64,000 nucleotides of DNA from Alistipes sp. GTDB taxonomy: Bacteria > Bacteroidota > Bacteroidia > Bacteroidales > Rikenellaceae. Positions 1 through 64,000 of this stretch are shown here, in pieces (position 1 is the first letter of the stretch; each line of letters begins with the position of its first letter). A program made the translations under genes and the position numbers. The stretch spans positions 1 to 64,000 of the forward strand of contig JAIDUZ010000069.1 of the NCBI GenBank assembly GCA_029059935.1, read 5' to 3'. Under the pieces are notes generated by a model that was not told where the DNA came from, made no database searches, and saw nothing but the letters and a program-made list of their open reading frames with translations.

Positions 1-34
1 TCCGCACGCATCGTGGAGGTGGCGGGAGTCGAAC
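1..34. repeat. 34-bp direct repeat of 149-182, which spans the tmRNA 3' end (possible att duplication); may extend left of the window
   Basis: tccgcacgcatcgtggaggtggcgggagtcgaac is identical at 1-34 and 149-182. Confidence 0.9.
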
Positions 35-129
35 GTGGCGAAGCCATCCTCACCGAGGAAGCGCCGCAGTTGTCCGCAGAGCGGTCGGTGCGGGGTTTCG
101 CGACCGAGGTAACCCGCGTCCCGAAAACA

Positions 130-145
130 TTCCGGAGAACCGGAA
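130..145 (-). terminator. putative tmRNA terminator
   Basis: Perfect TTCCGG-agaa-CCGGAA hairpin followed on the minus strand by a U-rich stretch (tgtttt), just downstream of the tmRNA 3' end. Confidence 0.5.
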
Positions 146-161
146 CGCTCCGCACGCATCG

Positions 162-562
162 TGGAGGTGGCGGGAGTCGAACCCGCGTCCAAACAGGGAA
201 CCCGAAAGCTTTCTACACGCTTAGTCGCCGTTTCGTCCTTCTACCCGAGCCTGGCAGGCGACAGCCGAACCCGGGTCCCAGTTCCTTGATTTTCGCACGT
301 CGGTCGGAACACCCCGGCGCACTATCTCCGAATCGATGATACCCCGTATGGAAAAGGATTAGGGAGCGGAACCCTCTTCCGGGATACTCGTCGCTGCGGC
401 TCCTTGGCCGCGGCGATTAAGCCAATTTTCCTTGAAAATTAGGCAGCGAGTGCATAGCTGTTATTGCCATTTGTAGTTCGAGCGTCGATATTTACGAGCT
501 GCCGCACAGCGCTCGGCGTGCTTACAATCAAACTCTGCCTGCTGTCAAAACCGGGCACCCCC
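162..562 (-). ncRNA. ssrA: tmRNA (transfer-messenger RNA)
   Basis: Minus strand begins GGGGGTGCCCGGTTTTGACAGCAGG and ends GGACGCGGGTTCGACTCCCGCCACCTCCA. The tag ORF at 439-483 (minus) reads GCT CGA ACT ACA AAT GGC AAT AAC AGC TAT GCA CTC GCT GCC TAA = ARTTNGNNSYALAA*. Confidence 0.96.
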
Positions 563-670
563 AGGTCGAACGGCGACAAAGCCGCAATTGGAAACGATGC
601 AAAAATAATACTTTATTTCGGATTTTCCGCATCCGGTGCCGTTTTTGCTTCCGGGCCCGATGCCGGCTAT

Positions 671-697
671 GCCGCAACAAAGGGTTGCGGCGTTTTT
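671..697 (+). terminator. intrinsic terminator-like hairpin upstream of ftsE
   Basis: GCCGCAAC-aaagg-GTTGCGGC followed by TTTTTTATTTT in + orientation. Confidence 0.6.
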
Positions 698-746
698 TAT
701 TTTCGATATTTTTTCCTTATCTTTACACTCCCAATCGGGTTTTCGC

Positions 747-1478
747 ATGAATCAGAAACCGGTCGTCAAACTTCGCAATGCCGCCATCTGTCACGCCGAC
801 GATACGTGCACGTCCGTCAAGCGTCTGTTGCGCGAGAGCGAGATGGTGCTTTCCGACGTCGACCTGGAGGTGGCTCCGGGCGAATTCGTCTATCTGATAG
901 GCCGTGTGGGCAGCGGCAAAAGCACCCTTATCAAGACGCTCTACGCCGAGGTGCCGTTGCTGACCGGCGAGGGGTACGTCGCCGGATTCAACCTGCGGAA
1001 ACTGCGCCGCCGCGACATCCCCCGCCTGCGCCGCCGCATCGGCATCGTCTTTCAGGACTACCAGCTGCTGACCGACCGCAATGTCTTCATGAATCTCCAT
1101 TATGTGATGAAAGCCACAGGCTGGAAGCGCCGGGAGGAGATTCACGAACGAATCGACCAGGTGCTGCGACTGGTCGACCTCGGGAACAAAAGCTACAAGA
1201 TGCCCTACGAACTTTCGGGCGGCGAGCAACAGCGCCTGGTCATCGCCCGTGCGTTGCTCAATACGCCCAAGGTCCTGCTGGCCGACGAGCCGACAGGCAA
1301 CCTCGACCCGGTGACGGCCGACGGCATCATGCAGCTGTTCCGCGAAATCACCAAAAGCGGATGCGCCGTCATCATGTCGACGCACAACACTTCGCTGCTT
1401 GAGAGCTACCCTGCCCGAGCCGTTCTTTTTGCACAGGGCCATATCCGCGAAGTCGACCTCGAAGCCGAATTGTCGTAG
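747..1478 (+). CDS. ftsE: FtsE-like ABC transporter ATP-binding protein
   Basis: Walker A GRVGSGKST, signature LSGGEQQR, Walker B VLLADEPTGNLD. Start trimmed to MNQKPVVKL. Confidence 0.85.
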   Translation: MNQKPVVKLRNAAICHADDTCTSVKRLLRESEMVLSDVDLEVAPGEFVYLIGRVGSGKSTLIKTLYAEVPLLTGEGYVAGFNLRKLRRRDIPRLRRRIGIVFQDYQLLTDRNVFMNLHYVMKATGWKRREEIHERIDQVLRLVDLGNKSYKMPYELSGGEQQRLVIARALLNTPKVLLADEPTGNLDPVTADGIMQLFREITKSGCAVIMSTHNTSLLESYPARAVLFAQGHIREVDLEAELS

Positions 1479-1674
1479 TTTGTGCTGCCGGGAATCCCGA
1501 CAGGACCGAATTTTCGGTCGCCCCCATTCATGTCTGACGGTTGTCCTTGCACCTTATAGCGCAGACGCCCCGTTCGCTCCGGATTCCATCGGTAATCTTT
1601 GGGGTTCCGGGTACCGGTCAGCCCTGCTGTTTCTCATCCCGCTTTTCCGGTTCGGCCGGGCCCCGAACGCTTGC

Positions 1675-1701
1675 TTGTTTGGGAAATTATACCTATATTT
1701 G
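1675..1701 (+). promoter_or_regulatory. Bacteroidetes-type promoter upstream of gyrB
   Basis: TTG near -33 and TATATTTG matching TAnnTTTG at 1694-1701, 23 nt before the ATG. Confidence 0.5.
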
Positions 1702-1714
1702 TACGATATTTTAA

Positions 1715-3679
<1,965 letters not shown>

Positions 3680-3751
3680 GTTTATCGAACAGGGGATTAT
3701 CCTTCGGGGTAATCCCTTGCTTTATGTGACACGACCCAAATATTTTGCATC

Positions 3752-4381
3752 ATGAAAGTTACGGTAATCGGAGTCGCCGGAGGAACCGGTTCGGGAAAAT
3801 CGACGCTCGTCAAGCGGCTGCAGGAAGCTTTCCAGGGTGACGACGTGGTGACGCTCTGCCACGACTACTACTACAAGGCCCATCCGGAACTCTCCTACGA
3901 AGAGCGCACGAAGCTCAACTACGACCATCCCCAGGCGTTCGATACGCAAATGCTTGTCGAACATATCAAGGCGTTGAAAGAGAACGTGCCTATCGAACAT
4001 CCGGTCTATTCGTTCGTCGACCATGACCGTCTGCCCGAGACCGTAAGCGTGAAACCGTCGAAAGTCATCATCGTCGACGGCATTCTGATATTCGAAAACA
4101 AGGAGTTGCGCGAATTGATGGACATCAAGGTTTACGTCGACACCGACGCCGACCTGCGCCTGGCCCGCCGTATCCTGCGCGACGTCTGCGACCGCGGCCG
4201 CACCATGCAGTCGGTCATTTCGCAGTACACTTCGACCGTGAAGCCCATGCACGAAGAGTTCGTCGAGCCCTCGAAGAAGTATGCCGACGTCATCATCCCC
4301 GAAGGCGGATTCAATTCCGTGGCCGTAGCCATGCTGATTCAGAACATCCGCTCGCTTATCGAACGGGAGCAGAACGGCTGA
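3752..4381 (+). CDS. udk: uridine kinase
   Basis: GVAGGTGSGKSTLVKRL, CHDYYYK, NYDHPQAFD; ~209 aa. Confidence 0.95.
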   Translation: MKVTVIGVAGGTGSGKSTLVKRLQEAFQGDDVVTLCHDYYYKAHPELSYEERTKLNYDHPQAFDTQMLVEHIKALKENVPIEHPVYSFVDHDRLPETVSVKPSKVIIVDGILIFENKELRELMDIKVYVDTDADLRLARRILRDVCDRGRTMQSVISQYTSTVKPMHEEFVEPSKKYADVIIPEGGFNSVAVAMLIQNIRSLIEREQNG

Positions 4382-4394
4382 TGTCCCCGACAAA

Positions 4395-4438
4395 CATGAA
4401 AGAGCCTCGGTACTTGCTGGTACCGAGGCTCTTTCATG
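4395..4438. terminator. bidirectional intrinsic terminator
   Basis: Long perfect inverted repeat catgaaagagcctcggtac/gtaccgaggctctttcatg between convergent genes. Confidence 0.8.
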
Positions 4439-4498
4439 TTGCTCCCGAACATACATAACGCGGAAAACCAGGACGGCATCTTTCGAACGGAGGTTCGC

Positions 4499-5713
4499 CT
4501 ATTGCGCTTTTCTCCTGACGGAGATGTCGAGTCTGTACTCACAACCGTCTTTCATGGCTATGGCGCGCACCAATGTTTCACCGGTATTGGGATCGAGATC
4601 GGAGAAAATCGTGATTATATCGTACTCGAACGGTACCAGGATACGCCCCGCATTGTTGAGAATGCCGAATCGCAACAGGCCCGACGGGTCGGGGCGAGCC
4701 GCTACGACATGCCCGTATTTTCCGCCGTCCTGCAACCGATAGACTTCGTATTCCAGCACGGGTATTCCGTTACGATTGATAAGCGTGTAGGCCATCTCCC
4801 CGTCCTTGTCGCGTCCGACCCAGGTATTGGTGTATTCGAACGAAGTCGCCTCATCGTACTGACAAGGAATCACTTCCTGTCCCTTACGGTCGATGTAGCC
4901 GAATGCCAGACTGCCCCCGGCGACGACCTTGCTGACCAGAGCCCGGTCTTTCCGGAAACCGTCGACACTGTAATAACTGCACGGAACCACAACCCGCCCC
5001 GTTGTGTCTATGAAGCCCCATTTCACATAATACTTGCCTTGGATGCCGACCTGGGCCACTCCGTCATCCTCGAAATCGCGGGCTTCATCGTACCGTACGG
5101 GAATCCGCAGTCGACCGCCGGTGGTGACAAAACCATATTTGCCCACGAATTTTTTCTTCGGATTCGTGCGTATGATACCGGGAGGCGGAGGTTCGGGAGC
5201 TTCGTATTTGCCAAAACCCGCCGGAGCCAGTCCGCAGGAGAATTCCGTGGCACAGAAATCATATTCGAGAGGCGTGACATGGCCGGTCGTATCGACCAAC
5301 GAGAAGCGCGGAGCGTCGCCCGCCTCCGTTTGCGCAACGAAGACTCCGCAGACGAAATTTCCCAGGTCGTCCCATTCGACGGGCACGACGATTCGTCCCT
5401 TGCGGTCGATAGCTCCATATTTGCCGGATTTTCCCACGACGGCGAATCCGTTATGAAATCGGTTGCCATTGTCATAGGATGGCGGTACAATCTCCCGGCC
5501 CAACGTGTCGACATATCCATAACGGCCGTTCTTCCCGACTCCCGGATTGGTTACCCATACACCGCCCCGATTGACCAGGATGATTCCATCGTCGGCCTGG
5601 GTCCAGACAGCGTCGTATCTGGAACGCAGTTTCCGCCACACTTCGGGCGACTGGGCCGAAGCCGAAACACTGCCGGCCAACAGAATCGCCAGAATAAAGC
5701 ATTGTTTCATCAT
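4499..5713 (-). CDS. WG-repeat-containing secreted protein
   Basis: Signal peptide [21 protein letters not shown]; repeated [17 protein letters not shown] / [17 protein letters not shown] / [16 protein letters not shown] motifs. Confidence 0.85.
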
Positions 5714-8391
5714 ATGCCTGCTATTTTCTTGATTTCGTTCAGTTTGTTGAGCGCTTCGAGCGGGGTCAGCACATCGAGGTCGAGGCCCTTGATTTGGTCG
5801 CGAATCTGCACGAGGACGGGGTCCTCCAGCTGGAACATCGACAACTGCATGTTCTGCGAATTGTTCTCGGCGGCTTCGCGCACCGATTGCGCCGACGGTT
5901 TGCGGTTGCTCCGTTCTTTCAGACTACGGCTCGGCACGATTTCGTTGCTGCCGTAGACCAGTTCGAGATTGCGCAGAATCTCGTCGGCGCGCGATACCAC
6001 CGACACCGGCATGCCGGCCATGCGAGCGACGTGAATACCGAACGAGTGTTCGGTCCCGCCCCGTTCGAGCTTGCGCAGGAAGACGATCTGATTGCCCACC
6101 TCCTTGACCGCCACATGGTAATTTTTCACGCGCGGACACATCTGTTCCATCTCGTTGAGCTCGTGATAATGCGTCGCGAAGAGCGTTTTGGCGTGGGCCG
6201 CAGGATGATTGTGGAGGTACTCGACCATCGCCCAGGCAATGGAGATGCCGTCGTAGGTACTCGTGCCGCGGCCTATTTCGTCCAGCAGCACGATGCTGCG
6301 GTCGGAGATGTTGTTCAGAATGCTGGCCGATTCGAGCATCTCGACCATGAAGGTCGATTCGCCCTGCGAAATGTTGTCCGAAGCGCCCACACGGGTGAAA
6401 ATCTTGTCCACCACGCCGATATGGGCCGACTTGGCCGGCACGAACGACCCTATCTGCGCCATCAGGATGATGAGCGCCGTCTGCCGCAGCAACGCCGACT
6501 TACCCGACATGTTGGGACCCGTAATCATGACGATTTGCTGCTGCTTGTCGTCGAGCATGATGTCGTTGGGAATGTATTCCTCGCCCACGGGCATCAGGGT
6601 CTCGATGACCGGATGGCGCCCCTGCTTGATTTCGATACGTTTTCCCTCGTCGAGCACCGGGCGCACGTAATGCCGCTCGCAGGCGATGCGGGCGAACGAC
6701 TGGAGGCAGTCGATGCGGGCTACGGTCGCCGCACTCTCCTGCAAGGTCTTGAGCGTGGTGCGGACGAATCCCATCAGCTCGTTGTAGATGCGCTGTTCGA
6801 GAACGAGCATCTTCTCTTCAGCCCCCAGAATCTTCTCCTCGTACTCCTTGAGTTCTTCGGTGATATAGCGTTCGGCATTGGCCAGGGTCTGCTTGCGTAT
6901 CCACGTATCGGGCACCTTGTCCTTGTGGGTGTTGCGGACCTCGATATAATAGCCGAAGACATTGTTGTAGCTCAACTTGAGCGACGGGATGCCGGTCGCT
7001 TCGCTCTCGCGCTGCTGTATCTGCGCAAGGTAGTCCTTGCCGTGCAGCGCAATGCGGCGCAGGTCGTCGAGTTCGGGGTCCACGCCGTCGGCGATGATTC
7101 CGCCTTTCTGTATCTGGTTGTTCTGCGGGTCGGGATAGATTTCGCGGGCTATGCGGTCGCGCACGTCCGCAAGTGCATCGAGTTCGCGGGCCAGCATCGT
7201 CATGCGGGCGTCGCCGCTCTCCTCCAGCTCCTGTTTGAGCGTCTCAATGGCCGAGAGCGAATTTTTCAGCTGCACGAACTCGCGGGGCGTCACCTTGGCC
7301 GCCGCCACACGCGAAGCGATGCGCTCCAGGTCGCCGATGAGCGCGACTTGCGCACGGATGCGTTCGCTGAAGTCGGTGGCGCCGACAAAGAATTCCACGA
7401 TGTCGAGCCGCTCGTTGATGCGCATCGGGTTCTTGATAGGCATGGCAATCCAGCGTTTCAGCAGACGTCCGCCCATCGGCGTGAGCGTGCGGTCGATCGC
7501 CTCGGCAAAACTGCCCTTTCCGCGGCTGCCGTTCGTGGAGAAGAGTTCCAGATTGCGGATTGTGAACTTGTCGATCCACACATAATCCTCCTGGTCGAGG
7601 CGCGAAATCGACTTGATGTGCGCGATGTCGCGGTGCTCGGTGAATTCGAGATAATGAAGAATGGCGCCGGCGGCTGCGATTCCGCCGGTGAAGCCGTCTA
7701 TGCCGAAGCCTTTGAGCGACTTGGTGCCGAACTGCCTGCAGAGCTTTTCGCGGTTGACCTCCTCCGAAAAGACCCATTCGTCGAGCCGGTAGGTATAAAG
7801 CCGCGAACCGAAAGCGTTCGAAAAACGGTCTTCGTAACCGCGCTGGTAAATCACCTCCTTGGGTGCAAGATTGGAGATGAGTTTGTCGACGTAGGAATCC
7901 GTACCTTCGGCAACATAGAACTCGCCCGTTGAAATATCGAGAAAGGCGATGCCCGTAACCTTGGGTCCGAAAAAGACCGAGGCCAGATAGGTATTCTCCT
8001 TGTTGGACAGGATGTTGTCGCCCATGACGACTCCCGGGGTGACCAGCTCGATGACCCCGCGCTTGACCAATCCCTTGACGGTCTTGGGGTCTTCCAGCTG
8101 CTCGCAGATGGCTACCCGTTCGCCCGCCCGCACCAGCTTGGGCAGATAGGTGTCGATGGCATGGTAGGGAAAGCCGGCCAGCTCGACATAGGACGCCGAA
8201 CCGTTGGCGCGGCGCGTGAGGGTGATGCCCAGAATGCCGCTCGCCTTGATGGCGTCTTCCCCGAACGTCTCGTAGAAGTCGCCGACACGGAACAGCAGCA
8301 CCGCATCGGGATGCACCGCCTTGATGGCGTAATACTGCTTCATCAAGGGCGTCTCGACGTATTTTTTTTCGGTTTTCTTTTCGGAAGCCAC
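5710..8391 (-). CDS. mutS: DNA mismatch repair protein MutS (likely GTG start)
   Basis: [77 protein letters not shown] extends to 8472 but homology starts near 8391. Confidence 0.95.
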
Positions 8392-8690
8392 AATAAGATA
8401 TTGTAAATAATGATACAGGCAAAGATAACGGATTTCGGCGGCCCGACCAAACCCGAAAGAAATATTTTTCACTATTGGTCATCCAGTCCCGCAGAATCGG
8501 ACTTCGCACAAGAGCCACAACTATCAATCTGTTGCTTAACGGACTAATAGACTCAATCTAAAGTGGTACTTCATGTATTCGTTCGAGTACCGACAAGGTC
8601 TTGTACCCCCGGAAACCGACGGCGGACCAGGCTGTGATTTCGGCTCCGGATGCGGCGAAATTTCCGATGCTTTCCCGAAGGGCGAACGTC

Positions 8691-9281
8691 TCAGATGATG
8701 CCGCAGTCGGCGAAGACCCGGCGATAGAATTCGGCTTTCCACTCGACGGGGCGCGGATAGGCCCGCGACGACGACGGCATCCGCCACAGACGCAGCCGAC
8801 ACCCGGCGAAATCAGCGTCCACGCAACCCCCGACCGGAGGTTCTTCGCACCCGACGATGGAGCGCAGCGTGTCGGTGGCCTTTTGTCCCGTAGTGACGAT
8901 GGTGCGGCACGCCGGAATCCGGGCCAGCAAGGCTGCCAAATCGACCTCTTGCACTACTTGAAGAAAATTGTCCGATGCGTTGTCTTTCAGCCGGATGACC
9001 TCGACGGCCGTGTCGTATAGGGCAATCCCCCGCTCGCGGCAGAAAGCCTCGATTCGCTCCTTGTCGAAACGCTTGGCATCGGGTGAGAGAAAATGCGTTT
9101 TGTCACCCGCGGCCAGGTAGCCCACGATGCGCCACATGTCGTTCTGCAAATTAGGATAGAAAAATTCCATCGACCAGCGGTGGCGCTGGGGCGGAAAGCT
9201 GCCCAGCATCAGCAGCCGGGCGCCGGAGGGCAGGAAAGGTTCGAGCGGATGGCGTTCACCGGGATTATCGTTCGCATTCAT
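8691..9281 (-). CDS. uracil-DNA glycosylase superfamily protein
   Basis: LMLGSFPPQRHRWSMEFFYPNLQNDMWRIVGYL and ALYDTAVEVIRLKDNASD resemble the UDG-superfamily fold. Confidence 0.7.
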   Translation of the reverse strand: MNANDNPGERHPLEPFLPSGARLLMLGSFPPQRHRWSMEFFYPNLQNDMWRIVGYLAAGDKTHFLSPDAKRFDKERIEAFCRERGIALYDTAVEVIRLKDNASDNFLQVVQEVDLAALLARIPACRTIVTTGQKATDTLRSIVGCEEPPVGGCVDADFAGCRLRLWRMPSSSRAYPRPVEWKAEFYRRVFADCGII

Positions 9282-9332
9282 GCAACAAAAGTACAAAAGC
9301 CCGGCGACAATCGAAAGATAATGCGGACTTTT

Positions 9333-9714
9333 GCCCGCAATACCCCGCCGAGTGTTTGTTCGTGGCGAAAAATTTCCTACTTTTGTGGTGCTTGGGTTGC
9401 ACCCCTAAGCAGACATATCGGAAAGTGTTTTCGCTTTTTGTCCTTACGTGAAAATGTGGAAGTTTTCAAGTGCAAGAGGACGACGAACAGCACTCATTTC
9501 TTGTTTAGATGTTGGCAGGGATGCGTTCTGCACCCCTATATCCCATATCTATTCAAGTGTGGGGTATTGCATCGTTTATTCTTGTACAGGTCTTTCCACA
9601 ACCTTCACGTAGATAAACGAAATTCAGCTCCACACTTTCTTTTTGCACATAACCCGCCGCATAGGAGTTGTACGGTAATAGAATTTGAACTCGAAAACTC
9701 AAATTTATATTGCT
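9333..9714 (+). promoter_or_regulatory. promoter plus long structured leader of BspA-like locus A, repeated at 55025-55406 (minus)
   Basis: TTTG(9355-9358)-N19-TACTTTTG(9378-9385), then ~320 nt to the ATG at 9715. Hairpins at 9518-9535 and 9555-9637, the latter followed by TTCTTTTT; all conserved in locus B. Confidence 0.7.
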
Positions 9715-11731
9715 ATGAAAAAACTATTTCTTTTAACCGCACTGTTCGTCGCGGCAGTGTTCCCGTCGTGCAGCAAGCACGACGGCGTCGAAACGCCCGA
9801 CCCTCAGCCGCTCGCCATCGCATTCGCCGAGGGCAATTCGTTGCAGTTCGATGCCGGCGAGACCAAGACCGTCCACTACACCATTACGGGCGGCAGCGGC
9901 AACACCGTGGTAAAAGCCGAGATGCAAACTTCTGACGACGCCTATGCAGTGGAAACGACACCTGCTTCGGCAACCGAAGGGACGATTACGATTACAGCCA
10001 AAACGCCGGAGACCGAGAATAGTGTCGTCGTCACCGTGTCGGACGGCTCGCAGACCGTTACGGCCGAAATCGCCGTGTCGGCAAAGCCCATTCCCGAAGA
10101 ACTTGCCATTGCATTCGCCGAGGGCAACGAACTCTTCTTTGGCGTCGACGAGACCAAGACCGTCCACTACACCATCACGGGCGGCAGCGACAAAACCGTC
10201 GTGACGGCCGAGATGCAAACCCCCGACGATGCCTATACCGTAGAAACGACACCCGCTTCGGCAACGGAGGGAACAATTGCGATTACGGTCCAAAAGCCAA
10301 CCTATAATTGCGTAATCGTCACCGTATCGGACAGCGACCGGTCGATTACGGCATCGATAGACGTTACGGTATTTAAATGGCAAAACCGTTGCAGTAGAGA
10401 CTCCGGGCACGTTGTCGCAGCTGCTGGCGGACTATGATAAAACTACCATTACCGAACTGACCGTTATCGGCAATCTGAACGATAAGGATATTGCGACGCT
10501 GAAAAATCTTCCCAACCTTGCCGTTCTCGATATGGAGCATGTGAATTTGGAGGAGTTGCCGTGGATAGCATTCCAATACAAAACATCGTTGACCTCCGTC
10601 AAGCTGCCGCTGACACTGAAAACAATCGGGACCTACGCATTCTACCAGTGCACCGGTCTGACAAGCATCACGATTCCCGACAGCGTGACGTCGATCGAGG
10701 ACAGCGCATTCTGCGGTTGCAGCGGCCTGACAAGCATAACGATTCCCGACGGCGTGACGGAGATTGGGTTCTGCACATTCTACCTGTGCACCGGTCTGAC
10801 AAGCGTAACGATTGGTAACGGTGTGACGTCGATCGGGGAGGAAGCATTTTACAATTGCAACAAACTAACAAGCATAACGATTCCCGACGGTGTCACGTCA
10901 ATCGGGAACCACGCATTCATCGGTTGCAGCAGCCTGACAAGCATCACAATTCCCGACAGCGTGACGTCGATTGGGGAGGGGGCATTCTGCGGTTGCAGCC
11001 CGTCAAGCATAACGATTCCCGACAGCGTGACGTCAATCGAGGCGTACACATTCCGCTATTGCAGCAGTCTGACAAGCATTACGATTCCCGACGGTGTCAC
11101 GTCGATTGGGGACTTCGCATTCAGCGACTGCAGTGGCCTGACAAGCGTAACAATTGGCAACAGCGTGACGTCGATTGGGGAGGGGGCATTCTCCTATTGC
11201 AGCGATCTGACCAGCATAACGATTCCCGACAGCGTGACGTCAATCGAGGCGTACACATTCCGCTATTGCAGCAGTCTGAGGGCCTTTTACGGAAGATTCG
11301 CTTCATCGGACAATCGATATTTGATAATCGACGGTGAATTAGTTGCTTTTGCTTCGGCAGGCTTAACTTCCCATACGATTCCCGACAGCGTGACGTCAAT
11401 CGGGAACCACGCATTCTTCGGTTGCAGCGGCCTGACAAGCATCACGATTCCCGACAGCGTGACGTCAATCGGGAACTACGCATTCTCCGGTTGCAGCGGC
11501 CTGACAAGCATTACGATTCCCGACGGCGTGACGTCAATCGGGGGTGGCGCATTCTACAATTGCTACAAACTGACAAGCATCTATTGCAAGGCAATCGCCC
11601 CACCGAGTATCACAGCCGGTGTTTTTTATAGTTATAACGCAACGTTATATGTTCCGACAGGCAGCAAGGCGGCTTACGCTGCGGCTGCCGGATGGGAAAA
11701 TTTTAGAACAATCGAAGAAACCCAATTTTAA
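9715..11731 (+). pseudogene. BspA-like leucine-rich-repeat lipoprotein, locus A, split into two frames
   Basis: MKKLFLLTALFVAAVFPSCSK lipoprotein signal and two LAIAFAEGN...TVHYTITGGS domains. The frame ends at 10437; the +1 frame continues LNGKTVAVETPGTLSQLLADYDK then about 13 LRR units. Locus B is continuous across the same point. Confidence 0.85.
10620..11580 (+). repeat. tandem 69-bp (23-aa) LRR_5/BspA repeats
   Basis: Units of SITIPDSVTSIGxxAFxGCSGLT. Near-exact 67-bp copies at 11006-11072 and 11213-11279, spaced 207 bp (3 x 69). Confidence 0.9.
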
Positions 11732-11743
11732 AACATTCATATT

Positions 11744-12694
11744 ATGAGCAACCCGAACATGTACAAGCAGGCAAGTTCCAACAACATAACGCTGGAACCG
11801 TATCCGTTTCCGAGCGAGTTGGGCATGGAGGCCTACCTGATGGATAATCCGTCCATCCTCAAACTCGACGACCGCAAATACGGCGAGCCGCAAATCATCG
11901 AGTGCGAGATGAGCATCGGCAAATGCACGAACCGGAAAACGCGCGGCCGAATCGATATGGTCGTGCGGTACGGCGAAAATCTTTTCGGAATTTTGGAGCT
12001 GAAGAAACACGCGCTCGACAAAGATACCCTGTTCCAGTTGTGCGACTACCTGTCCGAACGCGAGAAAATAGTAGAGGCCATCAACCAGAGCGACGCTGTG
12101 GAGGTAGACCTCGACCCGGAGAACGTGAAGTTTGTCGGAGTACTCGTCGGCGGGTATATCGACGACGAACTGCGGAAAGAGATGCCGATAACGGATTTGA
12201 AAAACGATAATCTGCTGAAAGAACATCCCCGGCAGCAGACTATTATGGGATATACCGACCAAATATCGGCCGTCACGCTCGAACGCTTCCGCAATCCGCA
12301 CACGTGCGAAATCGTCGTCCTTTCGACACCGGTCGTCAAGACGAACGTCAAGGACACGACGAAATACCAAATCAACGGCGAAGGACGTTACGGCAAAGCC
12401 AAGCTGGTGCACGAGATTGTCAAACGCTATGTAAAACAACATCCGGAGGTAAGCATCGACCAACTGGAAAAGATATTCCCGACGCCGAAACTTATTCGGA
12501 CTTTGGGCGTCTTTGCCGAAGTACAGGCTGCGAGAAAGAGAGCCGACCGCTACTATGCCGACCGGAAGATGCTGATTGCGCTGGGCGACGGCGTGAAAAT
12601 CGCCACCTGCAACCAATGGGCGAAAGAATCGATCGACGAATTTATCGCGAACGTCGAGAAACAGAAGCTCGGATTCGAGATTGCGGCGCTGTAA
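11744..12694 (+). CDS. predicted PD-(D/E)XK nuclease (NucS/DUF91-like N-terminal half) with a wHTH-like C-terminal domain
   Basis: GRIDMVVRYGENLFGILELKKHALDK fits D-x(n)-ExK; C-term YGKAKLVHEIVKRYVKQHPEVSIDQLEKIFP...CNQWAKESIDEFI resembles a domain I associate with stand-alone nucleases. Starts 12 nt after the locus A stop. Confidence 0.6.
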   Translation: MSNPNMYKQASSNNITLEPYPFPSELGMEAYLMDNPSILKLDDRKYGEPQIIECEMSIGKCTNRKTRGRIDMVVRYGENLFGILELKKHALDKDTLFQLCDYLSEREKIVEAINQSDAVEVDLDPENVKFVGVLVGGYIDDELRKEMPITDLKNDNLLKEHPRQQTIMGYTDQISAVTLERFRNPHTCEIVVLSTPVVKTNVKDTTKYQINGEGRYGKAKLVHEIVKRYVKQHPEVSIDQLEKIFPTPKLIRTLGVFAEVQAARKRADRYYADRKMLIALGDGVKIATCNQWAKESIDEFIANVEKQKLGFEIAAL

Positions 12695-12716
12695 AATCGC
12701 CTCGCATGGTCTGTCG

Positions 12717-12750
12717 AAAGAGGTTGCCGGACATTCGGCAACCTCTTTTC
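12717..12750. terminator. bidirectional terminator
   Basis: AAAGAGGTTGCCG-gacatt-CGGCAACCTCTTTT between convergent genes. Confidence 0.8.
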
Positions 12751-12773
12751 TATGGGCAGCGGAAGCCGGCCGG

Positions 12774-14186
12774 TTATTCGAAAAACTGCTCGTCGAAATT
12801 GACCAGATAGAGTTTCTCGGTAGCGCGCGTGAGGGCCGTATAGAGCCAGCGGAGCATGTCGCGCGTCATGGGTTCGTCGCCGAAAAGGCAGCGGTCGATG
12901 AAGACGGCCTTCCACTGGCCGCCCTGCGCCTTGTGGCAGGTGATGGCGTAGGAAAACTTCACCTGAACGGCATTAAAATGCGGATTTTCACGTATTTCCT
13001 TGAAGCGCTTAATCTTGCTCTTTATCTCTTCGTAATCCTTCTCCACCTCGTAGAAAAGCCGCTGCGACTCCTCGCGCGTGAGCGACGGCGATTCGGACGC
13101 CAGCGTATCGAGCAGAATCTTGCAGGGAACAGCGGTGTCGTCGTAGTCGGGAAACTCCAGCACGGCATCGGCGAAGCGGAATCCGTAGAATTCCTCGAAG
13201 CGCCGGATGCGCTTCAGACAAGCCACGTCGCCGTTGGCGATGAAACCCATCGGGCAGTCGTCGCCCTGGGCGAAGTGATAGTTGTTCTTGACGACCATCA
13301 GCATGTCGCCGCTCTCGATTTCCTCCTCGGCATAGAGCACGTTGCGGCGGATACCCTCGTTATAACGGTTGGCCCGCTTGTTCGACCGGGTGATGACGAT
13401 GGTTTCGTCGCGTCCGTAAAGCGTGTAGCAATCCTGCAGCTTCTCCAGAAAATCGCCGCCCTCCAGGACTTCGATGTCCGGAAAATCCGTCCGGAAACGG
13501 GGAATGTCGACGATGTTGTTCTCAAGCATGCAGCGCACCAGCGTGGCGTTGAACAAAATGCCCGATTCGGCCTGCTGACGCACCACCTCGTCCAACGTGT
13601 TGTAGACCACATCGCCGTAGGCATCCACCGTGCGCGGGTCGAGCGCCGGGCTGAAATCGCTGCCCACGGGCGGAAGCTGGGCGTCGTCGCCCACCAGAAT
13701 CAACCGGCAGGCGCGTCCGTTGCGCACATATTGCACCAGGTCCTGCAAGAGCGATCCGCTCCCGAACCAGGCTCCGTCGGCCGTGCGGTCGGGCAGCATC
13801 GACGCCTCGTCGACGATGAAGACCGCATCGCGTTCGGGGTTGACGTCGAGCGAGTATTTCGATTCGCAGTCGCCGTTCGTACGCTGGCGGTAGATGCGCT
13901 TGTGGATCGTGAGGGCCTTTTCATGGGAATAGCGGGCCAGCACTTTGGCGGCCCGGCCGGTCGGCGCGAGCAAAACGGGTTTGATTCCCAACTCTTTGAG
14001 CGCATCGACCAGCGCGGCGATGAGCGTCGTCTTGCCGGTTCCGGCATAACCGTTCAGCACGAAAATGCGCGAAAAATCCTCGTCTGCGAGGTATTCGGAC
14101 AAACTTTCTATGATTTTTTTTTGCCCGGGAGTTGTTTCAAAACAAATTTTAGCGTAAATTTGGGACGCAATACGTGTGCTGAACAT
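12774..14186 (-). CDS. RecD-like ATP-dependent DNA helicase (AAA_30/UvrD_C_2 type)
   Basis: LNGYAGTGKTTLIAALVDAL, LLAPTGRAAKVL, VFIVDEASML, C-term FSYAITCHKAQGGQWKAVFID...YTALTRATEKLYLV. Confidence 0.88.
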   Translation of the reverse strand: MFSTRIASQIYAKICFETTPGQKKIIESLSEYLADEDFSRIFVLNGYAGTGKTTLIAALVDALKELGIKPVLLAPTGRAAKVLARYSHEKALTIHKRIYRQRTNGDCESKYSLDVNPERDAVFIVDEASMLPDRTADGAWFGSGSLLQDLVQYVRNGRACRLILVGDDAQLPPVGSDFSPALDPRTVDAYGDVVYNTLDEVVRQQAESGILFNATLVRCMLENNIVDIPRFRTDFPDIEVLEGGDFLEKLQDCYTLYGRDETIVITRSNKRANRYNEGIRRNVLYAEEEIESGDMLMVVKNNYHFAQGDDCPMGFIANGDVACLKRIRRFEEFYGFRFADAVLEFPDYDDTAVPCKILLDTLASESPSLTREESQRLFYEVEKDYEEIKSKIKRFKEIRENPHFNAVQVKFSYAITCHKAQGGQWKAVFIDRCLFGDEPMTRDMLRWLYTALTRATEKLYLVNFDEQFFE

Positions 14187-14233
14187 TCGTTTTTACCGTT
14201 TCGGGCAAAATTAACAACAAATAATTAAAAACA

Positions 14234-14869
14234 ATGAAAAGAATCTTCCAAATCATTCTTGCGCTGGTCATCGTGGCGCTGGTCTATGTAATCTACGACC
14301 AGATTTCCACCCCGATCCGTTTCGACAACGAACTGAAAGCCCGCAAAGCGCAAGTCATCGAACGCATCAAGGACATCCGTACGGCGCAGCGCGCCTACAA
14401 GTCGAAGTACCAGCGCTTCACCGCCGACTTCGATACGCTGGCCGCATTCATCCTGACCGACACGCTGGAACTGGAGCGCAAGATCGTCGACGAGGACGAC
14501 TCCGTGGCCATGGCCCAGCTCAAGAAGACCGGCAAGAAGAACGTCGAGAAGTTCAAGATCGCCGTCATCGACACCATCTTCTCGCCCAAGGTGCTGACCG
14601 AGGCCGATGTCGAGCAGCTGCGCTTCATCCCCGGCACGGACAACCAGGCCCAGTACATCATGGAGGCCGGTCTCATCACCACCGAATCGAAGGTCGTGAT
14701 TCCCGTCGTGGAGTGCCGCGCCCCCTATAAGATGTTCCTCGACACGGTCGATTTCCGTCAGGAGTTCATCAACCTGGTCGACGACGAGGTGAACAACTTC
14801 AACCGCTATCCCGGCGTGAAGTTCGGCTCGATGGAAGCAGGCAACAATGAAGCAGGCAACTGGGAGTAA
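14234..14869 (+). CDS. conserved membrane-anchored protein of unknown function
   Basis: Single N-terminal TM segment (IFQIILALVIVALVYVIYDQ) followed by a soluble domain. Confidence 0.6.
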   Translation: MKRIFQIILALVIVALVYVIYDQISTPIRFDNELKARKAQVIERIKDIRTAQRAYKSKYQRFTADFDTLAAFILTDTLELERKIVDEDDSVAMAQLKKTGKKNVEKFKIAVIDTIFSPKVLTEADVEQLRFIPGTDNQAQYIMEAGLITTESKVVIPVVECRAPYKMFLDTVDFRQEFINLVDDEVNNFNRYPGVKFGSMEAGNNEAGNWE

Positions 14870-15476
14870 CGCTTCGCGTTTCACGAACAAGGTGTCCATT
14901 CAGCAGTCGTTGGATGGACACTCTTTTTCCGTTTCGGGCCTCGAATGGATACTCCCGGGCAGCGAAGCCGTGACGGTGGAGGTGCTGACTCCCCAGACTT
15001 TGCTGGTACCGGCTGAACTCTTCGATGCCGGAGAAGCGGCCGGATTGCTGGCGGCGGCAGGTATGGCATGCACGCAGGGACAGCAGGCGATTTGGACCCC
15101 CGCGACCAGGATTGCACCCCGAACGGACGCAGTGGCCGTCATGGCGGCCACTGCGCAAGCCCTGCAAATGCTCGAAGAACGTTTGGGCGACCGGGCGGTC
15201 TTCACTACCCCGCTGCTGGACAAGACGACCGACATCCGCCCATCGGTCCGCCTGCATTACAGAGGCGGCATCCTATATATAAAGGTATTCGCCGACACGC
15301 TGCGCATGGCCGAAACCATTCCGGCTGCCAGCGAAGCGGATATTCGCTACCTTGTTGACCGACTCGCACAGGCATTTCCTCTGAAACGAATGCGGTTGAC
15401 AATAAGCGGTTCCGACTCCAAGAGAGTGCGCAAACTGGTCGGCGACAGATTCGGAAAGGTCGTATGCGAATCGTAA
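14847..15476 (+). CDS. DUF3822-like protein, overlapping rsmD
   Basis: ORF immediately upstream of and overlapping rsmD, a position typical for DUF3822 in Bacteroidetes; family not confirmed. Confidence 0.55.
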   Translation: MKQATGSNASRFTNKVSIQQSLDGHSFSVSGLEWILPGSEAVTVEVLTPQTLLVPAELFDAGEAAGLLAAAGMACTQGQQAIWTPATRIAPRTDAVAVMAATAQALQMLEERLGDRAVFTTPLLDKTTDIRPSVRLHYRGGILYIKVFADTLRMAETIPAASEADIRYLVDRLAQAFPLKRMRLTISGSDSKRVRKLVGDRFGKVVCES

Positions 15477-16000
15477 GCGGCAAATACAAGGGCAGGGCCA
15501 TTAATCCGCCCCGCAATCTGCGGGCGCGGCCGACGACGGATTTCGCGAAGGAGAATCTCTTCAACGTCCTGGGCAATCTGGTGGATTTCGAGGAGTGCGA
15601 CGTGCTCGACCTTTTTGCCGGCACGGGGTCGATCAGCTACGAATTCGCATCCCGAGGAGCCCGGAGCGTCACCTCGGTGGAAATCAATCCGGTGCATCAC
15701 AACTTCATTCGGCAGACGGCGGCGCAGCTCGGCATCGAGCGCTTCTACCCTGTCAAAGCGAATGTTTTTCTCTATCTGAAAAGCTGCACCAAGCAGTTCG
15801 ACATCGTTTTTTCAGATGCTCCCTACGATTTGGAGGGCAGCGAACGGGTCGTAGACATGGTGCTCGACGGCGGATTGTTGCGGCCGGAGGGAATATTCGT
15901 CTTCGAGCATTCGAAGAACATGGATTTTTCTTCCCGTCCGGAGTTCTGGCAATTAAGAAGTTACGGAAGCGTGCAATTTTCTTTCTTCAAAAAAGGCTGA
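15464..16000 (+). CDS. rsmD: 16S rRNA (guanine966-N2)-methyltransferase RsmD
   Basis: MRIVSGKYKGRAINPP, RPTTDFAKENLFNVL, VLDLFAGTGSISYEFASRGA, FSDAPY. Confidence 0.93.
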   Translation: MRIVSGKYKGRAINPPRNLRARPTTDFAKENLFNVLGNLVDFEECDVLDLFAGTGSISYEFASRGARSVTSVEINPVHHNFIRQTAAQLGIERFYPVKANVFLYLKSCTKQFDIVFSDAPYDLEGSERVVDMVLDGGLLRPEGIFVFEHSKNMDFSSRPEFWQLRSYGSVQFSFFKKG

Positions 16001-16006
16001 AATTGT

Positions 16007-16036
16007 TTGGAGTTATGAAAATTTGTACTACCTTTG
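16007..16036 (+). promoter_or_regulatory. tRNA-Asp promoter
   Basis: TTG-N19-TACCTTTG, 18 nt before the tRNA. Confidence 0.6.
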
Positions 16037-16054
16037 CATTCGCAATCAGCAAAC

Positions 16055-16128
16055 GGTGCGTTAGTTCAGCTGGTTAGAATACGTGCCTGTCACGCACGGG
16101 GTCAGGGGTTCGAGTCCCCTACGCACCG
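16055..16128 (+). tRNA. tRNA-Asp (GTC)
   Basis: ggtgcgt...acgcacc acceptor stem, anticodon loop ctGTCac, ggttcgagtcc T-arm. Confidence 0.95.
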
Positions 16129-16171
16129 CAGACGAAGGGGGCCGAAGAGATGAGGCTTCCGACGCAAGAGA

Positions 16172-16207
16172 AACGAGATGGTTACCGCAACCGTCTCGTT
16201 TTCTTTT
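16172..16207 (+). terminator. intrinsic terminator
   Basis: AACGAGATGGTT-accgc-AACCGTCTCGTT then TTCTTTTG. Confidence 0.7.
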
Positions 16208-16567
16208 GTTTATGCCCTATCGCATGATGCGTCAAAGCGTTGAACTTCGTTCGACCATTTATCGCCTCAGCCATTCGAGCGGGCTCGATGGCACTCGGCT
16301 TAACGAAATGGGTAGGAAATCCGTTTCAGGTTACATATGACTTACGCGAAACCGCCCCGAATCCGTTCCTGCGGACACTTCGGGACGCCCGAACGTAACC
16401 AACCTTGCTACCGCTTCCGGCTGAGCCGGAATTGTTCGATTCGCCCCCAAAAGCGGAAAGAAAGCGTGCCGAGCCTTGGAATATTGGCTGCAACTTCGTA
16501 TCTTGTGCAACGAAAAGCGTTTCTACGCTGAAAGAATCGACCAAAAACCGACAAACAACCTACCCAA

Positions 16568-17689
16568 ATGTACAAATTCGACAACCGCATAGTCATCACG
16601 CTCGATGCCGGCGGCACGAATTTCGTGTTCGGGGCCTCGCAGGCCAACAAATTCATCGTAGACCCGATCACCATGCCGTCGAACGCCCACGACCTCGACC
16701 TCTGCCTTTCGACCATGGTGGGTGGATTCCAGCAGGTCATCGACCGGCTGGAGGAGAAGCCCGTAGCCATCTCGTTCGCATTCCCCGGTCCGGCCGACTA
16801 CCCCAACGGCATCATCGGCGGCTACCTGCCCAACTTTCCGTCGTTCCGCGATGGCGTGGCGCTGGGACCGTTCCTGGAGTATAAGTTCGGCATCCCCGTG
16901 TTCATCAACAACGACGGCGACCTCTTCGCCTATGGCGAAGCCTTGGGCGGCGCACTGCCCGAAGTGAATGCCCGGCTCGAAGCACTCGGCAGTCCGAAGC
17001 GCTACAAGAACCTCCTGGGCTACACGTTCGGCACCGGTTTCGGCATCGGCATGGTGGTGGACAATCGTCTGAACCGGGGCGACAACTCGTGCGTGGAGAC
17101 TTTCTGCCTGCGCCACAAAAAGATGCCCGAGGTAATCGTAGAGGAGGGTGTAGCCGTACGGGCCGTGAAACGGGTATACGCCGAGCTTTCGGGACACCGC
17201 GACCATGCGTTCGAGCCCAAGGAAATATGCGAAATCGCCGACGGCACGCGCGAGGGTAACCAGGAAGCGGCTCGGCAGGCTTTCGCCGAGCTGGGCGAAA
17301 TTGCCGGCGATGCCATGGCTACGGCCGTCACGCTGACCGACTCCCTGATTGTCATCGGCGGCGGCATCACGGCAGCGCGCAAATACATCATGCCGGCATT
17401 GCTCCGGGAGTTGCGCGCGAAGATGCACACCATTCAGGGCGAAGAACTCAGCCGGGTACAGATGAAGGTCTACGACCTGGACAACGAAGAGGAGTTCAAG
17501 ACTTTCGCCAAAGGCGAGATGCGCCCCTTGCAGGTCTATGGCACGGACCGTTACGTAGCTTACGACCCGCAGAAACGCATCGGCGTGACTATCTCGAAGC
17601 TCGGTGCCAGCAAGGCCATCTCGGTAGGCGCCTACGCTTTCGCACTGAGCCGGCTGGACGCCGAAGCCGAAAACACAGCGAAGCAGTGA
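16568..17689 (+). CDS. ROK-family sugar kinase/glucokinase-like protein
   Basis: ITLDAGGTNFVFGAS, FINNDGDLFAYGEALGG, LIVIGGGIT. Confidence 0.85.
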   Translation: MYKFDNRIVITLDAGGTNFVFGASQANKFIVDPITMPSNAHDLDLCLSTMVGGFQQVIDRLEEKPVAISFAFPGPADYPNGIIGGYLPNFPSFRDGVALGPFLEYKFGIPVFINNDGDLFAYGEALGGALPEVNARLEALGSPKRYKNLLGYTFGTGFGIGMVVDNRLNRGDNSCVETFCLRHKKMPEVIVEEGVAVRAVKRVYAELSGHRDHAFEPKEICEIADGTREGNQEAARQAFAELGEIAGDAMATAVTLTDSLIVIGGGITAARKYIMPALLRELRAKMHTIQGEELSRVQMKVYDLDNEEEFKTFAKGEMRPLQVYGTDRYVAYDPQKRIGVTISKLGASKAISVGAYAFALSRLDAEAENTAKQ

Positions 17690-17752
17690 TTCGCTGCGGG
17701 TCCTGCAGCCTGCGGATTTTTGCTAACTTTGCACCATCGAATCGCAAGAAAC

Positions 17753-18391
17753 ATGGCTGACAACTACCTGGGGCGTAAAATGGAGGAGTATTTCTCCCGC
17801 CCGGACGACCGCAACTCGCGGCGCCCGGCCAAGACGCTCGGACAACTGTTGCTGAAAAACCGCAGCCACCGCGGCTACGACTCCTCGTTCATCGTACGTG
17901 CGGACCAGCTCCGCAGCATCATCGAGGTTTGCAGCCGCATCCCTTCGGCCCGCAACCAACAAGTGCTGCGTTTCCGGCCCGTTTTGGCCGACGAAGCATC
18001 CTCCGTGCTGCCCCACATTCGCCTGGGCGGAGCCTTGCAGGACGTGCATTTGCCGCTGCCCGGCACCGAGCCCAATGCTTTCATCATCGTCTGCTCGACG
18101 GTCGAAGAGAGCCGCTACGTCGACATCGATCTGGGCATTGCGGCGCAAAGCATGTTGTTGCGCGCCGTGGAAATGGGACTCAACGGCATCTGCATCGGTG
18201 CGTTCGACAAGGATCGAATCCGGGAGGCTTTCTCGCTGAAGCACGAACCCCTGTTGATTCTTGCCATCGGCCGCGGCATCGAGCAAATCGAACTGGTGGA
18301 AATCGGCGAAAACGACGGCCACGACTACTACCGCAGCAACGGCACCCACTTCGTTCCCAAACTTCGGGCAGAAGAGCTGATTATCCGGTAA
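17753..18391 (+). CDS. nitroreductase family protein
   Basis: LKNRSHRGYD...CSRIPSARNQQVLRFRPV...DIDLGIAAQSMLLRAVEMGLNGICIGAFD. Confidence 0.85.
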   Translation: MADNYLGRKMEEYFSRPDDRNSRRPAKTLGQLLLKNRSHRGYDSSFIVRADQLRSIIEVCSRIPSARNQQVLRFRPVLADEASSVLPHIRLGGALQDVHLPLPGTEPNAFIIVCSTVEESRYVDIDLGIAAQSMLLRAVEMGLNGICIGAFDKDRIREAFSLKHEPLLILAIGRGIEQIELVEIGENDGHDYYRSNGTHFVPKLRAEELIIR

Positions 18392-18660
18392 CGGTTCCGG
18401 ACCCCGCAAGTTGCCGAAACCTATGCGGCACCCGGGCTGTGCGGACATTCGGACGCATCATCACTGGCCGCACAACCGATACGAAGAAACGCACGCACAC
18501 TACCCTGCGGCAGCCTCTCCGGCTGCCGCTTTCTTTTGCCCCGACCGATACGGATTCCGGAATCCGCTACCCTTTTTACGGATTCTGTTCCGCCGCCCTT
18601 CTTTCCCCGCCCGGAAAGGCCTATCTTTGCCCAAGACAATCACTCGAAAACACACCGGTT

Positions 18661-19635
18661 ATGAAAAACATCCGCATCATCGCGGCGCTTCTGCTCGCCG
18701 CATCGGCGGCAGGCTGTTGCGGCCGTTCCACCAAGGCCGCAACAGCTTCCGAAGCCCCGAAAGCCACCGTCTACATGACCCGCGGCATCTCTCCGGCCGG
18801 GCTCGATGCCGTCTACGAGGCACTGGGACGCAAAGCCGAAGGCAAGGTCGCCGTCAAGATTTCGACCGGCGAACCGGGAGGCAACCACTACCTCAAGCCC
18901 GCACTCATCGGCAATCTGGTAAAGAAAATCGGCGGCACCATCGTCGAATGCAACACCGCCTACGGCGGAGGCCGCGCCGCCACGGCCGACCATCTCAAGG
19001 CGGCCGAAGCCCACGGTTTCACGGCCATCGCTCCCGTCGACATCATGGATGCCGACGGAGAAACGGCACTTCCGGTCGTGGGCGGCACCCACCTCAAAGA
19101 AGATTTCGTCGGTTCGCACTTCACCGACTATGACTTCGTTGTCGTCCTCTCCCACTTCAAGGGCCACGCCATGGGCGGTTTCGGCGGCGCGCTGAAAAAC
19201 ATCTCCATCGGCATCGCCTCGTCGGCCGGCAAAGCCTGGATACACACCGCCGGCAAGACGAAGACCGACCTTTGGAACAACCTGCCCGAGCAGGACGCTT
19301 TCCTCGAATCGATGGCCGAAGCGGCCAAGGCCGTGGCCGACCACTGCGGCGAACGGATTCTCTACATCAACGTGATGAACAACCTCTCGGTCGACTGCGA
19401 CTGCGATTCGCACCCCGCCGCACCCGAGATGGGCGACATCGGCATCTTCGCCTCGCTCGACCCCGTGGCTCTCGACCAGGCGTGCGTCGACCAAGTCTAT
19501 GCTTCGGAAGACCCGGGCAAAGTGCACCTGATCGAACGCATGGAGTCGCGCCACGGCATCCGCACCGTCGAACATGCCGCGGCCATCGGCGTGGGCAGCC
19601 GCGAATATGAACTGATCGACCTCGATGAAAAATAG
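18661..19635 (+). CDS. DUF362 domain lipoprotein
   Basis: Lipoprotein signal MKNIRIIAALLLAASAAGCC; VAVKISTGEPGGNHYLKP...ECNTAYGG...FKGHAMGGFGGALKNISIG...DPVALDQACVDQVY. Confidence 0.85.
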   Translation: MKNIRIIAALLLAASAAGCCGRSTKAATASEAPKATVYMTRGISPAGLDAVYEALGRKAEGKVAVKISTGEPGGNHYLKPALIGNLVKKIGGTIVECNTAYGGGRAATADHLKAAEAHGFTAIAPVDIMDADGETALPVVGGTHLKEDFVGSHFTDYDFVVVLSHFKGHAMGGFGGALKNISIGIASSAGKAWIHTAGKTKTDLWNNLPEQDAFLESMAEAAKAVADHCGERILYINVMNNLSVDCDCDSHPAAPEMGDIGIFASLDPVALDQACVDQVYASEDPGKVHLIERMESRHGIRTVEHAAAIGVGSREYELIDLDEK

Positions 19636-20785
19636 CATGATTTACCGTGCGTTGGGCCGCACAGGCCTGCGGGTCAGCGCCATATCGCTGGGATGCGAAG
19701 GCTTCATGGGCATGGATGCCCAACGGCTGCGGGCCGAAATCGACTTCGCCGAACAACAGGGCATCAACTTCATCGACCTCTACGCCTCCAATCCCGAGTT
19801 GCGCTCCAACCTGGGCCGGGCGCTCGCCGGCCGCCGCGACAGGTTCGTCATCCAGGGCCATATCTGCTCCGTGTGGGAGAACGACCAGTATCTCCGCACA
19901 CGCGACCTCGCCAAGACCGAAGCGGCATTCGAAGACCAGCTCGCACGACTCGGCACCGGCCGCATCGACATCGGCATGATTCACTACATCGACCAGGAGG
20001 AGGACTTCCGCCGTGTCTTCGACGGCGAAATCATCCGCTATGCGCAGCGGCTCAAAGCCGAAGGCCGCATCGGCCATATCGGGCTGAGCAGCCACAACCC
20101 CGTGGTGGCGCGCAGGGCCGTCGAAACCGGACTGGTCGACGTGCTGATGTTCTCCGTCAATCCCTGCTACGACCTCCAGCCTGCCGGCGAAGATGTCGAC
20201 GCACTGTGGGCCGACGAGAGCTACGAGCGGCCGCTCAGCAACATCGACCCCGACCGCGAACGCCTCTATGAACTCTGCGCACGCGAAGGGGTGGGCATCG
20301 ACGTGATGAAGGTCTACGGCGGTGGCGACCTGCTGAGCGACGAGCGTTCGCCGTTCGGCCGCGGACTCACCCCCGTGCAGTGCATCGACTATGCCCTTTC
20401 GCGTCCGGGTGTCGCCGCCGTCATGGTGGGCAGCCGCTCGCACGAGGAGACCGAGGCCGCCGTGGCGTGGTGCTCGGCAACGGCCGCCGAAAAAGACTAT
20501 GCCACAGCCATTTCCGGACTGGACAGATTCACATGGCACGGTCATTGCATGTACTGCGGCCATTGCGCTCCCTGCACGGCCGGAATCGACATCGCCGCGG
20601 TCAACAAGTTCCGCAACCTCTGTCCCGACGACAGCACGATTCCCGAAACGGTGCGCGAGCACTACCGCGCCCTGTCGCACCACGCTTCGGAATGCGTCGC
20701 GTGCGGCGCCTGCGAGAGCCGCTGTCCGTTCGGCGTCGGCATCGTGGAAGCCATGCGCCGGGCCGCCGACACGTTCGGCTACTGA
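19625..20785 (+). CDS. aldo/keto reductase with C-terminal 4Fe-4S domain
   Basis: YRALGRTGLRVSAISLGCEGFMG; C-term CMYCGHCAPC and CVACGACESRCPFG. Confidence 0.88.
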   Translation: MKNSMIYRALGRTGLRVSAISLGCEGFMGMDAQRLRAEIDFAEQQGINFIDLYASNPELRSNLGRALAGRRDRFVIQGHICSVWENDQYLRTRDLAKTEAAFEDQLARLGTGRIDIGMIHYIDQEEDFRRVFDGEIIRYAQRLKAEGRIGHIGLSSHNPVVARRAVETGLVDVLMFSVNPCYDLQPAGEDVDALWADESYERPLSNIDPDRERLYELCAREGVGIDVMKVYGGGDLLSDERSPFGRGLTPVQCIDYALSRPGVAAVMVGSRSHEETEAAVAWCSATAAEKDYATAISGLDRFTWHGHCMYCGHCAPCTAGIDIAAVNKFRNLCPDDSTIPETVREHYRALSHHASECVACGACESRCPFGVGIVEAMRRAADTFGY

Positions 20786-20880
20786 CCGGTGAAAACGGTT
20801 GCGAATCCGGTAATCCGGATAAGAACGCTCCGCTCCGGGGAACTTACCTTTGTCCCTGCAAACAGAAAACGAAACGAAAA

Positions 20881-21444
20881 ATGAAAACCCTTGCTTGTCT
20901 GATGACTTTCGCCGCCCTGGCGACCGCATCCGAATCCGCCGGCGCACAACCGGCATCCGCGACCGGCACGAAGAGCCTGGTCGTCTATTTCTCCCACAGC
21001 GGCAACACGCGCATCGTGGCCAAGCAGATCGCCCGGGCCACAGGAGCCGATCTGCTGGAAATCATTGCTGCCAAACCTTATCCGACCGAATACCGGGCTT
21101 GCGTCGACCAGGCGAAGAAAGAGGTCGACGCCGGGTTCCGTCCGGCCATATCCACGCCTGTTCCGGATCTTTCGGCCTACGACACTGTTTTCGTGGGTTC
21201 GCCCTGCTGGTGGTATACCATCGCACCGCCCGTCGCTACGTTCCTCGAAGTCTGCGACCTCTCGGGCAAGACCCTGGCCCCCTTCATGACCCACGAAGGC
21301 AGCCGCATGGGCCGCACCCTCGACGACTTGCGCAAACTCTGCCCCTCGGCCACCCTCACCGCAGGGTTGCCCGTACGCGGCGGAGCGGTCGACAGTGCCG
21401 CCCCCGAAGTCGAGAAGTGGCTGAAGAAAATCGGCATCCGCTAA
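20881..21444 (+). CDS. exported flavodoxin
   Basis: Signal peptide MKTLACLMTFAALATASESAGA; LVVYFSHSGNTRIVAKQIARATGADLLEI; VFVGSPCWWYTIAPPV. Confidence 0.88.
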   Translation: MKTLACLMTFAALATASESAGAQPASATGTKSLVVYFSHSGNTRIVAKQIARATGADLLEIIAAKPYPTEYRACVDQAKKEVDAGFRPAISTPVPDLSAYDTVFVGSPCWWYTIAPPVATFLEVCDLSGKTLAPFMTHEGSRMGRTLDDLRKLCPSATLTAGLPVRGGAVDSAAPEVEKWLKKIGIR

Positions 21445-21445
21445 G

Positions 21446-21883
21446 ATGGCAGCTCCGCTGAGTCATACCGAACGACGACAGCTCATCGACCGGCTCCATG
21501 CCGAACGGTGCTCCTGCGTCATCCGCAGCGGCACGCAGATACGCACGTTCCGCGAACGGGGCGTCAAGGACCTCTACCGGCTGCTGACCGAGGAACCGGA
21601 GTTGCTGCGCGGGGCTTTCGTCGCCGACAAGGTGGTGGGCAAGGGAGCCGCCGCACTGATGATACTGGGCGGCGTGGCGGAAGTCTACGCCGACGTCGCC
21701 AGCACGGCCGCGCTGGCGCTCTTCGCCCAATACGGAGTCGGGGTCGAATGCGCCCTCGAAGTGCCGCAGATCATCAACCGCGCCCGCACGGGCCGCTGCC
21801 CGGTCGAAACGCTCTGTCTCGACTGCCGCACGGCCGAAGAGTGCTTGGAACCGATACGCAACTTCATTCAGAATAATTCATGA
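21446..21883 (+). CDS. DUF1893 domain protein
   Basis: CVIRSGTQIRTFRERGVKDLYRLLTEEPELLRGAFVADKVVGKGAAALMILGGV. Confidence 0.75.
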   Translation: MAAPLSHTERRQLIDRLHAERCSCVIRSGTQIRTFRERGVKDLYRLLTEEPELLRGAFVADKVVGKGAAALMILGGVAEVYADVASTAALALFAQYGVGVECALEVPQIINRARTGRCPVETLCLDCRTAEECLEPIRNFIQNNS

Positions 21884-23799
21884 AACGTTCACTTCTTGCT
21901 GCCGCAGTACTTCTGCTGACGCTTCCCGTTCGGGCTTCGCTGCCCGCCGAGACCTCCGTACCCGACATCGAAAAGCAACCGCATCCCATCGACAGCGTCG
22001 TCGTCACGGGCACCCGCTACCGGAGCGACATCCGCCATCTTCCGATGAGCGTCTCTACGGTCGACCGCCGGCAAATCGAACGGCAGCACGAACAGTCGCT
22101 CCTGCCCCTGCTGACCGAGCAGGTGCCGGGGCTCTTCGCCACCGGCCGCGGCATCATGGGCTACAGCGTTTCGACGGGTGCCGCGGGCCAGCTTTCGCTG
22201 CGCGGCATAGGCGGTGCGCCCCAGGACGGACTGCCGACCACCGGACTGATGGTGCTCATCGACGGCCATCCCCAATACATGGGACTCATGGGCCACCCCA
22301 TCGCCGACGCCTACCAGTCGATGCTGGCCGAACGGGTCGAGGTGCTGCGCGGTCCGGCGTCGGTGCTCTACGGTTCCAACGCCATGGGCGGCGTCATCAA
22401 CATCGTCACGCGCAAGATGCAGGAAGAGGGCGTCGAGACCGGCCTCCACGCCGGCTACGGCTCCTACAACACGCTTCAGACCGAGCTCACCAACCGGGTC
22501 AGGGCCGACCGCTTCACCAGCGTGGTCAGCGGTTCCTACAACCGCACCGACGGCCACCGGCCCCGCATGGGATTCGAACAGTACGGCGGCTACGCCAAGC
22601 TGGGCTATCAGCTCAGCCGGGCATGGGACATCTATGCCGACGTCAACCTTACACACTTCAACGCTTCGAATCCCGGCAGCGTCACCGCCCCCGTCATCGA
22701 CAACGATTCGCACATCACGCGCGGCATGACCTCCTTCGCCCTGCAAAACGACTACGGCAAGACCTCGGGTGCGCTGAGTTTCTTCTACAACTGGGGCCGC
22801 CATAAAATCGACGACGGCTACTCGCCGGGCGCCGAATCCCTCGACTACCGGTTCCATTCGCGCGACGACATGCTCGGCATCTCGTGGTACCAGAGCGCCC
22901 GTCTCTTCGAGGGCAACCGGCTGACGTTGGGTTTCGACTGGTTCCGCTTCGGCGGCCGGGCCTGGAACCAGCCCCTCGACGGTTCGGAGCGCACCATGCT
23001 GGCCGACAAGGTCCAGCACGAGGTGGCCGTCTACCTCGATTTCCGCCAGACCATCGCCTCGTGGCTGATTCTCGACGCAGGCATACGCTACGACCGTCAT
23101 TCGCACGCAGGTTCGCAGTGGGTGCCGCAGGCGGGGCTCTCGTTTCTGCCGTCGTCGAACGCCGAGCTGAAGATTTCGGCCTCCAAAGGCTTCCGCTACC
23201 CCACCATACGCGAAATGTACATGTTCCCGCCGCAGAATCCCGATCTGAAACCCGAACGGCTGTGGAACTACGAAATAGCCTGGTCGCAGCGCCTCGCAGA
23301 GGGCCGCGTCTCCTACGGCATCAACGTCTTCTACATCGACGGCGCCAATCTCATCATGCGCATCCCCGTCGACGGCCGGCCCAAGAACATCAACACCGGC
23401 CGCATCGAGAACGCCGGAGCCGAAGCGCAGATCGGCTGGCGCATCTCGCCGGCCTGGTCGCTCGACGCCAACTACAGCTATCTGCACATGAAGTACCCCG
23501 TTCTGGCATCGCCCGAGCACAAGCTTTACGCCGGGGCCGCCTTCACCAGGGGACGCTGGAACGTCTCGACGGGCGTGCAGTACGTCGGCGGACTCTACAC
23601 CTCCGTGAAGGTCAACGGCTCCGGTACGGATAAACAGGAGAATTTCGTGCTGTGGAACCTGCGCGGAAGTTTCCGCGTCTGCAAGATTCTCAGTATCTTT
23701 GCGAGGGGCGAGAATCTGCTGGCCCAGCGTTACGAAATCAACGCCGGCTATCCGATGCCCAAGGCCACCGTGCTGGGCGGCATAGACATGAAGTTCTGA
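21880..23799 (+). CDS. TonB-dependent outer-membrane receptor
   Basis: Signal peptide, plug IDSVVVTGTRYRSDIRHLPMSVSTV...RVEVLRGPASVLYGSNAMGGVINIVTR, C-terminal beta strand ending F. Confidence 0.93.
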   Translation: MKRSLLAAAVLLLTLPVRASLPAETSVPDIEKQPHPIDSVVVTGTRYRSDIRHLPMSVSTVDRRQIERQHEQSLLPLLTEQVPGLFATGRGIMGYSVSTGAAGQLSLRGIGGAPQDGLPTTGLMVLIDGHPQYMGLMGHPIADAYQSMLAERVEVLRGPASVLYGSNAMGGVINIVTRKMQEEGVETGLHAGYGSYNTLQTELTNRVRADRFTSVVSGSYNRTDGHRPRMGFEQYGGYAKLGYQLSRAWDIYADVNLTHFNASNPGSVTAPVIDNDSHITRGMTSFALQNDYGKTSGALSFFYNWGRHKIDDGYSPGAESLDYRFHSRDDMLGISWYQSARLFEGNRLTLGFDWFRFGGRAWNQPLDGSERTMLADKVQHEVAVYLDFRQTIASWLILDAGIRYDRHSHAGSQWVPQAGLSFLPSSNAELKISASKGFRYPTIREMYMFPPQNPDLKPERLWNYEIAWSQRLAEGRVSYGINVFYIDGANLIMRIPVDGRPKNINTGRIENAGAEAQIGWRISPAWSLDANYSYLHMKYPVLASPEHKLYAGAAFTRGRWNVSTGVQYVGGLYTSVKVNGSGTDKQENFVLWNLRGSFRVCKILSIFARGENLLAQRYEINAGYPMPKATVLGGIDMKF

Positions 23800-23897
23800 T
23801 GCCGACGGAATATCATAATATCCTTATTTCAATACAGAAATAAACATCTATTGAACATATTGCTGGAAACATACAAACTTAACTATCTGAAAAACCG

Positions 23898-24422
23898 ATG
23901 CAAACATTCACTGCAAAGCTTCATTCGCTGGAGTATCGCCAGGCCAGAACCTATCTGGTCGCACTGCTTTTCGTGCTGGGCAACATCGCCCTGCCGCAGC
24001 TGTGCCACACGCTCCGCATGGGCGGCCCCACGTGGCTGCCGATTTACTTCTTCACGCTCGTGGCCGCCTACAAGTACGGCTGGCGTGCGGGTCTGCTGAC
24101 AGCCGTGGCATCGCCTTTGGCCAATGCACTGTTGTTCGGCATGCCGGCGCCCGTCCTGCTGCCCGCCATTCTGCTCAAGTCGGCGATTCTCGCCGTGGCC
24201 GCCGGATGGACCGCCGCACGTTTCCGTCGCGTTTCGCTCCTCCTGCTGGCCGGTGTCGTACTCGCCTACCAGACCCTCGGCTCGCTGGGCGAATGGGCGC
24301 TCGTAGGCGACCTCCGCACCGCCATGCAGGACTTCCGCATCGGCTTGCCGGGCATGCTGCTGCAGGTTTTCGGCGGCCGGGTGCTCATCGGACTCCCCAA
24401 CCTTAACCGGCACGCAAGATGA
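23898..24422 (+). CDS. ECF transporter S-component-like membrane protein
   Basis: Several TM helices; PTWLPIYFFTLVAAYKYGWRAGLLTAVASPLANALLFGMP. Confidence 0.65.
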   Translation: MQTFTAKLHSLEYRQARTYLVALLFVLGNIALPQLCHTLRMGGPTWLPIYFFTLVAAYKYGWRAGLLTAVASPLANALLFGMPAPVLLPAILLKSAILAVAAGWTAARFRRVSLLLLAGVVLAYQTLGSLGEWALVGDLRTAMQDFRIGLPGMLLQVFGGRVLIGLPNLNRHAR

Positions 24423-25552
24423 CGACAGCCAAAAAACTGGGATTCGGGTGCATGCGCCTGCCGCTGACCGACCCGGAGGACTTCACGAAAGTCGACATCG
24501 CGCAGGTCGAACGCATGGTCGACACCTTCCTGGAGCGGGGTTTCACCTACTGCGACACGGCCTACATGTACCACGAATTCCTGAGCGAGAAAATCGTGCG
24601 TGCGGCACTCGTCGAACGCCACCGCCGCGACTCGTTCACGCTGGCCACCAAGCTTCCCACCATGTTTCTCAAGGCCGAGGGCGACCAGGAACGCATCTTC
24701 GCCGAGCAGTTGGAGAAGTGCGGCGTGGAATATTTCGACTACTACCTGCTCCACAACCTCAATGTCTCGAACTACCGCAAGGCCGAGCAGTTCGGCAGCT
24801 TCGACTTCGCCCTGCGCATGAAAGCCGAGGGCAGAATCCGCCACGTGGGCTTCTCGTTCCACGACAGCGCCGACCTGCTGGACGAGATACTGACGGCACA
24901 CCCCGAAACGGAGTTCGTGCAGCTGCAAATCAACTACATGGACTGGGAGAACGAGAGCATCCAGTCGCGCAAATGCTACGAAACGGCGCGCCGCCACGGC
25001 AAGCCCGTTGTGGTCATGGAGCCCGTCAAGGGCGGCACGCTGGCCCGCCTGCCCGAGGAGGCCGAACAGCTCTTCCGCACGCAGCGCCCCGACCTCTCGC
25101 CCGCTTCGTGGGCCATCCGCTACGCCGCCGGACTGGAGGGCGTGATGATGGTGCTGAGCGGCATGTCGTCGATGGAACAGTTGGAGGACAACACCTCCTA
25201 CATGCAGGATTTCGAGCCGCTGGACGCCCGCGAGCAGGCCGCCGTCGCAAAGGCCGTGGAAATCATCAACCGCTCCATCGCCATCCCCTGCACCGCCTGC
25301 CGCTACTGCGTCGACGGATGCCCGAAAAAGATCGCTATCCCGGAGTACTTCGCGCTCTACAACAACGTGAAACAATCGCTCAACAAGGGATTCGCCGTGC
25401 AGAGCGTCTATTATGCCAACCTGGCGCAGACGCACGGCCGCGCCTCGGAGTGCATCGCGTGCCGCAAATGCGAAAAGAGCTGTCCGCAGCACCTGCCCAT
25501 CGTCGAGCATCTCCGGCAGGTGTCGGCGAAATTCGACGCTCCCGAAGCCTGA
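24419..25552 (+). CDS. aldo/keto reductase with C-terminal 4Fe-4S domain
   Basis: KKLGFGCMRLPL...FTYCDTAYMYH...CTACRYCVDGCPKKI...CIACRKCEKSCPQHLPI. Confidence 0.9.
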   Translation: MTTAKKLGFGCMRLPLTDPEDFTKVDIAQVERMVDTFLERGFTYCDTAYMYHEFLSEKIVRAALVERHRRDSFTLATKLPTMFLKAEGDQERIFAEQLEKCGVEYFDYYLLHNLNVSNYRKAEQFGSFDFALRMKAEGRIRHVGFSFHDSADLLDEILTAHPETEFVQLQINYMDWENESIQSRKCYETARRHGKPVVVMEPVKGGTLARLPEEAEQLFRTQRPDLSPASWAIRYAAGLEGVMMVLSGMSSMEQLEDNTSYMQDFEPLDAREQAAVAKAVEIINRSIAIPCTACRYCVDGCPKKIAIPEYFALYNNVKQSLNKGFAVQSVYYANLAQTHGRASECIACRKCEKSCPQHLPIVEHLRQVSAKFDAPEA

Positions 25553-25570
25553 CCAAACCGGGCGGAAATA

Positions 25571-25609
25571 AGAAAGAGGTTTTCAGCGTTCGGCTGAAAA
25601 CCTCTTTTT
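25571..25609. terminator. bidirectional terminator
   Basis: AAAGAGGTTTTCAGC-gttc-GGCTGAAAACCTCTTTTT. Confidence 0.8.
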
Positions 25610-25670
25610 GGCATGCTTGCCCGAAGCGGCCCGCTTTCCGAAAACCGCCTCCGGTCCCTGCGGCAGACGG

Positions 25671-26588
25671 TCAGTTGGGAATCCGGTACTCCTTGGGTGT
25701 GAGTCCCGTAGCTTTCTTGAAGAGCCGCGAGAAGTGCTGAGGATACCTGAACCCCAATTCGTAGGCTACCTCGCTCACCGACTTGCGGGCATCGAAAATC
25801 CGCTCCTTGGCGATGTCTATCAGCTTCGACTGGATGTGCTCCTGCGCCGTGCGGCCCGTCTCCTTCTTGATGAGGTCGCCGAAGTAGTTGGCCGACAGAT
25901 GGAGCTGCTCCGCACAATACTTCACCGACGGAAGCCCCTCGGTCTGCGGCTTCTCCGAAGCAAAATAGTCGTCGAGCAGCTGTTCGAAACGAGTCAGAAC
26001 ATCGTTGTTGACATGGCCGCGCGTGATGAACTGGCGTTCGTAGAAACGCACGCAGTAATCCAGCAGCAGCTCGATGTTGACCGTAATCAGCCGCTGCGTA
26101 TGCTTGTCTACGGCATGTTCGGTCTCGGTGCGTATCTTGTGCAGGCAGTCGATGACGATCTCCCGCTCCTGCTCCGAGAGGTGGAGCGCTTCGTTGGCTT
26201 CGTAGGAAAAGAACGAGTAGCTGCGGATGCTGCGGCCGAGCGCCGTTCCGCGTATCAGGTCGGGATGGAACACGAGCGCCCAGCCCTTGGGCTGGAACAT
26301 CTCGCCGTTGTCCTCCACGCCCGATACCTGTCCGGGAGCGATGGCGACGATGGTTCCCTCCTGGTAATCGTAATACTGCCTGCCATAGATCAGATTGCCG
26401 CACTTCACATCTTTGAGGAAGAGCGCATAGAAGCCGAAAGTATGGCGGCAATGGCGGATCATGCGGGCTTTCGACAGGTCGATGACCGAGACCAGCGGAT
26501 GGAGCGTCTCCACGCCCAGCATGTCATTGTATTCGAAAACATGTTCGAAGTGCTCGATCGGATTCATTAAAAAAACGGTTTTGTTCAC
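25671..26588 (-). CDS. AraC-family transcriptional regulator
   Basis: C-terminal double HTH: LHLSANYFGDLIKKETGRTAQEHIQSKLI...VSEVAYELGFRYPQHFSRLFKKATGLTPKEYR. Confidence 0.93.
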   Translation of the reverse strand: MNKTVFLMNPIEHFEHVFEYNDMLGVETLHPLVSVIDLSKARMIRHCRHTFGFYALFLKDVKCGNLIYGRQYYDYQEGTIVAIAPGQVSGVEDNGEMFQPKGWALVFHPDLIRGTALGRSIRSYSFFSYEANEALHLSEQEREIVIDCLHKIRTETEHAVDKHTQRLITVNIELLLDYCVRFYERQFITRGHVNNDVLTRFEQLLDDYFASEKPQTEGLPSVKYCAEQLHLSANYFGDLIKKETGRTAQEHIQSKLIDIAKERIFDARKSVSEVAYELGFRYPQHFSRLFKKATGLTPKEYRIPN

Positions 26589-26721
26589 TGCAAATATAAC
26601 ATCGGAACCGCCGTTTCCTCCATACCGGCGGCCGATTCGGTAACAATGGTAACTATTCCCGTAATCCGTTTACGGAACGGCAGCCCCGAGCCTGCCGGGG
26701 CAGCAATCCCGACACCGCGAA

Positions 26722-27963
26722 TCACTCCGCAAGCTCTTCGCCGCGCAAGAACACCCGCCGAATCAACGGAGTCTGATAAGCATAGGAGAAGAATTCGACC
26801 GACGGCATCGGGGCCGTAAGGAAGAAATTCGCAGCTTTGCCGGGAGTGACCGAGCCGTACTCATCGCTCAGCCCCATGGCATAGGCCCCGTTGAGCGTCG
26901 CGGCGTTGATGGCTTCGGCCGGCGTCATCTTCATGCGGATGGAAGCCAGCGAGACGACCATGCGCATGTTGCCCGAGGGCGAAGAACCGGGGTTGTAGTC
27001 CGATGCCAGGGCGACACCCAGTCCGGCCCGGATCATCTCGCGGGCCGGCGGATAGCTCATGCCGAGGAAGAACGCCGCACCGGGCAGCAAGGTCGGCATG
27101 GTGGCGGCACCGCGCAACGCTTCGATTTCTGCCTCGCCCATGCGTTCGAGGTGGTCGACCGACAGCGCACCGTGGGCCACGCCCGCCTGCACACCGCCCG
27201 ACACGGCCAACTCGTTGGCATGTATCTTGGCCCGCAGGCCCGAACTGCGTCCCGCTTCGATGATGCGGACCGTTTCGTCGACCGTGAAGAACCCTTCGTC
27301 GCAGAATACGTCGACGAAATCGGCCAGCCCCTCGCGCACCACGGCCGGCAGCATCTCCCGGCACACCAGGTCGACATACTCCGCCTGCCGCCCGACGTAG
27401 GCCCGGGCCACGGCATGCGCCCCCAGGAACGTGGCACGCACGGCCAAAGGCACCGTCTCGCGGATGCGGCGAATGACACGCAGCATTTTCAGTTCATCCT
27501 CCGTAGAGAGCCCGTAGCCGCTCTTTATCTCCACGCAGCCGGTGCCCATGCGCATGATTTCGCGCACGCGCTCCATGGCCTGACGATAGAGTTCGTCTTC
27601 GGAGGTCTCGTGCAGCCGGTCGGCCGAATTGAGTATCCCGCCGCCGCGCCGGGCGATCTCTTCGTAGCTCAGCCCGTCTATCTTGTCCAGAAACTCCTGC
27701 TCGCGGCTTCCGGCATAGACCAGATGGGTGTGCGAGTCGCAGAACGACGGGAAGAGCATCCCGCCTCCGGCATCGACGACTTGCGCACCGTCGCCCGACG
27801 GGCATTCGGACATGGGACCGAACGCGGCGATGCGCCCCTCGTCGGCCAGCAGCCACGCATCGTCGAGGGTCTCCAGCCGCTTCATCTCCTCGCCGCAGAC
27901 GCGCAGAAGAGCGGCCGGCCGGATGCCGACGATCGTGCCGATGTTCCTAACAAGCAGTTTCAT
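26722..27963 (-). CDS. hutI: imidazolonepropionase
   Basis: DSHTHLVYAGSREQEF, EIKSGYGLSTEDELKMLRVIR, ALASDYNPGSSPSGNMRMV. Confidence 0.95.
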   Translation of the reverse strand: MKLLVRNIGTIVGIRPAALLRVCGEEMKRLETLDDAWLLADEGRIAAFGPMSECPSGDGAQVVDAGGGMLFPSFCDSHTHLVYAGSREQEFLDKIDGLSYEEIARRGGGILNSADRLHETSEDELYRQAMERVREIMRMGTGCVEIKSGYGLSTEDELKMLRVIRRIRETVPLAVRATFLGAHAVARAYVGRQAEYVDLVCREMLPAVVREGLADFVDVFCDEGFFTVDETVRIIEAGRSSGLRAKIHANELAVSGGVQAGVAHGALSVDHLERMGEAEIEALRGAATMPTLLPGAAFFLGMSYPPAREMIRAGLGVALASDYNPGSSPSGNMRMVVSLASIRMKMTPAEAINAATLNGAYAMGLSDEYGSVTPGKAANFFLTAPMPSVEFFSYAYQTPLIRRVFLRGEELAE

Positions 27964-29449
27964 GACTCAGAAATTCGACCGACGATTCGATGTGGGGATA
28001 CATCACCGTATCGTCGATAATGAAGGGTATCCGGCCGCGATACCTGGACAGCAGCTCTTCCAGCACGGACGACGTGCGGAGCGGCCGTCGGAATTCGAAG
28101 GCCTGGGCAGCGTTGAAGAGTTCGATGGCGAGCACGCGCCGCGTATTGCACACCACGCGGTAGAGCTTCGTGGCGGCGTTGGACCCCATGCTGACATGGT
28201 CCTCCTGCCCCTGCGACGAGGGAATCGAGTCGACCGACGCCGGCATGCAGAGACCCTTGCTTTGGCTGACGATGGATGCGGCGGCATACTGCGGTATCAT
28301 GAACCCGCTGTTCAGTCCCGGCTTGGCCACCAGGAAACTGGGCAGGCCGCGCATGCCGGAGATGAGTTTGTAGATGCGCCGTTCGGAAATATTGGCCAGT
28401 TCGGCCACGGCTACGGCCAGAAAGTCCATGACCAGCGCAATGGGCTGACCGTGGAAATTGCCGGCCGAGACCACCATGTCCTCGTCGGGAAAGACGGTCG
28501 GATTATCGGTCGCGGAGTTGATTTCGACGGTCAGGACGCTCTCCGCATAGTCGATGGTGTCTTTCGATGCGCCGTGCACCTGCGGGATGCAGCGGAACGA
28601 ATAGGGGTCCTGCACATGTTGTTTTTCGCGCACGATTACCTCGCTGCCCTCCAGCAGCCGGCGGAAGTTGCGGGCCGTGGCCAGCTGCCCCCGATGGGCC
28701 CGGACCATGTGCACTTCGTCGCAGAAAGGCTCGATGCGGCCGTCGAAAGCGTCGAGCGACAACGCGCCTATCGTATCGGCCCACTCGCTCAGCCTGCGCG
28801 CCTCGATGAGCGACCACACGCCGTAAGCCGCCATGAACTGCGTGCCGTTGAGCAGCGCCAGCCCCTCTTTCGACTGCAATTCGATGGGCTGCCACCCCAT
28901 TTCGGCCAGCACGTCGGCCGCAGGAACCACCCGGCCGGCATGCTCCACCTCGCCGAGCCCCAGCAGCGGCAGGCTCATGTGGGCCAAAGGCGCCAGGTCG
29001 CCCGATGCGCCGAGCGACCCCTGCTGGTAGATGACGGGCAGTATGTCGTTGTTGAAGAAGTCGATAAGCCGTTCTACCGTGGCAAGCTGAACGCCCGAAT
29101 GACCATAGGAGAGCGACTGTATCTTCAGCAGCAGAATCAGCCGCACGACCTCCGCAGGCACCCGTTCGCCCGTACCGCAGGCGTGCGACATGACCAGATT
29201 TTTCTGCAACTGCGCCAGGTCGTCGCTTCCGACCGAGATGTTGCACAGCGACCCGAACCCCGTGGTGATGCCGTAGACGGGCCGTTCGGGATTCTCCATC
29301 TTGCGGTCGAGGTATTCGCGGCAGCGGACGATGCGCCGGCGGGCATCGTCGGAAAGTGCCAGGCGAAGGTGTTTTTCGAGGATTTCGCGGACCCGGGCTA
29401 TCGAAAGATGCTCGGCCGAAATATGATGAACTTCCATGTGAGACAACAA
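27947..29449 (-). CDS. hutH: histidine ammonia-lyase
   Basis: YGITTGFGSL, GSLGASGDLAPLAHMSL (MIO motif ASG), FHGQPIALVMDFL. Confidence 0.96.
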   Translation of the reverse strand: MLSHMEVHHISAEHLSIARVREILEKHLRLALSDDARRRIVRCREYLDRKMENPERPVYGITTGFGSLCNISVGSDDLAQLQKNLVMSHACGTGERVPAEVVRLILLLKIQSLSYGHSGVQLATVERLIDFFNNDILPVIYQQGSLGASGDLAPLAHMSLPLLGLGEVEHAGRVVPAADVLAEMGWQPIELQSKEGLALLNGTQFMAAYGVWSLIEARRLSEWADTIGALSLDAFDGRIEPFCDEVHMVRAHRGQLATARNFRRLLEGSEVIVREKQHVQDPYSFRCIPQVHGASKDTIDYAESVLTVEINSATDNPTVFPDEDMVVSAGNFHGQPIALVMDFLAVAVAELANISERRIYKLISGMRGLPSFLVAKPGLNSGFMIPQYAAASIVSQSKGLCMPASVDSIPSSQGQEDHVSMGSNAATKLYRVVCNTRRVLAIELFNAAQAFEFRRPLRTSSVLEELLSRYRGRIPFIIDDTVMYPHIESSVEFLSHETAC

Positions 29450-29459
29450 GTGTTAAGCG

Positions 29460-31475
29460 TTATTCATTCAATATGTTGCGAATCAGATTTTCATCGGCTA
29501 TGCTGGGCAGCGTGACTTGGAGTCCGGGAGTGCGCGCCATTTCGCGGCGGATAGCGGACAAGGCCCCTTTGTTGCGGGCCCAGCCGCGGCGGGCGATGCC
29601 GTTGTTGACGTCCCAGAAGAGCATGTCGCGGATGCGGCGGTCGGCATCCTCCGAACCGTCGATCACCATGCCGAATCCGCCGTTGATGACCTCGCCCCAC
29701 CCTACGCCGCCACCGTTGTGGATCGAGACCCAGGTGGCGCCGCGGAACGAGTCGCCGATGACGTTCTGCACGGCCATGTCGGCCGTGCGCGACGAGCCGT
29801 CGTAGATGTTCGACGTCTCGCGGTAGGGCGAATCGGTGCCCGACACGTCGTGGTGGTCGCGTCCCAGCACCACGGGAGCCGAAAGGCGGCCGTCGGCGAT
29901 GGCGCGATTGAATGCCAAGGCGATCCGGCTGCGTCCCTCGCAGTCGGCGTAAAGGATGCGGGCCTGCGAACCGACCACCAGCTTGTTGCGGCCGGCTTCG
30001 CGAATCCAATGAATGTTGTCGTCCAGCTGGCCCCGGATCTCTTCGGGAGCCGTGCGGCGTATCTCCTCCAACACTTCGGCCGCAAGACGGTCGGTCAACT
30101 CCAAATCCTCAGGCTTGCCCGAGGTGCAGACCCACCGGAACGGGCCGAAACCGTAGTCGAAGAACATGGGACCCATGATGTCCTGCACGTAGGAGGGATA
30201 GCGGAAACGGCCGCCCTCGCCCATCACGGCGGCACCGGCGCGCGACGCTTCCAGCAGGAAGGCATTGCCGTAGTCGAAGAAGTACATGCCGCGGGCCGTC
30301 AACTTGTTGATAGCGTCGGCCTGACGGCGCAGCGACTCCTGCACGCACTCGCGGAAGCGGACGGGTTCCTCGGCCATCATCTTGTTGGAGGCCTCGTAAC
30401 TCAGCCCCACCGGATAGTAGCCGCCCGCCCAAGGGTTGTGGAGCGACGTCTGATCGGAACCGAGGTCGACAGCGATCTCTTCGGCTGCGAGCCGCTCCCA
30501 AAGGTCAACCACATTGCCCACGTAAGCCAGCGACACCACTTCCCGCTCGGCAACGGCCTTGCGAATGCGCGGCATCAGTTCGTCCAGCGACTCGTGCAGC
30601 TCGTCGACCCAGCCCTGCTCGTGACGCTTGGCGGCCGCCTTGGGGTTGATTTCGGCAATCACCGACACCACACCCGAGATGTTACCCGCCTTGGGCTGGG
30701 CTCCCGACATGCCGCCCAGGCCCGACGAGACGAAAAGCATGCCGCGCGTGTCCCTGCGCCCGCTCGTGAAGCGTTTGCGGGCGGCGTTGAGCACCGTGAT
30801 GGTCGTACCGTGGACGATGCCTTGCGGGCCGATGTACATGTACGACCCGGCGGTCATCTGCCCGTACTGCGAGACTCCGAGGGCGTTCATCCGCTCCCAG
30901 TCGTCGGGTTTCGAATAGTTGGGAATCACCATGCCGTTGGTGACGACCACGCGCGGCGCATCGGGGTGCGACGGGAAGAGCCCCAGCGGATGACCCGAAT
31001 ACATCACCAGCGTCTGCCGGTCGGTCATCTCCGACAGATACTTCATCGTCAGCCGGTACTGAGCCCAGTTCTGGAACACGGCACCGTTGCCGCCATAGGT
31101 AATCAGTTCGTGAGGGTGCTGGGCCACAGCCTTGTCCAGGTTGTTCTGTATCATCATCATGATGGCCGCGGCCTGCCGGCAGCGGGCCGGATATTCGTCG
31201 ATGGGCCGGGCATACATCTCGTAGTCGGGACGCAGACGGTACATGTAGATGCGGCCGTATTTGCGCAGCTCCTCGGCGAACTCCCGAATCAAGACGGCAT
31301 GGTGCTTCTCGGGAAAGTAGCGCAGCGCGTTTTTCAGAGCGAGCACCCGCTCTTCGGGCGTCAGAATCTCCTTGCGGCGCGGAGCATGGTTGATCTGTTT
31401 GTCATAGGGTTTCACGGCGGGCAGCCTGTCGGGGATGCCGGCGCGAATATCGGCCTGGAATTCCTGCAACGTCAT
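29460..31475 (-). CDS. hutU: urocanate hydratase
   Basis: YGGNGAVFQNWAQYRLTMKYL, MTAGSYMYIGPQGIVHGTT, SGLGGMSGAQPKA. Confidence 0.95.
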   Translation of the reverse strand: MTLQEFQADIRAGIPDRLPAVKPYDKQINHAPRRKEILTPEERVLALKNALRYFPEKHHAVLIREFAEELRKYGRIYMYRLRPDYEMYARPIDEYPARCRQAAAIMMMIQNNLDKAVAQHPHELITYGGNGAVFQNWAQYRLTMKYLSEMTDRQTLVMYSGHPLGLFPSHPDAPRVVVTNGMVIPNYSKPDDWERMNALGVSQYGQMTAGSYMYIGPQGIVHGTTITVLNAARKRFTSGRRDTRGMLFVSSGLGGMSGAQPKAGNISGVVSVIAEINPKAAAKRHEQGWVDELHESLDELMPRIRKAVAEREVVSLAYVGNVVDLWERLAAEEIAVDLGSDQTSLHNPWAGGYYPVGLSYEASNKMMAEEPVRFRECVQESLRRQADAINKLTARGMYFFDYGNAFLLEASRAGAAVMGEGGRFRYPSYVQDIMGPMFFDYGFGPFRWVCTSGKPEDLELTDRLAAEVLEEIRRTAPEEIRGQLDDNIHWIREAGRNKLVVGSQARILYADCEGRSRIALAFNRAIADGRLSAPVVLGRDHHDVSGTDSPYRETSNIYDGSSRTADMAVQNVIGDSFRGATWVSIHNGGGVGWGEVINGGFGMVIDGSEDADRRIRDMLFWDVNNGIARRGWARNKGALSAIRREMARTPGLQVTLPSIADENLIRNILNE

Positions 31476-31479
31476 ATCC

Positions 31480-33180
31480 TTATTGTATTTTCGATTCGAC
31501 AAGAGCCAAAATCTCCTTTTCGAGGCGTTCGGCCTCGGCCGCCAGCGTTTCGGCTTCGGCGACAAGGGCGTCGGCCACAGCACGGTCTTTCAGCCCGGCA
31601 GCGTTGATTTTGACATTGAGACAAGCCCCCAGCACCGCACTGCGCGCCGCCAAAGCGCCCACTCCGGCGTCGGAGACCGAGTTGGGATTGCCTTCGGCGG
31701 CCATGGCCCGCACGATGTCGAAAACCTTCGACGCGGCCTTCATCGTGCGCAGCGGCACCTGCGTGGCATAGAGCGTCGCGGCCTGCAGGGCTTCGCTGCG
31801 CGCCGCCTTCTCCTCGTCGGTGGACTTGGGCATGGCGAAAACGGCCATGATGCGGTTGAAGGCCGCCGTGTCTTCGTCGACCAGGTGCAGCAGTTCGGAG
31901 AGGAGGGCCTGCCCCTTGTCGGCCCAGTCGGAGAACTCCTCCCAACGGTCGTCCCAGCCGGCCTTGTGGGCCGAGAGGTTGGCCACCATCGTGCCGAGCG
32001 CCGCACCCAGGGCTCCCATGTAAGCCGAAATCGAGCCGCCGCCCGGAGCCGGCGATTCGATCGCCGTTTCGGCGGCGAACGCCTTGCAGGTCATGTCGAT
32101 AAGCCGCTTGTCCGCAACCTCCGCATCCAACAGATATTCTATCACCTTCTCCTCGGGCACGAACGGTTTCAGATCGTCCAGCCCCATCGACTTGACGGCC
32201 ATGCGGACAATCTCCTCTTCGGCGATGCCGGTCGAACGCTGCTGCTTGCGCAAGAAATATTTGCCGGCTTCGACCAGCGCCCGCTTGGGCACCAGACCGA
32301 CGATTTCGGTGCCCGTCACGCGTACGCCGCGGGCATCGGCCTTGCGGCACACCTCGTCGAAAGCGACATGCAGGGGTGTGACGGCAATGTCGGTGATGTT
32401 CATCGAGACCTGCGCGATGCCGTACTCCTCGATGAACCAGCCGATGGCCTTGGTCGCCTTGAGCGTGCCGGGCCGCATGACGGGATTGCCGTCGGCATCC
32501 TTCACGATTTTGCCCGTGATGGGATTGCCCTCGCGGACGGGACGTCCCTTCTCGCGCACGTCGAATGCAATGGCGTTGGCGCGGCGCGTGGAGGTGGTAT
32601 TGAGGTTGAAATTGACGGCTATCAGAAAATCGCGCGCTCCGACCGTCGTGGCACCCGTGCGGGCCACCCCGTCGTCGTAGGGCCGGGCCCCGAAATCGGG
32701 TGCCGACTCCGCATGCGCCAGCTTCTCGGGCAGCGCCTCGTATTCGCCGGCCCGGCAGACGGCCAGGTTCTTGCGCTCGGGCCGGAAAGCGGCGGCCTCG
32801 TAGCAATAGGTCGGAATGCGCAGCTCCTCGGCGATGCGTTTGGCCAGGTCGCGCGACAGGGCGGCGCACTCCTCCAGCGTGATGCCCGATATGGGAATCA
32901 GCGGCAGCACGTCGGTGGCTCCCATGCGCGGATGGGCCCCCTTGTGCTTGCGCATGTCGATGAGTTCGGCGGCGCGCTTCACCCCCTGGAAAGCGGCTTC
33001 GACGACCGCTTCGGGGCTGCCGACGAACGTGACGACCGTGCGGTTGGTGGCTTCGCCGGGGTCTACGTCGAGCAGCCGGACGCCGCCCGAACGCTCGATG
33101 GCCGCAGTGATCTGCCCGATTACCTCCCGGTCGCGTCCCTCGCTGAAATTGGGGACGCACTCTACGATTCTCTGTTCCAT
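31480..33180 (-). CDS. ftcD: bifunctional glutamate formimidoyltransferase / formimidoyltetrahydrofolate cyclodeaminase
   Basis: MEQRIVECVPNFSEGRD N-terminal domain; C-terminal SPAPGGGSISAYMGALGAALGTMVANLS cyclodeaminase domain. Confidence 0.93.
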   Translation of the reverse strand: MEQRIVECVPNFSEGRDREVIGQITAAIERSGGVRLLDVDPGEATNRTVVTFVGSPEAVVEAAFQGVKRAAELIDMRKHKGAHPRMGATDVLPLIPISGITLEECAALSRDLAKRIAEELRIPTYCYEAAAFRPERKNLAVCRAGEYEALPEKLAHAESAPDFGARPYDDGVARTGATTVGARDFLIAVNFNLNTTSTRRANAIAFDVREKGRPVREGNPITGKIVKDADGNPVMRPGTLKATKAIGWFIEEYGIAQVSMNITDIAVTPLHVAFDEVCRKADARGVRVTGTEIVGLVPKRALVEAGKYFLRKQQRSTGIAEEEIVRMAVKSMGLDDLKPFVPEEKVIEYLLDAEVADKRLIDMTCKAFAAETAIESPAPGGGSISAYMGALGAALGTMVANLSAHKAGWDDRWEEFSDWADKGQALLSELLHLVDEDTAAFNRIMAVFAMPKSTDEEKAARSEALQAATLYATQVPLRTMKAASKVFDIVRAMAAEGNPNSVSDAGVGALAARSAVLGACLNVKINAAGLKDRAVADALVAEAETLAAEAERLEKEILALVESKIQ

Positions 33181-33470
33181 GATATGTTGTTTTCGGATTT
33201 TTCCAATGCTGCAATCCGCCGTACAATCGGGACGGAAACGGCCCGTGCCCGACTCGCCGCATCCCGACCAACTCCTCCCGTCGAAACCGGAAACAGGTCG
33301 GAAACAGCAAGACATACGGACGAAGTCAAATATACGGATTTTTCGGCAGACGGACAACAAATCGTTAGAAAAATAACAGCAGGTCCGGCGGACAGCGCGG
33401 AATGCGGCTCTTCGAAACCCGAAAATATTCGCAGGCTGCACCCGGAGTGGCAAGGGCCGCCCTACCCCAT

Positions 33471-33502
33471 AAAAAAGCCCGGAGCCTTATGGCCCCGGGC
33501 GG
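33471..33502 (-). terminator. intrinsic terminator of the downstream TonB receptor gene
   Basis: Minus strand GCCCGGGGCC-ataa-GGCTCCGGGC then TTTTTTA. Confidence 0.75.
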
Positions 33503-33540
33503 AATGCAGCCGGAAGCGGACGGAGCGTCCGCGCAAAAAC

Positions 33541-35544
33541 TCAGCGGCGGCCGATGGTCAGCACCACGCCGCCCGTAATCCACGCACCGGGCAGCGGAAT
33601 GCCGCCCATGTCGCAGTAACGGGTGTCGGTGATGTTCATGCCGTCGACATAGAGCCGGCAGATGCCCTTCTCCCAGGCCAGCCGCGCGTCGAGCAGAAAA
33701 TAGGGCTTGAAATCGCGCGTTTCGGTCACCGAGGCATCGCCGGGTACGGGATAGTGGGTATAGCTGCCGTTGCGGTCGGCGACGGAGGCCGTGAGCGCCA
33801 GCGACATGCGGCGCAGGAAACGCACCTCGACGGCCAGCGCCGCCTTGTGGCGCAGAAAATCCATGGCGCTCTTGGCAATAAGGTCGGAACTGCGGTCCGT
33901 CGTAATCCAGGCATAGGACAAGGTCGCCCGGCGCAGGAAGCCCTCGGACGAGACATAGCCGCCCGACAATTCGACGCCGTAGGTGTCCAGTGCGCTCGTC
34001 TGCTCGGAATGCCACTTGCCGCGCCACTCGGCCACGGGGTCGTCGTCGGGGTGCCACACCCAGTCGATGATGTCGCGTCCGGCGCGGTAGTAGCCCATCG
34101 CCGAAGCGGTCCAATGTCCCCGGGCATACTCGGCACCCGCGCGGACCGTAACGGCCTTTTCGGGCACGAGGTCCAGGTTGTTGACCTGTGCGGGCGACGA
34201 ATAGTAGAGGTCGGTGAAGGTCGGCAGACGCATCGACTGCGAAGCTCCGACGCTCAGGTGCAACCCCTCGGCAGGAGCATAGCCTCCGGCCACGCTCCAC
34301 AGTGCAGCTTGCCCGTAGGGCGTGATGCTCGCGCCGACCGATGCGGCCGCATCGAAGCGCCGCCACTGCTTGGCGTGCCGCAGGTAGACGTTGCCGGTAT
34401 GGCGCGACTCGCCGCGGAGATAGTCGCCGCGGGGCGTTGCGAGCGCCTCGCCCAGATTGGTGCTGTAGATGTGGTTATACGCATAGTCGCCGCCCAGCGT
34501 CGTGGTGCCGCCGGCCCAGTCGCAGTCGGCCCACACCTTGGCTCCGACGTTGTCGGTGTTGTGGCGGTTCATGGCCGTGCCGCGCGTCCAGTCGTAGCGG
34601 TCGAAGTTCTTGCGGTAGCTGACGGAGGCGCCGAACGAGAAGCGCCCTGCGGAGCGCAGCCATCTGAGCGACGCCAGAGCCGTGGAGGTACGCTCCCACT
34701 GCTCGGGGTTGTAGGCGGCATAGAACCCGTTCGACCCGAAAGCGCGAATCTGATACCCGGCCTGGAAGTCGAAAAATCCGGCCCGCGACGTCTCGCAGGT
34801 CGCCCGCGCGAATGCGTTGAGCGTCTCGAAATCGGTGTTGTGGCGATAACCGTCGCTGCGCCGGTAGGAGACGGCGCCCTGCGCCGTGAGCCCTCCGGAC
34901 GATGCGGCACCCGAAAGATTGGCGTAACCGTAGCCGTATTGTCCGCCCGAGCCCTCGAAACGCAGATATTCGGGCATGAGGGGTGCCGTGCGGATATTGA
35001 CGGCTCCGGCATAGGCCCCGACGCCGGGGATACCCTCCAGCAATTCGACGCCCGAAACAATGTCGAGGTCGACGGGCAGCGAGTGGGACTGGTGTCCGGT
35101 GCGGGCATCGGTGAAGTCGATGCCGTTGAGAAGGACCATGGTCTGGTCGAAAGAGCCTCCGCGGACGGAGATGTCGGCCTGCGTGCCCTTGCCCCCGCGT
35201 TCGCGGATGTCGACCGAAGGAGCGGTGCGCAGCGCCGATTCGAGCGTCTGATAGGGCGCCGCGGCCTGTGCTTTCCGGTCGAAAAGCGGGGTTTGCGACT
35301 GGGCGCTGCGCACCGGAACGGGAAGAGTTCCCGAAATGCCGACCTCCCGGATCCGCAGTTCCCGAAGAACCGCGGTCGTGTCGGCGTCCTGTGCGGATGC
35401 GCCTTGCGTCGCGAGCAGCAGAATAGACATCCCCACCGAGAGCACTCCGATTCTTACATGACGGCGCAGACTCGCGAAGACCGCCCAGCCTCCGCGACTC
35501 CACCGCCGCCAGCAGAGAGCCTGCTTCGGAAGAGATTTTTCCAT
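33541..35544 (-). CDS. TonB-dependent receptor
   Basis: Signal peptide; plug APSVDIRERGGKGTQADISVRGGSFDQTMVLLNGIDFTDARTGHQSHSLPVDLDIVSGVELLEG. Confidence 0.9.
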   Translation of the reverse strand: MEKSLPKQALCWRRWSRGGWAVFASLRRHVRIGVLSVGMSILLLATQGASAQDADTTAVLRELRIREVGISGTLPVPVRSAQSQTPLFDRKAQAAAPYQTLESALRTAPSVDIRERGGKGTQADISVRGGSFDQTMVLLNGIDFTDARTGHQSHSLPVDLDIVSGVELLEGIPGVGAYAGAVNIRTAPLMPEYLRFEGSGGQYGYGYANLSGAASSGGLTAQGAVSYRRSDGYRHNTDFETLNAFARATCETSRAGFFDFQAGYQIRAFGSNGFYAAYNPEQWERTSTALASLRWLRSAGRFSFGASVSYRKNFDRYDWTRGTAMNRHNTDNVGAKVWADCDWAGGTTTLGGDYAYNHIYSTNLGEALATPRGDYLRGESRHTGNVYLRHAKQWRRFDAAASVGASITPYGQAALWSVAGGYAPAEGLHLSVGASQSMRLPTFTDLYYSSPAQVNNLDLVPEKAVTVRAGAEYARGHWTASAMGYYRAGRDIIDWVWHPDDDPVAEWRGKWHSEQTSALDTYGVELSGGYVSSEGFLRRATLSYAWITTDRSSDLIAKSAMDFLRHKAALAVEVRFLRRMSLALTASVADRNGSYTHYPVPGDASVTETRDFKPYFLLDARLAWEKGICRLYVDGMNITDTRYCDMGGIPLPGAWITGGVVLTIGRR

Positions 35545-35617
35545 TTGCTTGAAATTTGAATTTGAGTTGATTATGCGGCCTTGCCCGAAGCATTGCATCA
35601 ACTCCGGAGAAAGGCCG

Positions 35618-35670
35618 AAAAACGGCGGTCGGGAAGGCGTCCGGCTGCAAGCCTCCGTCCCGCACCGCCG
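35618..35670 (-). terminator. terminator or leader attenuator upstream of the TonB receptor
   Basis: Minus strand GGCGGTGCGGGA...TCCCGACCGCC followed by GTTTTTC, 75-125 nt before the receptor start and ~155 nt past the upstream stop. Confidence 0.5.
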
Positions 35671-35824
35671 AGAAGAAATCAGATTGGTTCCGCGAGCCCC
35701 GGCTTTTGCCGGCCACACCGGCGAAAGTCGAAATTCACGGCTGCCGACCGCGGAGAGCCAGTGCGCAATGTCCGACAGATAAATATTCTGTATGCAAGCA
35801 ATTTACGCACGACCGCCGGCAGTG

Positions 35825-37117
35825 TTACTTGAAGAGCTCTTCGACCTTGGCGACCACCTCGTCGACCGACGGTTCGAGCGGGAAAACAAGGCTCGGTTTA
35901 AGATACCACAATTCCTTGCCCTCCTTGAAGAGTCCTTCGCCGCCGCCCGTGATGTTGAGCATGACGGTGGCATCTTTCTCCACCTTGCCGTCGGCCACAG
36001 CCTTGATGAGCGACGCCGTAGCGACCGCAGCAGCGGAATAGATGTCGACGCCTTCCAGCTCCTTGAAGAGCTTGGCGGCCTTGCGGGCCTGGGCGTTGGT
36101 GGCAACGAAGACATCGCCGCCCGTGGCTTTCAAGGCATCGTAAAGCCCCCCGGCCAATCCGTAGGGAGGGCGCCGGTTGGACAGGACCTTGGCATCGATG
36201 ATTTCGGCATCGCGGCGCGCCTTGTCGTCGTCGTAAGGCAGCATCTGCCGCGAATCGGCCCGCCAGGCGTCGTACATGGGAACGAACGGCGCATTCTGCG
36301 AAACCATCAGCTTCATGGTGTTCGAGCCGAAGCGGCCGTCCTCGATCAGACGCATGTTGGCTTCCCAGGCGGCAATGGCCCCCGTACCGGAACCCACAGC
36401 CTGAAAATAGTAGTCCGGAATGCGGCCGATGGTCGTCACGGCCGAAAGCACCGTGGTGGCCATGCCGTCGCGGCGGGCGATGTTCTTGGCGCCGCCCTCG
36501 GCATAGAAGCCGTTCGCTTTGAGGGCGAGGTTGGAGAGGTGGATGGCATCGAAATAATCGCCGCCCTTCTCGCAGCTGATGAGCTTGACGCAGGGATTCA
36601 GCGGCTCGGCGAACCACAGCGCATCGATATTGTCATGAGGTACGGCCAACAACAACTTGATGTTGTTGTCGGAGCAAACTTTGGCGAAAGCGCGGGCCGT
36701 ATTGCCGGCCGAAGCGACGACCAGCACGCGGTTCTCGTTCTCGGCAGCACGGGCGCAGACCGAATAGGCCTCGGTCTCCTTGAACGAGCAGGTGGTCATC
36801 GCAGCGCCGACGGCCGGATAGTAGCCGTTGAAAGTAATCCAGAGGTTTTCGAGCCCCAGATGCGCGCCCAGCCCCTTGCTTTTGAAAGTGACCGGCGCCG
36901 ACGAGCCTTTGAGCATGCGCTTCACAGGAAGCCAGTCGGCGAATTTGTAAAGACCGAATTTGTCGGGGCGGACTTCCAGCTGCTTCTTGGCATACCTGGC
37001 ACGCACGAGCGAGGGCGACTTGCAGGCGCGGTCTTCCAGCACCCAGCCCTCGTCCTCGAATTCCCGCCCGGATGCGACGCATTCGAGCGTATAGGAGGTG
37101 GGAGTGAACTTTTCCAT
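35825..37117 (-). CDS. threonine-synthase-fold PLP enzyme, probable cysteate synthase
   Basis: SKGLGAHLGLENLWITFNGYYP...CSFKETEAYSV...VASAGNTARAFAKV...GGAKNIARRDGMATTVL...YYFQAVGSGTGAIAAWEANMRLIEDGRFG closely resembles what I recall of archaeal cysteate synthase; threonine synthase not excluded. Confidence 0.65.
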   Translation of the reverse strand: MEKFTPTSYTLECVASGREFEDEGWVLEDRACKSPSLVRARYAKKQLEVRPDKFGLYKFADWLPVKRMLKGSSAPVTFKSKGLGAHLGLENLWITFNGYYPAVGAAMTTCSFKETEAYSVCARAAENENRVLVVASAGNTARAFAKVCSDNNIKLLLAVPHDNIDALWFAEPLNPCVKLISCEKGGDYFDAIHLSNLALKANGFYAEGGAKNIARRDGMATTVLSAVTTIGRIPDYYFQAVGSGTGAIAAWEANMRLIEDGRFGSNTMKLMVSQNAPFVPMYDAWRADSRQMLPYDDDKARRDAEIIDAKVLSNRRPPYGLAGGLYDALKATGGDVFVATNAQARKAAKLFKELEGVDIYSAAAVATASLIKAVADGKVEKDATVMLNITGGGEGLFKEGKELWYLKPSLVFPLEPSVDEVVAKVEELFK

Positions 37118-37153
37118 CTATTTCTGAAAGTTTGGTTTGTAGATACGGATTTT

Positions 37154-38284
37154 TCAGGACATGCGGTTCTTGAAGTCCTCGTAGCCGAACGCGCGGACCG
37201 TGTCGACGCGGCCGTCGCGCCGGACGATGACGATCGAGGGATGATGCACGCCGTTGAACATCGTGGTCTTGACCATGGTGTAGTGGATCATGTCTTCGAA
37301 AACGATGCGGTCGCCCGGTTTCGGGTCGCGGTCGAACGCCCAGTCGCCGCAGAAGTCGCCGGCCAGGCAGCTGGCGCCGCCCATGCGCCACCGTTTTTCG
37401 CCGTCGGCCGGTTCGTGCGCACCGACGATAGCGGGTTTGTAGGGCATTTCGAGACAATCGGGCATGTGGCAGGCGAACGACACGTCGAGCATGGCGGTGT
37501 TGACCCCGCCGTTGGCAACGATATCCTCGACGGTCGCAACCAAATAACCGGTCCGCCACGTAAAGGCGCTGCCCGGTTCGAGAATAAGCCTCAGCCGGGG
37601 ATGGCGCGCCTTGAAATCTTTCAGTATGCGAATCAACTCATCGCAATCGTAGTCGGCATGGGTCATCAGATGGCCGCCGCCCATATTGAGCCATTTTATC
37701 TGCGGAAGCAGGTGGCCGAAACGCTTCTCCACGGCATCGAGCGCCTTTCGCAGCTGTTCGGGCCGCGATTCGCACAGCACATGGAAATGCAGCCCCTCCA
37801 CTCCGGCGGGAAGTTCGGTCAGCTGCTCGGGCACGATGCCCAGACGCGAACCGGCAACGCAGGGATTGTAGAGGTCGGTCTCGACCGGCGAATAACCGGG
37901 ATTGATACGCAGACCGCAAGAGATGCCGTTGATAAGCGCCCGCTGTCCGAAGCGTTCGAACTGTGCGACGGAATTGAACGTGATATGGTCGCTGCAACGC
38001 ATGATTTCGTCGAAATCGCGGTCGCTGTAAACGGGGGCGTAGGTGTGGGCCGGGCGGCCGAACTCCTCCAAGACGAGCCGGGCCTCGGCGGCCGAAGAGG
38101 CCGTAGCACCGTCGGAATGCTGCGCCAGCTCGGGAAAGATGCTCCACATGGCGCACGCTTTGAGCGCCACGATGATCTCGGCACCCGACTCGCGGCGCAC
38201 GCGGTCGATGATGGCGAGGTTGCGGTCGAGCAAGGTTTCATCGAGCACGTAACACGGTGCGGGCAACTTGGCGAAGTCGATCAT
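37154..38284 (-). CDS. nspC: carboxynorspermidine/carboxyspermidine decarboxylase
   Basis: PAPCYVLDETLLDRNL, ALKACAMWSIFP, CGLRINPGYSPVETDLYNPC, WLNMGGGHLMT. Confidence 0.92.
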   Translation of the reverse strand: MIDFAKLPAPCYVLDETLLDRNLAIIDRVRRESGAEIIVALKACAMWSIFPELAQHSDGATASSAAEARLVLEEFGRPAHTYAPVYSDRDFDEIMRCSDHITFNSVAQFERFGQRALINGISCGLRINPGYSPVETDLYNPCVAGSRLGIVPEQLTELPAGVEGLHFHVLCESRPEQLRKALDAVEKRFGHLLPQIKWLNMGGGHLMTHADYDCDELIRILKDFKARHPRLRLILEPGSAFTWRTGYLVATVEDIVANGGVNTAMLDVSFACHMPDCLEMPYKPAIVGAHEPADGEKRWRMGGASCLAGDFCGDWAFDRDPKPGDRIVFEDMIHYTMVKTTMFNGVHHPSIVIVRRDGRVDTVRAFGYEDFKNRMS

Positions 38285-38540
38285 GCTGTCTTTCTGATTT
38301 TGCGAAAAGTCATGCAAAATTAACAAAAACAGCGACAAAAACGACTCTCCGGAGAGAAAAACGCCGGAAAATAAGTCTTTATACCTATCCTTGGACCGGG
38401 CTCCGAAAAGAAATACGGCTCCGTCCCAGGAACCGGCATCGGTCATACCGGAAGCATACCGTCCACGCCCGCATCCGGATTGCAGGGTCCGCGTTTCCAA
38501 ACAGCAACAGCTATTTTGCCCGGCCCCGCAGCAACAAAAA

Positions 38541-38569
38541 CGGCCCGCGGAATTTCCGCGGGCCGCAAC
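38541..38569 (-). terminator. intrinsic terminator
   Basis: CGGCCCGCGG-aaatt-CCGCGGGCCG then TTTTTG on the minus strand. Confidence 0.75.
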
Positions 38570-38586
38570 TCTGCCGACAAAAGGCC

Positions 38587-39777
38587 TCAGACCTCGATGT
38601 CGACGTCGAACAACTCGTGCCAAGGCAGACCCTGAGGTCCGAGTTCGGCGAGGAACGGATCGGGGTCGAACTCCTCGACGTTGAAGACGCCGGCGCCGCG
38701 CCACAACCCCTTGGCCCACATCGAAGCACCCAGTGCCGCAGGTACGCCGGTCGTGAAGCTGACGGCCTGCGTGCCGGTTTCCTTGAATGCGGCCTCGTGG
38801 TCGCAGTTGTTATAGATATAGTAGGTGCGCTCCTTACCGTCCTTGACGCCGCGGATACGGCAGCCGATGGAAGTCTGACCATGATAGTTGGCACCCAACG
38901 ACTTGGGATCGGGCAACACGGCCTTGAGGAACTGAATGGGGACGATTTCGACACCGTTGTAGATGATGGGGTCGATGCGCGCCATGCCGATGTTCTGAAT
39001 GACGCGCAGGTGCGTGAGGTACTCCTGTCCGAACGTCATCCAGAAGCGGGCCCGCTTGATGGTGGGATAGTTCTTGACGAGCGACTCCAGCTCCTCGTGA
39101 TAGATGACGTAGGATTCGCGCTCGCCGATGCCGGGATAATTCAGCGGACGATGGATTTCGTGGGGCTCGGTGACCACCCACTTGCCGTTTTCGTAGTAAC
39201 GGCCCTTCTGCGTCACCTCGCGGATGTTGATTTCGGGGTTGAAGTTGGTGGCGAAAGCCATGCCGTGGTTGCCGGCGTTGCAGTCGACGATGTCGAGGTA
39301 GTGGATTTCATCGAAATGGTGCTTGGCGGCATAGGCGGTGAAGATGGCCGTAACGCCCGGGTCGAAGCCGCAGCCGAGGATGGCCGTGAGACCGGCGGCC
39401 TTGAAACGGTCCTGGTAGGCCCACTGCCACGAATATTCGAAATGCGCCTCGTCCTTGGGCTCGTAGTTGGCCGTATCGAGGTAGTTGCAGCCGCATTCGA
39501 GGCAGGCATCCATGATGGTGAGGTCCTGGTACGGCAGAGCGACATTGACGACGATGTCGGGCTTGAACGCACGGAACAACTCGCACAGCTCGGGCACGCT
39601 GTCGGCATCGACCTGCGCCGTTCGGACCCGGTTGCCGCCGATGGCCGCCGCAACGGCGTCGCACTTGGACTTGGTACGGCTGGCGAGCATCACCTCCGAG
39701 AAAACGGGATTGGCGGCGATCTTCTGCGTGACGACCGTACCGACACCGCCCGCACCGATGATTAGGGCTTTACACAT
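38587..39777 (-). CDS. saccharopine dehydrogenase family protein (carboxyspermidine synthase)
   Basis: MCKALIIGAGGVGTVVTQKIA, ILGCGFDPGVTAIFTAYAAKHHF; next to nspC. Confidence 0.9.
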   Translation of the reverse strand: MCKALIIGAGGVGTVVTQKIAANPVFSEVMLASRTKSKCDAVAAAIGGNRVRTAQVDADSVPELCELFRAFKPDIVVNVALPYQDLTIMDACLECGCNYLDTANYEPKDEAHFEYSWQWAYQDRFKAAGLTAILGCGFDPGVTAIFTAYAAKHHFDEIHYLDIVDCNAGNHGMAFATNFNPEINIREVTQKGRYYENGKWVVTEPHEIHRPLNYPGIGERESYVIYHEELESLVKNYPTIKRARFWMTFGQEYLTHLRVIQNIGMARIDPIIYNGVEIVPIQFLKAVLPDPKSLGANYHGQTSIGCRIRGVKDGKERTYYIYNNCDHEAAFKETGTQAVSFTTGVPAALGASMWAKGLWRGAGVFNVEEFDPDPFLAELGPQGLPWHELFDVDIEV

Positions 39778-39904
39778 AGGAATATGTTTTTACTGTCAAA
39801 AAACGTTTGAACCCTACAAAAATATCGTTTTATTTTGGTAAAACAAAAATATTCTCTACATTTGCACCACCGAAAAGGAGCCCTGCTCCCGTTCGGCAGA
39901 CGGA

Positions 39905-39980
39905 GAATCCGTAGCTCAGCTGGTAGAGCACAACACTTTTAATGTTGGGGTCCTGGGTTCGAGCCCCAGCGGGTTCACCA
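39905..39980 (+). tRNA. tRNA-Lys (TTT), CCA encoded
   Basis: gaatccg/cgggttc acceptor stem, anticodon loop ctTTTaa, ggttcgagcc T-arm, ends acca. Confidence 0.95.
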
Positions 39981-40160
39981 AAATTCAAACCGTTCTCTTC
40001 GGAGAGCGGTTTTTCTGTTTCCATGAAGCGGATGCACGGGGCTCTTCACCTGCGGTTACCTCCTTGCCGAAACCCCGAACCGCCCTGCGAATACGCCCCG
40101 AACGAAACGGCCCAAACCTTCGAAACTCTCGAAACGAAAGCCGTTCACCTATTTCCGGGT

Positions 40161-40910
40161 CTATTCCTTCTCCTTTTTCTGCCGCTGCTGGCGCAGTTCG
40201 TCCATATATCCCGCCGTAATCACACCGGACGGCAGGGCGATGATTGCGACTCCGAACAACGATGACAGCATCGACACGACTCTTCCGACATCGGTAACGG
40301 GGCACAAATCGCCATAACCGACCGTAGTCAGCGTCACCGTCGACCAATAGAGCGCATCGAAGAACGAATGAAACGTCTCGGCCCCCGTCTCGGGATTCGT
40401 ATGCGGTTCGGCATTGAACATCACCAGCGCCGTGACAAAAATATAGAAAAGCGCAAGCATCAATACCGACAGCAAAACATGCCGCTCCTTATGGATGACC
40501 CTCATAAAAACGGCTATCTTGTCGGAATAACGGAAAAATTTAAGAACGCGCACAATCTTCATCAACCGGGTCAGACGCAGCAGCTTGAACTGGGAGCCTA
40601 TCAGATTCAGCCCTGGCAGAATCGACAGCAGGTCGATGACGGCCATGGGTGTGAACGGATAAATCAGAAACGAAAGCCGGCCTTTCCCCAGCCGTATGTC
40701 GGCGGTATACCACCGCCCTGCATAATCAAGGATGAATGCGGCAACGGTGCCCCCTTCAACAATCCGGAATATCGGATAATCGCTGACGAACATCAACGGA
40801 ACAATGCTCGCGACAATCATCGCAAGCATATACCAGTCGTAAATACGGCTCCACCCCATCCCCTCGCGGTCCCGGTCGACAATATCGGAAATCAGTTTGC
40901 GCAACTCCAT
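40161..40910 (-). CDS. voltage-gated-type potassium channel / ion transporter
   Basis: Selectivity filter TLTTVGYGDLCPVTDVGR; six TM helices. Confidence 0.9.
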   Translation of the reverse strand: MELRKLISDIVDRDREGMGWSRIYDWYMLAMIVASIVPLMFVSDYPIFRIVEGGTVAAFILDYAGRWYTADIRLGKGRLSFLIYPFTPMAVIDLLSILPGLNLIGSQFKLLRLTRLMKIVRVLKFFRYSDKIAVFMRVIHKERHVLLSVLMLALFYIFVTALVMFNAEPHTNPETGAETFHSFFDALYWSTVTLTTVGYGDLCPVTDVGRVVSMLSSLFGVAIIALPSGVITAGYMDELRQQRQKKEKE

Positions 40911-41026
40911 GATACGATGAATTTTGAAAAATATGTTATTAACGGAGCCGAGCACCCCCGGACGAATCCGGACCGGGTCCATTCGGACAGGTCGAGAAGC
41001 CGTTTTTGTCGCAAAAAACAGGATTC

Positions 41027-41437
41027 CTACTCCACGTCAACTTCGACGAAGAGTCGGAAGCGGCCGGCCGGTGCGAAACGCAGGTCCAAGGGTTTGAACT
41101 GCCAGCCGCGTTCGCCGCGCGAATCGAACGTGAGTTCAACGGCGCACATGGCACCCGGCGCGAAAGGTTCGGAGTCGAACGCCAGAGAAGTACACCCGCA
41201 CGTCCGTTCGTAGGAGACAATGACAAGAGGATGCGCCGTCCGGTTCTCGAACCACAGGCGCGAAACGGCCGTTTCGCCGGAGTGCAGACGCCCCAGTCGC
41301 AGGGTGTCGCGTCCGCCGCTTTCGAGCAGCGAATCGGTCAGTACAATGACGCGGCCCCCGGGCGCAACCGGCGCAGGCGAATGGCCGCACGCACCGCAAA
41401 GAACCGCCGCCAGCAGAAGAATCGCACTGCGAAACAT
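41027..41437 (-). CDS. DUF1573-like lipoprotein
   Basis: MFRSAILLLAAVLCGACG lipobox; FENRTAHPLVIVSYERTCGCTSLAFDSEPFAPGA. Confidence 0.75.
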   Translation of the reverse strand: MFRSAILLLAAVLCGACGHSPAPVAPGGRVIVLTDSLLESGGRDTLRLGRLHSGETAVSRLWFENRTAHPLVIVSYERTCGCTSLAFDSEPFAPGAMCAVELTFDSRGERGWQFKPLDLRFAPAGRFRLFVEVDVE

Positions 41438-41442
41438 GCCCG

Positions 41443-42378
41443 TCAGATCAGACCGCGGCCCGACTTCCTGATACGTCCTTCGGCCGTGAGCGACTCGACG
41501 ATTTTGTCGAGCACGCCGTTGATGAAAGTACTGCTGCCCGGAGTGGAATAGAACTTCGAAATCTCGATCCATTCGTCGAGCGTCACCTTCACGGGAATGT
41601 CGGGAAACTCCGTGAGTTCGGCCATCGCGGTGCCGATGATAAGATTGTCCATGAAAACGATGCGCTCGACATCCCAGTTGGAGGTGAACTTCTCGATGTA
41701 GTCCTGATACTTGTCGTAGTTGACCAGCGACTTCTCGAAAAGCGTCTTGACGAACACCGGGTCGTCGTCCGACTTGAACTTGGGCGCTATCTTCAGTTCG
41801 GAGTGCGAGGGCTTCAGCATCGAGAGGGTGCGCAGGACAAGCACCAGCACATAAGGCAGGTCGTCGTTCCAAAGGATGGAAATCTCTTCGAGCTGTTCGT
41901 CCAGCGCGTCGCAGGTCTGCATCTCCTTGAAGAAATCCTCGACCAGGCGCCGGTCGTCGTCGAACGAGCGCTCCTCGCGCGCCATGTAGTCCTGGAAACA
42001 TTCGCTTTCGCACAGCTGCCCGTAGAGCGTGCGGATCAGGTCGGGATACTGCGTCCAGCCCAGTTTGCGGGCGGCGAGGTAGTCGTTGACAGCGTCGCTG
42101 TTGGCAATGGTGCGGATAACCGCGTTGTCGACGAACTTGGTATTGGGATGAAGGTCTTCGAAAGCAGGCAGTTTCTTGGCCTTGGCTATTTCGATGCGCT
42201 GTTCGGCATAACGCACCAGCTCGACGGGAAGCGCCAGCATCTGGAAATAAAGATCGTAGGCCTTGTCGACGGAGGCCATGAGCGTCTTTTCGGAGGCGAT
42301 CATGTTGTCGGCATCGGACTTGAGATGGGCGAACAGCGCCTTGGCGACCTTGATACGGAGTAATCTTCTGCTCAGCAT
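41443..42378 (-). CDS. nusB: transcription antitermination factor NusB
   Basis: MLSRRLLRIKVAKALFAH; C-term FMDNLIIGTAMAELTEFPDIPVKVTLDEWIEISKFYSTPGSSTFINGVLDKI. Confidence 0.9.
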   Translation of the reverse strand: MLSRRLLRIKVAKALFAHLKSDADNMIASEKTLMASVDKAYDLYFQMLALPVELVRYAEQRIEIAKAKKLPAFEDLHPNTKFVDNAVIRTIANSDAVNDYLAARKLGWTQYPDLIRTLYGQLCESECFQDYMAREERSFDDDRRLVEDFFKEMQTCDALDEQLEEISILWNDDLPYVLVLVLRTLSMLKPSHSELKIAPKFKSDDDPVFVKTLFEKSLVNYDKYQDYIEKFTSNWDVERIVFMDNLIIGTAMAELTEFPDIPVKVTLDEWIEISKFYSTPGSSTFINGVLDKIVESLTAEGRIRKSGRGLI

Positions 42379-42579
42379 GGATGCGGGAACGTTTTGAACG
42401 GCCGCAAAAGTACAACTAAAAATCAGAAATCGGAAATGATGCGCCGGGATTTTTCAGCAAGACGACCATTCTTGCGATGGCCCGCCGGCCCGGCGAAAAT
42501 ACTTCCGCAGCGGCCCGGAGCCAAATTTTAATCGCGATTTATGAATTATGAATCGCGAATTGTCTATCTTTGTACCCGT

Positions 42580-43866
42580 ATGGAACAAACAGAAACGACA
42601 CAACCCGCCGAACGGCAGCCCTACGACGTCATCGTCGTAGGCGCAGGCGCGGCAGGCATGATGGCGGCAGGCACGGCGGCCCGCAGCGGCAAACGGGTCC
42701 TGCTGCTGGAAAAGATGGAGAAATCGGGACGCAAGGTCCGCATCACGGGCAAGGGGCGCTGCAACGTGACCAACGCCCGCCCGGCCGAGGAGTTCGCCCA
42801 GCAGGTCCGCACCAACGCCGACTTCTTCGCCCCGGCATTCGCCGAGTTCAACAACCGGGCGACAATCCGCTTCTTCGAGCGTCAGGGCGTGAAACTCGAC
42901 ATCGAGCGCGGCGAGCGCGTCTTCCCCAAGAGCGGCAAGGCGTGGGACATAGCCAACGCCCTGCTGGACTACTGCGTCGACAACGGCGTGAAGATACTCT
43001 ACGAAACGCGCGTGACGGAAATCATGACGCTCGGCGACCGCGTATTCGGCGTGCGCTACGTCAACAAGCGGGGTTTCGGACGCAAGGAGGAGTGCGACCG
43101 CGTCATCCTCGCTACGGGCGGGGTCTCCTACCCCGCCACCGGTTCGACCGGCGACGGCTATGCCTTCGCCGCCGACCTGGGCCATACGGTCGAACCGCTG
43201 CGGCCGTCGCTCACTCCGCTGGTCACGTCGCATCCGCAAATAAAATACCTGCACGGCCTGCTGCTCCGCAACGTCAAGGCCGTGCTTTACGTCAACAACG
43301 AGCCCGTGCGCGAGGAGTTCGGCGAAATCGGGTTCTCGGAGCGCGGCATCGAGGGTGCCGTGGCCCTGCGCATGAGCCGCGACGCGGTCGACGCACTGAT
43401 CGACGGGCACCGCGTGAAACTCGTGCTCGACCTCAAACCCGCGCTGACCGAAGAGATGCTGCGCGACCGCATCGCCCGCGAACGGGCCGAGATGGAACCT
43501 GAGGAGTTTTTCGGCGAGCTCATGCGCAAGCTGATGCCCAAGGCCCTGGTCATGCCCCTGGCCCGGGAGCTGGACATCCATTCGAAAAACTACGTCTCGA
43601 AAATCACCGACGCCGAAATCGACCGCTTGGTCCGCACGCTCAAGGGGCTGACTTTCCCCGTCACGGACTACGCGCCGTTCGAATATGCCGTCACCACGGC
43701 CGGCGGAGTCCGCTGCGACGAGGTGAACCCCTACACCATGGAGTCGCGCAAGGTCCGCGGGCTCTACCTGGCGGGCGAAGTGCTCGACATCGACGCCAAC
43801 ACGGGCGGCTACAACTTGCAGATCGCTTTCTCGACGGGCCGCCTGGCCGGCATGCTGAAAAAATAA
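42580..43866 (+). CDS. HI0933-like/BaiN-like NAD(P)/FAD-dependent oxidoreductase
   Basis: DVIVVGAGAAGMMAAGTAARSGKRVLLLEKMEKSGRKVRITGKGRCNVTN; GLYLAGEVLDIDANTGGYNLQIAFSTGRLAG. Confidence 0.92.
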   Translation: MEQTETTQPAERQPYDVIVVGAGAAGMMAAGTAARSGKRVLLLEKMEKSGRKVRITGKGRCNVTNARPAEEFAQQVRTNADFFAPAFAEFNNRATIRFFERQGVKLDIERGERVFPKSGKAWDIANALLDYCVDNGVKILYETRVTEIMTLGDRVFGVRYVNKRGFGRKEECDRVILATGGVSYPATGSTGDGYAFAADLGHTVEPLRPSLTPLVTSHPQIKYLHGLLLRNVKAVLYVNNEPVREEFGEIGFSERGIEGAVALRMSRDAVDALIDGHRVKLVLDLKPALTEEMLRDRIARERAEMEPEEFFGELMRKLMPKALVMPLARELDIHSKNYVSKITDAEIDRLVRTLKGLTFPVTDYAPFEYAVTTAGGVRCDEVNPYTMESRKVRGLYLAGEVLDIDANTGGYNLQIAFSTGRLAGMLKK

Positions 43867-43872
43867 CCGGCA

Positions 43873-44385
43873 ATGAAGCAGGCGGGGCATCGGTTCAGGG
43901 AAAGGGTCGTTCGCGGCATGACGGCCGTAAGCACTCGGTTGACACGCGCCCGCCACTTCCGGGGCCACGGAGTGCATTCGCCGTTCGTCTATGCATTGGT
44001 GCGGGAGGTGTTCATGCGGCACGAGCTGTTGCCCGGCGACCGCTCGCTCTACGAGGCTCTGCGAAGCAAGGGTATCGCCGAGCAGCGGGCCGTACAGCTG
44101 CAAAATCTGGCTATTCACGCCGGACTCGCGACCTTTGGCCTGAATCGTGCGGAGGGCGCACTGACCGTAGCCCTGCCCGGACTGCCGCACGACGAATTGC
44201 TGAAACTGGCCGAGGATGCCAAGATTTCGGGGGCCGCGCTGGTCGTCATGCTGCCGTGCGTGAGAAGCGAGCGGCAGGCGCTGTGCCGTCAGCTCGTGGC
44301 GATGCACGACTCCACTTCGGTGGACAACCGCGCCTACCTGCTGCTCTTCAACAACCGGCTCCCCAAACAGCACTTCGTACTGTAG
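43873..44385 (+). CDS. conserved hypothetical protein (short SAM-methyltransferase-like homolog)
   Basis: RARHFRGHGVHSPFVYALVREVF N-terminal motif. Confidence 0.5.
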   Translation: MKQAGHRFRERVVRGMTAVSTRLTRARHFRGHGVHSPFVYALVREVFMRHELLPGDRSLYEALRSKGIAEQRAVQLQNLAIHAGLATFGLNRAEGALTVALPGLPHDELLKLAEDAKISGAALVVMLPCVRSERQALCRQLVAMHDSTSVDNRAYLLLFNNRLPKQHFVL

Positions 44386-44470
44386 GACGCGCTTCGGGGA
44401 GGGCTTCCGGCACCGCAAAGCACCGCCACGGAAGCGGGCTGAACTCAGAACCACGGAAACACCACCATCC

Positions 44471-45022
44471 ATGAAAGTATACACCAAAACCGGAGACCAA
44501 GGCATGACGTCGCTCATCGGCGGCGAGCGCGTTTTCAAGACCGACAGCCGCGTGGAGGCCTACGGAACGGTCGACGAGCTGACCGCATTCACGGCCCTGC
44601 TGGCCGATAGGCTGCGCACCGACGCCCGGCTGGAAAAAGAGACGGACGACCTGAACCGCATTCTGTCGCGTTCGATGACCGTCGAAGCCCTGCTGGCCGT
44701 GGGCGAAAACGGCAGCGACAAGGTGGCTCCCCTGCCCGGCGAATGCGTGGAGTGGCTGGAGCAGCGCATCGACGCCATGCAGGCGGCACTCCCGGCCATC
44801 GACAAATTCACGCTCCCGGGCGGCCACGAAGCCGTATCGCTCTGCCACATCTGCCGTACGGTATGCCGGCGGGCCGAGCGCGCCGCCCTGCGGGCCGACC
44901 AGGAGCACGGCATCGATGCATCGGCCCTGGTGTGGCTCAACCGGCTCTCGGACTACTTCTATCTCTTGGGCCGCACCTTGGCGATGCACTTCGGCGCAGA
45001 AGAAATATTGTGGATTCCGTAG
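44471..45022 (+). CDS. cob(I)yrinic acid a,c-diamide adenosyltransferase, PduO type
   Basis: MKVYTKTGDQGMTSLIGGERVFKTDSRVEAYGTVDELTA; FTLPGGHEAVSLCHICRTVCRRAERA. Confidence 0.95.
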   Translation: MKVYTKTGDQGMTSLIGGERVFKTDSRVEAYGTVDELTAFTALLADRLRTDARLEKETDDLNRILSRSMTVEALLAVGENGSDKVAPLPGECVEWLEQRIDAMQAALPAIDKFTLPGGHEAVSLCHICRTVCRRAERAALRADQEHGIDASALVWLNRLSDYFYLLGRTLAMHFGAEEILWIP

Positions 45023-45182
45023 CCTTGCCCACTGCGCAGAGCGATGTTCGGCGGGCCGTTGTTCCGACAAAAAAATTTGTATTTCTCGATTTTTTTATAC
45101 TTTTGCAAATCGGGCTTCGGCAAGCAGTCGCCGTCGGAGCGCGCAAACGACTGAGTGAATGAATCTTAAAACTTGATACATT

Positions 45183-45404
45183 ATGTACTGGACGCTTGAA
45201 CTGGCATCGAAACTCGAAGACGCTCCCTGGCCCGCCACCAAGGAGGAACTGATCGACTACGCGGTGCGCTCGGGAGCGCCGCTGGAGGTGCTCGAAAACT
45301 TGCAGGAAATCGAGGACGAGGGCGAAATCTACGAGTCCATCGAAGACATCTGGCCCGACTACCCCTCCAAAGACGACTTCTTCTTCAACGAGGAGGAATA
45401 CTGA
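45183..45404 (+). CDS. DUF2795-like small acidic protein
   Basis: LASKLEDAPWPATKEELIDYAVRSGAPLEVLENLQEI. Confidence 0.7.
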   Translation: MYWTLELASKLEDAPWPATKEELIDYAVRSGAPLEVLENLQEIEDEGEIYESIEDIWPDYPSKDDFFFNEEEY

Positions 45405-45426
45405 TTCGGACCCGTCACCGAAACAA

Positions 45427-45452
45427 AAAGCGACCTTTTGAAGGTCGCTTTT
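45427..45452. terminator. bidirectional terminator
   Basis: AAAGCGACCTT-ttg-AAGGTCGCTTTTTT. Confidence 0.8.
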
Positions 45453-45524
45453 TTCATTTCGGCAACATCGGCCGGACTCCCCGGGTTCCGACTTCGGCCG
45501 GAAAACATCCGGCGATACCCGACC

Positions 45525-45794
45525 TCACAGGTAATCTTCGCGATGGGACGTGAAGACATCGACAACCTCCCTGCCGCGAATGACTTCAAACGAATGGGGC
45601 GTGTTGCCCGGAATGGCATAGCTGTCGCCGGGATGCAGGACGACGTCGACACCCTGCGGCCCCTCGACAACAAGGCGATATTCGCCCGACACGACATATC
45701 CTCACTGTTCGTGCGGATGCCAGTGCATCGTGGCGAAATTGCCTTCAGCATAATTCATCTTCGTGACCATCGATTTCTCACCGATGGCCAGCAC
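45525..45794 (-). pseudogene. small cupin-domain protein interrupted by in-frame TGA at 45702-45704
   Basis: Frame reads VLAIGEKSMVTKMNYAEGNFATMHWHPHEQ*GYVVSGEYRLVVEGPQGVDVVLHPGDSYAIPGNTPHSFEVIRGREVVDVFTSHREDYL*, with cupin motifs on both sides of the stop; GTG start one codon after the miaA stop. Confidence 0.75.
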
Positions 45795-45797
45795 GAT

Positions 45798-46703
45798 TCA
45801 CTTCCCCAGAAACTCCCCTATCAGTTCCGTTGCCTGAGCTACGGGGTCGCCGTGCATGTCGAGCCAGCGGATGGAAGCGTCGCGGCGGAACCAGGTCATC
45901 TGCCGTTTGGCAAAGCGGCAGATGGCCGTATGGAGTTTTTCGTAGAATTCGTCGAATCCCGCAAATTCACCGTTAAGGTATTGCGCAATGAAGCGATATT
46001 CGAGCCCAAGGTTATAGAATGCCTCGTAGCTCACGCCCGCCGCAAGCCCTTGCCGCACCTCGTCGAGCATGCCTTGCTCCAGCCGCCGGCGCAGCCGTTC
46101 ATCGATGCGCTGCCGCAACAAGGGCCGTTCCCACGTAACACCGATTTTCAGCACTTCGTAGCGCGGGCTGCAGGCGCGCGTTTCGTCCAGCAACCGGCCG
46201 GACAGCGCCACTTCGCACGCACGTACAAGGCGGCGTTTGTTGTTGACATCGAGATAGCCGGGCACCTCGCCGCCCGACTCCTCGCGTAGCAACCGCACCA
46301 GGTCGTCGGTCTCCATCGCTTCCAAACGTTCGCGCTGCGCTTCGTCGGGTCCGGCACCGACCAGGTCGTAACCGTCGGCCACAGCATCGACATAAAGCCC
46401 CGTGCCGCCCACCAGAAAAGGCTGCCGGCCGCGGCTCAGTATGTCGTCGATGGCAGCATAGGCGTGCGACTGATAGTCGGCCAAAGAGAAATAGGCGCCG
46501 GGGTCGGCGATGTCGAGCAGGTGGTGCGGCACCGCCTGCCGTTCTTCGGCCGTCACCTTGCCCGAGCAAAGGTCGTATCCGCGCAGTATCTGCCGCGAGT
46601 CGGCCGAAACGATTTCGCCGCCCAGGCGACGGGCCAGTTCGAGCCCCACGGCGCTCTTGCCCGAGGCGTTGGTGCCGACTACGGCTATCAGTTTAGGTTT
46701 CAT
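45798..46703 (-). CDS. miaA: tRNA dimethylallyltransferase
   Basis: KLIAVVGTNASGKSAVGLELARRLGGEIVSADSRQILRGYDLCSGK; AICRFAKRQMTWFRRD. Confidence 0.95.
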   Translation of the reverse strand: MKPKLIAVVGTNASGKSAVGLELARRLGGEIVSADSRQILRGYDLCSGKVTAEERQAVPHHLLDIADPGAYFSLADYQSHAYAAIDDILSRGRQPFLVGGTGLYVDAVADGYDLVGAGPDEAQRERLEAMETDDLVRLLREESGGEVPGYLDVNNKRRLVRACEVALSGRLLDETRACSPRYEVLKIGVTWERPLLRQRIDERLRRRLEQGMLDEVRQGLAAGVSYEAFYNLGLEYRFIAQYLNGEFAGFDEFYEKLHTAICRFAKRQMTWFRRDASIRWLDMHGDPVAQATELIGEFLGK

Positions 46704-46833
46704 GCAGTGTCTGTTCCGTCGGACAAAGATAACTCTTAATTCGCAAACCGCAATCGGATTATCCGGCGCATCCCCTGCGAAGCGCAAATTTCCCGGCACC
46801 GAATTTGCCGCGGGAGCGAGAAAAACTCCGAAA

Positions 46834-47556
46834 ATGACAAACAACCTGCCGCATCCCGCACAAGCGCATTCCCGACGGCCTTTCACCCTGCGTTCGGCCT
46901 TAGGGCTGATGGCCGGCATCAGCCTCGCCACCGTCTCGGCCTACCTGCTCTTGCGCAAAGACACGAGCCGCGTGGTCCGCACCGGCATAAAGACCCTGCC
47001 GGTCGTGCTGCCCATCATCCTCGACCACCGCCGCGCCCCCCAGCCGACACCCGTCGCCGCCCCGCCCCGGCACAGCATGGCATACCTTCTCGCGGCCTAT
47101 GCGCTGCCCGTCCTGCTCTGCCTCGCGCTGGGAGGATTGGCCGGATGGCTCCAGCACGCAGCGATGACCGAGTGGTACCCGGCCCTGCTCAAACCGGCCG
47201 GCACACCGCCGAACATCGTATTCCCCATCGTCTGGGGCGTCATCTACCTGCTGACGGGCTTATCGGCGGGCCGTATCCTGACAGCTCCGGGAGGTCCCCA
47301 TTACGGCGCCATGACGCTGTGGGGCATTCAGCTGGGCGTCAATTTCCTGTGGAGCATCCTCTTCTTCGTCTGCCGCAGTCCGCTCCTGGGCATGATCGAC
47401 ATCGTGGTGCTCGACGCGCTGGTCATGCTCTATATTGCCCGCAGCTACCCCATCCGCCGCGATGCGGCCTGGCTCTTCGTGCCCTATCTCGTCTGGATTC
47501 TCTACGCCACCTATCTCAACGGCTGGATTCTCGCCGCCAACGGTCCCGGCATCTGA
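46834..47556 (+). CDS. TspO/MBR family protein with ~80-aa N-terminal extension
   Basis: TspO core MTEWYPALLKPAGTPPNIVFPIVWGVIYLLTGLSAGRIL...WGIQLGVNFLWSILFF. Confidence 0.85.
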   Translation: MTNNLPHPAQAHSRRPFTLRSALGLMAGISLATVSAYLLLRKDTSRVVRTGIKTLPVVLPIILDHRRAPQPTPVAAPPRHSMAYLLAAYALPVLLCLALGGLAGWLQHAAMTEWYPALLKPAGTPPNIVFPIVWGVIYLLTGLSAGRILTAPGGPHYGAMTLWGIQLGVNFLWSILFFVCRSPLLGMIDIVVLDALVMLYIARSYPIRRDAAWLFVPYLVWILYATYLNGWILAANGPGI

Positions 47557-47712
47557 GAGCCGCACGAAAAAGATACCCCGCCGGCTGGTTTGCTGCGGAA
47601 AAATCCTTATCTTTGTCTACGGATAGGCAGCGCCGCGCGGCATCCGAACCGATACGCCTCCGCAATCCGGCCCGCCTCTCCGTAGCATTGTTTTTCGCAA
47701 ACCTCTTCTCCG

Positions 47713-48594
47713 ATGAAAGGAATCGTTTTGGCCGGCGGCACGGGTACGCGGCTCTACCCCATCACCAAAGGAGTCAGCAAACAGTTGCTGCCCATCTACG
47801 ACAAGCCGATGGTCTACTATCCCGTTTCGGTGCTGATGCTGGCCGGAATCCGGGACATACTCATCATCTCCACGCCCGACGATCTGCCGGCTTTCCGGCG
47901 CCTGCTGGGCGACGGAAGCGACTACGGCGTACGCTTTACCTATAAGGAGCAGCCCCGGCCCGAAGGTCTCGCGCAGGCTTTCCTCATCGGCCGCGACTTC
48001 ATCGGCAGCGATGCGGCATGCCTCGTGCTGGGCGACAACATCTTCCACGGCGCAGGCTTCACCGAGCTGTTGCAGCAGGCCGTCGCCACGGCCGAGCACG
48101 AGGGCAAGGCCACGGTGTTCGGTTACCGGGTCGACGACCCCGAGCGCTACGGTGTGGCGGAGTTCGACGCCGCAGGCAACTGCCTCTCCATCGAGGAGAA
48201 ACCGGCGCACCCCAAGTCGGACTACGCCGTCATCGGGCTCTATTTCTATCCGAACAAGGTCGTCGACATCGCAGCCGACATCCGTCCTTCGGCCCGCGGC
48301 GAACTGGAAATCACAGCCGTGAACCAGGCTTTCCTGCAGGCGGGCGACCTCAAGGTGCAGACCCTCGACCGCGGCTTCGCATGGCTCGACACGGGCACGC
48401 ACGATTCGCTGGCCGAAGCGTCCATCTTCGTCGAGGTAATCGAGAAGCGCCAGGGGCTGAAAATCGCCTGCCTGGAGGAAATCGCCTACCGCCGCGGCTG
48501 GATTACGGAGGAGAAACTGCGCACGGCGGCCGAACCGATGCGCCGCAACCAGTACGGCCAATATCTGCTGAAACTTCTCAACCGGAAAGGATGA
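47713..48594 (+). CDS. rfbA: glucose-1-phosphate thymidylyltransferase
   Basis: [52 protein letters not shown]. Confidence 0.97.
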
Positions 48595-49163
48595 ATATCA
48601 TAGAAACAGCCATCCAGGGGGTCGTGATTCTCGAACCCCGGCGCTTCGGCGACGCCCGGGGCTATTTCATGGAGAGTTACACGCAGCAGGCGTTCGACCG
48701 GCTGGTCCGGCCCGTCGCCTTCGTTCAGGACAACGAGTCGCTGTCGCGCCACGGCGTGGTGCGGGGACTCCATTTCCAGCTGCCGCCCCATGCGCAGTCG
48801 AAACTCGTGCGCGTCATCGCAGGCCGGGTGCTCGACGTCGCGGTGGACATCCGCCGCGGCTCACCCACTTTCGGACAGCACGTAGCCGTGGAGCTGTCGG
48901 GCGAAAACCAGCGCCAACTGTTCATCCCGCGCGGCTTCGCCCACGGATTCGCCGTGCTGAGCGACGAAGCGCTCTTCCAGTACAAGTGCGACGCCTACTA
49001 CGCCCCCGAATCGGAAGGCGCCGTCGCGTGGGACGACCCGGCCCTGGCAATCGACTGGGGCCTGGCGCCGGACGAAATCATCCTCTCGGAAAAGGATGCC
49101 CGCCACCCGCGGCTGGCGGAAGCGCCCCGACTCTTCGACTACCATACCGATTACTATGCTTAA
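48591..49163 (+). CDS. rfbC: dTDP-4-dehydrorhamnose 3,5-epimerase
   Basis: [59 protein letters not shown]. Confidence 0.96.
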
Positions 49164-50034
49164 TATCCTGATAACCGGCGCAGGCGGGCAACTGGGCCGG
49201 GCTTTGTGCCGCTTGGCGGCCATCTCACCCAACAACTACATGGCTACCGATGCCGCCGAGCTCGACATCACCGACCCCGCAGCCGTGGAGAGGGCCGTAA
49301 CCGAGCAGAAAATCGACGTCATCATCAACTGCGCGGCCTATACCGACGTGGAGCGGGCCGAGGAGGAGGAAGCCGCGGCCGACCGCATCAACCGCGAAGC
49401 CGTGGCCCATCTGGCCGCGGCGGCCAAACGGCACGACGCCCTGCTGGTCCACGTCTCGACCGACTACGTCTTCGACGGCAAGCGCTGCACGCCCTACCGC
49501 GAGGAGGACCCCACGGCGCCGCAAAGCGCCTACGGCCGCACCAAGCGGGCCGGGGAAGAGGCCGTCCTGGCCTCGGGCTGCCGCCACCTCATTATCCGCA
49601 CGGCCTGGCTCTACTCCGAAACCGGGAAAAATTTTCTCAGAACGATGCTCCGGCTCACGGCCGAGCGCGAAACGCTCGACGTCGTGTGCGACCAGGTCGG
49701 CACGCCGACCTATGCCGGCGATCTGGCGCTGGCCATCTTCTCCATCGTGGAAAACGGGCTCCACGCCGGCAACGAAGGCATCTACCACTTCTCCGACGAG
49801 GGGGTCTGCTCGTGGTACGACTTCGCCGTCGAAATCGCCGCCGCGGCCGGCCACGACCGTTGCCGCATCCGCCCCTGCCGCACCGAGGACTACCCCACCA
49901 AAGCGGTACGTCCCGCTTGGTCGGTGCTCGACAAATCGAAAATCCGCAGCCGCTTCGGCATCGAAATCCCCCATTGGCGCGAATCGATGCTCTATTGCCT
50001 GCAACGCATGGAAACCAACATCAAGGAAGCATGA
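49156..50034 (+). CDS. rfbD: dTDP-4-dehydrorhamnose reductase
   Basis: [44 protein letters not shown]. Confidence 0.96.
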   Translation: MLNILITGAGGQLGRALCRLAAISPNNYMATDAAELDITDPAAVERAVTEQKIDVIINCAAYTDVERAEEEEAAADRINREAVAHLAAAAKRHDALLVHVSTDYVFDGKRCTPYREEDPTAPQSAYGRTKRAGEEAVLASGCRHLIIRTAWLYSETGKNFLRTMLRLTAERETLDVVCDQVGTPTYAGDLALAIFSIVENGLHAGNEGIYHFSDEGVCSWYDFAVEIAAAAGHDRCRIRPCRTEDYPTKAVRPAWSVLDKSKIRSRFGIEIPHWRESMLYCLQRMETNIKEA

Positions 50035-51095
50035 AACGCAATCTCCTGATTACGGGCGGCGCCGGCTTCATCGGCAGCCACGTCGTACGCCTCTTCGTCG
50101 AAAAATATCCCGACTACCGCATCGTCTGCCTCGACAAGCTCACCTACGCCGGCAATCTGGAAAACCTGCGCGACATCGAGCAGCGCCCCAACTACGTCTT
50201 CGAGCGGGCGGACATCTGCGACTTCGACGCCATGCTGGCCGTCTTCCGCCGGTACGACATCGACGGTGTCATCCACCTCGCCGCCGAGAGCCATGTCGAC
50301 CGGTCGATCCGCGATCCTTTCACGTTCGCGCGCACCAACGTCCTCGGCACCCTCTCGCTCTTGCAGGCGGCACGTTCGGAGTGGGAGGCGCGGCCCGAAA
50401 AGTTCGAGGGCAAACGCTTCTACCACATCTCCACCGACGAGGTCTACGGCGCTCTGGAGGCCGACGGCGGTTACTTCACCGAGACGACGCCCTACGCGCC
50501 CCACAGCCCTTACAGCGCTTCGAAAGCATCTTCCGACCACTTCGTGCGGGCGTTCCACGACACCTACGGCCTGCCGACCGTCGTCACCAACTGCTCCAAC
50601 AACTACGGGCCCTACCAGTTTCCCGAAAAGCTGATTCCGCTCTTCATCAACAACATCCGCTGCCGGCGCCCCCTGCCCGTCTACGGCACGGGCGAGAACG
50701 TGCGCGACTGGCTCTACGTCGAAGACCACGCGCGGGCCATCGACACCATCTTCCACCGCGGCCGCACGGCCGAAACCTACAACATCGGGGGATTCAACGA
50801 GTGGCGCAACATCGACCTGGTGCGGCTGCTCGTCCGCACCGTCGACCGGCTCCTGAGCAACCCGGAGGGCCATTCGGAGGAGCTCATCACGTTCGTCGCC
50901 GACCGGGCCGGCCACGATCTGCGCTACGCCATCGACAGTTCCAAACTCAAGGACGAGTTAGGCTGGGAGCCGAGCCTGCAATTCGAGGAGGGCATCGAGA
51001 AAACGGTGCGGTGGTACCTCGACAACCAAGAGTGGATGGACAACGTCACATCGGGCGAATACCGCGAATATTACCGTCAGATGTACGGCAAATGA
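50031..51095 (+). CDS. rfbB: dTDP-glucose 4,6-dehydratase
   Basis: LLITGGAGFIGSHVVRLF; HLAAESHVDRSI; SPYSASKASSDHFVRAF; NNYGPYQFPEKLIPL. Confidence 0.97.
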   Translation: MKRNLLITGGAGFIGSHVVRLFVEKYPDYRIVCLDKLTYAGNLENLRDIEQRPNYVFERADICDFDAMLAVFRRYDIDGVIHLAAESHVDRSIRDPFTFARTNVLGTLSLLQAARSEWEARPEKFEGKRFYHISTDEVYGALEADGGYFTETTPYAPHSPYSASKASSDHFVRAFHDTYGLPTVVTNCSNNYGPYQFPEKLIPLFINNIRCRRPLPVYGTGENVRDWLYVEDHARAIDTIFHRGRTAETYNIGGFNEWRNIDLVRLLVRTVDRLLSNPEGHSEELITFVADRAGHDLRYAIDSSKLKDELGWEPSLQFEEGIEKTVRWYLDNQEWMDNVTSGEYREYYRQMYGK

Positions 51096-51099
51096 CTTC

Positions 51100-51591
51100 T
51101 CAGGGCCGGCGGCTCAGGTCGGCCGGCGTCCCGCCCACATACGCCAGCAGCGCCTGCGGCTCTACCTTGAGTTGCAGGCCCCGGACCCCGGCGCTTATAT
51201 AAATAAAGGGATGGTCCGCGACGGTCGAGTGGAAAAACGTGGGCAGCCGTTTCTTCATCCCCACCGGCGAGCAGCCCCCGCGGACATAGCCGGTCGAGGG
51301 CAGCAGTTCCTTCATCGGTATCAGGTCGGCTTTCTTGTTGCCCGACACGCGCGCCGCAGCTTTGAGGTCGACTTCGTGGTCGCCCGGCACCACACACACG
51401 AAAAGCCCCGTACGGTCGCCCCGCAGCACCAGCGTCTTGAATACGCATTCGATGGGTTCGCCCAGTTGTTCGGCCACATGCGTCGCCGCCAGATGTTCCT
51501 CGTCCACTTCGTAGGGCACCAGTTCGTAGGCGATGCCGGCCCGGTCGAGCAGGCGGGCGGCGTTGGTCTTTTCAATCTTTATACGGGCCAT
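51100..51591 (-). CDS. ybaK: Cys-tRNA(Pro)/Cys-tRNA(Cys) deacylase, YbaK/EbsC family
   Basis: KTNAARLLDRAGIAYELVPYEVDEEHLAATHVAEQLG...FKTLVLRGD...GYVRGGCSPVGMKKRLP. Confidence 0.93.
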   Translation of the reverse strand: MARIKIEKTNAARLLDRAGIAYELVPYEVDEEHLAATHVAEQLGEPIECVFKTLVLRGDRTGLFVCVVPGDHEVDLKAAARVSGNKKADLIPMKELLPSTGYVRGGCSPVGMKKRLPTFFHSTVADHPFIYISAGVRGLQLKVEPQALLAYVGGTPADLSRRP

Positions 51592-51670
51592 GACGAAAAC
51601 TTTTCTGTCGCCAAAGTTACGCCAAATTTGCAGATTTCATTACCTTTACGCCCTCTAAAAACCGAAAACG

Positions 51671-52330
51671 ATGATTCGAGGAGCCCTTTTCGACATGGAC
51701 GGCACGCTGGTCGACAACAGCGCCGTGCACATCCAGGCATTCGAGATATTCTGCGCCCGCTACGGCGTGCGCGACTGGCGCGAAAAACTCGCCCAGGCGT
51801 TCGGCATGGGCAACGACGACATCATGCGCCGCATCATGCCCGAGGAGGTCATCCGTGAAAAGGGGCTGGCGGCGCTGGCCGACGAAAAGGAGGCCGTCTA
51901 CCGCGAAATCTACGCCCCGACCATCCGGCCCGTCGAGGGGCTCGCCAACTTGCTGGGACGCCTGCACTCGGCCGGCATCCGCTGCGCCGTCGGGTCGTCG
52001 GGATGCCGCAAGAACGTCGATTTCGTGCTCGAAAAGTGCGGCATCGAGGGGTGTTTCGATGCCATCGTCTCGGGCGACCGGGTCGCGCGCTGCAAGCCCG
52101 ACCCCGAAATCTACCTCACGGCAGCCGCAGCACTCGGGCTGGAGCCTGCGGAGTGCATCGTCTTCGAGGATGCCAAGGCGGGTATCGAGGCCGCCCGCCG
52201 GGCCGGCGCCGGCCGCATCGTGGCGCTCACCACCACCCTGCCGCGCGAAGTGCTGGCCGCAGAGACCGCCGCCGATGCCATCATCGACACCTTCGCCGAC
52301 ATCGTCGACCTCGAAACGATTCTCCGATAA
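51671..52330 (+). CDS. HAD-superfamily hydrolase (beta-phosphoglucomutase-like)
   Basis: ALFDMDGTLVDNSAVH; CKPDPEIYLTAAAALGLEPAECIVFEDAKAGIEAARRAG. Confidence 0.9.
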   Translation: MIRGALFDMDGTLVDNSAVHIQAFEIFCARYGVRDWREKLAQAFGMGNDDIMRRIMPEEVIREKGLAALADEKEAVYREIYAPTIRPVEGLANLLGRLHSAGIRCAVGSSGCRKNVDFVLEKCGIEGCFDAIVSGDRVARCKPDPEIYLTAAAALGLEPAECIVFEDAKAGIEAARRAGAGRIVALTTTLPREVLAAETAADAIIDTFADIVDLETILR

Positions 52331-52331
52331 G

Positions 52332-52697
52332 ATGTTACGCGGAATCGCCACCATCGTGCTGCTCGTCGTCTCCAACGCCTTCATGACGCTGGCATGGTAC
52401 GGGCACATCGCCTTCAAGTCGCGGCTCGAACGCTTCGGGCTGGCCACCATCGTGTTGTTGAGTTGGGGCATCGCCCTCTTCGAGTATTGTTTCCAGGTCC
52501 CCGCCAACCGCATCGGGTCGGCCCAGTTCGGCGGACCGTTCTCCATCTGGGAGCTCAAGGTCTTGCAGGAGGTCGTCTCCCTCTCGGTCTTCACCCTCTT
52601 CGCCCTCCTCTTCATGCGCTCCGATTCCCTCCGTTGGAATCACCTCGCCGGCTTCGTCTGTCTGATTCTGGCCGTGTATTTTGTTTTTAAGAAGTAA
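52332..52697 (+). CDS. DMT family protein (DUF486)
   Basis: SNAFMTLAWYGHIAF...SWGIALFEYCFQVPANRIG...LKVLQEVVSLSVFTLFAL. Confidence 0.88.
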   Translation: MLRGIATIVLLVVSNAFMTLAWYGHIAFKSRLERFGLATIVLLSWGIALFEYCFQVPANRIGSAQFGGPFSIWELKVLQEVVSLSVFTLFALLFMRSDSLRWNHLAGFVCLILAVYFVFKK

Positions 52698-52765
52698 AAG
52701 TATATAAATGCAAGAGAACCACACAAGCAACATGGTTTGTGCAGCTCTCATTAAGAAGATATCTA

Positions 52766-53242
52766 TTATGATACCGTTAAATCATTTATAATACTTGTCA
52801 GAAGATTTTGAAAACAATGCATCTTCTTGTAATAAATTGATGGTAAAACTATTTGAGCATTTTGCTGTTTAAGAGTTGATTTTGTTTTAATCACTTCAGG
52901 GCAATCCGGATCTCTAATCCAAAATATTACGCCTTCATCCTCGGGTTGTATCCTATAATTTAATAGACTTGCACGCTTCGTACGGAACTCTTCATTGTAT
53001 GTATATGTTCCATCGCTGTTATTTTTAAGATATTGAATAGTCTTAAGATAACTATTGAGCCGTGCCCGAGTTATCATGACTGGTTTAAGTTTTTTTATGG
53101 GAATCTGAATGATTTCCCCCTTTCCATTTTGGCGCCAGCCTATATTCTGCTTTTGTATCCACACCACACGACCAATGTGACCATCATATTCTACGAAGTT
53201 ACCAATGGATAATTCTTCTTTCTTAATAAAATTCGTTGACAT
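52766..53242 (-). CDS. hypothetical protein, AT-rich, possibly horizontally acquired
   Basis: Open 158-aa ORF whose base composition is visibly lower in GC than its neighbours; N-term IGNFVEYDGHIGRVVWIQ resembles small proteins of Bacteroidetes mobile elements. Confidence 0.5.
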   Translation of the reverse strand: MSTNFIKKEELSIGNFVEYDGHIGRVVWIQKQNIGWRQNGKGEIIQIPIKKLKPVMITRARLNSYLKTIQYLKNNSDGTYTYNEEFRTKRASLLNYRIQPEDEGVIFWIRDPDCPEVIKTKSTLKQQNAQIVLPSIYYKKMHCFQNLLTSIINDLTVS

Positions 53243-53272
53243 GTTTTTTTGTTTTTAGTTAATTAAAAAAGG

Positions 53273-55015
53273 TTATTCAAACTCCATTTCGTTGGTATTA
53301 GAAAAAGATTCCCAACCATCGGCTGCTCGATAGGCATCGGCACTGCCGATCGGAACATACAGCGGTATTGTTGGCCTGGGAACCCCATTAAACGCTGCGA
53401 AACCTATTGTCGGAGGCGTTTGAGCCTTGCAATAGATGCTTGCCAGGCCGCGGCAATTGTAGAATGCGTAGGACCCAATCGACGTCACACCGTTGCCAAT
53501 CGTTACGCTTGTCAGGCCGCGGCAATCCTCGAATGCGCGCTCTCCAATCGTCGTCACACTATTGGGAATCGTTATGCTTGTCAGACTGCTGCAATACTGG
53601 AATGCCCAGCTCCCAATTGTTGTTACGCCGTCGGGAATCGTTACGCTTGTCAAGCTGCTGCAATTGAAGAATGCGCTCATCCCAATTGACGTTACACTGT
53701 CGGGAATCGTTACGCTTGTCAAGCTGCTGCAATTGGAGAATGCGCCAAACCCAATCGACGTTACACTGTCGGGAATCGTTACACTTGTCAGGCGGCTGTA
53801 ATTGGAGAATGCGTAGGACCCAATCGACGTTACGCTATCGGGAATCACCAGCTCGTCGGTTATCAATTCACCATTCAAATACAAGTTCTGGGCATAAACC
53901 AGAGGATTGGAACTACCCCTATAGAATTCTATCGCACACCATTTTGCTATATCGGTAATATATACCCCTGTTAGGCTATTGCAATCGATGAATGCGTAGT
54001 TCTCAATCGACGTCACACTGTCAGGGATAGTTATGCTTGTCAGGTTGCTGCAACCCCTGAATGAGGAGTTACGGATAGTTTTCAGTGTCAGCGGTAGTTT
54101 GATGGATATCAACGATGTTTTTTCATAGAATAGTACAGGAAACGCCTTCAAATTCACATGTTCCATGTCGAGAACTGCGAGATTGGGGAGTTTTTCCAGA
54201 GTCGCAATATCCTTGTCGTTCAGATTGCCGATAACGGTCAAATCGGTAATTGTCGTTTTATCGTAGTCGGCCAGCAGTTTCGACAGGGTGCCCGCAGTTT
54301 TGACCTCGACTGTTTTACCGTCGAAAGATGCTTTAAGTTTAATTGTAACGTCTATTGCTGCCATAATGGTCTGCGAGCCGTTCGACACGGTAATAATTAC
54401 GCGATTATCGGTCGACGGTATTTTGACCGTGATTTTTATGGTTCCTTCCGTTGCCGAAGTCTGCGTTATATAGAACTCGTAGGCATTGTCGTTGTCGGGG
54501 TTCTGCATCTCGGCTTTTACTACGGTTTTATCACTGCCGCCCGTAATGGTATAGTGGACGGTCTTTGTCTCTCCGACGTTGAACTCCAACGAATTACCCT
54601 CGGCGAACGTAATGACGAGTTCTTCGGGAATGGGCTTTGCCGACACGGCGATTTCTGCCGTAACGGTCTGCGAGCCGTCCGACACGGTGACGATTATACG
54701 ATTCTCGTTCGACGGCTTTTTGGCCGTAATCGTAATCGTTCCCTCCGTTGCCGAAATCGGTGTCGTTTCTACGGTATAGGCATCGTCGGGGTTCTGCATC
54801 TCGACTTTCACCACGTTATTGGCACTGCCGCCCGTGATAGTGTAGTGGACGGTCTTGGTCTCGTCGACGTCGAACTGCAACGAATTGCCCTCGGCGAACA
54901 CAATCGCGAGTGGCTGAGGGTCGGGCAAATCGGGCGTCTCGACGCCGTCGTGCTTACTGCACGACGGGAACGCGGCCGCGATGAATAATGCGGCCAAAAG
55001 AAACAGTTTTTTCAT
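53273..55015 (-). CDS. BspA-like leucine-rich-repeat lipoprotein, locus B (intact)
   Basis: MKKLFLLAALFIAAAFPSCSKHDGVETP; two AEGNSLQFDV...VHYTITGGS domains; LRR units SVTIPDSVTSIGFGAFSNCSSLT. Confidence 0.9.
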   Translation of the reverse strand: MKKLFLLAALFIAAAFPSCSKHDGVETPDLPDPQPLAIVFAEGNSLQFDVDETKTVHYTITGGSANNVVKVEMQNPDDAYTVETTPISATEGTITITAKKPSNENRIIVTVSDGSQTVTAEIAVSAKPIPEELVITFAEGNSLEFNVGETKTVHYTITGGSDKTVVKAEMQNPDNDNAYEFYITQTSATEGTIKITVKIPSTDNRVIITVSNGSQTIMAAIDVTIKLKASFDGKTVEVKTAGTLSKLLADYDKTTITDLTVIGNLNDKDIATLEKLPNLAVLDMEHVNLKAFPVLFYEKTSLISIKLPLTLKTIRNSSFRGCSNLTSITIPDSVTSIENYAFIDCNSLTGVYITDIAKWCAIEFYRGSSNPLVYAQNLYLNGELITDELVIPDSVTSIGSYAFSNYSRLTSVTIPDSVTSIGFGAFSNCSSLTSVTIPDSVTSIGMSAFFNCSSLTSVTIPDGVTTIGSWAFQYCSSLTSITIPNSVTTIGERAFEDCRGLTSVTIGNGVTSIGSYAFYNCRGLASIYCKAQTPPTIGFAAFNGVPRPTIPLYVPIGSADAYRAADGWESFSNTNEMEFE

Positions 55016-55024
55016 AGCAATATA

Positions 55025-55406
55025 AATTTGAGTTTTCGAGTTCAAATTCTATTGCCGTATCAGCTCCGCTGCGGCGGGTTCGGGGTATGGGCAAAAAGAA
55101 AGTGTGGAGCCGATTTTCGTCTATCTAACTGAAGGTTGTGGCGAACCTTGAAACAAATAGACGATGCAATACCCCACACTTGGATAGAAATGGAGTACCT
55201 CGGTGCGTAGAGACGCACCTTGTCCATAGTCTATACAAGAAATGAGTGCCGTTCGTCGTCCTTGTTTCATAGAAAATTGCCACATTTTCAGTTAAGGACA
55301 GTGCGAAAACACTTTCAATATATGTCTGCTTCGGACAAAAGCCTCAGCACCGCAAAAATAGAAAATATTTCCCCGACGAACAAACACTCTGCGGGATATT
55401 GCAGGC
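55025..55406 (-). promoter_or_regulatory. promoter and structured leader of BspA-like locus B
   Basis: Minus strand TTTG-N20-TATTTTTG (TATTTTTG at 55353-55360); hairpins at 55202-55219 and 55100-55181; homologous to 9333-9714. Confidence 0.7.
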
Positions 55407-55606
55407 AAAAATTTCGAGAAAAGATTTCTGAAAATCAATATTGATCCGAAACTATGTTATTTCATCTTGGGGAAGAGTATTTCCGGACAAGAGGAATCGA
55501 AGCCTCATAACCGAATCATAAAAAAGTCGCCGTGCAACCCGAAAGCGGCACGGCGATAAGCGGTAAAAAAGAACGAGAATCAAGAAAGCGCCGAATCGGC
55601 GGAACA

Positions 55607-57274
55607 CTACTCGGATTCGGAAGATTCGGGAGATTCGGGAGATTCGGGAGATTCGGGAGATTCGGGAGATTCGGGAGATTCGGCAGCCGTGCCGGCAGTT
55701 TCCGGAACGGCGGCGGGAAGCACACAGACGAGATACCCGCCGACAACATGCGAATCGAGCCCGGCGACGAACCGCTGCATGGCCTCGTCGTGCCGCAGTT
55801 TCCGTTCGGACACCATCAGCACGCCGCCGGCGCCCTGTCCGGCCAGTGCTTCATCCGCGGAGATTTCAGTGATGGAGTGCCCCAGGTAAACATCCATGTT
55901 CTCGGGCCGCCGCACTTTCCAAACGTAATAACCGGCGAAATCGGACTGCTCCGCGGCAACTTCCTTGGCCGTGCGGCACAACTCGCCGTAGCCCAGCATG
56001 CTGTTGAAGCGAGGCAAGGCGAAACCGCCAACGAAAATCGCGCACAGCAGTCCGCCGGCCAAAACCTGGACCGAGCGATACATGTCCCGGCGCCGGAAAA
56101 GGAACCACAGCGTCGCAGCGCCTCCGGCCGAAAGCAGCGCCCCGGCCGCAAAGCACCACCCGTTACGCAGGAAAGCCGTCGCAGGCATCGAAGCCGCTAC
56201 AACGACCGCAGGCAACGCAAGCGTCCAGATGACGGCCGGCACCGCCAGTGCGGCCCGCATCCATCCGTTCACCCGCACCCGGGCCAACAGCGAGACCGCC
56301 GCATAGACAACGAACGGAAACGCCGGCGCCAGATAGACCGCCAGTTTGGAGCTGAACAGCGAGAGCATGACGAACGTGGTGAGCGCCGCCGAAAGAAAGA
56401 AACGTTCCGTTTCGTTCAGCCGCACGCGCTGCCGCCAGGCCGCCACGAAGACAACGGCCAGAAGCAGCGACCACGGAGCCAGCGAATACCACACCGACAT
56501 GCCGTAGAAATAGAACGGCGCCTTGTGGTGGAACGCATCGACGGCCCGGTCGAGCGTCTGATGGAAGAGGAGGTTGTCGAGATACTCCGTGCCGCCCTCG
56601 GCCCATACGGCCGAGAACCACAAAGCGCACCCCGCCAGCAGAATGCCCCATGTCCGCCAGCCCCAATAACGGCCTATCTGCCGCCACTGCCGCTGCACGA
56701 CGAGGAAAACGACGGTCGACAGCAACGGCACGAGCAGCCCCACGGGCCCTTTAGTGAAGAGGGCCATGAAAGCATAGAGCGGAAAGAGCATCGCGGCCCG
56801 GCGGCTGTCGCCCTCGCCGGTGTAAAGACGCCAAAAAGCATGGAGCGACAGCACGATGAACATGCACATGAGCATGTCCATGCGCAGGAAGACGGCGAGG
56901 CCCAGGAAAAGCCCGCAGGTCATCGTCATCCACGCTCCGGCCGCCCGCATCCGTTCGTCGAGCGCCGGACGCACCCAACGGTCCATCGTACGGAGGATGA
57001 CCAACGCCGGGAAGAACGAGAAGAGCGACAGGAACCACATGCAGTGCGCACCGAACAACAGCCTGCCCGCCATGACGATCCACAGATAGAGGGGCGGTTT
57101 GTCGGCATAGGCGGCACCGTGGGAGGTAAAGGCGAAAAAATGCCCCTCGCGGATGGCTTCATCGGCAATGCTGAGATACCGCAGTTCGTTGGAGGGCGTG
57201 AAATCGCGCAGCACCATCACGGGCAGCAGCGCCATGAAGAAAAGGCAGAAAAGCAGACGTAGCGACTTGTTCAT
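55607..57274 (-). CDS. ArnT-like GT39-type glycosyltransferase with Ser-Pro-Glu repeat tail
   Basis: DFTPSNELRYLSIADEAIREGHFFAFTSHGAAYADKPPLYLWIV, multiple TM helices; C-term ESPESPESPESPESPESPESSESE. Confidence 0.88.
   Translation of the reverse strand: MNKSLRLLFCLFFMALLPVMVLRDFTPSNELRYLSIADEAIREGHFFAFTSHGAAYADKPPLYLWIVMAGRLLFGAHCMWFLSLFSFFPALVILRTMDRWVRPALDERMRAAGAWMTMTCGLFLGLAVFLRMDMLMCMFIVLSLHAFWRLYTGEGDSRRAAMLFPLYAFMALFTKGPVGLLVPLLSTVVFLVVQRQWRQIGRYWGWRTWGILLAGCALWFSAVWAEGGTEYLDNLLFHQTLDRAVDAFHHKAPFYFYGMSVWYSLAPWSLLLAVVFVAAWRQRVRLNETERFFLSAALTTFVMLSLFSSKLAVYLAPAFPFVVYAAVSLLARVRVNGWMRAALAVPAVIWTLALPAVVVAASMPATAFLRNGWCFAAGALLSAGGAATLWFLFRRRDMYRSVQVLAGGLLCAIFVGGFALPRFNSMLGYGELCRTAKEVAAEQSDFAGYYVWKVRRPENMDVYLGHSITEISADEALAGQGAGGVLMVSERKLRHDEAMQRFVAGLDSHVVGGYLVCVLPAAVPETAGTAAESPESPESPESPESPESPESSESE
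55613..55684. repeat. 9-bp tandem repeat (gattcggga)n, in-frame
   Basis: About seven units of gattcggga visible directly; encodes SPE repeats on the minus strand. Confidence 0.95.
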
Positions 57275-57897
57275 GACCGATGTTTTTTACCGATGAAAAG
57301 ATTGCGGACGTAGGCGGCGAATCCGACCGACTGGCCGAGAATCAGCACGGGGTCATGACGCACGATGCCGTAGAGCACAATCATGCCCGAGCCCGCCAGC
57401 GACATGGCCCAGAACCCGGCCGGCAGCACCGATTCGCCGCGCCGGACGGAGCAGAACCACTGATAGATGAAGCGGAGCGAGAAAATCAGCTGTCCGCACG
57501 AACCGAACAGCAGCAGTCCGAAAGGCACCTCGTCGTTTTGCAGGAAGGTGCGGAAGAAGAGCGGCGCGTTGTGCCCGATGGCAATCAGCGCAGCAACGGG
57601 CGTCAGCAGCAACAGGACCCGGAAAAGAAGCGGCACAGGGCGCCACAGCCCCTTCGAGTCGAGGTTCCAAAGATAGATATAGTAGGAGACCAGCTGCCCG
57701 AGGATGATGGCGAAATCGTCGCGCAGCCAGCCGTAGCAGAACAGCAGCCACGACCCGGCCACGCTGCATATCCAGTAGGCCGAGGGCGAAACGACCGCTT
57801 TGGCCCGTTCCGAAAGCACCCATTGCACAAGAATGCGCGCCGAAAAAAACGCCTGAGCCAAGAACCCTACGGCGTATATCCACCAGGCCGTCGTCAT
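57271..57897 (-). CDS. lipid-A-biosynthesis N-terminal domain (LABN) membrane protein
   Basis: FFSARILVQWVLSERAKAVVSPSAYWICSVAGSWLLFCYGWLRDDFAIILGQLVSYYIYLWNL, repeated in the second half. Confidence 0.9.
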   Translation of the reverse strand: MTTAWWIYAVGFLAQAFFSARILVQWVLSERAKAVVSPSAYWICSVAGSWLLFCYGWLRDDFAIILGQLVSYYIYLWNLDSKGLWRPVPLLFRVLLLLTPVAALIAIGHNAPLFFRTFLQNDEVPFGLLLFGSCGQLIFSLRFIYQWFCSVRRGESVLPAGFWAMSLAGSGMIVLYGIVRHDPVLILGQSVGFAAYVRNLFIGKKHRS

Positions 57898-58625
57898 AGA
57901 CTGCGCTCGGCAACGGTGTAATTGATATAGCGTTTCTTCATCCAGCGATAGGCGAAGCAGTCGACCAGCGGACCGATCAGACGGTTCCACATGCTGAATT
58001 TCGAGACACCGGCCGTCCTCGGGAAGTGACGCACGGCAATCTCCTTGTAGTCGCATCCCTCCTGCAGGCGAATCAGCGCAGGCAGGAAGCGGTGCATGCC
58101 CTTGAAGAAAGGAATGCGCCGCGCAGCATCGGTGTGCAGCACCTTGAGCGGACACCCCGTGTCGGTGGCGTCGTCGTGGGTCATCATCCGGCGGAATCCG
58201 TTGGCGAAGCGCGACTGGAAGCGTTTGAAGCCGGTGTCCTTGCGGTCGGCGCGAATACCCGTCACCAAAGCATAGTCGGCCGCATGGGGCAGCAGCAGTT
58301 CGAAATCTTCGGGCGTGGTCTGCAAATCGGCGTCGATATATCCCACGAGCGGCGATTCGGTGCTGTCGATTCCGGCCTTAATGGCGGCGCTCAGTCCCGC
58401 ATTGCAGGCGAACGAAATGTAGTAGCAGTGCGCCACCCGGTCGCAGAGCGTGCGGATGCCTTGCAGGCTGTCGTCCGACGAGCCGTCGTTGACGAAGAGC
58501 ACGCAGGTCGGCCGCGAGGCCGCCGCAAGATAGGCCCGGAATGCGTTTTCGAGCTTCTCCATGTTGGCCGATTCGTTATAGATGGGCACAACGACGGTAA
58601 AGTCGTATTCGGAGGTTTTATTCAT
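57894..58625 (-). CDS. GT2 glycosyltransferase, polyprenyl-phosphate sugar synthase (DPM1/ArnC-like)
   Basis: FTVVVPIYNESANMEKL; LFVNDGSSDDSLQGI; VGYIDADLQTTPEDF. Confidence 0.9.
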   Translation of the reverse strand: MNKTSEYDFTVVVPIYNESANMEKLENAFRAYLAAASRPTCVLFVNDGSSDDSLQGIRTLCDRVAHCYYISFACNAGLSAAIKAGIDSTESPLVGYIDADLQTTPEDFELLLPHAADYALVTGIRADRKDTGFKRFQSRFANGFRRMMTHDDATDTGCPLKVLHTDAARRIPFFKGMHRFLPALIRLQEGCDYKEIAVRHFPRTAGVSKFSMWNRLIGPLVDCFAYRWMKKRYINYTVAERSL

Positions 58626-60249
58626 CTTTTTGCAACAGATAGAGGTTGTATATGAATCGTTCGTTGTAGCGTTTGGCCGATTTCTGCCGTTGGTTGTCGT
58701 CGAAGCGGCCCACGAAAGCGGCTTTCACCCCAGCGAAAGGCACCCGCGGCGCATCGGCCTCGTGGAGCAGCAGCACGAAAGGCAGCGCCCCGGCCACGGC
58801 CGCGGAGTCGGTCAGCGAGAGGGGCCGGATCGTGCGCCCGGCTTCGTAGAGGATCTCCGGACGCGGCGCATCGTCGGCCGCATCGTAGCGGAAAGGAATC
58901 CCCTGCAGCAACGGCATCGTGCGCACGGCCCGGATGCTCTGCCGCTCGCGGTTGTTGGCTATCGCCCCTACGTAGGGCATCAGCACCGTCTCGGCAACAA
59001 GGAAAAGGGCGACGACTCCATAGAGGAATTGCTTCGGAGCATAGCGCAAAGAGCAGAACCACAGCCAGGCGGCAACGGCAATCAAGAGCGCCGACAGCCC
59101 CGCCATCGGCCACAGCTCAATCAGGCCGGGCCGGAACAGAAAGAGGTAGAGCCCCACCGGCAGCACCGTCGCCACAGCGGCTATAAGCAGCGTATCGACG
59201 CGGAAAAACCACTTGTCCGTCCGCGAGAACCAGCCGTCGTCGCGCATGCGCTGCCAGCAGTTGAAAAGGTATCCCACCGTATAGGCCGCAGGCACAAGAA
59301 TCGGAAGCAGGTAGCGGGGTTTCTTCTCCGGCACGCACGAGAGCAGGACAAGCATAAGCACCATCCACACCAGCGGGAAAAGATACTCCCGGCGGGATTC
59401 CGTCGACCTGCGGCGCCAGTATCCGACGACGAGTGCCGACAGAAGCGTCAGCGCCCACACGCCCGTCTCCCAGAAGAATCCCCAGTAATACCACCAGGGG
59501 CGGGTGTTGTAGCTGACCCAGGCGCCCGATTCCTTGCGGACTACGGCGTCCAGCTGTTCCGGATAGAAAAGATAGAGCCCAGCATGCCAGAAACCGCCGG
59601 TCGCCAAGCATACCAGCACCATGGCGGCCGCGGGCCATCCTTTGCCGCGCAGCGAACCCACCCGGAAGAGCCCCGCCGTCAGCATGAACGGCAGCAGCAG
59701 AGCGAAAAACGCTACGGGCCCCTTGCTCAAAAACGACAGTCCCATGAAAAGACCCGCCGCAAGAAAAGAGCCCCAGTTCCGGCCTTCGCGAAGCAAGCCT
59801 CGAAGCAGCAGCCATATCGCCCCCATCATAAAGGCATGGCAATAGATGTCCCACGTGGCCGTACGCCCCATCAGAATAAGGCTGTACGAGGTGCACAGCA
59901 CCAGCGACGAAAAGAATGCCTGCCGCCGGTCGCGCGTCAGCAGGTCGCCGCAGAGGTAGAAGAACAGCACCAGCATCATGGCCGCCACACCGGCCGCAGC
60001 GCGTTGCAGGGCCAGGTTGTCGGGCGAAAGCATCTCCACGCCCGCCGCTATCCACGTAGGCAGGGGCGGCTTCTCCAGGCGCAGTTCGCCGTTGAGCGTC
60101 GGCACGAACCAGTCGCCGCTCTCCACGATTTCGCGTGCGGTCACCAGGTTGCGGCACTCCATGATGTCGGGCAGGATCGTGCGGTTGTGAACGATGAAGG
60201 CCGCGACCGACACCAGCAGCAGAATCAACAGATGCTTGGCTCGCGACAT
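58618..60249 (-). CDS. ArnT-like GT39-type glycosyltransferase
   Basis: MECRNLVTAREIVESGDWFVPTLNGELRLEKPPLPTWIAAGVEML; many TM helices. Confidence 0.9.
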   Translation of the reverse strand: MSRAKHLLILLLVSVAAFIVHNRTILPDIMECRNLVTAREIVESGDWFVPTLNGELRLEKPPLPTWIAAGVEMLSPDNLALQRAAAGVAAMMLVLFFYLCGDLLTRDRRQAFFSSLVLCTSYSLILMGRTATWDIYCHAFMMGAIWLLLRGLLREGRNWGSFLAAGLFMGLSFLSKGPVAFFALLLPFMLTAGLFRVGSLRGKGWPAAAMVLVCLATGGFWHAGLYLFYPEQLDAVVRKESGAWVSYNTRPWWYYWGFFWETGVWALTLLSALVVGYWRRRSTESRREYLFPLVWMVLMLVLLSCVPEKKPRYLLPILVPAAYTVGYLFNCWQRMRDDGWFSRTDKWFFRVDTLLIAAVATVLPVGLYLFLFRPGLIELWPMAGLSALLIAVAAWLWFCSLRYAPKQFLYGVVALFLVAETVLMPYVGAIANNRERQSIRAVRTMPLLQGIPFRYDAADDAPRPEILYEAGRTIRPLSLTDSAAVAGALPFVLLLHEADAPRVPFAGVKAAFVGRFDDNQRQKSAKRYNERFIYNLYLLQKDE

Positions 60250-60252
60250 GGT

Positions 60253-61272
60253 TCAGAAGGTCTTGCGTAAGGGGTTTTCAGCCGAAAGGTACCACGCTGC
60301 AAAACGTCCGATACCTTCGCGGAGCGTCGTGCGCGGGCAGTAGCCTACGGCCTGCTCCAGTTTGCGCGTGTCGGCATAGGTCAGATGCACGTCGCCCGGC
60401 TGCATGGGTTGCAGGTCGAGTTCCGCCTTGCGACCGAGCACGTCTTCCAGCGTACGGATAAAATCCATCAGCTGCATGGGACTACCGCAGCCGATGTTGT
60501 AGATGTCGGTCGGCACATCGCCCGCCGGGGCCTTGTCCAGCAGGCGGACGATTCCCTCCACTATGTCGTCCACATAGGTGAAATCGCGGGCCATGTCGCC
60601 GCGGTTGAAGACACGGATGGGCCGCCCGGCCAAAATAGCCTCCGTGAAGAGCATCGGCGCCATGTCGGGACGGCCCCACGGACCGTAGACCGTGAAGAAG
60701 CGCAGCCCCGTGGAGGGTACACCGTAGAGCCGGGCATAGACTCGGGCCGTCAGTTCGTTGGAGCGTTTGGTCGCAGCGTAGAGCGACACGGGGTCGTTCA
60801 CGGGGTCCGATTCCGAGAAAGGCACTTTCGTGTTGCCGCCGTAGACCGAGCTCGACGAAGCATAAATCAAGTGACGGACAGGATAGTGGCGGCAGCATTC
60901 CAGCAGATTCACGAACCCCATCAGGTTGCTGTCCACATAGGCGTAGGGGTTCTCCAGCGAGTAGCGCACCCCGGCCTGGGCCGCCAGATTGACCGCCGCG
61001 TCGAACTTCTCGGCAGCGAACAGCTGCGCCAACCCTTCGCGGTCTTCAAGATTCATCCGGCGGAACCGCAGCTGCGGAAACCGGGTGCTCCGGCATTCGT
61101 CGCCACGCTCCGCATCGGCAATGCCCAAGTCGGCCAGCCGGGCCAGCTTGAGCCGCACATCATAGTAGTCGTTGAGCGAGTCGATGCCCACCACTTCATC
61201 GCCCTTCGCGAGCAGTGCATGCGTCAGATGATGACCGATGAATCCGGCCGCTCCCGTAACCAGTATCTTCAT
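60253..61272 (-). CDS. NAD-dependent epimerase, UDP-glucuronate 4-epimerase-like
   Basis: MKILVTGAAGFIGHHLTHALLAKGDEVVGIDSLNDYYDVRLKLARL; AAQAGVRYSLENPYAYVDSN; RFFTVYGPWGRPDMA. Confidence 0.9.
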   Translation of the reverse strand: MKILVTGAAGFIGHHLTHALLAKGDEVVGIDSLNDYYDVRLKLARLADLGIADAERGDECRSTRFPQLRFRRMNLEDREGLAQLFAAEKFDAAVNLAAQAGVRYSLENPYAYVDSNLMGFVNLLECCRHYPVRHLIYASSSSVYGGNTKVPFSESDPVNDPVSLYAATKRSNELTARVYARLYGVPSTGLRFFTVYGPWGRPDMAPMLFTEAILAGRPIRVFNRGDMARDFTYVDDIVEGIVRLLDKAPAGDVPTDIYNIGCGSPMQLMDFIRTLEDVLGRKAELDLQPMQPGDVHLTYADTRKLEQAVGYCPRTTLREGIGRFAAWYLSAENPLRKTF

Positions 61273-61571
61273 GTTCCGTTTCTTCTTGTTCGCCGCGGCT
61301 CCGACGCCGACGCCGGATACCGCACTGCCGCCCGCCTCAACAGCACAGGCCGGCATGCGTTTCCGATACAAAGTTACCTTTTTTATCCGTTCCCTCCAAT
61401 TTTTCAGCCCCTAAAAGCAGTTCTTTTTCAGCGTGGTTTCGTCGCTTCCGCATCGCCCGGATTGGTTCGATTCCGCACTCGGTTCGCCGGAAACACCCCT
61501 ATCCCCTGCCTTTCCGGCATATCCGCCAGCCGTTCACAAAACATCATTTACTCGCATCCGTACAGATGCAT

Positions 61572-62105
61572 TTATCTGCGCTTGTAAACAACCTCCACGA
61601 CTCCATTGTAGTTCAACGTATCCACCAGACTCAGATTTATCGCACCGCCTATTTCTTCGAATAACTTGATGCCCCCGCCGAGGATGGTCGGTATTATCGA
61701 GATGTGGAACATATCTATCGAATCTTCTTTCAGCAATTGATTTACAACGTCTGCCCCTCCGCAAATCCAAATATTCTTTCCCGTTTCTTTCTTAAGAATG
61801 TCTATCAGCCGGCATGGATCCGTATGCGTGAATTTTATGTCCTTCGTGTCTGCCATCGATGCATCATGGGTCAATACGTAGGTCGTAGCTCCCGCATACG
61901 GCCACTTGCCGGGCGACAGCTCCGTCGTTATCTGTTCGTAGGTTCTCTTTCCCATGACAACGGTATCTATGCCGTCGAAAAAAGGCGAATAGGTATCCCG
62001 CATTTCTTCGGAATCATCTTGTCCTTTTATCCAGTTTACGGTTTTTTGGCGGTCTGCTATGTATCCGTCAAGACTCATTGCAATATATAGGACAACCTTT
62101 TTCAT
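61572..62105 (-). CDS. dihydrofolate reductase family protein (RibD C-terminal-like)
   Basis: KVVLYIAMSLDGYIADRQKTVNWI; DTVVMGKRTYEQI; IWICGGADVVNQLL. Confidence 0.9.
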   Translation of the reverse strand: MKKVVLYIAMSLDGYIADRQKTVNWIKGQDDSEEMRDTYSPFFDGIDTVVMGKRTYEQITTELSPGKWPYAGATTYVLTHDASMADTKDIKFTHTDPCRLIDILKKETGKNIWICGGADVVNQLLKEDSIDMFHISIIPTILGGGIKLFEEIGGAINLSLVDTLNYNGVVEVVYKRR

Positions 62106-62226
62106 ATAATCTCCAACAAGTTGCGTATGCTTTTTCGTCAGTGCAAAAATACAAAAAAGTACCGTTCAAAAACAGTACTTCTTGTCTTCCAGCACAATTG
62201 AGCGCCGGCACCGCAATAATAAATCA

Positions 62227-63150
62227 CTATATTTGATTTTTCGTCGTTTCTCTATCCTTTTTATAGATTTGATAGGAGTTCACGAAGTTCTGCCACACGA
62301 TGTAGGCAGTAGGAGCGATGGAGGAGATGGGGTCGAGGAACGACTGGGCCATCCACACGGCGAGGACCGTATTTTTCTGTCCGAGCGACTGCCCGCCGGC
62401 CGCAGGGTCGCCGAACCGGCGCCCGATGCGCCGTCCGACAGCGAACTGAACAAGGCATATGACCAAAGCCGCCAGCGCGAGCCACACCTCCACGGAGCGC
62501 GAAACATCGTGCAGGTCGATGATGAAGGCCGTGGTGCGGCCGATGGTGACCACCAGGGCCGCCAGCCACATGTAGAACGAAATCTGCCCGTGCGCCCCCA
62601 CCCAGCCGGCCAGCCGCGGCACAACGAGCCGGCACAGCTGCGCCGCGGCGAACGGCATGATCAGCAGCGGCGCAATGCGGGCGAATATCTGTGCAAAGGT
62701 GCAGACGCCCGAGCCGGCGAACGTCAGGATTCCGGGAGCCGCCACAGCCACGGCCATGTTGCACAGCAGGCTGTAGGTCGCCACCGTGACTACGTTGGCC
62801 CCGAGCATCCCGGCAATGACCACGGCGGCCATGGCCACGGGCGTCAGGATGCAAATCATCGCTCCCTGCGCCACCGTCGTATCGAGCGGCAGCAAGGCAA
62901 AGTAAACCGCGGCGCACGCCGCCATCTGAAAGAGCAGCAGCCACACATGAAGCATGGAAAAGCGCATTTCGCGGGGTTTCACACGGCAAAAGGTGACGAA
63001 CAGCATCAGGAAAATGAGCGTCGGCGTAATCATCCGCCCCGACCACTCCTCCAGCGTCGTGACAGGACGGCACAGCAGCGCCCCGACAACCATGGCCAAC
63101 GGCATGGCGATGCTTTTCAGATTGCGATGAAATTTTTCGAGCACGTGCAT
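62227..63150 (-). CDS. bile acid:sodium symporter (BASS) family transporter
   Basis: ILTPVAMAAVVIAGMLGANVVTVATYSLLCNMAVAVAAP; ~9 TM helices. Confidence 0.8.
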   Translation of the reverse strand: MHVLEKFHRNLKSIAMPLAMVVGALLCRPVTTLEEWSGRMITPTLIFLMLFVTFCRVKPREMRFSMLHVWLLLFQMAACAAVYFALLPLDTTVAQGAMICILTPVAMAAVVIAGMLGANVVTVATYSLLCNMAVAVAAPGILTFAGSGVCTFAQIFARIAPLLIMPFAAAQLCRLVVPRLAGWVGAHGQISFYMWLAALVVTIGRTTAFIIDLHDVSRSVEVWLALAALVICLVQFAVGRRIGRRFGDPAAGGQSLGQKNTVLAVWMAQSFLDPISSIAPTAYIVWQNFVNSYQIYKKDRETTKNQI

Positions 63151-63151
63151 C

Positions 63152-64000
63152 TCACAGATTTTTAACCGCAACGGTCACTCGCGTTCCGTCCCGGCGTTCA
63201 ACGGTCAGTTGGGGTTTGTCGCCGCGAATCTCCCCGCGGACGAAGGCGCAGGGGTCGGCCTCCGATACATCGACGGTGCCCGCCCGCACAATCCGGTCGC
63301 CCGGGGCCACCACGCCGGCAAGCGCTTCGTCCCACACCTGGCCCACCACGAGGCGGCCGTTCTCGATGGCCACGGCAATATTGCGCACCGAGGTTTCGGG
63401 GGTCGCGGGAGCTGCGGCATGCGGCAGCAGCCAGAAACGACGTCCGGGATAGTCGATAACCACCGTCCCGTAGCGCAGCAGGCCGCACCCTATTTTGTTG
63501 GTCCCGCCGTAGGTCTCGCCTGTCGGAATATCGGTCAGCACGGCTCCGGCCACCTCAAGCCGGGGAAGCACACCCCACACAGCTTCGCGTTCGGCCGAGC
63601 GGTTGGTCCAGCCCATGCGGGCCGGACGGCCCGAAGCCCGGCGCACGTCGCGCAAGATGCCCCGGTCGGCCAGCAGTTCGCATTCATGGTAGCGGCAGTC
63701 GAAAAAGCCCGCCGACCCGGTGTCGAACAGCGCGTAGAAGTCCATGCGCCGCCCGCCGTCGCCGGCATGCAGATGCACGAACGGGCGGCCGCCCGCCCGA
63801 TGCAGGCGCACCGCTTTCCGGCGGTCAGGTTCTTCATACCGACGGTAGCTGTCGGCCAGCGAGACGAGCGAATCGGCAGCGGAGATACGCACGACGAACC
63901 GGCGCAGAAGGTCGCTCCCCACAATGCCGTCGACACCCAGACACCATACATACGACGAGTCGGGCAGCACGTCGACAGGCCAGTCGTCGAAACGCGCTTC
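63152..64000 (-). CDS. retropepsin-like aspartyl protease with C-terminal PDZ-like region, partial at window edge
   Basis: DFYALFDTGSAGFFDCRY (DTGS motif); C-term GVVAPGDRIVRAGTVDVSEADP; frame open to the window end. Confidence 0.7.
   Translation of the reverse strand, partial: EARFDDWPVDVLPDSSYVWCLGVDGIVGSDLLRRFVVRISAADSLVSLADSYRRYEEPDRRKAVRLHRAGGRPFVHLHAGDGGRRMDFYALFDTGSAGFFDCRYHECELLADRGILRDVRRASGRPARMGWTNRSAEREAVWGVLPRLEVAGAVLTDIPTGETYGGTNKIGCGLLRYGTVVIDYPGRRFWLLPHAAAPATPETSVRNIAVAIENGRLVVGQVWDEALAGVVAPGDRIVRAGTVDVSEADPCAFVRGEIRGDKPQLTVERRDGTRVTVAVKNL

What the first reader, a model, noticed from the sequence alone, without database searches (positions are those of the whole stretch)
9392..9714. 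Conserved structured leader RNA with covarying stems and a terminator-like hairpin upstream of BspA-like lipoproteins
Both BspA-like loci carry a TTTG-N19/20-TAnnTTTG promoter and then ~320 nt of homologous untranslated leader. Three hairpins are preserved although the sequences have diverged. (i) GGGATGC..GCACCCC (locus A, 9518-9535) versus GGTGCGT-ctct-ACGCACC (B, 55202-55219): different sequence, pairing kept. (ii) Outer stem AAGTGTGG/CCACACTT (A 9555-9562/9630-9637; B 55174-55181/55100-55107). (iii) Inner stem TCGTTTAT/ATAAACGA in A (9572-9579/9613-9620) versus TCGTCTAT/ATAGACGA in B, a compensatory U-A to C-G change. The outer stem is followed directly by TTCTTTTT in both, like an intrinsic terminator, so the leader may be a cis-acting attenuator or riboregulator of a surface protein. 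The pairing is seen directly; the regulatory role is inference.
Basis: partly seen in the sequence, partly recalled or inferred. Interest (0 to 1): 0.78.

Follow-up and report, generated by a model that had tools for sequence, protein, structure and literature searches.

The report
Bacteroidota-wide switchable mRNA leader RNA
The stretch in front of this surface-protein gene is one copy of a large folded RNA that sits at the start of many cell-surface gene messages across the phylum Bacteroidota, is absent from the Rfam catalogue, and in this genus also carries two segments that match the DNA just upstream of its own promoter.

Summary
Both window leaders belong to a multi-copy RNA family with no Rfam 15 match. 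Copies occur in 61 of 101 close relatives, up to 25 per genome. With a broader model they occur in 69 of 198 Bacteroidales and 46 of 396 Bacteroidota genomes.

Covariation supports a long rod: 53 pairs, 29 changed on both sides, 0 of 500 shuffles as good. A 3' hairpin just before the start codon pairs back into the rod.

Of 200 downstream genes, 74% look secreted, lipoprotein or membrane, against 19% of window ORFs. Start codons cluster 50-59 nt behind the rod.

Unexpectedly, in many copies two RNA segments pair base for base with DNA just upstream of the RNA's own promoter. Deviations are mostly G.U, not A.C (112 v 7). This suggests RNA-promoter feedback; mechanism and partner are unknown.

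The parts
9337..9346 (+). Copy A: upstream DNA block c' (GCAATACCCC), complementary to RNA block c (9561-9570)
   Evidence: Perfect 10-nt complement; base-level covariation across the family
9350..9363 (+). Copy A: upstream DNA block b' (GAGTGTTTGTTCGT), complementary to RNA block b (9483-9495, with one bulged T in A and B); contains the -33 box TTTG 9355-9358
   Evidence: fixed 27-bp spacing from b' to the -7 box in 60 of 74 copies
9378..9385 (+). Copy A: -7 promoter element TACTTTTG (Bacteroidetes type TAnnTTTG)
   Evidence: conserved in near and remote copies
9390..9410 (+). Copy A: 5' hairpin at the presumed transcript start, followed by conserved GACATAT (9412-9418)
   Evidence: alignment; start site inferred from the -7 box, not measured
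9421..9639 (+). Copy A: rod domain. Closing stem X.Y 9421-9428/9632-9639; arm 9444-9451/9604-9611; loop-loop pairing 9455-9461/9594-9600; arm 9470-9477/9580-9587; head hairpins 9500-9557
   Evidence: Covariance model R1 match 9420-9640; pair counts; MFE fold
9557..9564 (+).
   Evidence: covaries in paralogues (sequences)
9572..9620 (+).
   Evidence: 98.7% of cells paired
9636..9644 (+). Copy A: U-rich tract TTTCTTTTT behind the alternative stem
   Evidence: composition compared across groups
9657..9675 (+). Copy A: 3' hairpin; its loop GGAGTTG (9664-9670) pairs with CAGCTCC (9625-9631) in the rod
   Evidence: 94.2% paired, 3 pairs changed on both sides (helix 7); own v swapped p = 2e-10 near, 2.7e-6 remote
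9715..11731 (+). Copy A: BspA-type LRR lipoprotein gene behind the leader; reading frame interrupted near 10410-10437
   Evidence: Pfam LRR_5 2.5e-107 for 10412-11731
55393..55402 (-). Copy B: upstream DNA block c' (GCAATATCCC)
55376..55389 (-). Copy B: upstream DNA block b' with -33 box
55353..55360 (-). Copy B: -7 element TATTTTTG
55098..55316 (-). Copy B: rod domain
   Evidence: R1 match 55097-55317; MFE fold
55055..55078 (-). Copy B: 3' hairpin with loop GGAGCTG (55067-55061)
53273..55015 (-). Copy B: BspA-type LRR lipoprotein gene
   Evidence: Pfam LRR_5 1.3e-70

Best explanation
This is a cis-acting, two-state mRNA leader. SHOWN by comparison: an RNA of about 160-220 nt at the start of the transcript folds into a rod whose ends pair (X.Y), with covarying inner arms and a loop-loop contact. 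A hairpin just before the start codon pairs back into the rod next to Y. The 3' strand Y has a second possible partner (c), which gives a stem followed by a U-rich tract. INFERRED: during transcription the RNA chooses between (1) the rod plus 3' hairpin contact and (2) two separate hairpins, the second terminator-like. This choice sets how much of the downstream, mostly cell-surface, gene is made, by termination, by access to the start codon, or both. SHOWN in many copies, including A and B: segments b and c, which flank the head hairpin, are complementary to DNA immediately upstream of, and overlapping, the same promoter's -33 box. INFERRED: the RNA pairs with that promoter DNA as a feedback layer, in cis and perhaps in trans, probably with an unidentified protein or assisted by negative supercoiling.
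For: Rod: 94.5% of cells paired, 29 of 53 pairs changed on both sides, 0 of 500 shuffles as high, slid controls 37-46%. Alternative set: 96.9% paired, 0 of 500. Rod is the minimum-energy fold of A and B, z -4.37; rod -77.5 v alternative -69.1 kcal/mol in A. 3' hairpin contact: p = 2e-10, 1.8e-6, 2.7e-6 and 0.03 in four sets. ORF starts: 101 of 200 at 50-59 nt behind the rod. Products: 147 of 200 secreted/lipoprotein/membrane v 9 of 47 control ORFs. Promoter complement: Y1 table 38/2/0/52 and Y2 table 80/3/0/9, whose exceptions are G.U; mismatches 112 G.U-type v 7 A.C-type. Copies without the upstream block let the c segment vary. b' keeps 27 bp to the -7 box in 60 of 74 while the distance from box to RNA varies, which points to DNA geometry. 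Perfect matches with quite different letters in remote copies L181, L189, L206, L213, L222.
Against: No expression data. The U-tract is weak in many remote copies, so termination may be local. X.Y and c.Y are both nearly invariant inside the genus, so the pair counts there do not choose between them. No ligand, protein or trigger was identified. The promoter complement is absent from many copies (60 of 163 near copies by the rule; the 24 phylum-wide copies), so it cannot be the core function. Fisher values ignore common descent. Most loci come from metagenome-assembled genomes, although one isolate, Alistipes sp. An66, is included (L051).
Confidence: 0.55

Rival explanations
1. Plain transcription attenuator: the AAGUGUGG/CCACACUU hairpin plus U-tract ends transcription unless a signal favours the rod.
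For: The stem covaries in paralogues (sequences); TTTCTTTTT is the commonest tail in this genus, and at least 6 of 8 U in 62-75% of near copies; X competes for the same 3' strand, including the first U residues.
Against: Only 33% of phylum-wide copies have a U-rich tail; the stem encloses about 60 nt; in A it is 8.4 kcal/mol less stable than the rod; the 3' hairpin beyond the tract is conserved.
Confidence: 0.2
2. Translation switch: the 3' hairpin/rod pseudoknot next to the start codon controls ribosome access; termination plays no part.
For: 3' contact covaries across families; start codon at a narrow distance.
Against: The loop is not a conserved Shine-Dalgarno sequence (GGAGUUG, GGAACUG, GGGUUUG, GAUGCCG); some copies with good rods lack the hairpin (L040, L061, L066, L085).
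Confidence: 0.25
3. The RNA is a guide for an RNA-guided DNA-binding system: b and c, separated by the head hairpin, direct an unknown protein to promoters carrying c'-b', in cis and in trans.
For: Base-level covariation of RNA and target; target promoters without the RNA exist (L286, L297) or sit in front of an RNA that does not match (L288); partial cross-matching between copies of one genome.
Against: No TnpB/Cas12f-type protein (PF07282) found in the 85%-complete own genome; no partner gene seen next to the copies; G.U pairs are frequent; many copies have no target.
Confidence: 0.15
4. DNA-level element: a folded single strand or recombination site at which genes are exchanged behind a constant 5' segment.
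For: Several locus pairs share the upstream flank and leader but carry different genes; in G005:C69 v G056:C27 both flanks are conserved around different genes.
Against: Promoter, 5' hairpin and start-codon spacing make sense for RNA; mismatches are G.U-type on the RNA strand; no recombinase nearby; break points vary (+205 to about +290, one before the promoter); some breaks may be assembly chimeras.
Confidence: 0.07

Closest known systems
Riboswitches and other structured cis-regulatory leaders (general class)
   Same: Structured 5' leader, alternative pairings, pseudoknot near the start codon, many copies per genome
   Different: No Rfam match; no common pathway among the genes; no ligand known; large and rod-like
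Terminator/antiterminator attenuators
   Same: 3' strand Y can pair with c (stem plus U-tract) or with X
   Different: U-tract not kept across the family; the terminator-like stem is the less stable fold in copy A; conserved 3' hairpin beyond it
Flavo-1 and other Rfam motifs of Bacteroidota (RF01705 etc.)
   Same: Conserved structured RNAs of the phylum, many copies
   Different: Sequence and structure do not match in cmscan
RNA-guided promoter control (tracr-L/Cas9 autoregulation, TldR, dCas12f-sigma; from general knowledge)
   Same: An RNA segment complementary to promoter DNA
   Different: Here the complementary segments lie inside an mRNA leader, in two blocks around a hairpin; no protein partner known
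Group II intron EBS/IBS and IS110 bridge RNA (from general knowledge)
   Same: Two RNA segments pair with DNA flanking the element and covary with it
   Different: Both blocks pair collinearly with one strand, upstream of a promoter; no reverse transcriptase or recombinase attached; start codon follows at fixed spacing

Membership tests
Any Rfam 15 family | Match above gathering score (or near it) | tested here: not met
   Window, 18 remote loci and 18 phylum-wide loci: no match at the element above noise
Structured cis-regulatory leader | Covarying structure beyond chance | tested here: met
   0 of 500 shuffles reach any of five measures; slid controls far lower
Structured cis-regulatory leader | Sits in the 5' UTR at constant distance from a coding start | tested here: met
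   Promoter upstream, ATG 50-59 nt behind in 101 of 200
Structured cis-regulatory leader | Changes gene expression | not testable with these tools
   Needs reporter assays
Intrinsic-terminator attenuator | Stem followed by U-tract, conserved across the family | tested here: inconclusive
   Good in genus, weak in many remote copies
Intrinsic-terminator attenuator | Mutually exclusive antiterminator pairing | tested here: met
   X and c compete for Y
Riboswitch | Binds a specific ligand | not testable with these tools
   No ligand suggested by the diverse gene content
RNA-guided DNA-targeting system | RNA segment complementary to DNA target, with covariation | tested here: met
RNA-guided DNA-targeting system | Known RNA-guided effector encoded in the genome | tested here: not met
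   PF07282 absent from own genome; other effector families not searched
Transposon end / mobile RNA | Adjacent transposase, recombinase or reverse transcriptase | tested here: inconclusive
   None recognised among the first downstream ORFs; flanks not annotated systematically

The most novel reading that the evidence does not exclude
A leader RNA family that carries a bipartite, re-programmable segment with which each transcript recognises the DNA of its own promoter (and sister promoters), coupling a bistable leader switch to RNA-directed promoter feedback.
Probability: 0.3. Interest if true: 0.93.

Novelty: new variant of a known kind. Interest (0 to 1): 0.82.

Why it matters
A phylum-wide, multi-copy RNA family in front of mainly surface and secreted protein genes of gut and environmental Bacteroidota has no entry in Rfam 15. 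If it is a switch, it would be a common control layer for cell-surface genes in a dominant group of gut bacteria, testable with one reporter series. The covariation between an mRNA leader and promoter DNA is, as far as I know, without an established precedent and raises a testable question: can a leader RNA read its own promoter?

Tried and rejected
First by-eye reading treated the long-range pairings as pseudoknots; RNAalifold showed they nest as rungs of one rod. Considered a protein-binding-site mimic as the reason for RNA/promoter similarity: disfavoured, because the YAUYG positions of RNA block c covary with upstream DNA, whereas the facing part of the RNA forms an internal loop without compensating changes (sequences). 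Considered upstream read-through RNA as partner: disfavoured, because about half of the upstream ORFs run the other way, in A the upstream gene is divergent, and b' has fixed spacing to the promoter. Considered that the inverted similarity is a relic of duplication: relics would decay rather than covary. TnpB/Cas12f partner: not found in own genome. Viral contigs: none; plasmids: none. The one 'phage' record with a copy (MT838511) shows no phage gene among the ORFs examined (WYL regulator, secreted ORFs). Literature searches found no description of this motif in the held library; a human-microbiome survey of thousands of candidate RNAs (PMC8040213) was seen in a search but not compared motif by motif.

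Full report
WHAT WAS CLAIMED AND WHAT IS THERE. The leaders align end to end, the promoters are as described, and all three pairings exist. The genes are BspA-type LRR lipoproteins (Pfam LRR_5).

EXTENT OF THE FAMILY. A blastn search of 100 relatives found matches in 57 of 101 genomes, many with seven or more. A scan of public genome contigs returned more than 116 matches, mostly in records named Alistipes, Tidjanibacter, Rikenella and Rikenellaceae, including one isolate, Alistipes sp. An66. A covariance model from 30 copies (R1) found 61 of 101 relatives, 25 copies in one genome, and remote copies in other families at E 1e-6 to 1e-15. A second model that includes remote copies (R2) found 69 of 198 Bacteroidales genomes in 56 of 151 genera, and 46 of 396 genomes across the phylum. 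The latter include three genomes outside the window's class. Filters were strict, so these are lower bounds. The own genome has seven copies. Rfam 15 has no matching family.

STRUCTURE. RNAalifold on 30 MAFFT-aligned copies gives one long rod. Pair counts on that alignment, which was not fitted to any structure, give 94.5% of cells paired, 29 of 53 pairs with changes on both sides, and no shuffle of 500 as high on any measure; slid controls fall to 37-46%. The most variable helices are the two inner arms (all 7 pairs of each covary) and the head hairpin. The loop-loop helix (UGUGGAA/UUCCACA in A) changes as a unit in remote copies (UCUGGUA/UACCAGA, CGCC/GGCG, GUAGG/CCUAC). Copies A and B fold into this rod as minimum-energy structure, z -4.37 each.

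In A the rod is 8.4 kcal/mol more stable. Inside the genus both stems are almost invariant. Outside it, and among paralogues of one genome, c.Y covaries (GUGUGAGG/CCUCACAC, GUGUGGAG/CUCCACAC, GCGUGGG/CCCACGC; sequences). Both states therefore appear to be kept.

Behind the rod a hairpin presents a loop (GGAGUUG in A) complementary to a strand just 5' of Y (CAGCUCC). Own loops match own rods better than swapped ones in four separate sets: p = 2e-10, 1.8e-6, 2.7e-6, 0.03. Examples with quite different letters are CGGCAUC/GAUGCCG (L201), CAGUUCC/GGAACUG (L197) and UAAACCC/GGGUUUG (L327). The start codon follows at 50-59 nt from the rod in 101 of 200 cases, with a second group at 75-84.

GENES. 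147 of 200 downstream ORFs have a signal peptide, lipobox or early membrane segment by a simple rule, against 9 of 47 long ORFs of the window. The rest are diverse. No common pathway is visible.

PROMOTER COMPLEMENTARITY. In many copies, A and B included, DNA just upstream of the promoter is complementary to two RNA segments, b and c, that flank the head hairpin. Ranked against upstream regions of other copies, a copy's own upstream region fits its RNA better (near set, b p = 9e-10, c p = 1e-9). At two variable positions the tables are 38/2/0/52 and 80/3/0/9, where the few exceptions are G.U pairs. Across 144 duplexes, 112 deviations are G.U-type and 7 A.C-type, which identifies the RNA strand as a partner. 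Remote copies show perfect matches with other letters (L181, L189, L206, L213, L222). In copies without the upstream block the c segment varies freely. Block b' contains the -33 box and keeps 27 bp to the -7 box in 60 of 74 copies, whereas the distance from box to RNA varies. That, and the fact that about half of the upstream ORFs point away, argues that the partner is DNA rather than upstream RNA. The same promoter module occurs twice without the RNA and once before a non-matching RNA, so action in trans is possible. Within single genomes the copies match their own promoters better on average than others, but not exclusively. These p-values ignore common descent; the pattern of exceptions is the stronger argument.

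MECHANISM. I commit to a two-state cis-acting leader (0.55). Shown: the competing pairings, the 3' contact next to the start codon, and the promoter complement. Inferred: that the choice of fold sets expression, and that RNA-promoter pairing feeds back. Termination at the U-tract is plausible in this genus (TTTCTTTTT) but the tract is not kept across the phylum, so translation control is an equal contender.

LIMITS. No transcript data; mostly metagenome-assembled genomes; one database of RNA families; six literature searches in an open-access library without a description of this motif.

Noticed in passing
window 10410-10437: The BspA-like gene behind leader A is interrupted by a frame change after about 240 codons (ORFs 9685-10437 and 10412-11731), whereas gene B is intact: pseudogene, phase variation or assembly error.
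   Followed up: partly
L301 (G005:C69) v L302 (G056:C27); L298/L299; L300/L061; L303/L304; L306/L307: Orthologous loci keep the upstream flank and often the leader but carry different genes behind it; in one pair both flanks are conserved around different lipoprotein genes sharing the signal peptide. Looks like gene exchange at the leader.
   Followed up: partly
L286 (G004:C14:13668), L297 (G020:C128:19069), L288 (G034:C32:7626): The promoter with the c'-b' block occurs without the RNA in front of a phospholipase-D-like ORF and a lipoprotein ORF, and in front of a remote-type RNA that does not match it.
   Followed up: partly
L240 (G005:C64:76211-76764): Two copies of the element lie in tandem about 350 bp apart, the first followed by only a short ORF.
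   Followed up: no
L149 (MT838511.1 1859-2057): A GenBank 'Bacteriophage sp.' contig with a copy of the element carries a WYL regulator and secreted-type ORFs and no recognised phage gene among those examined; probably a chromosomal fragment.
   Followed up: partly
L312, L313 (other families of the class): Copies about 230 nt upstream of ORFs whose start resembles SusC/TonB-type receptors; other copies of the same group lack an adjacent start codon and may be separate RNAs or have longer leaders.
   Followed up: no
window 55630-55680: Tandem repeat CTCCCGAAT at the 3' end of the ORF 55607-57274 (-), upstream of copy B.
   Followed up: no
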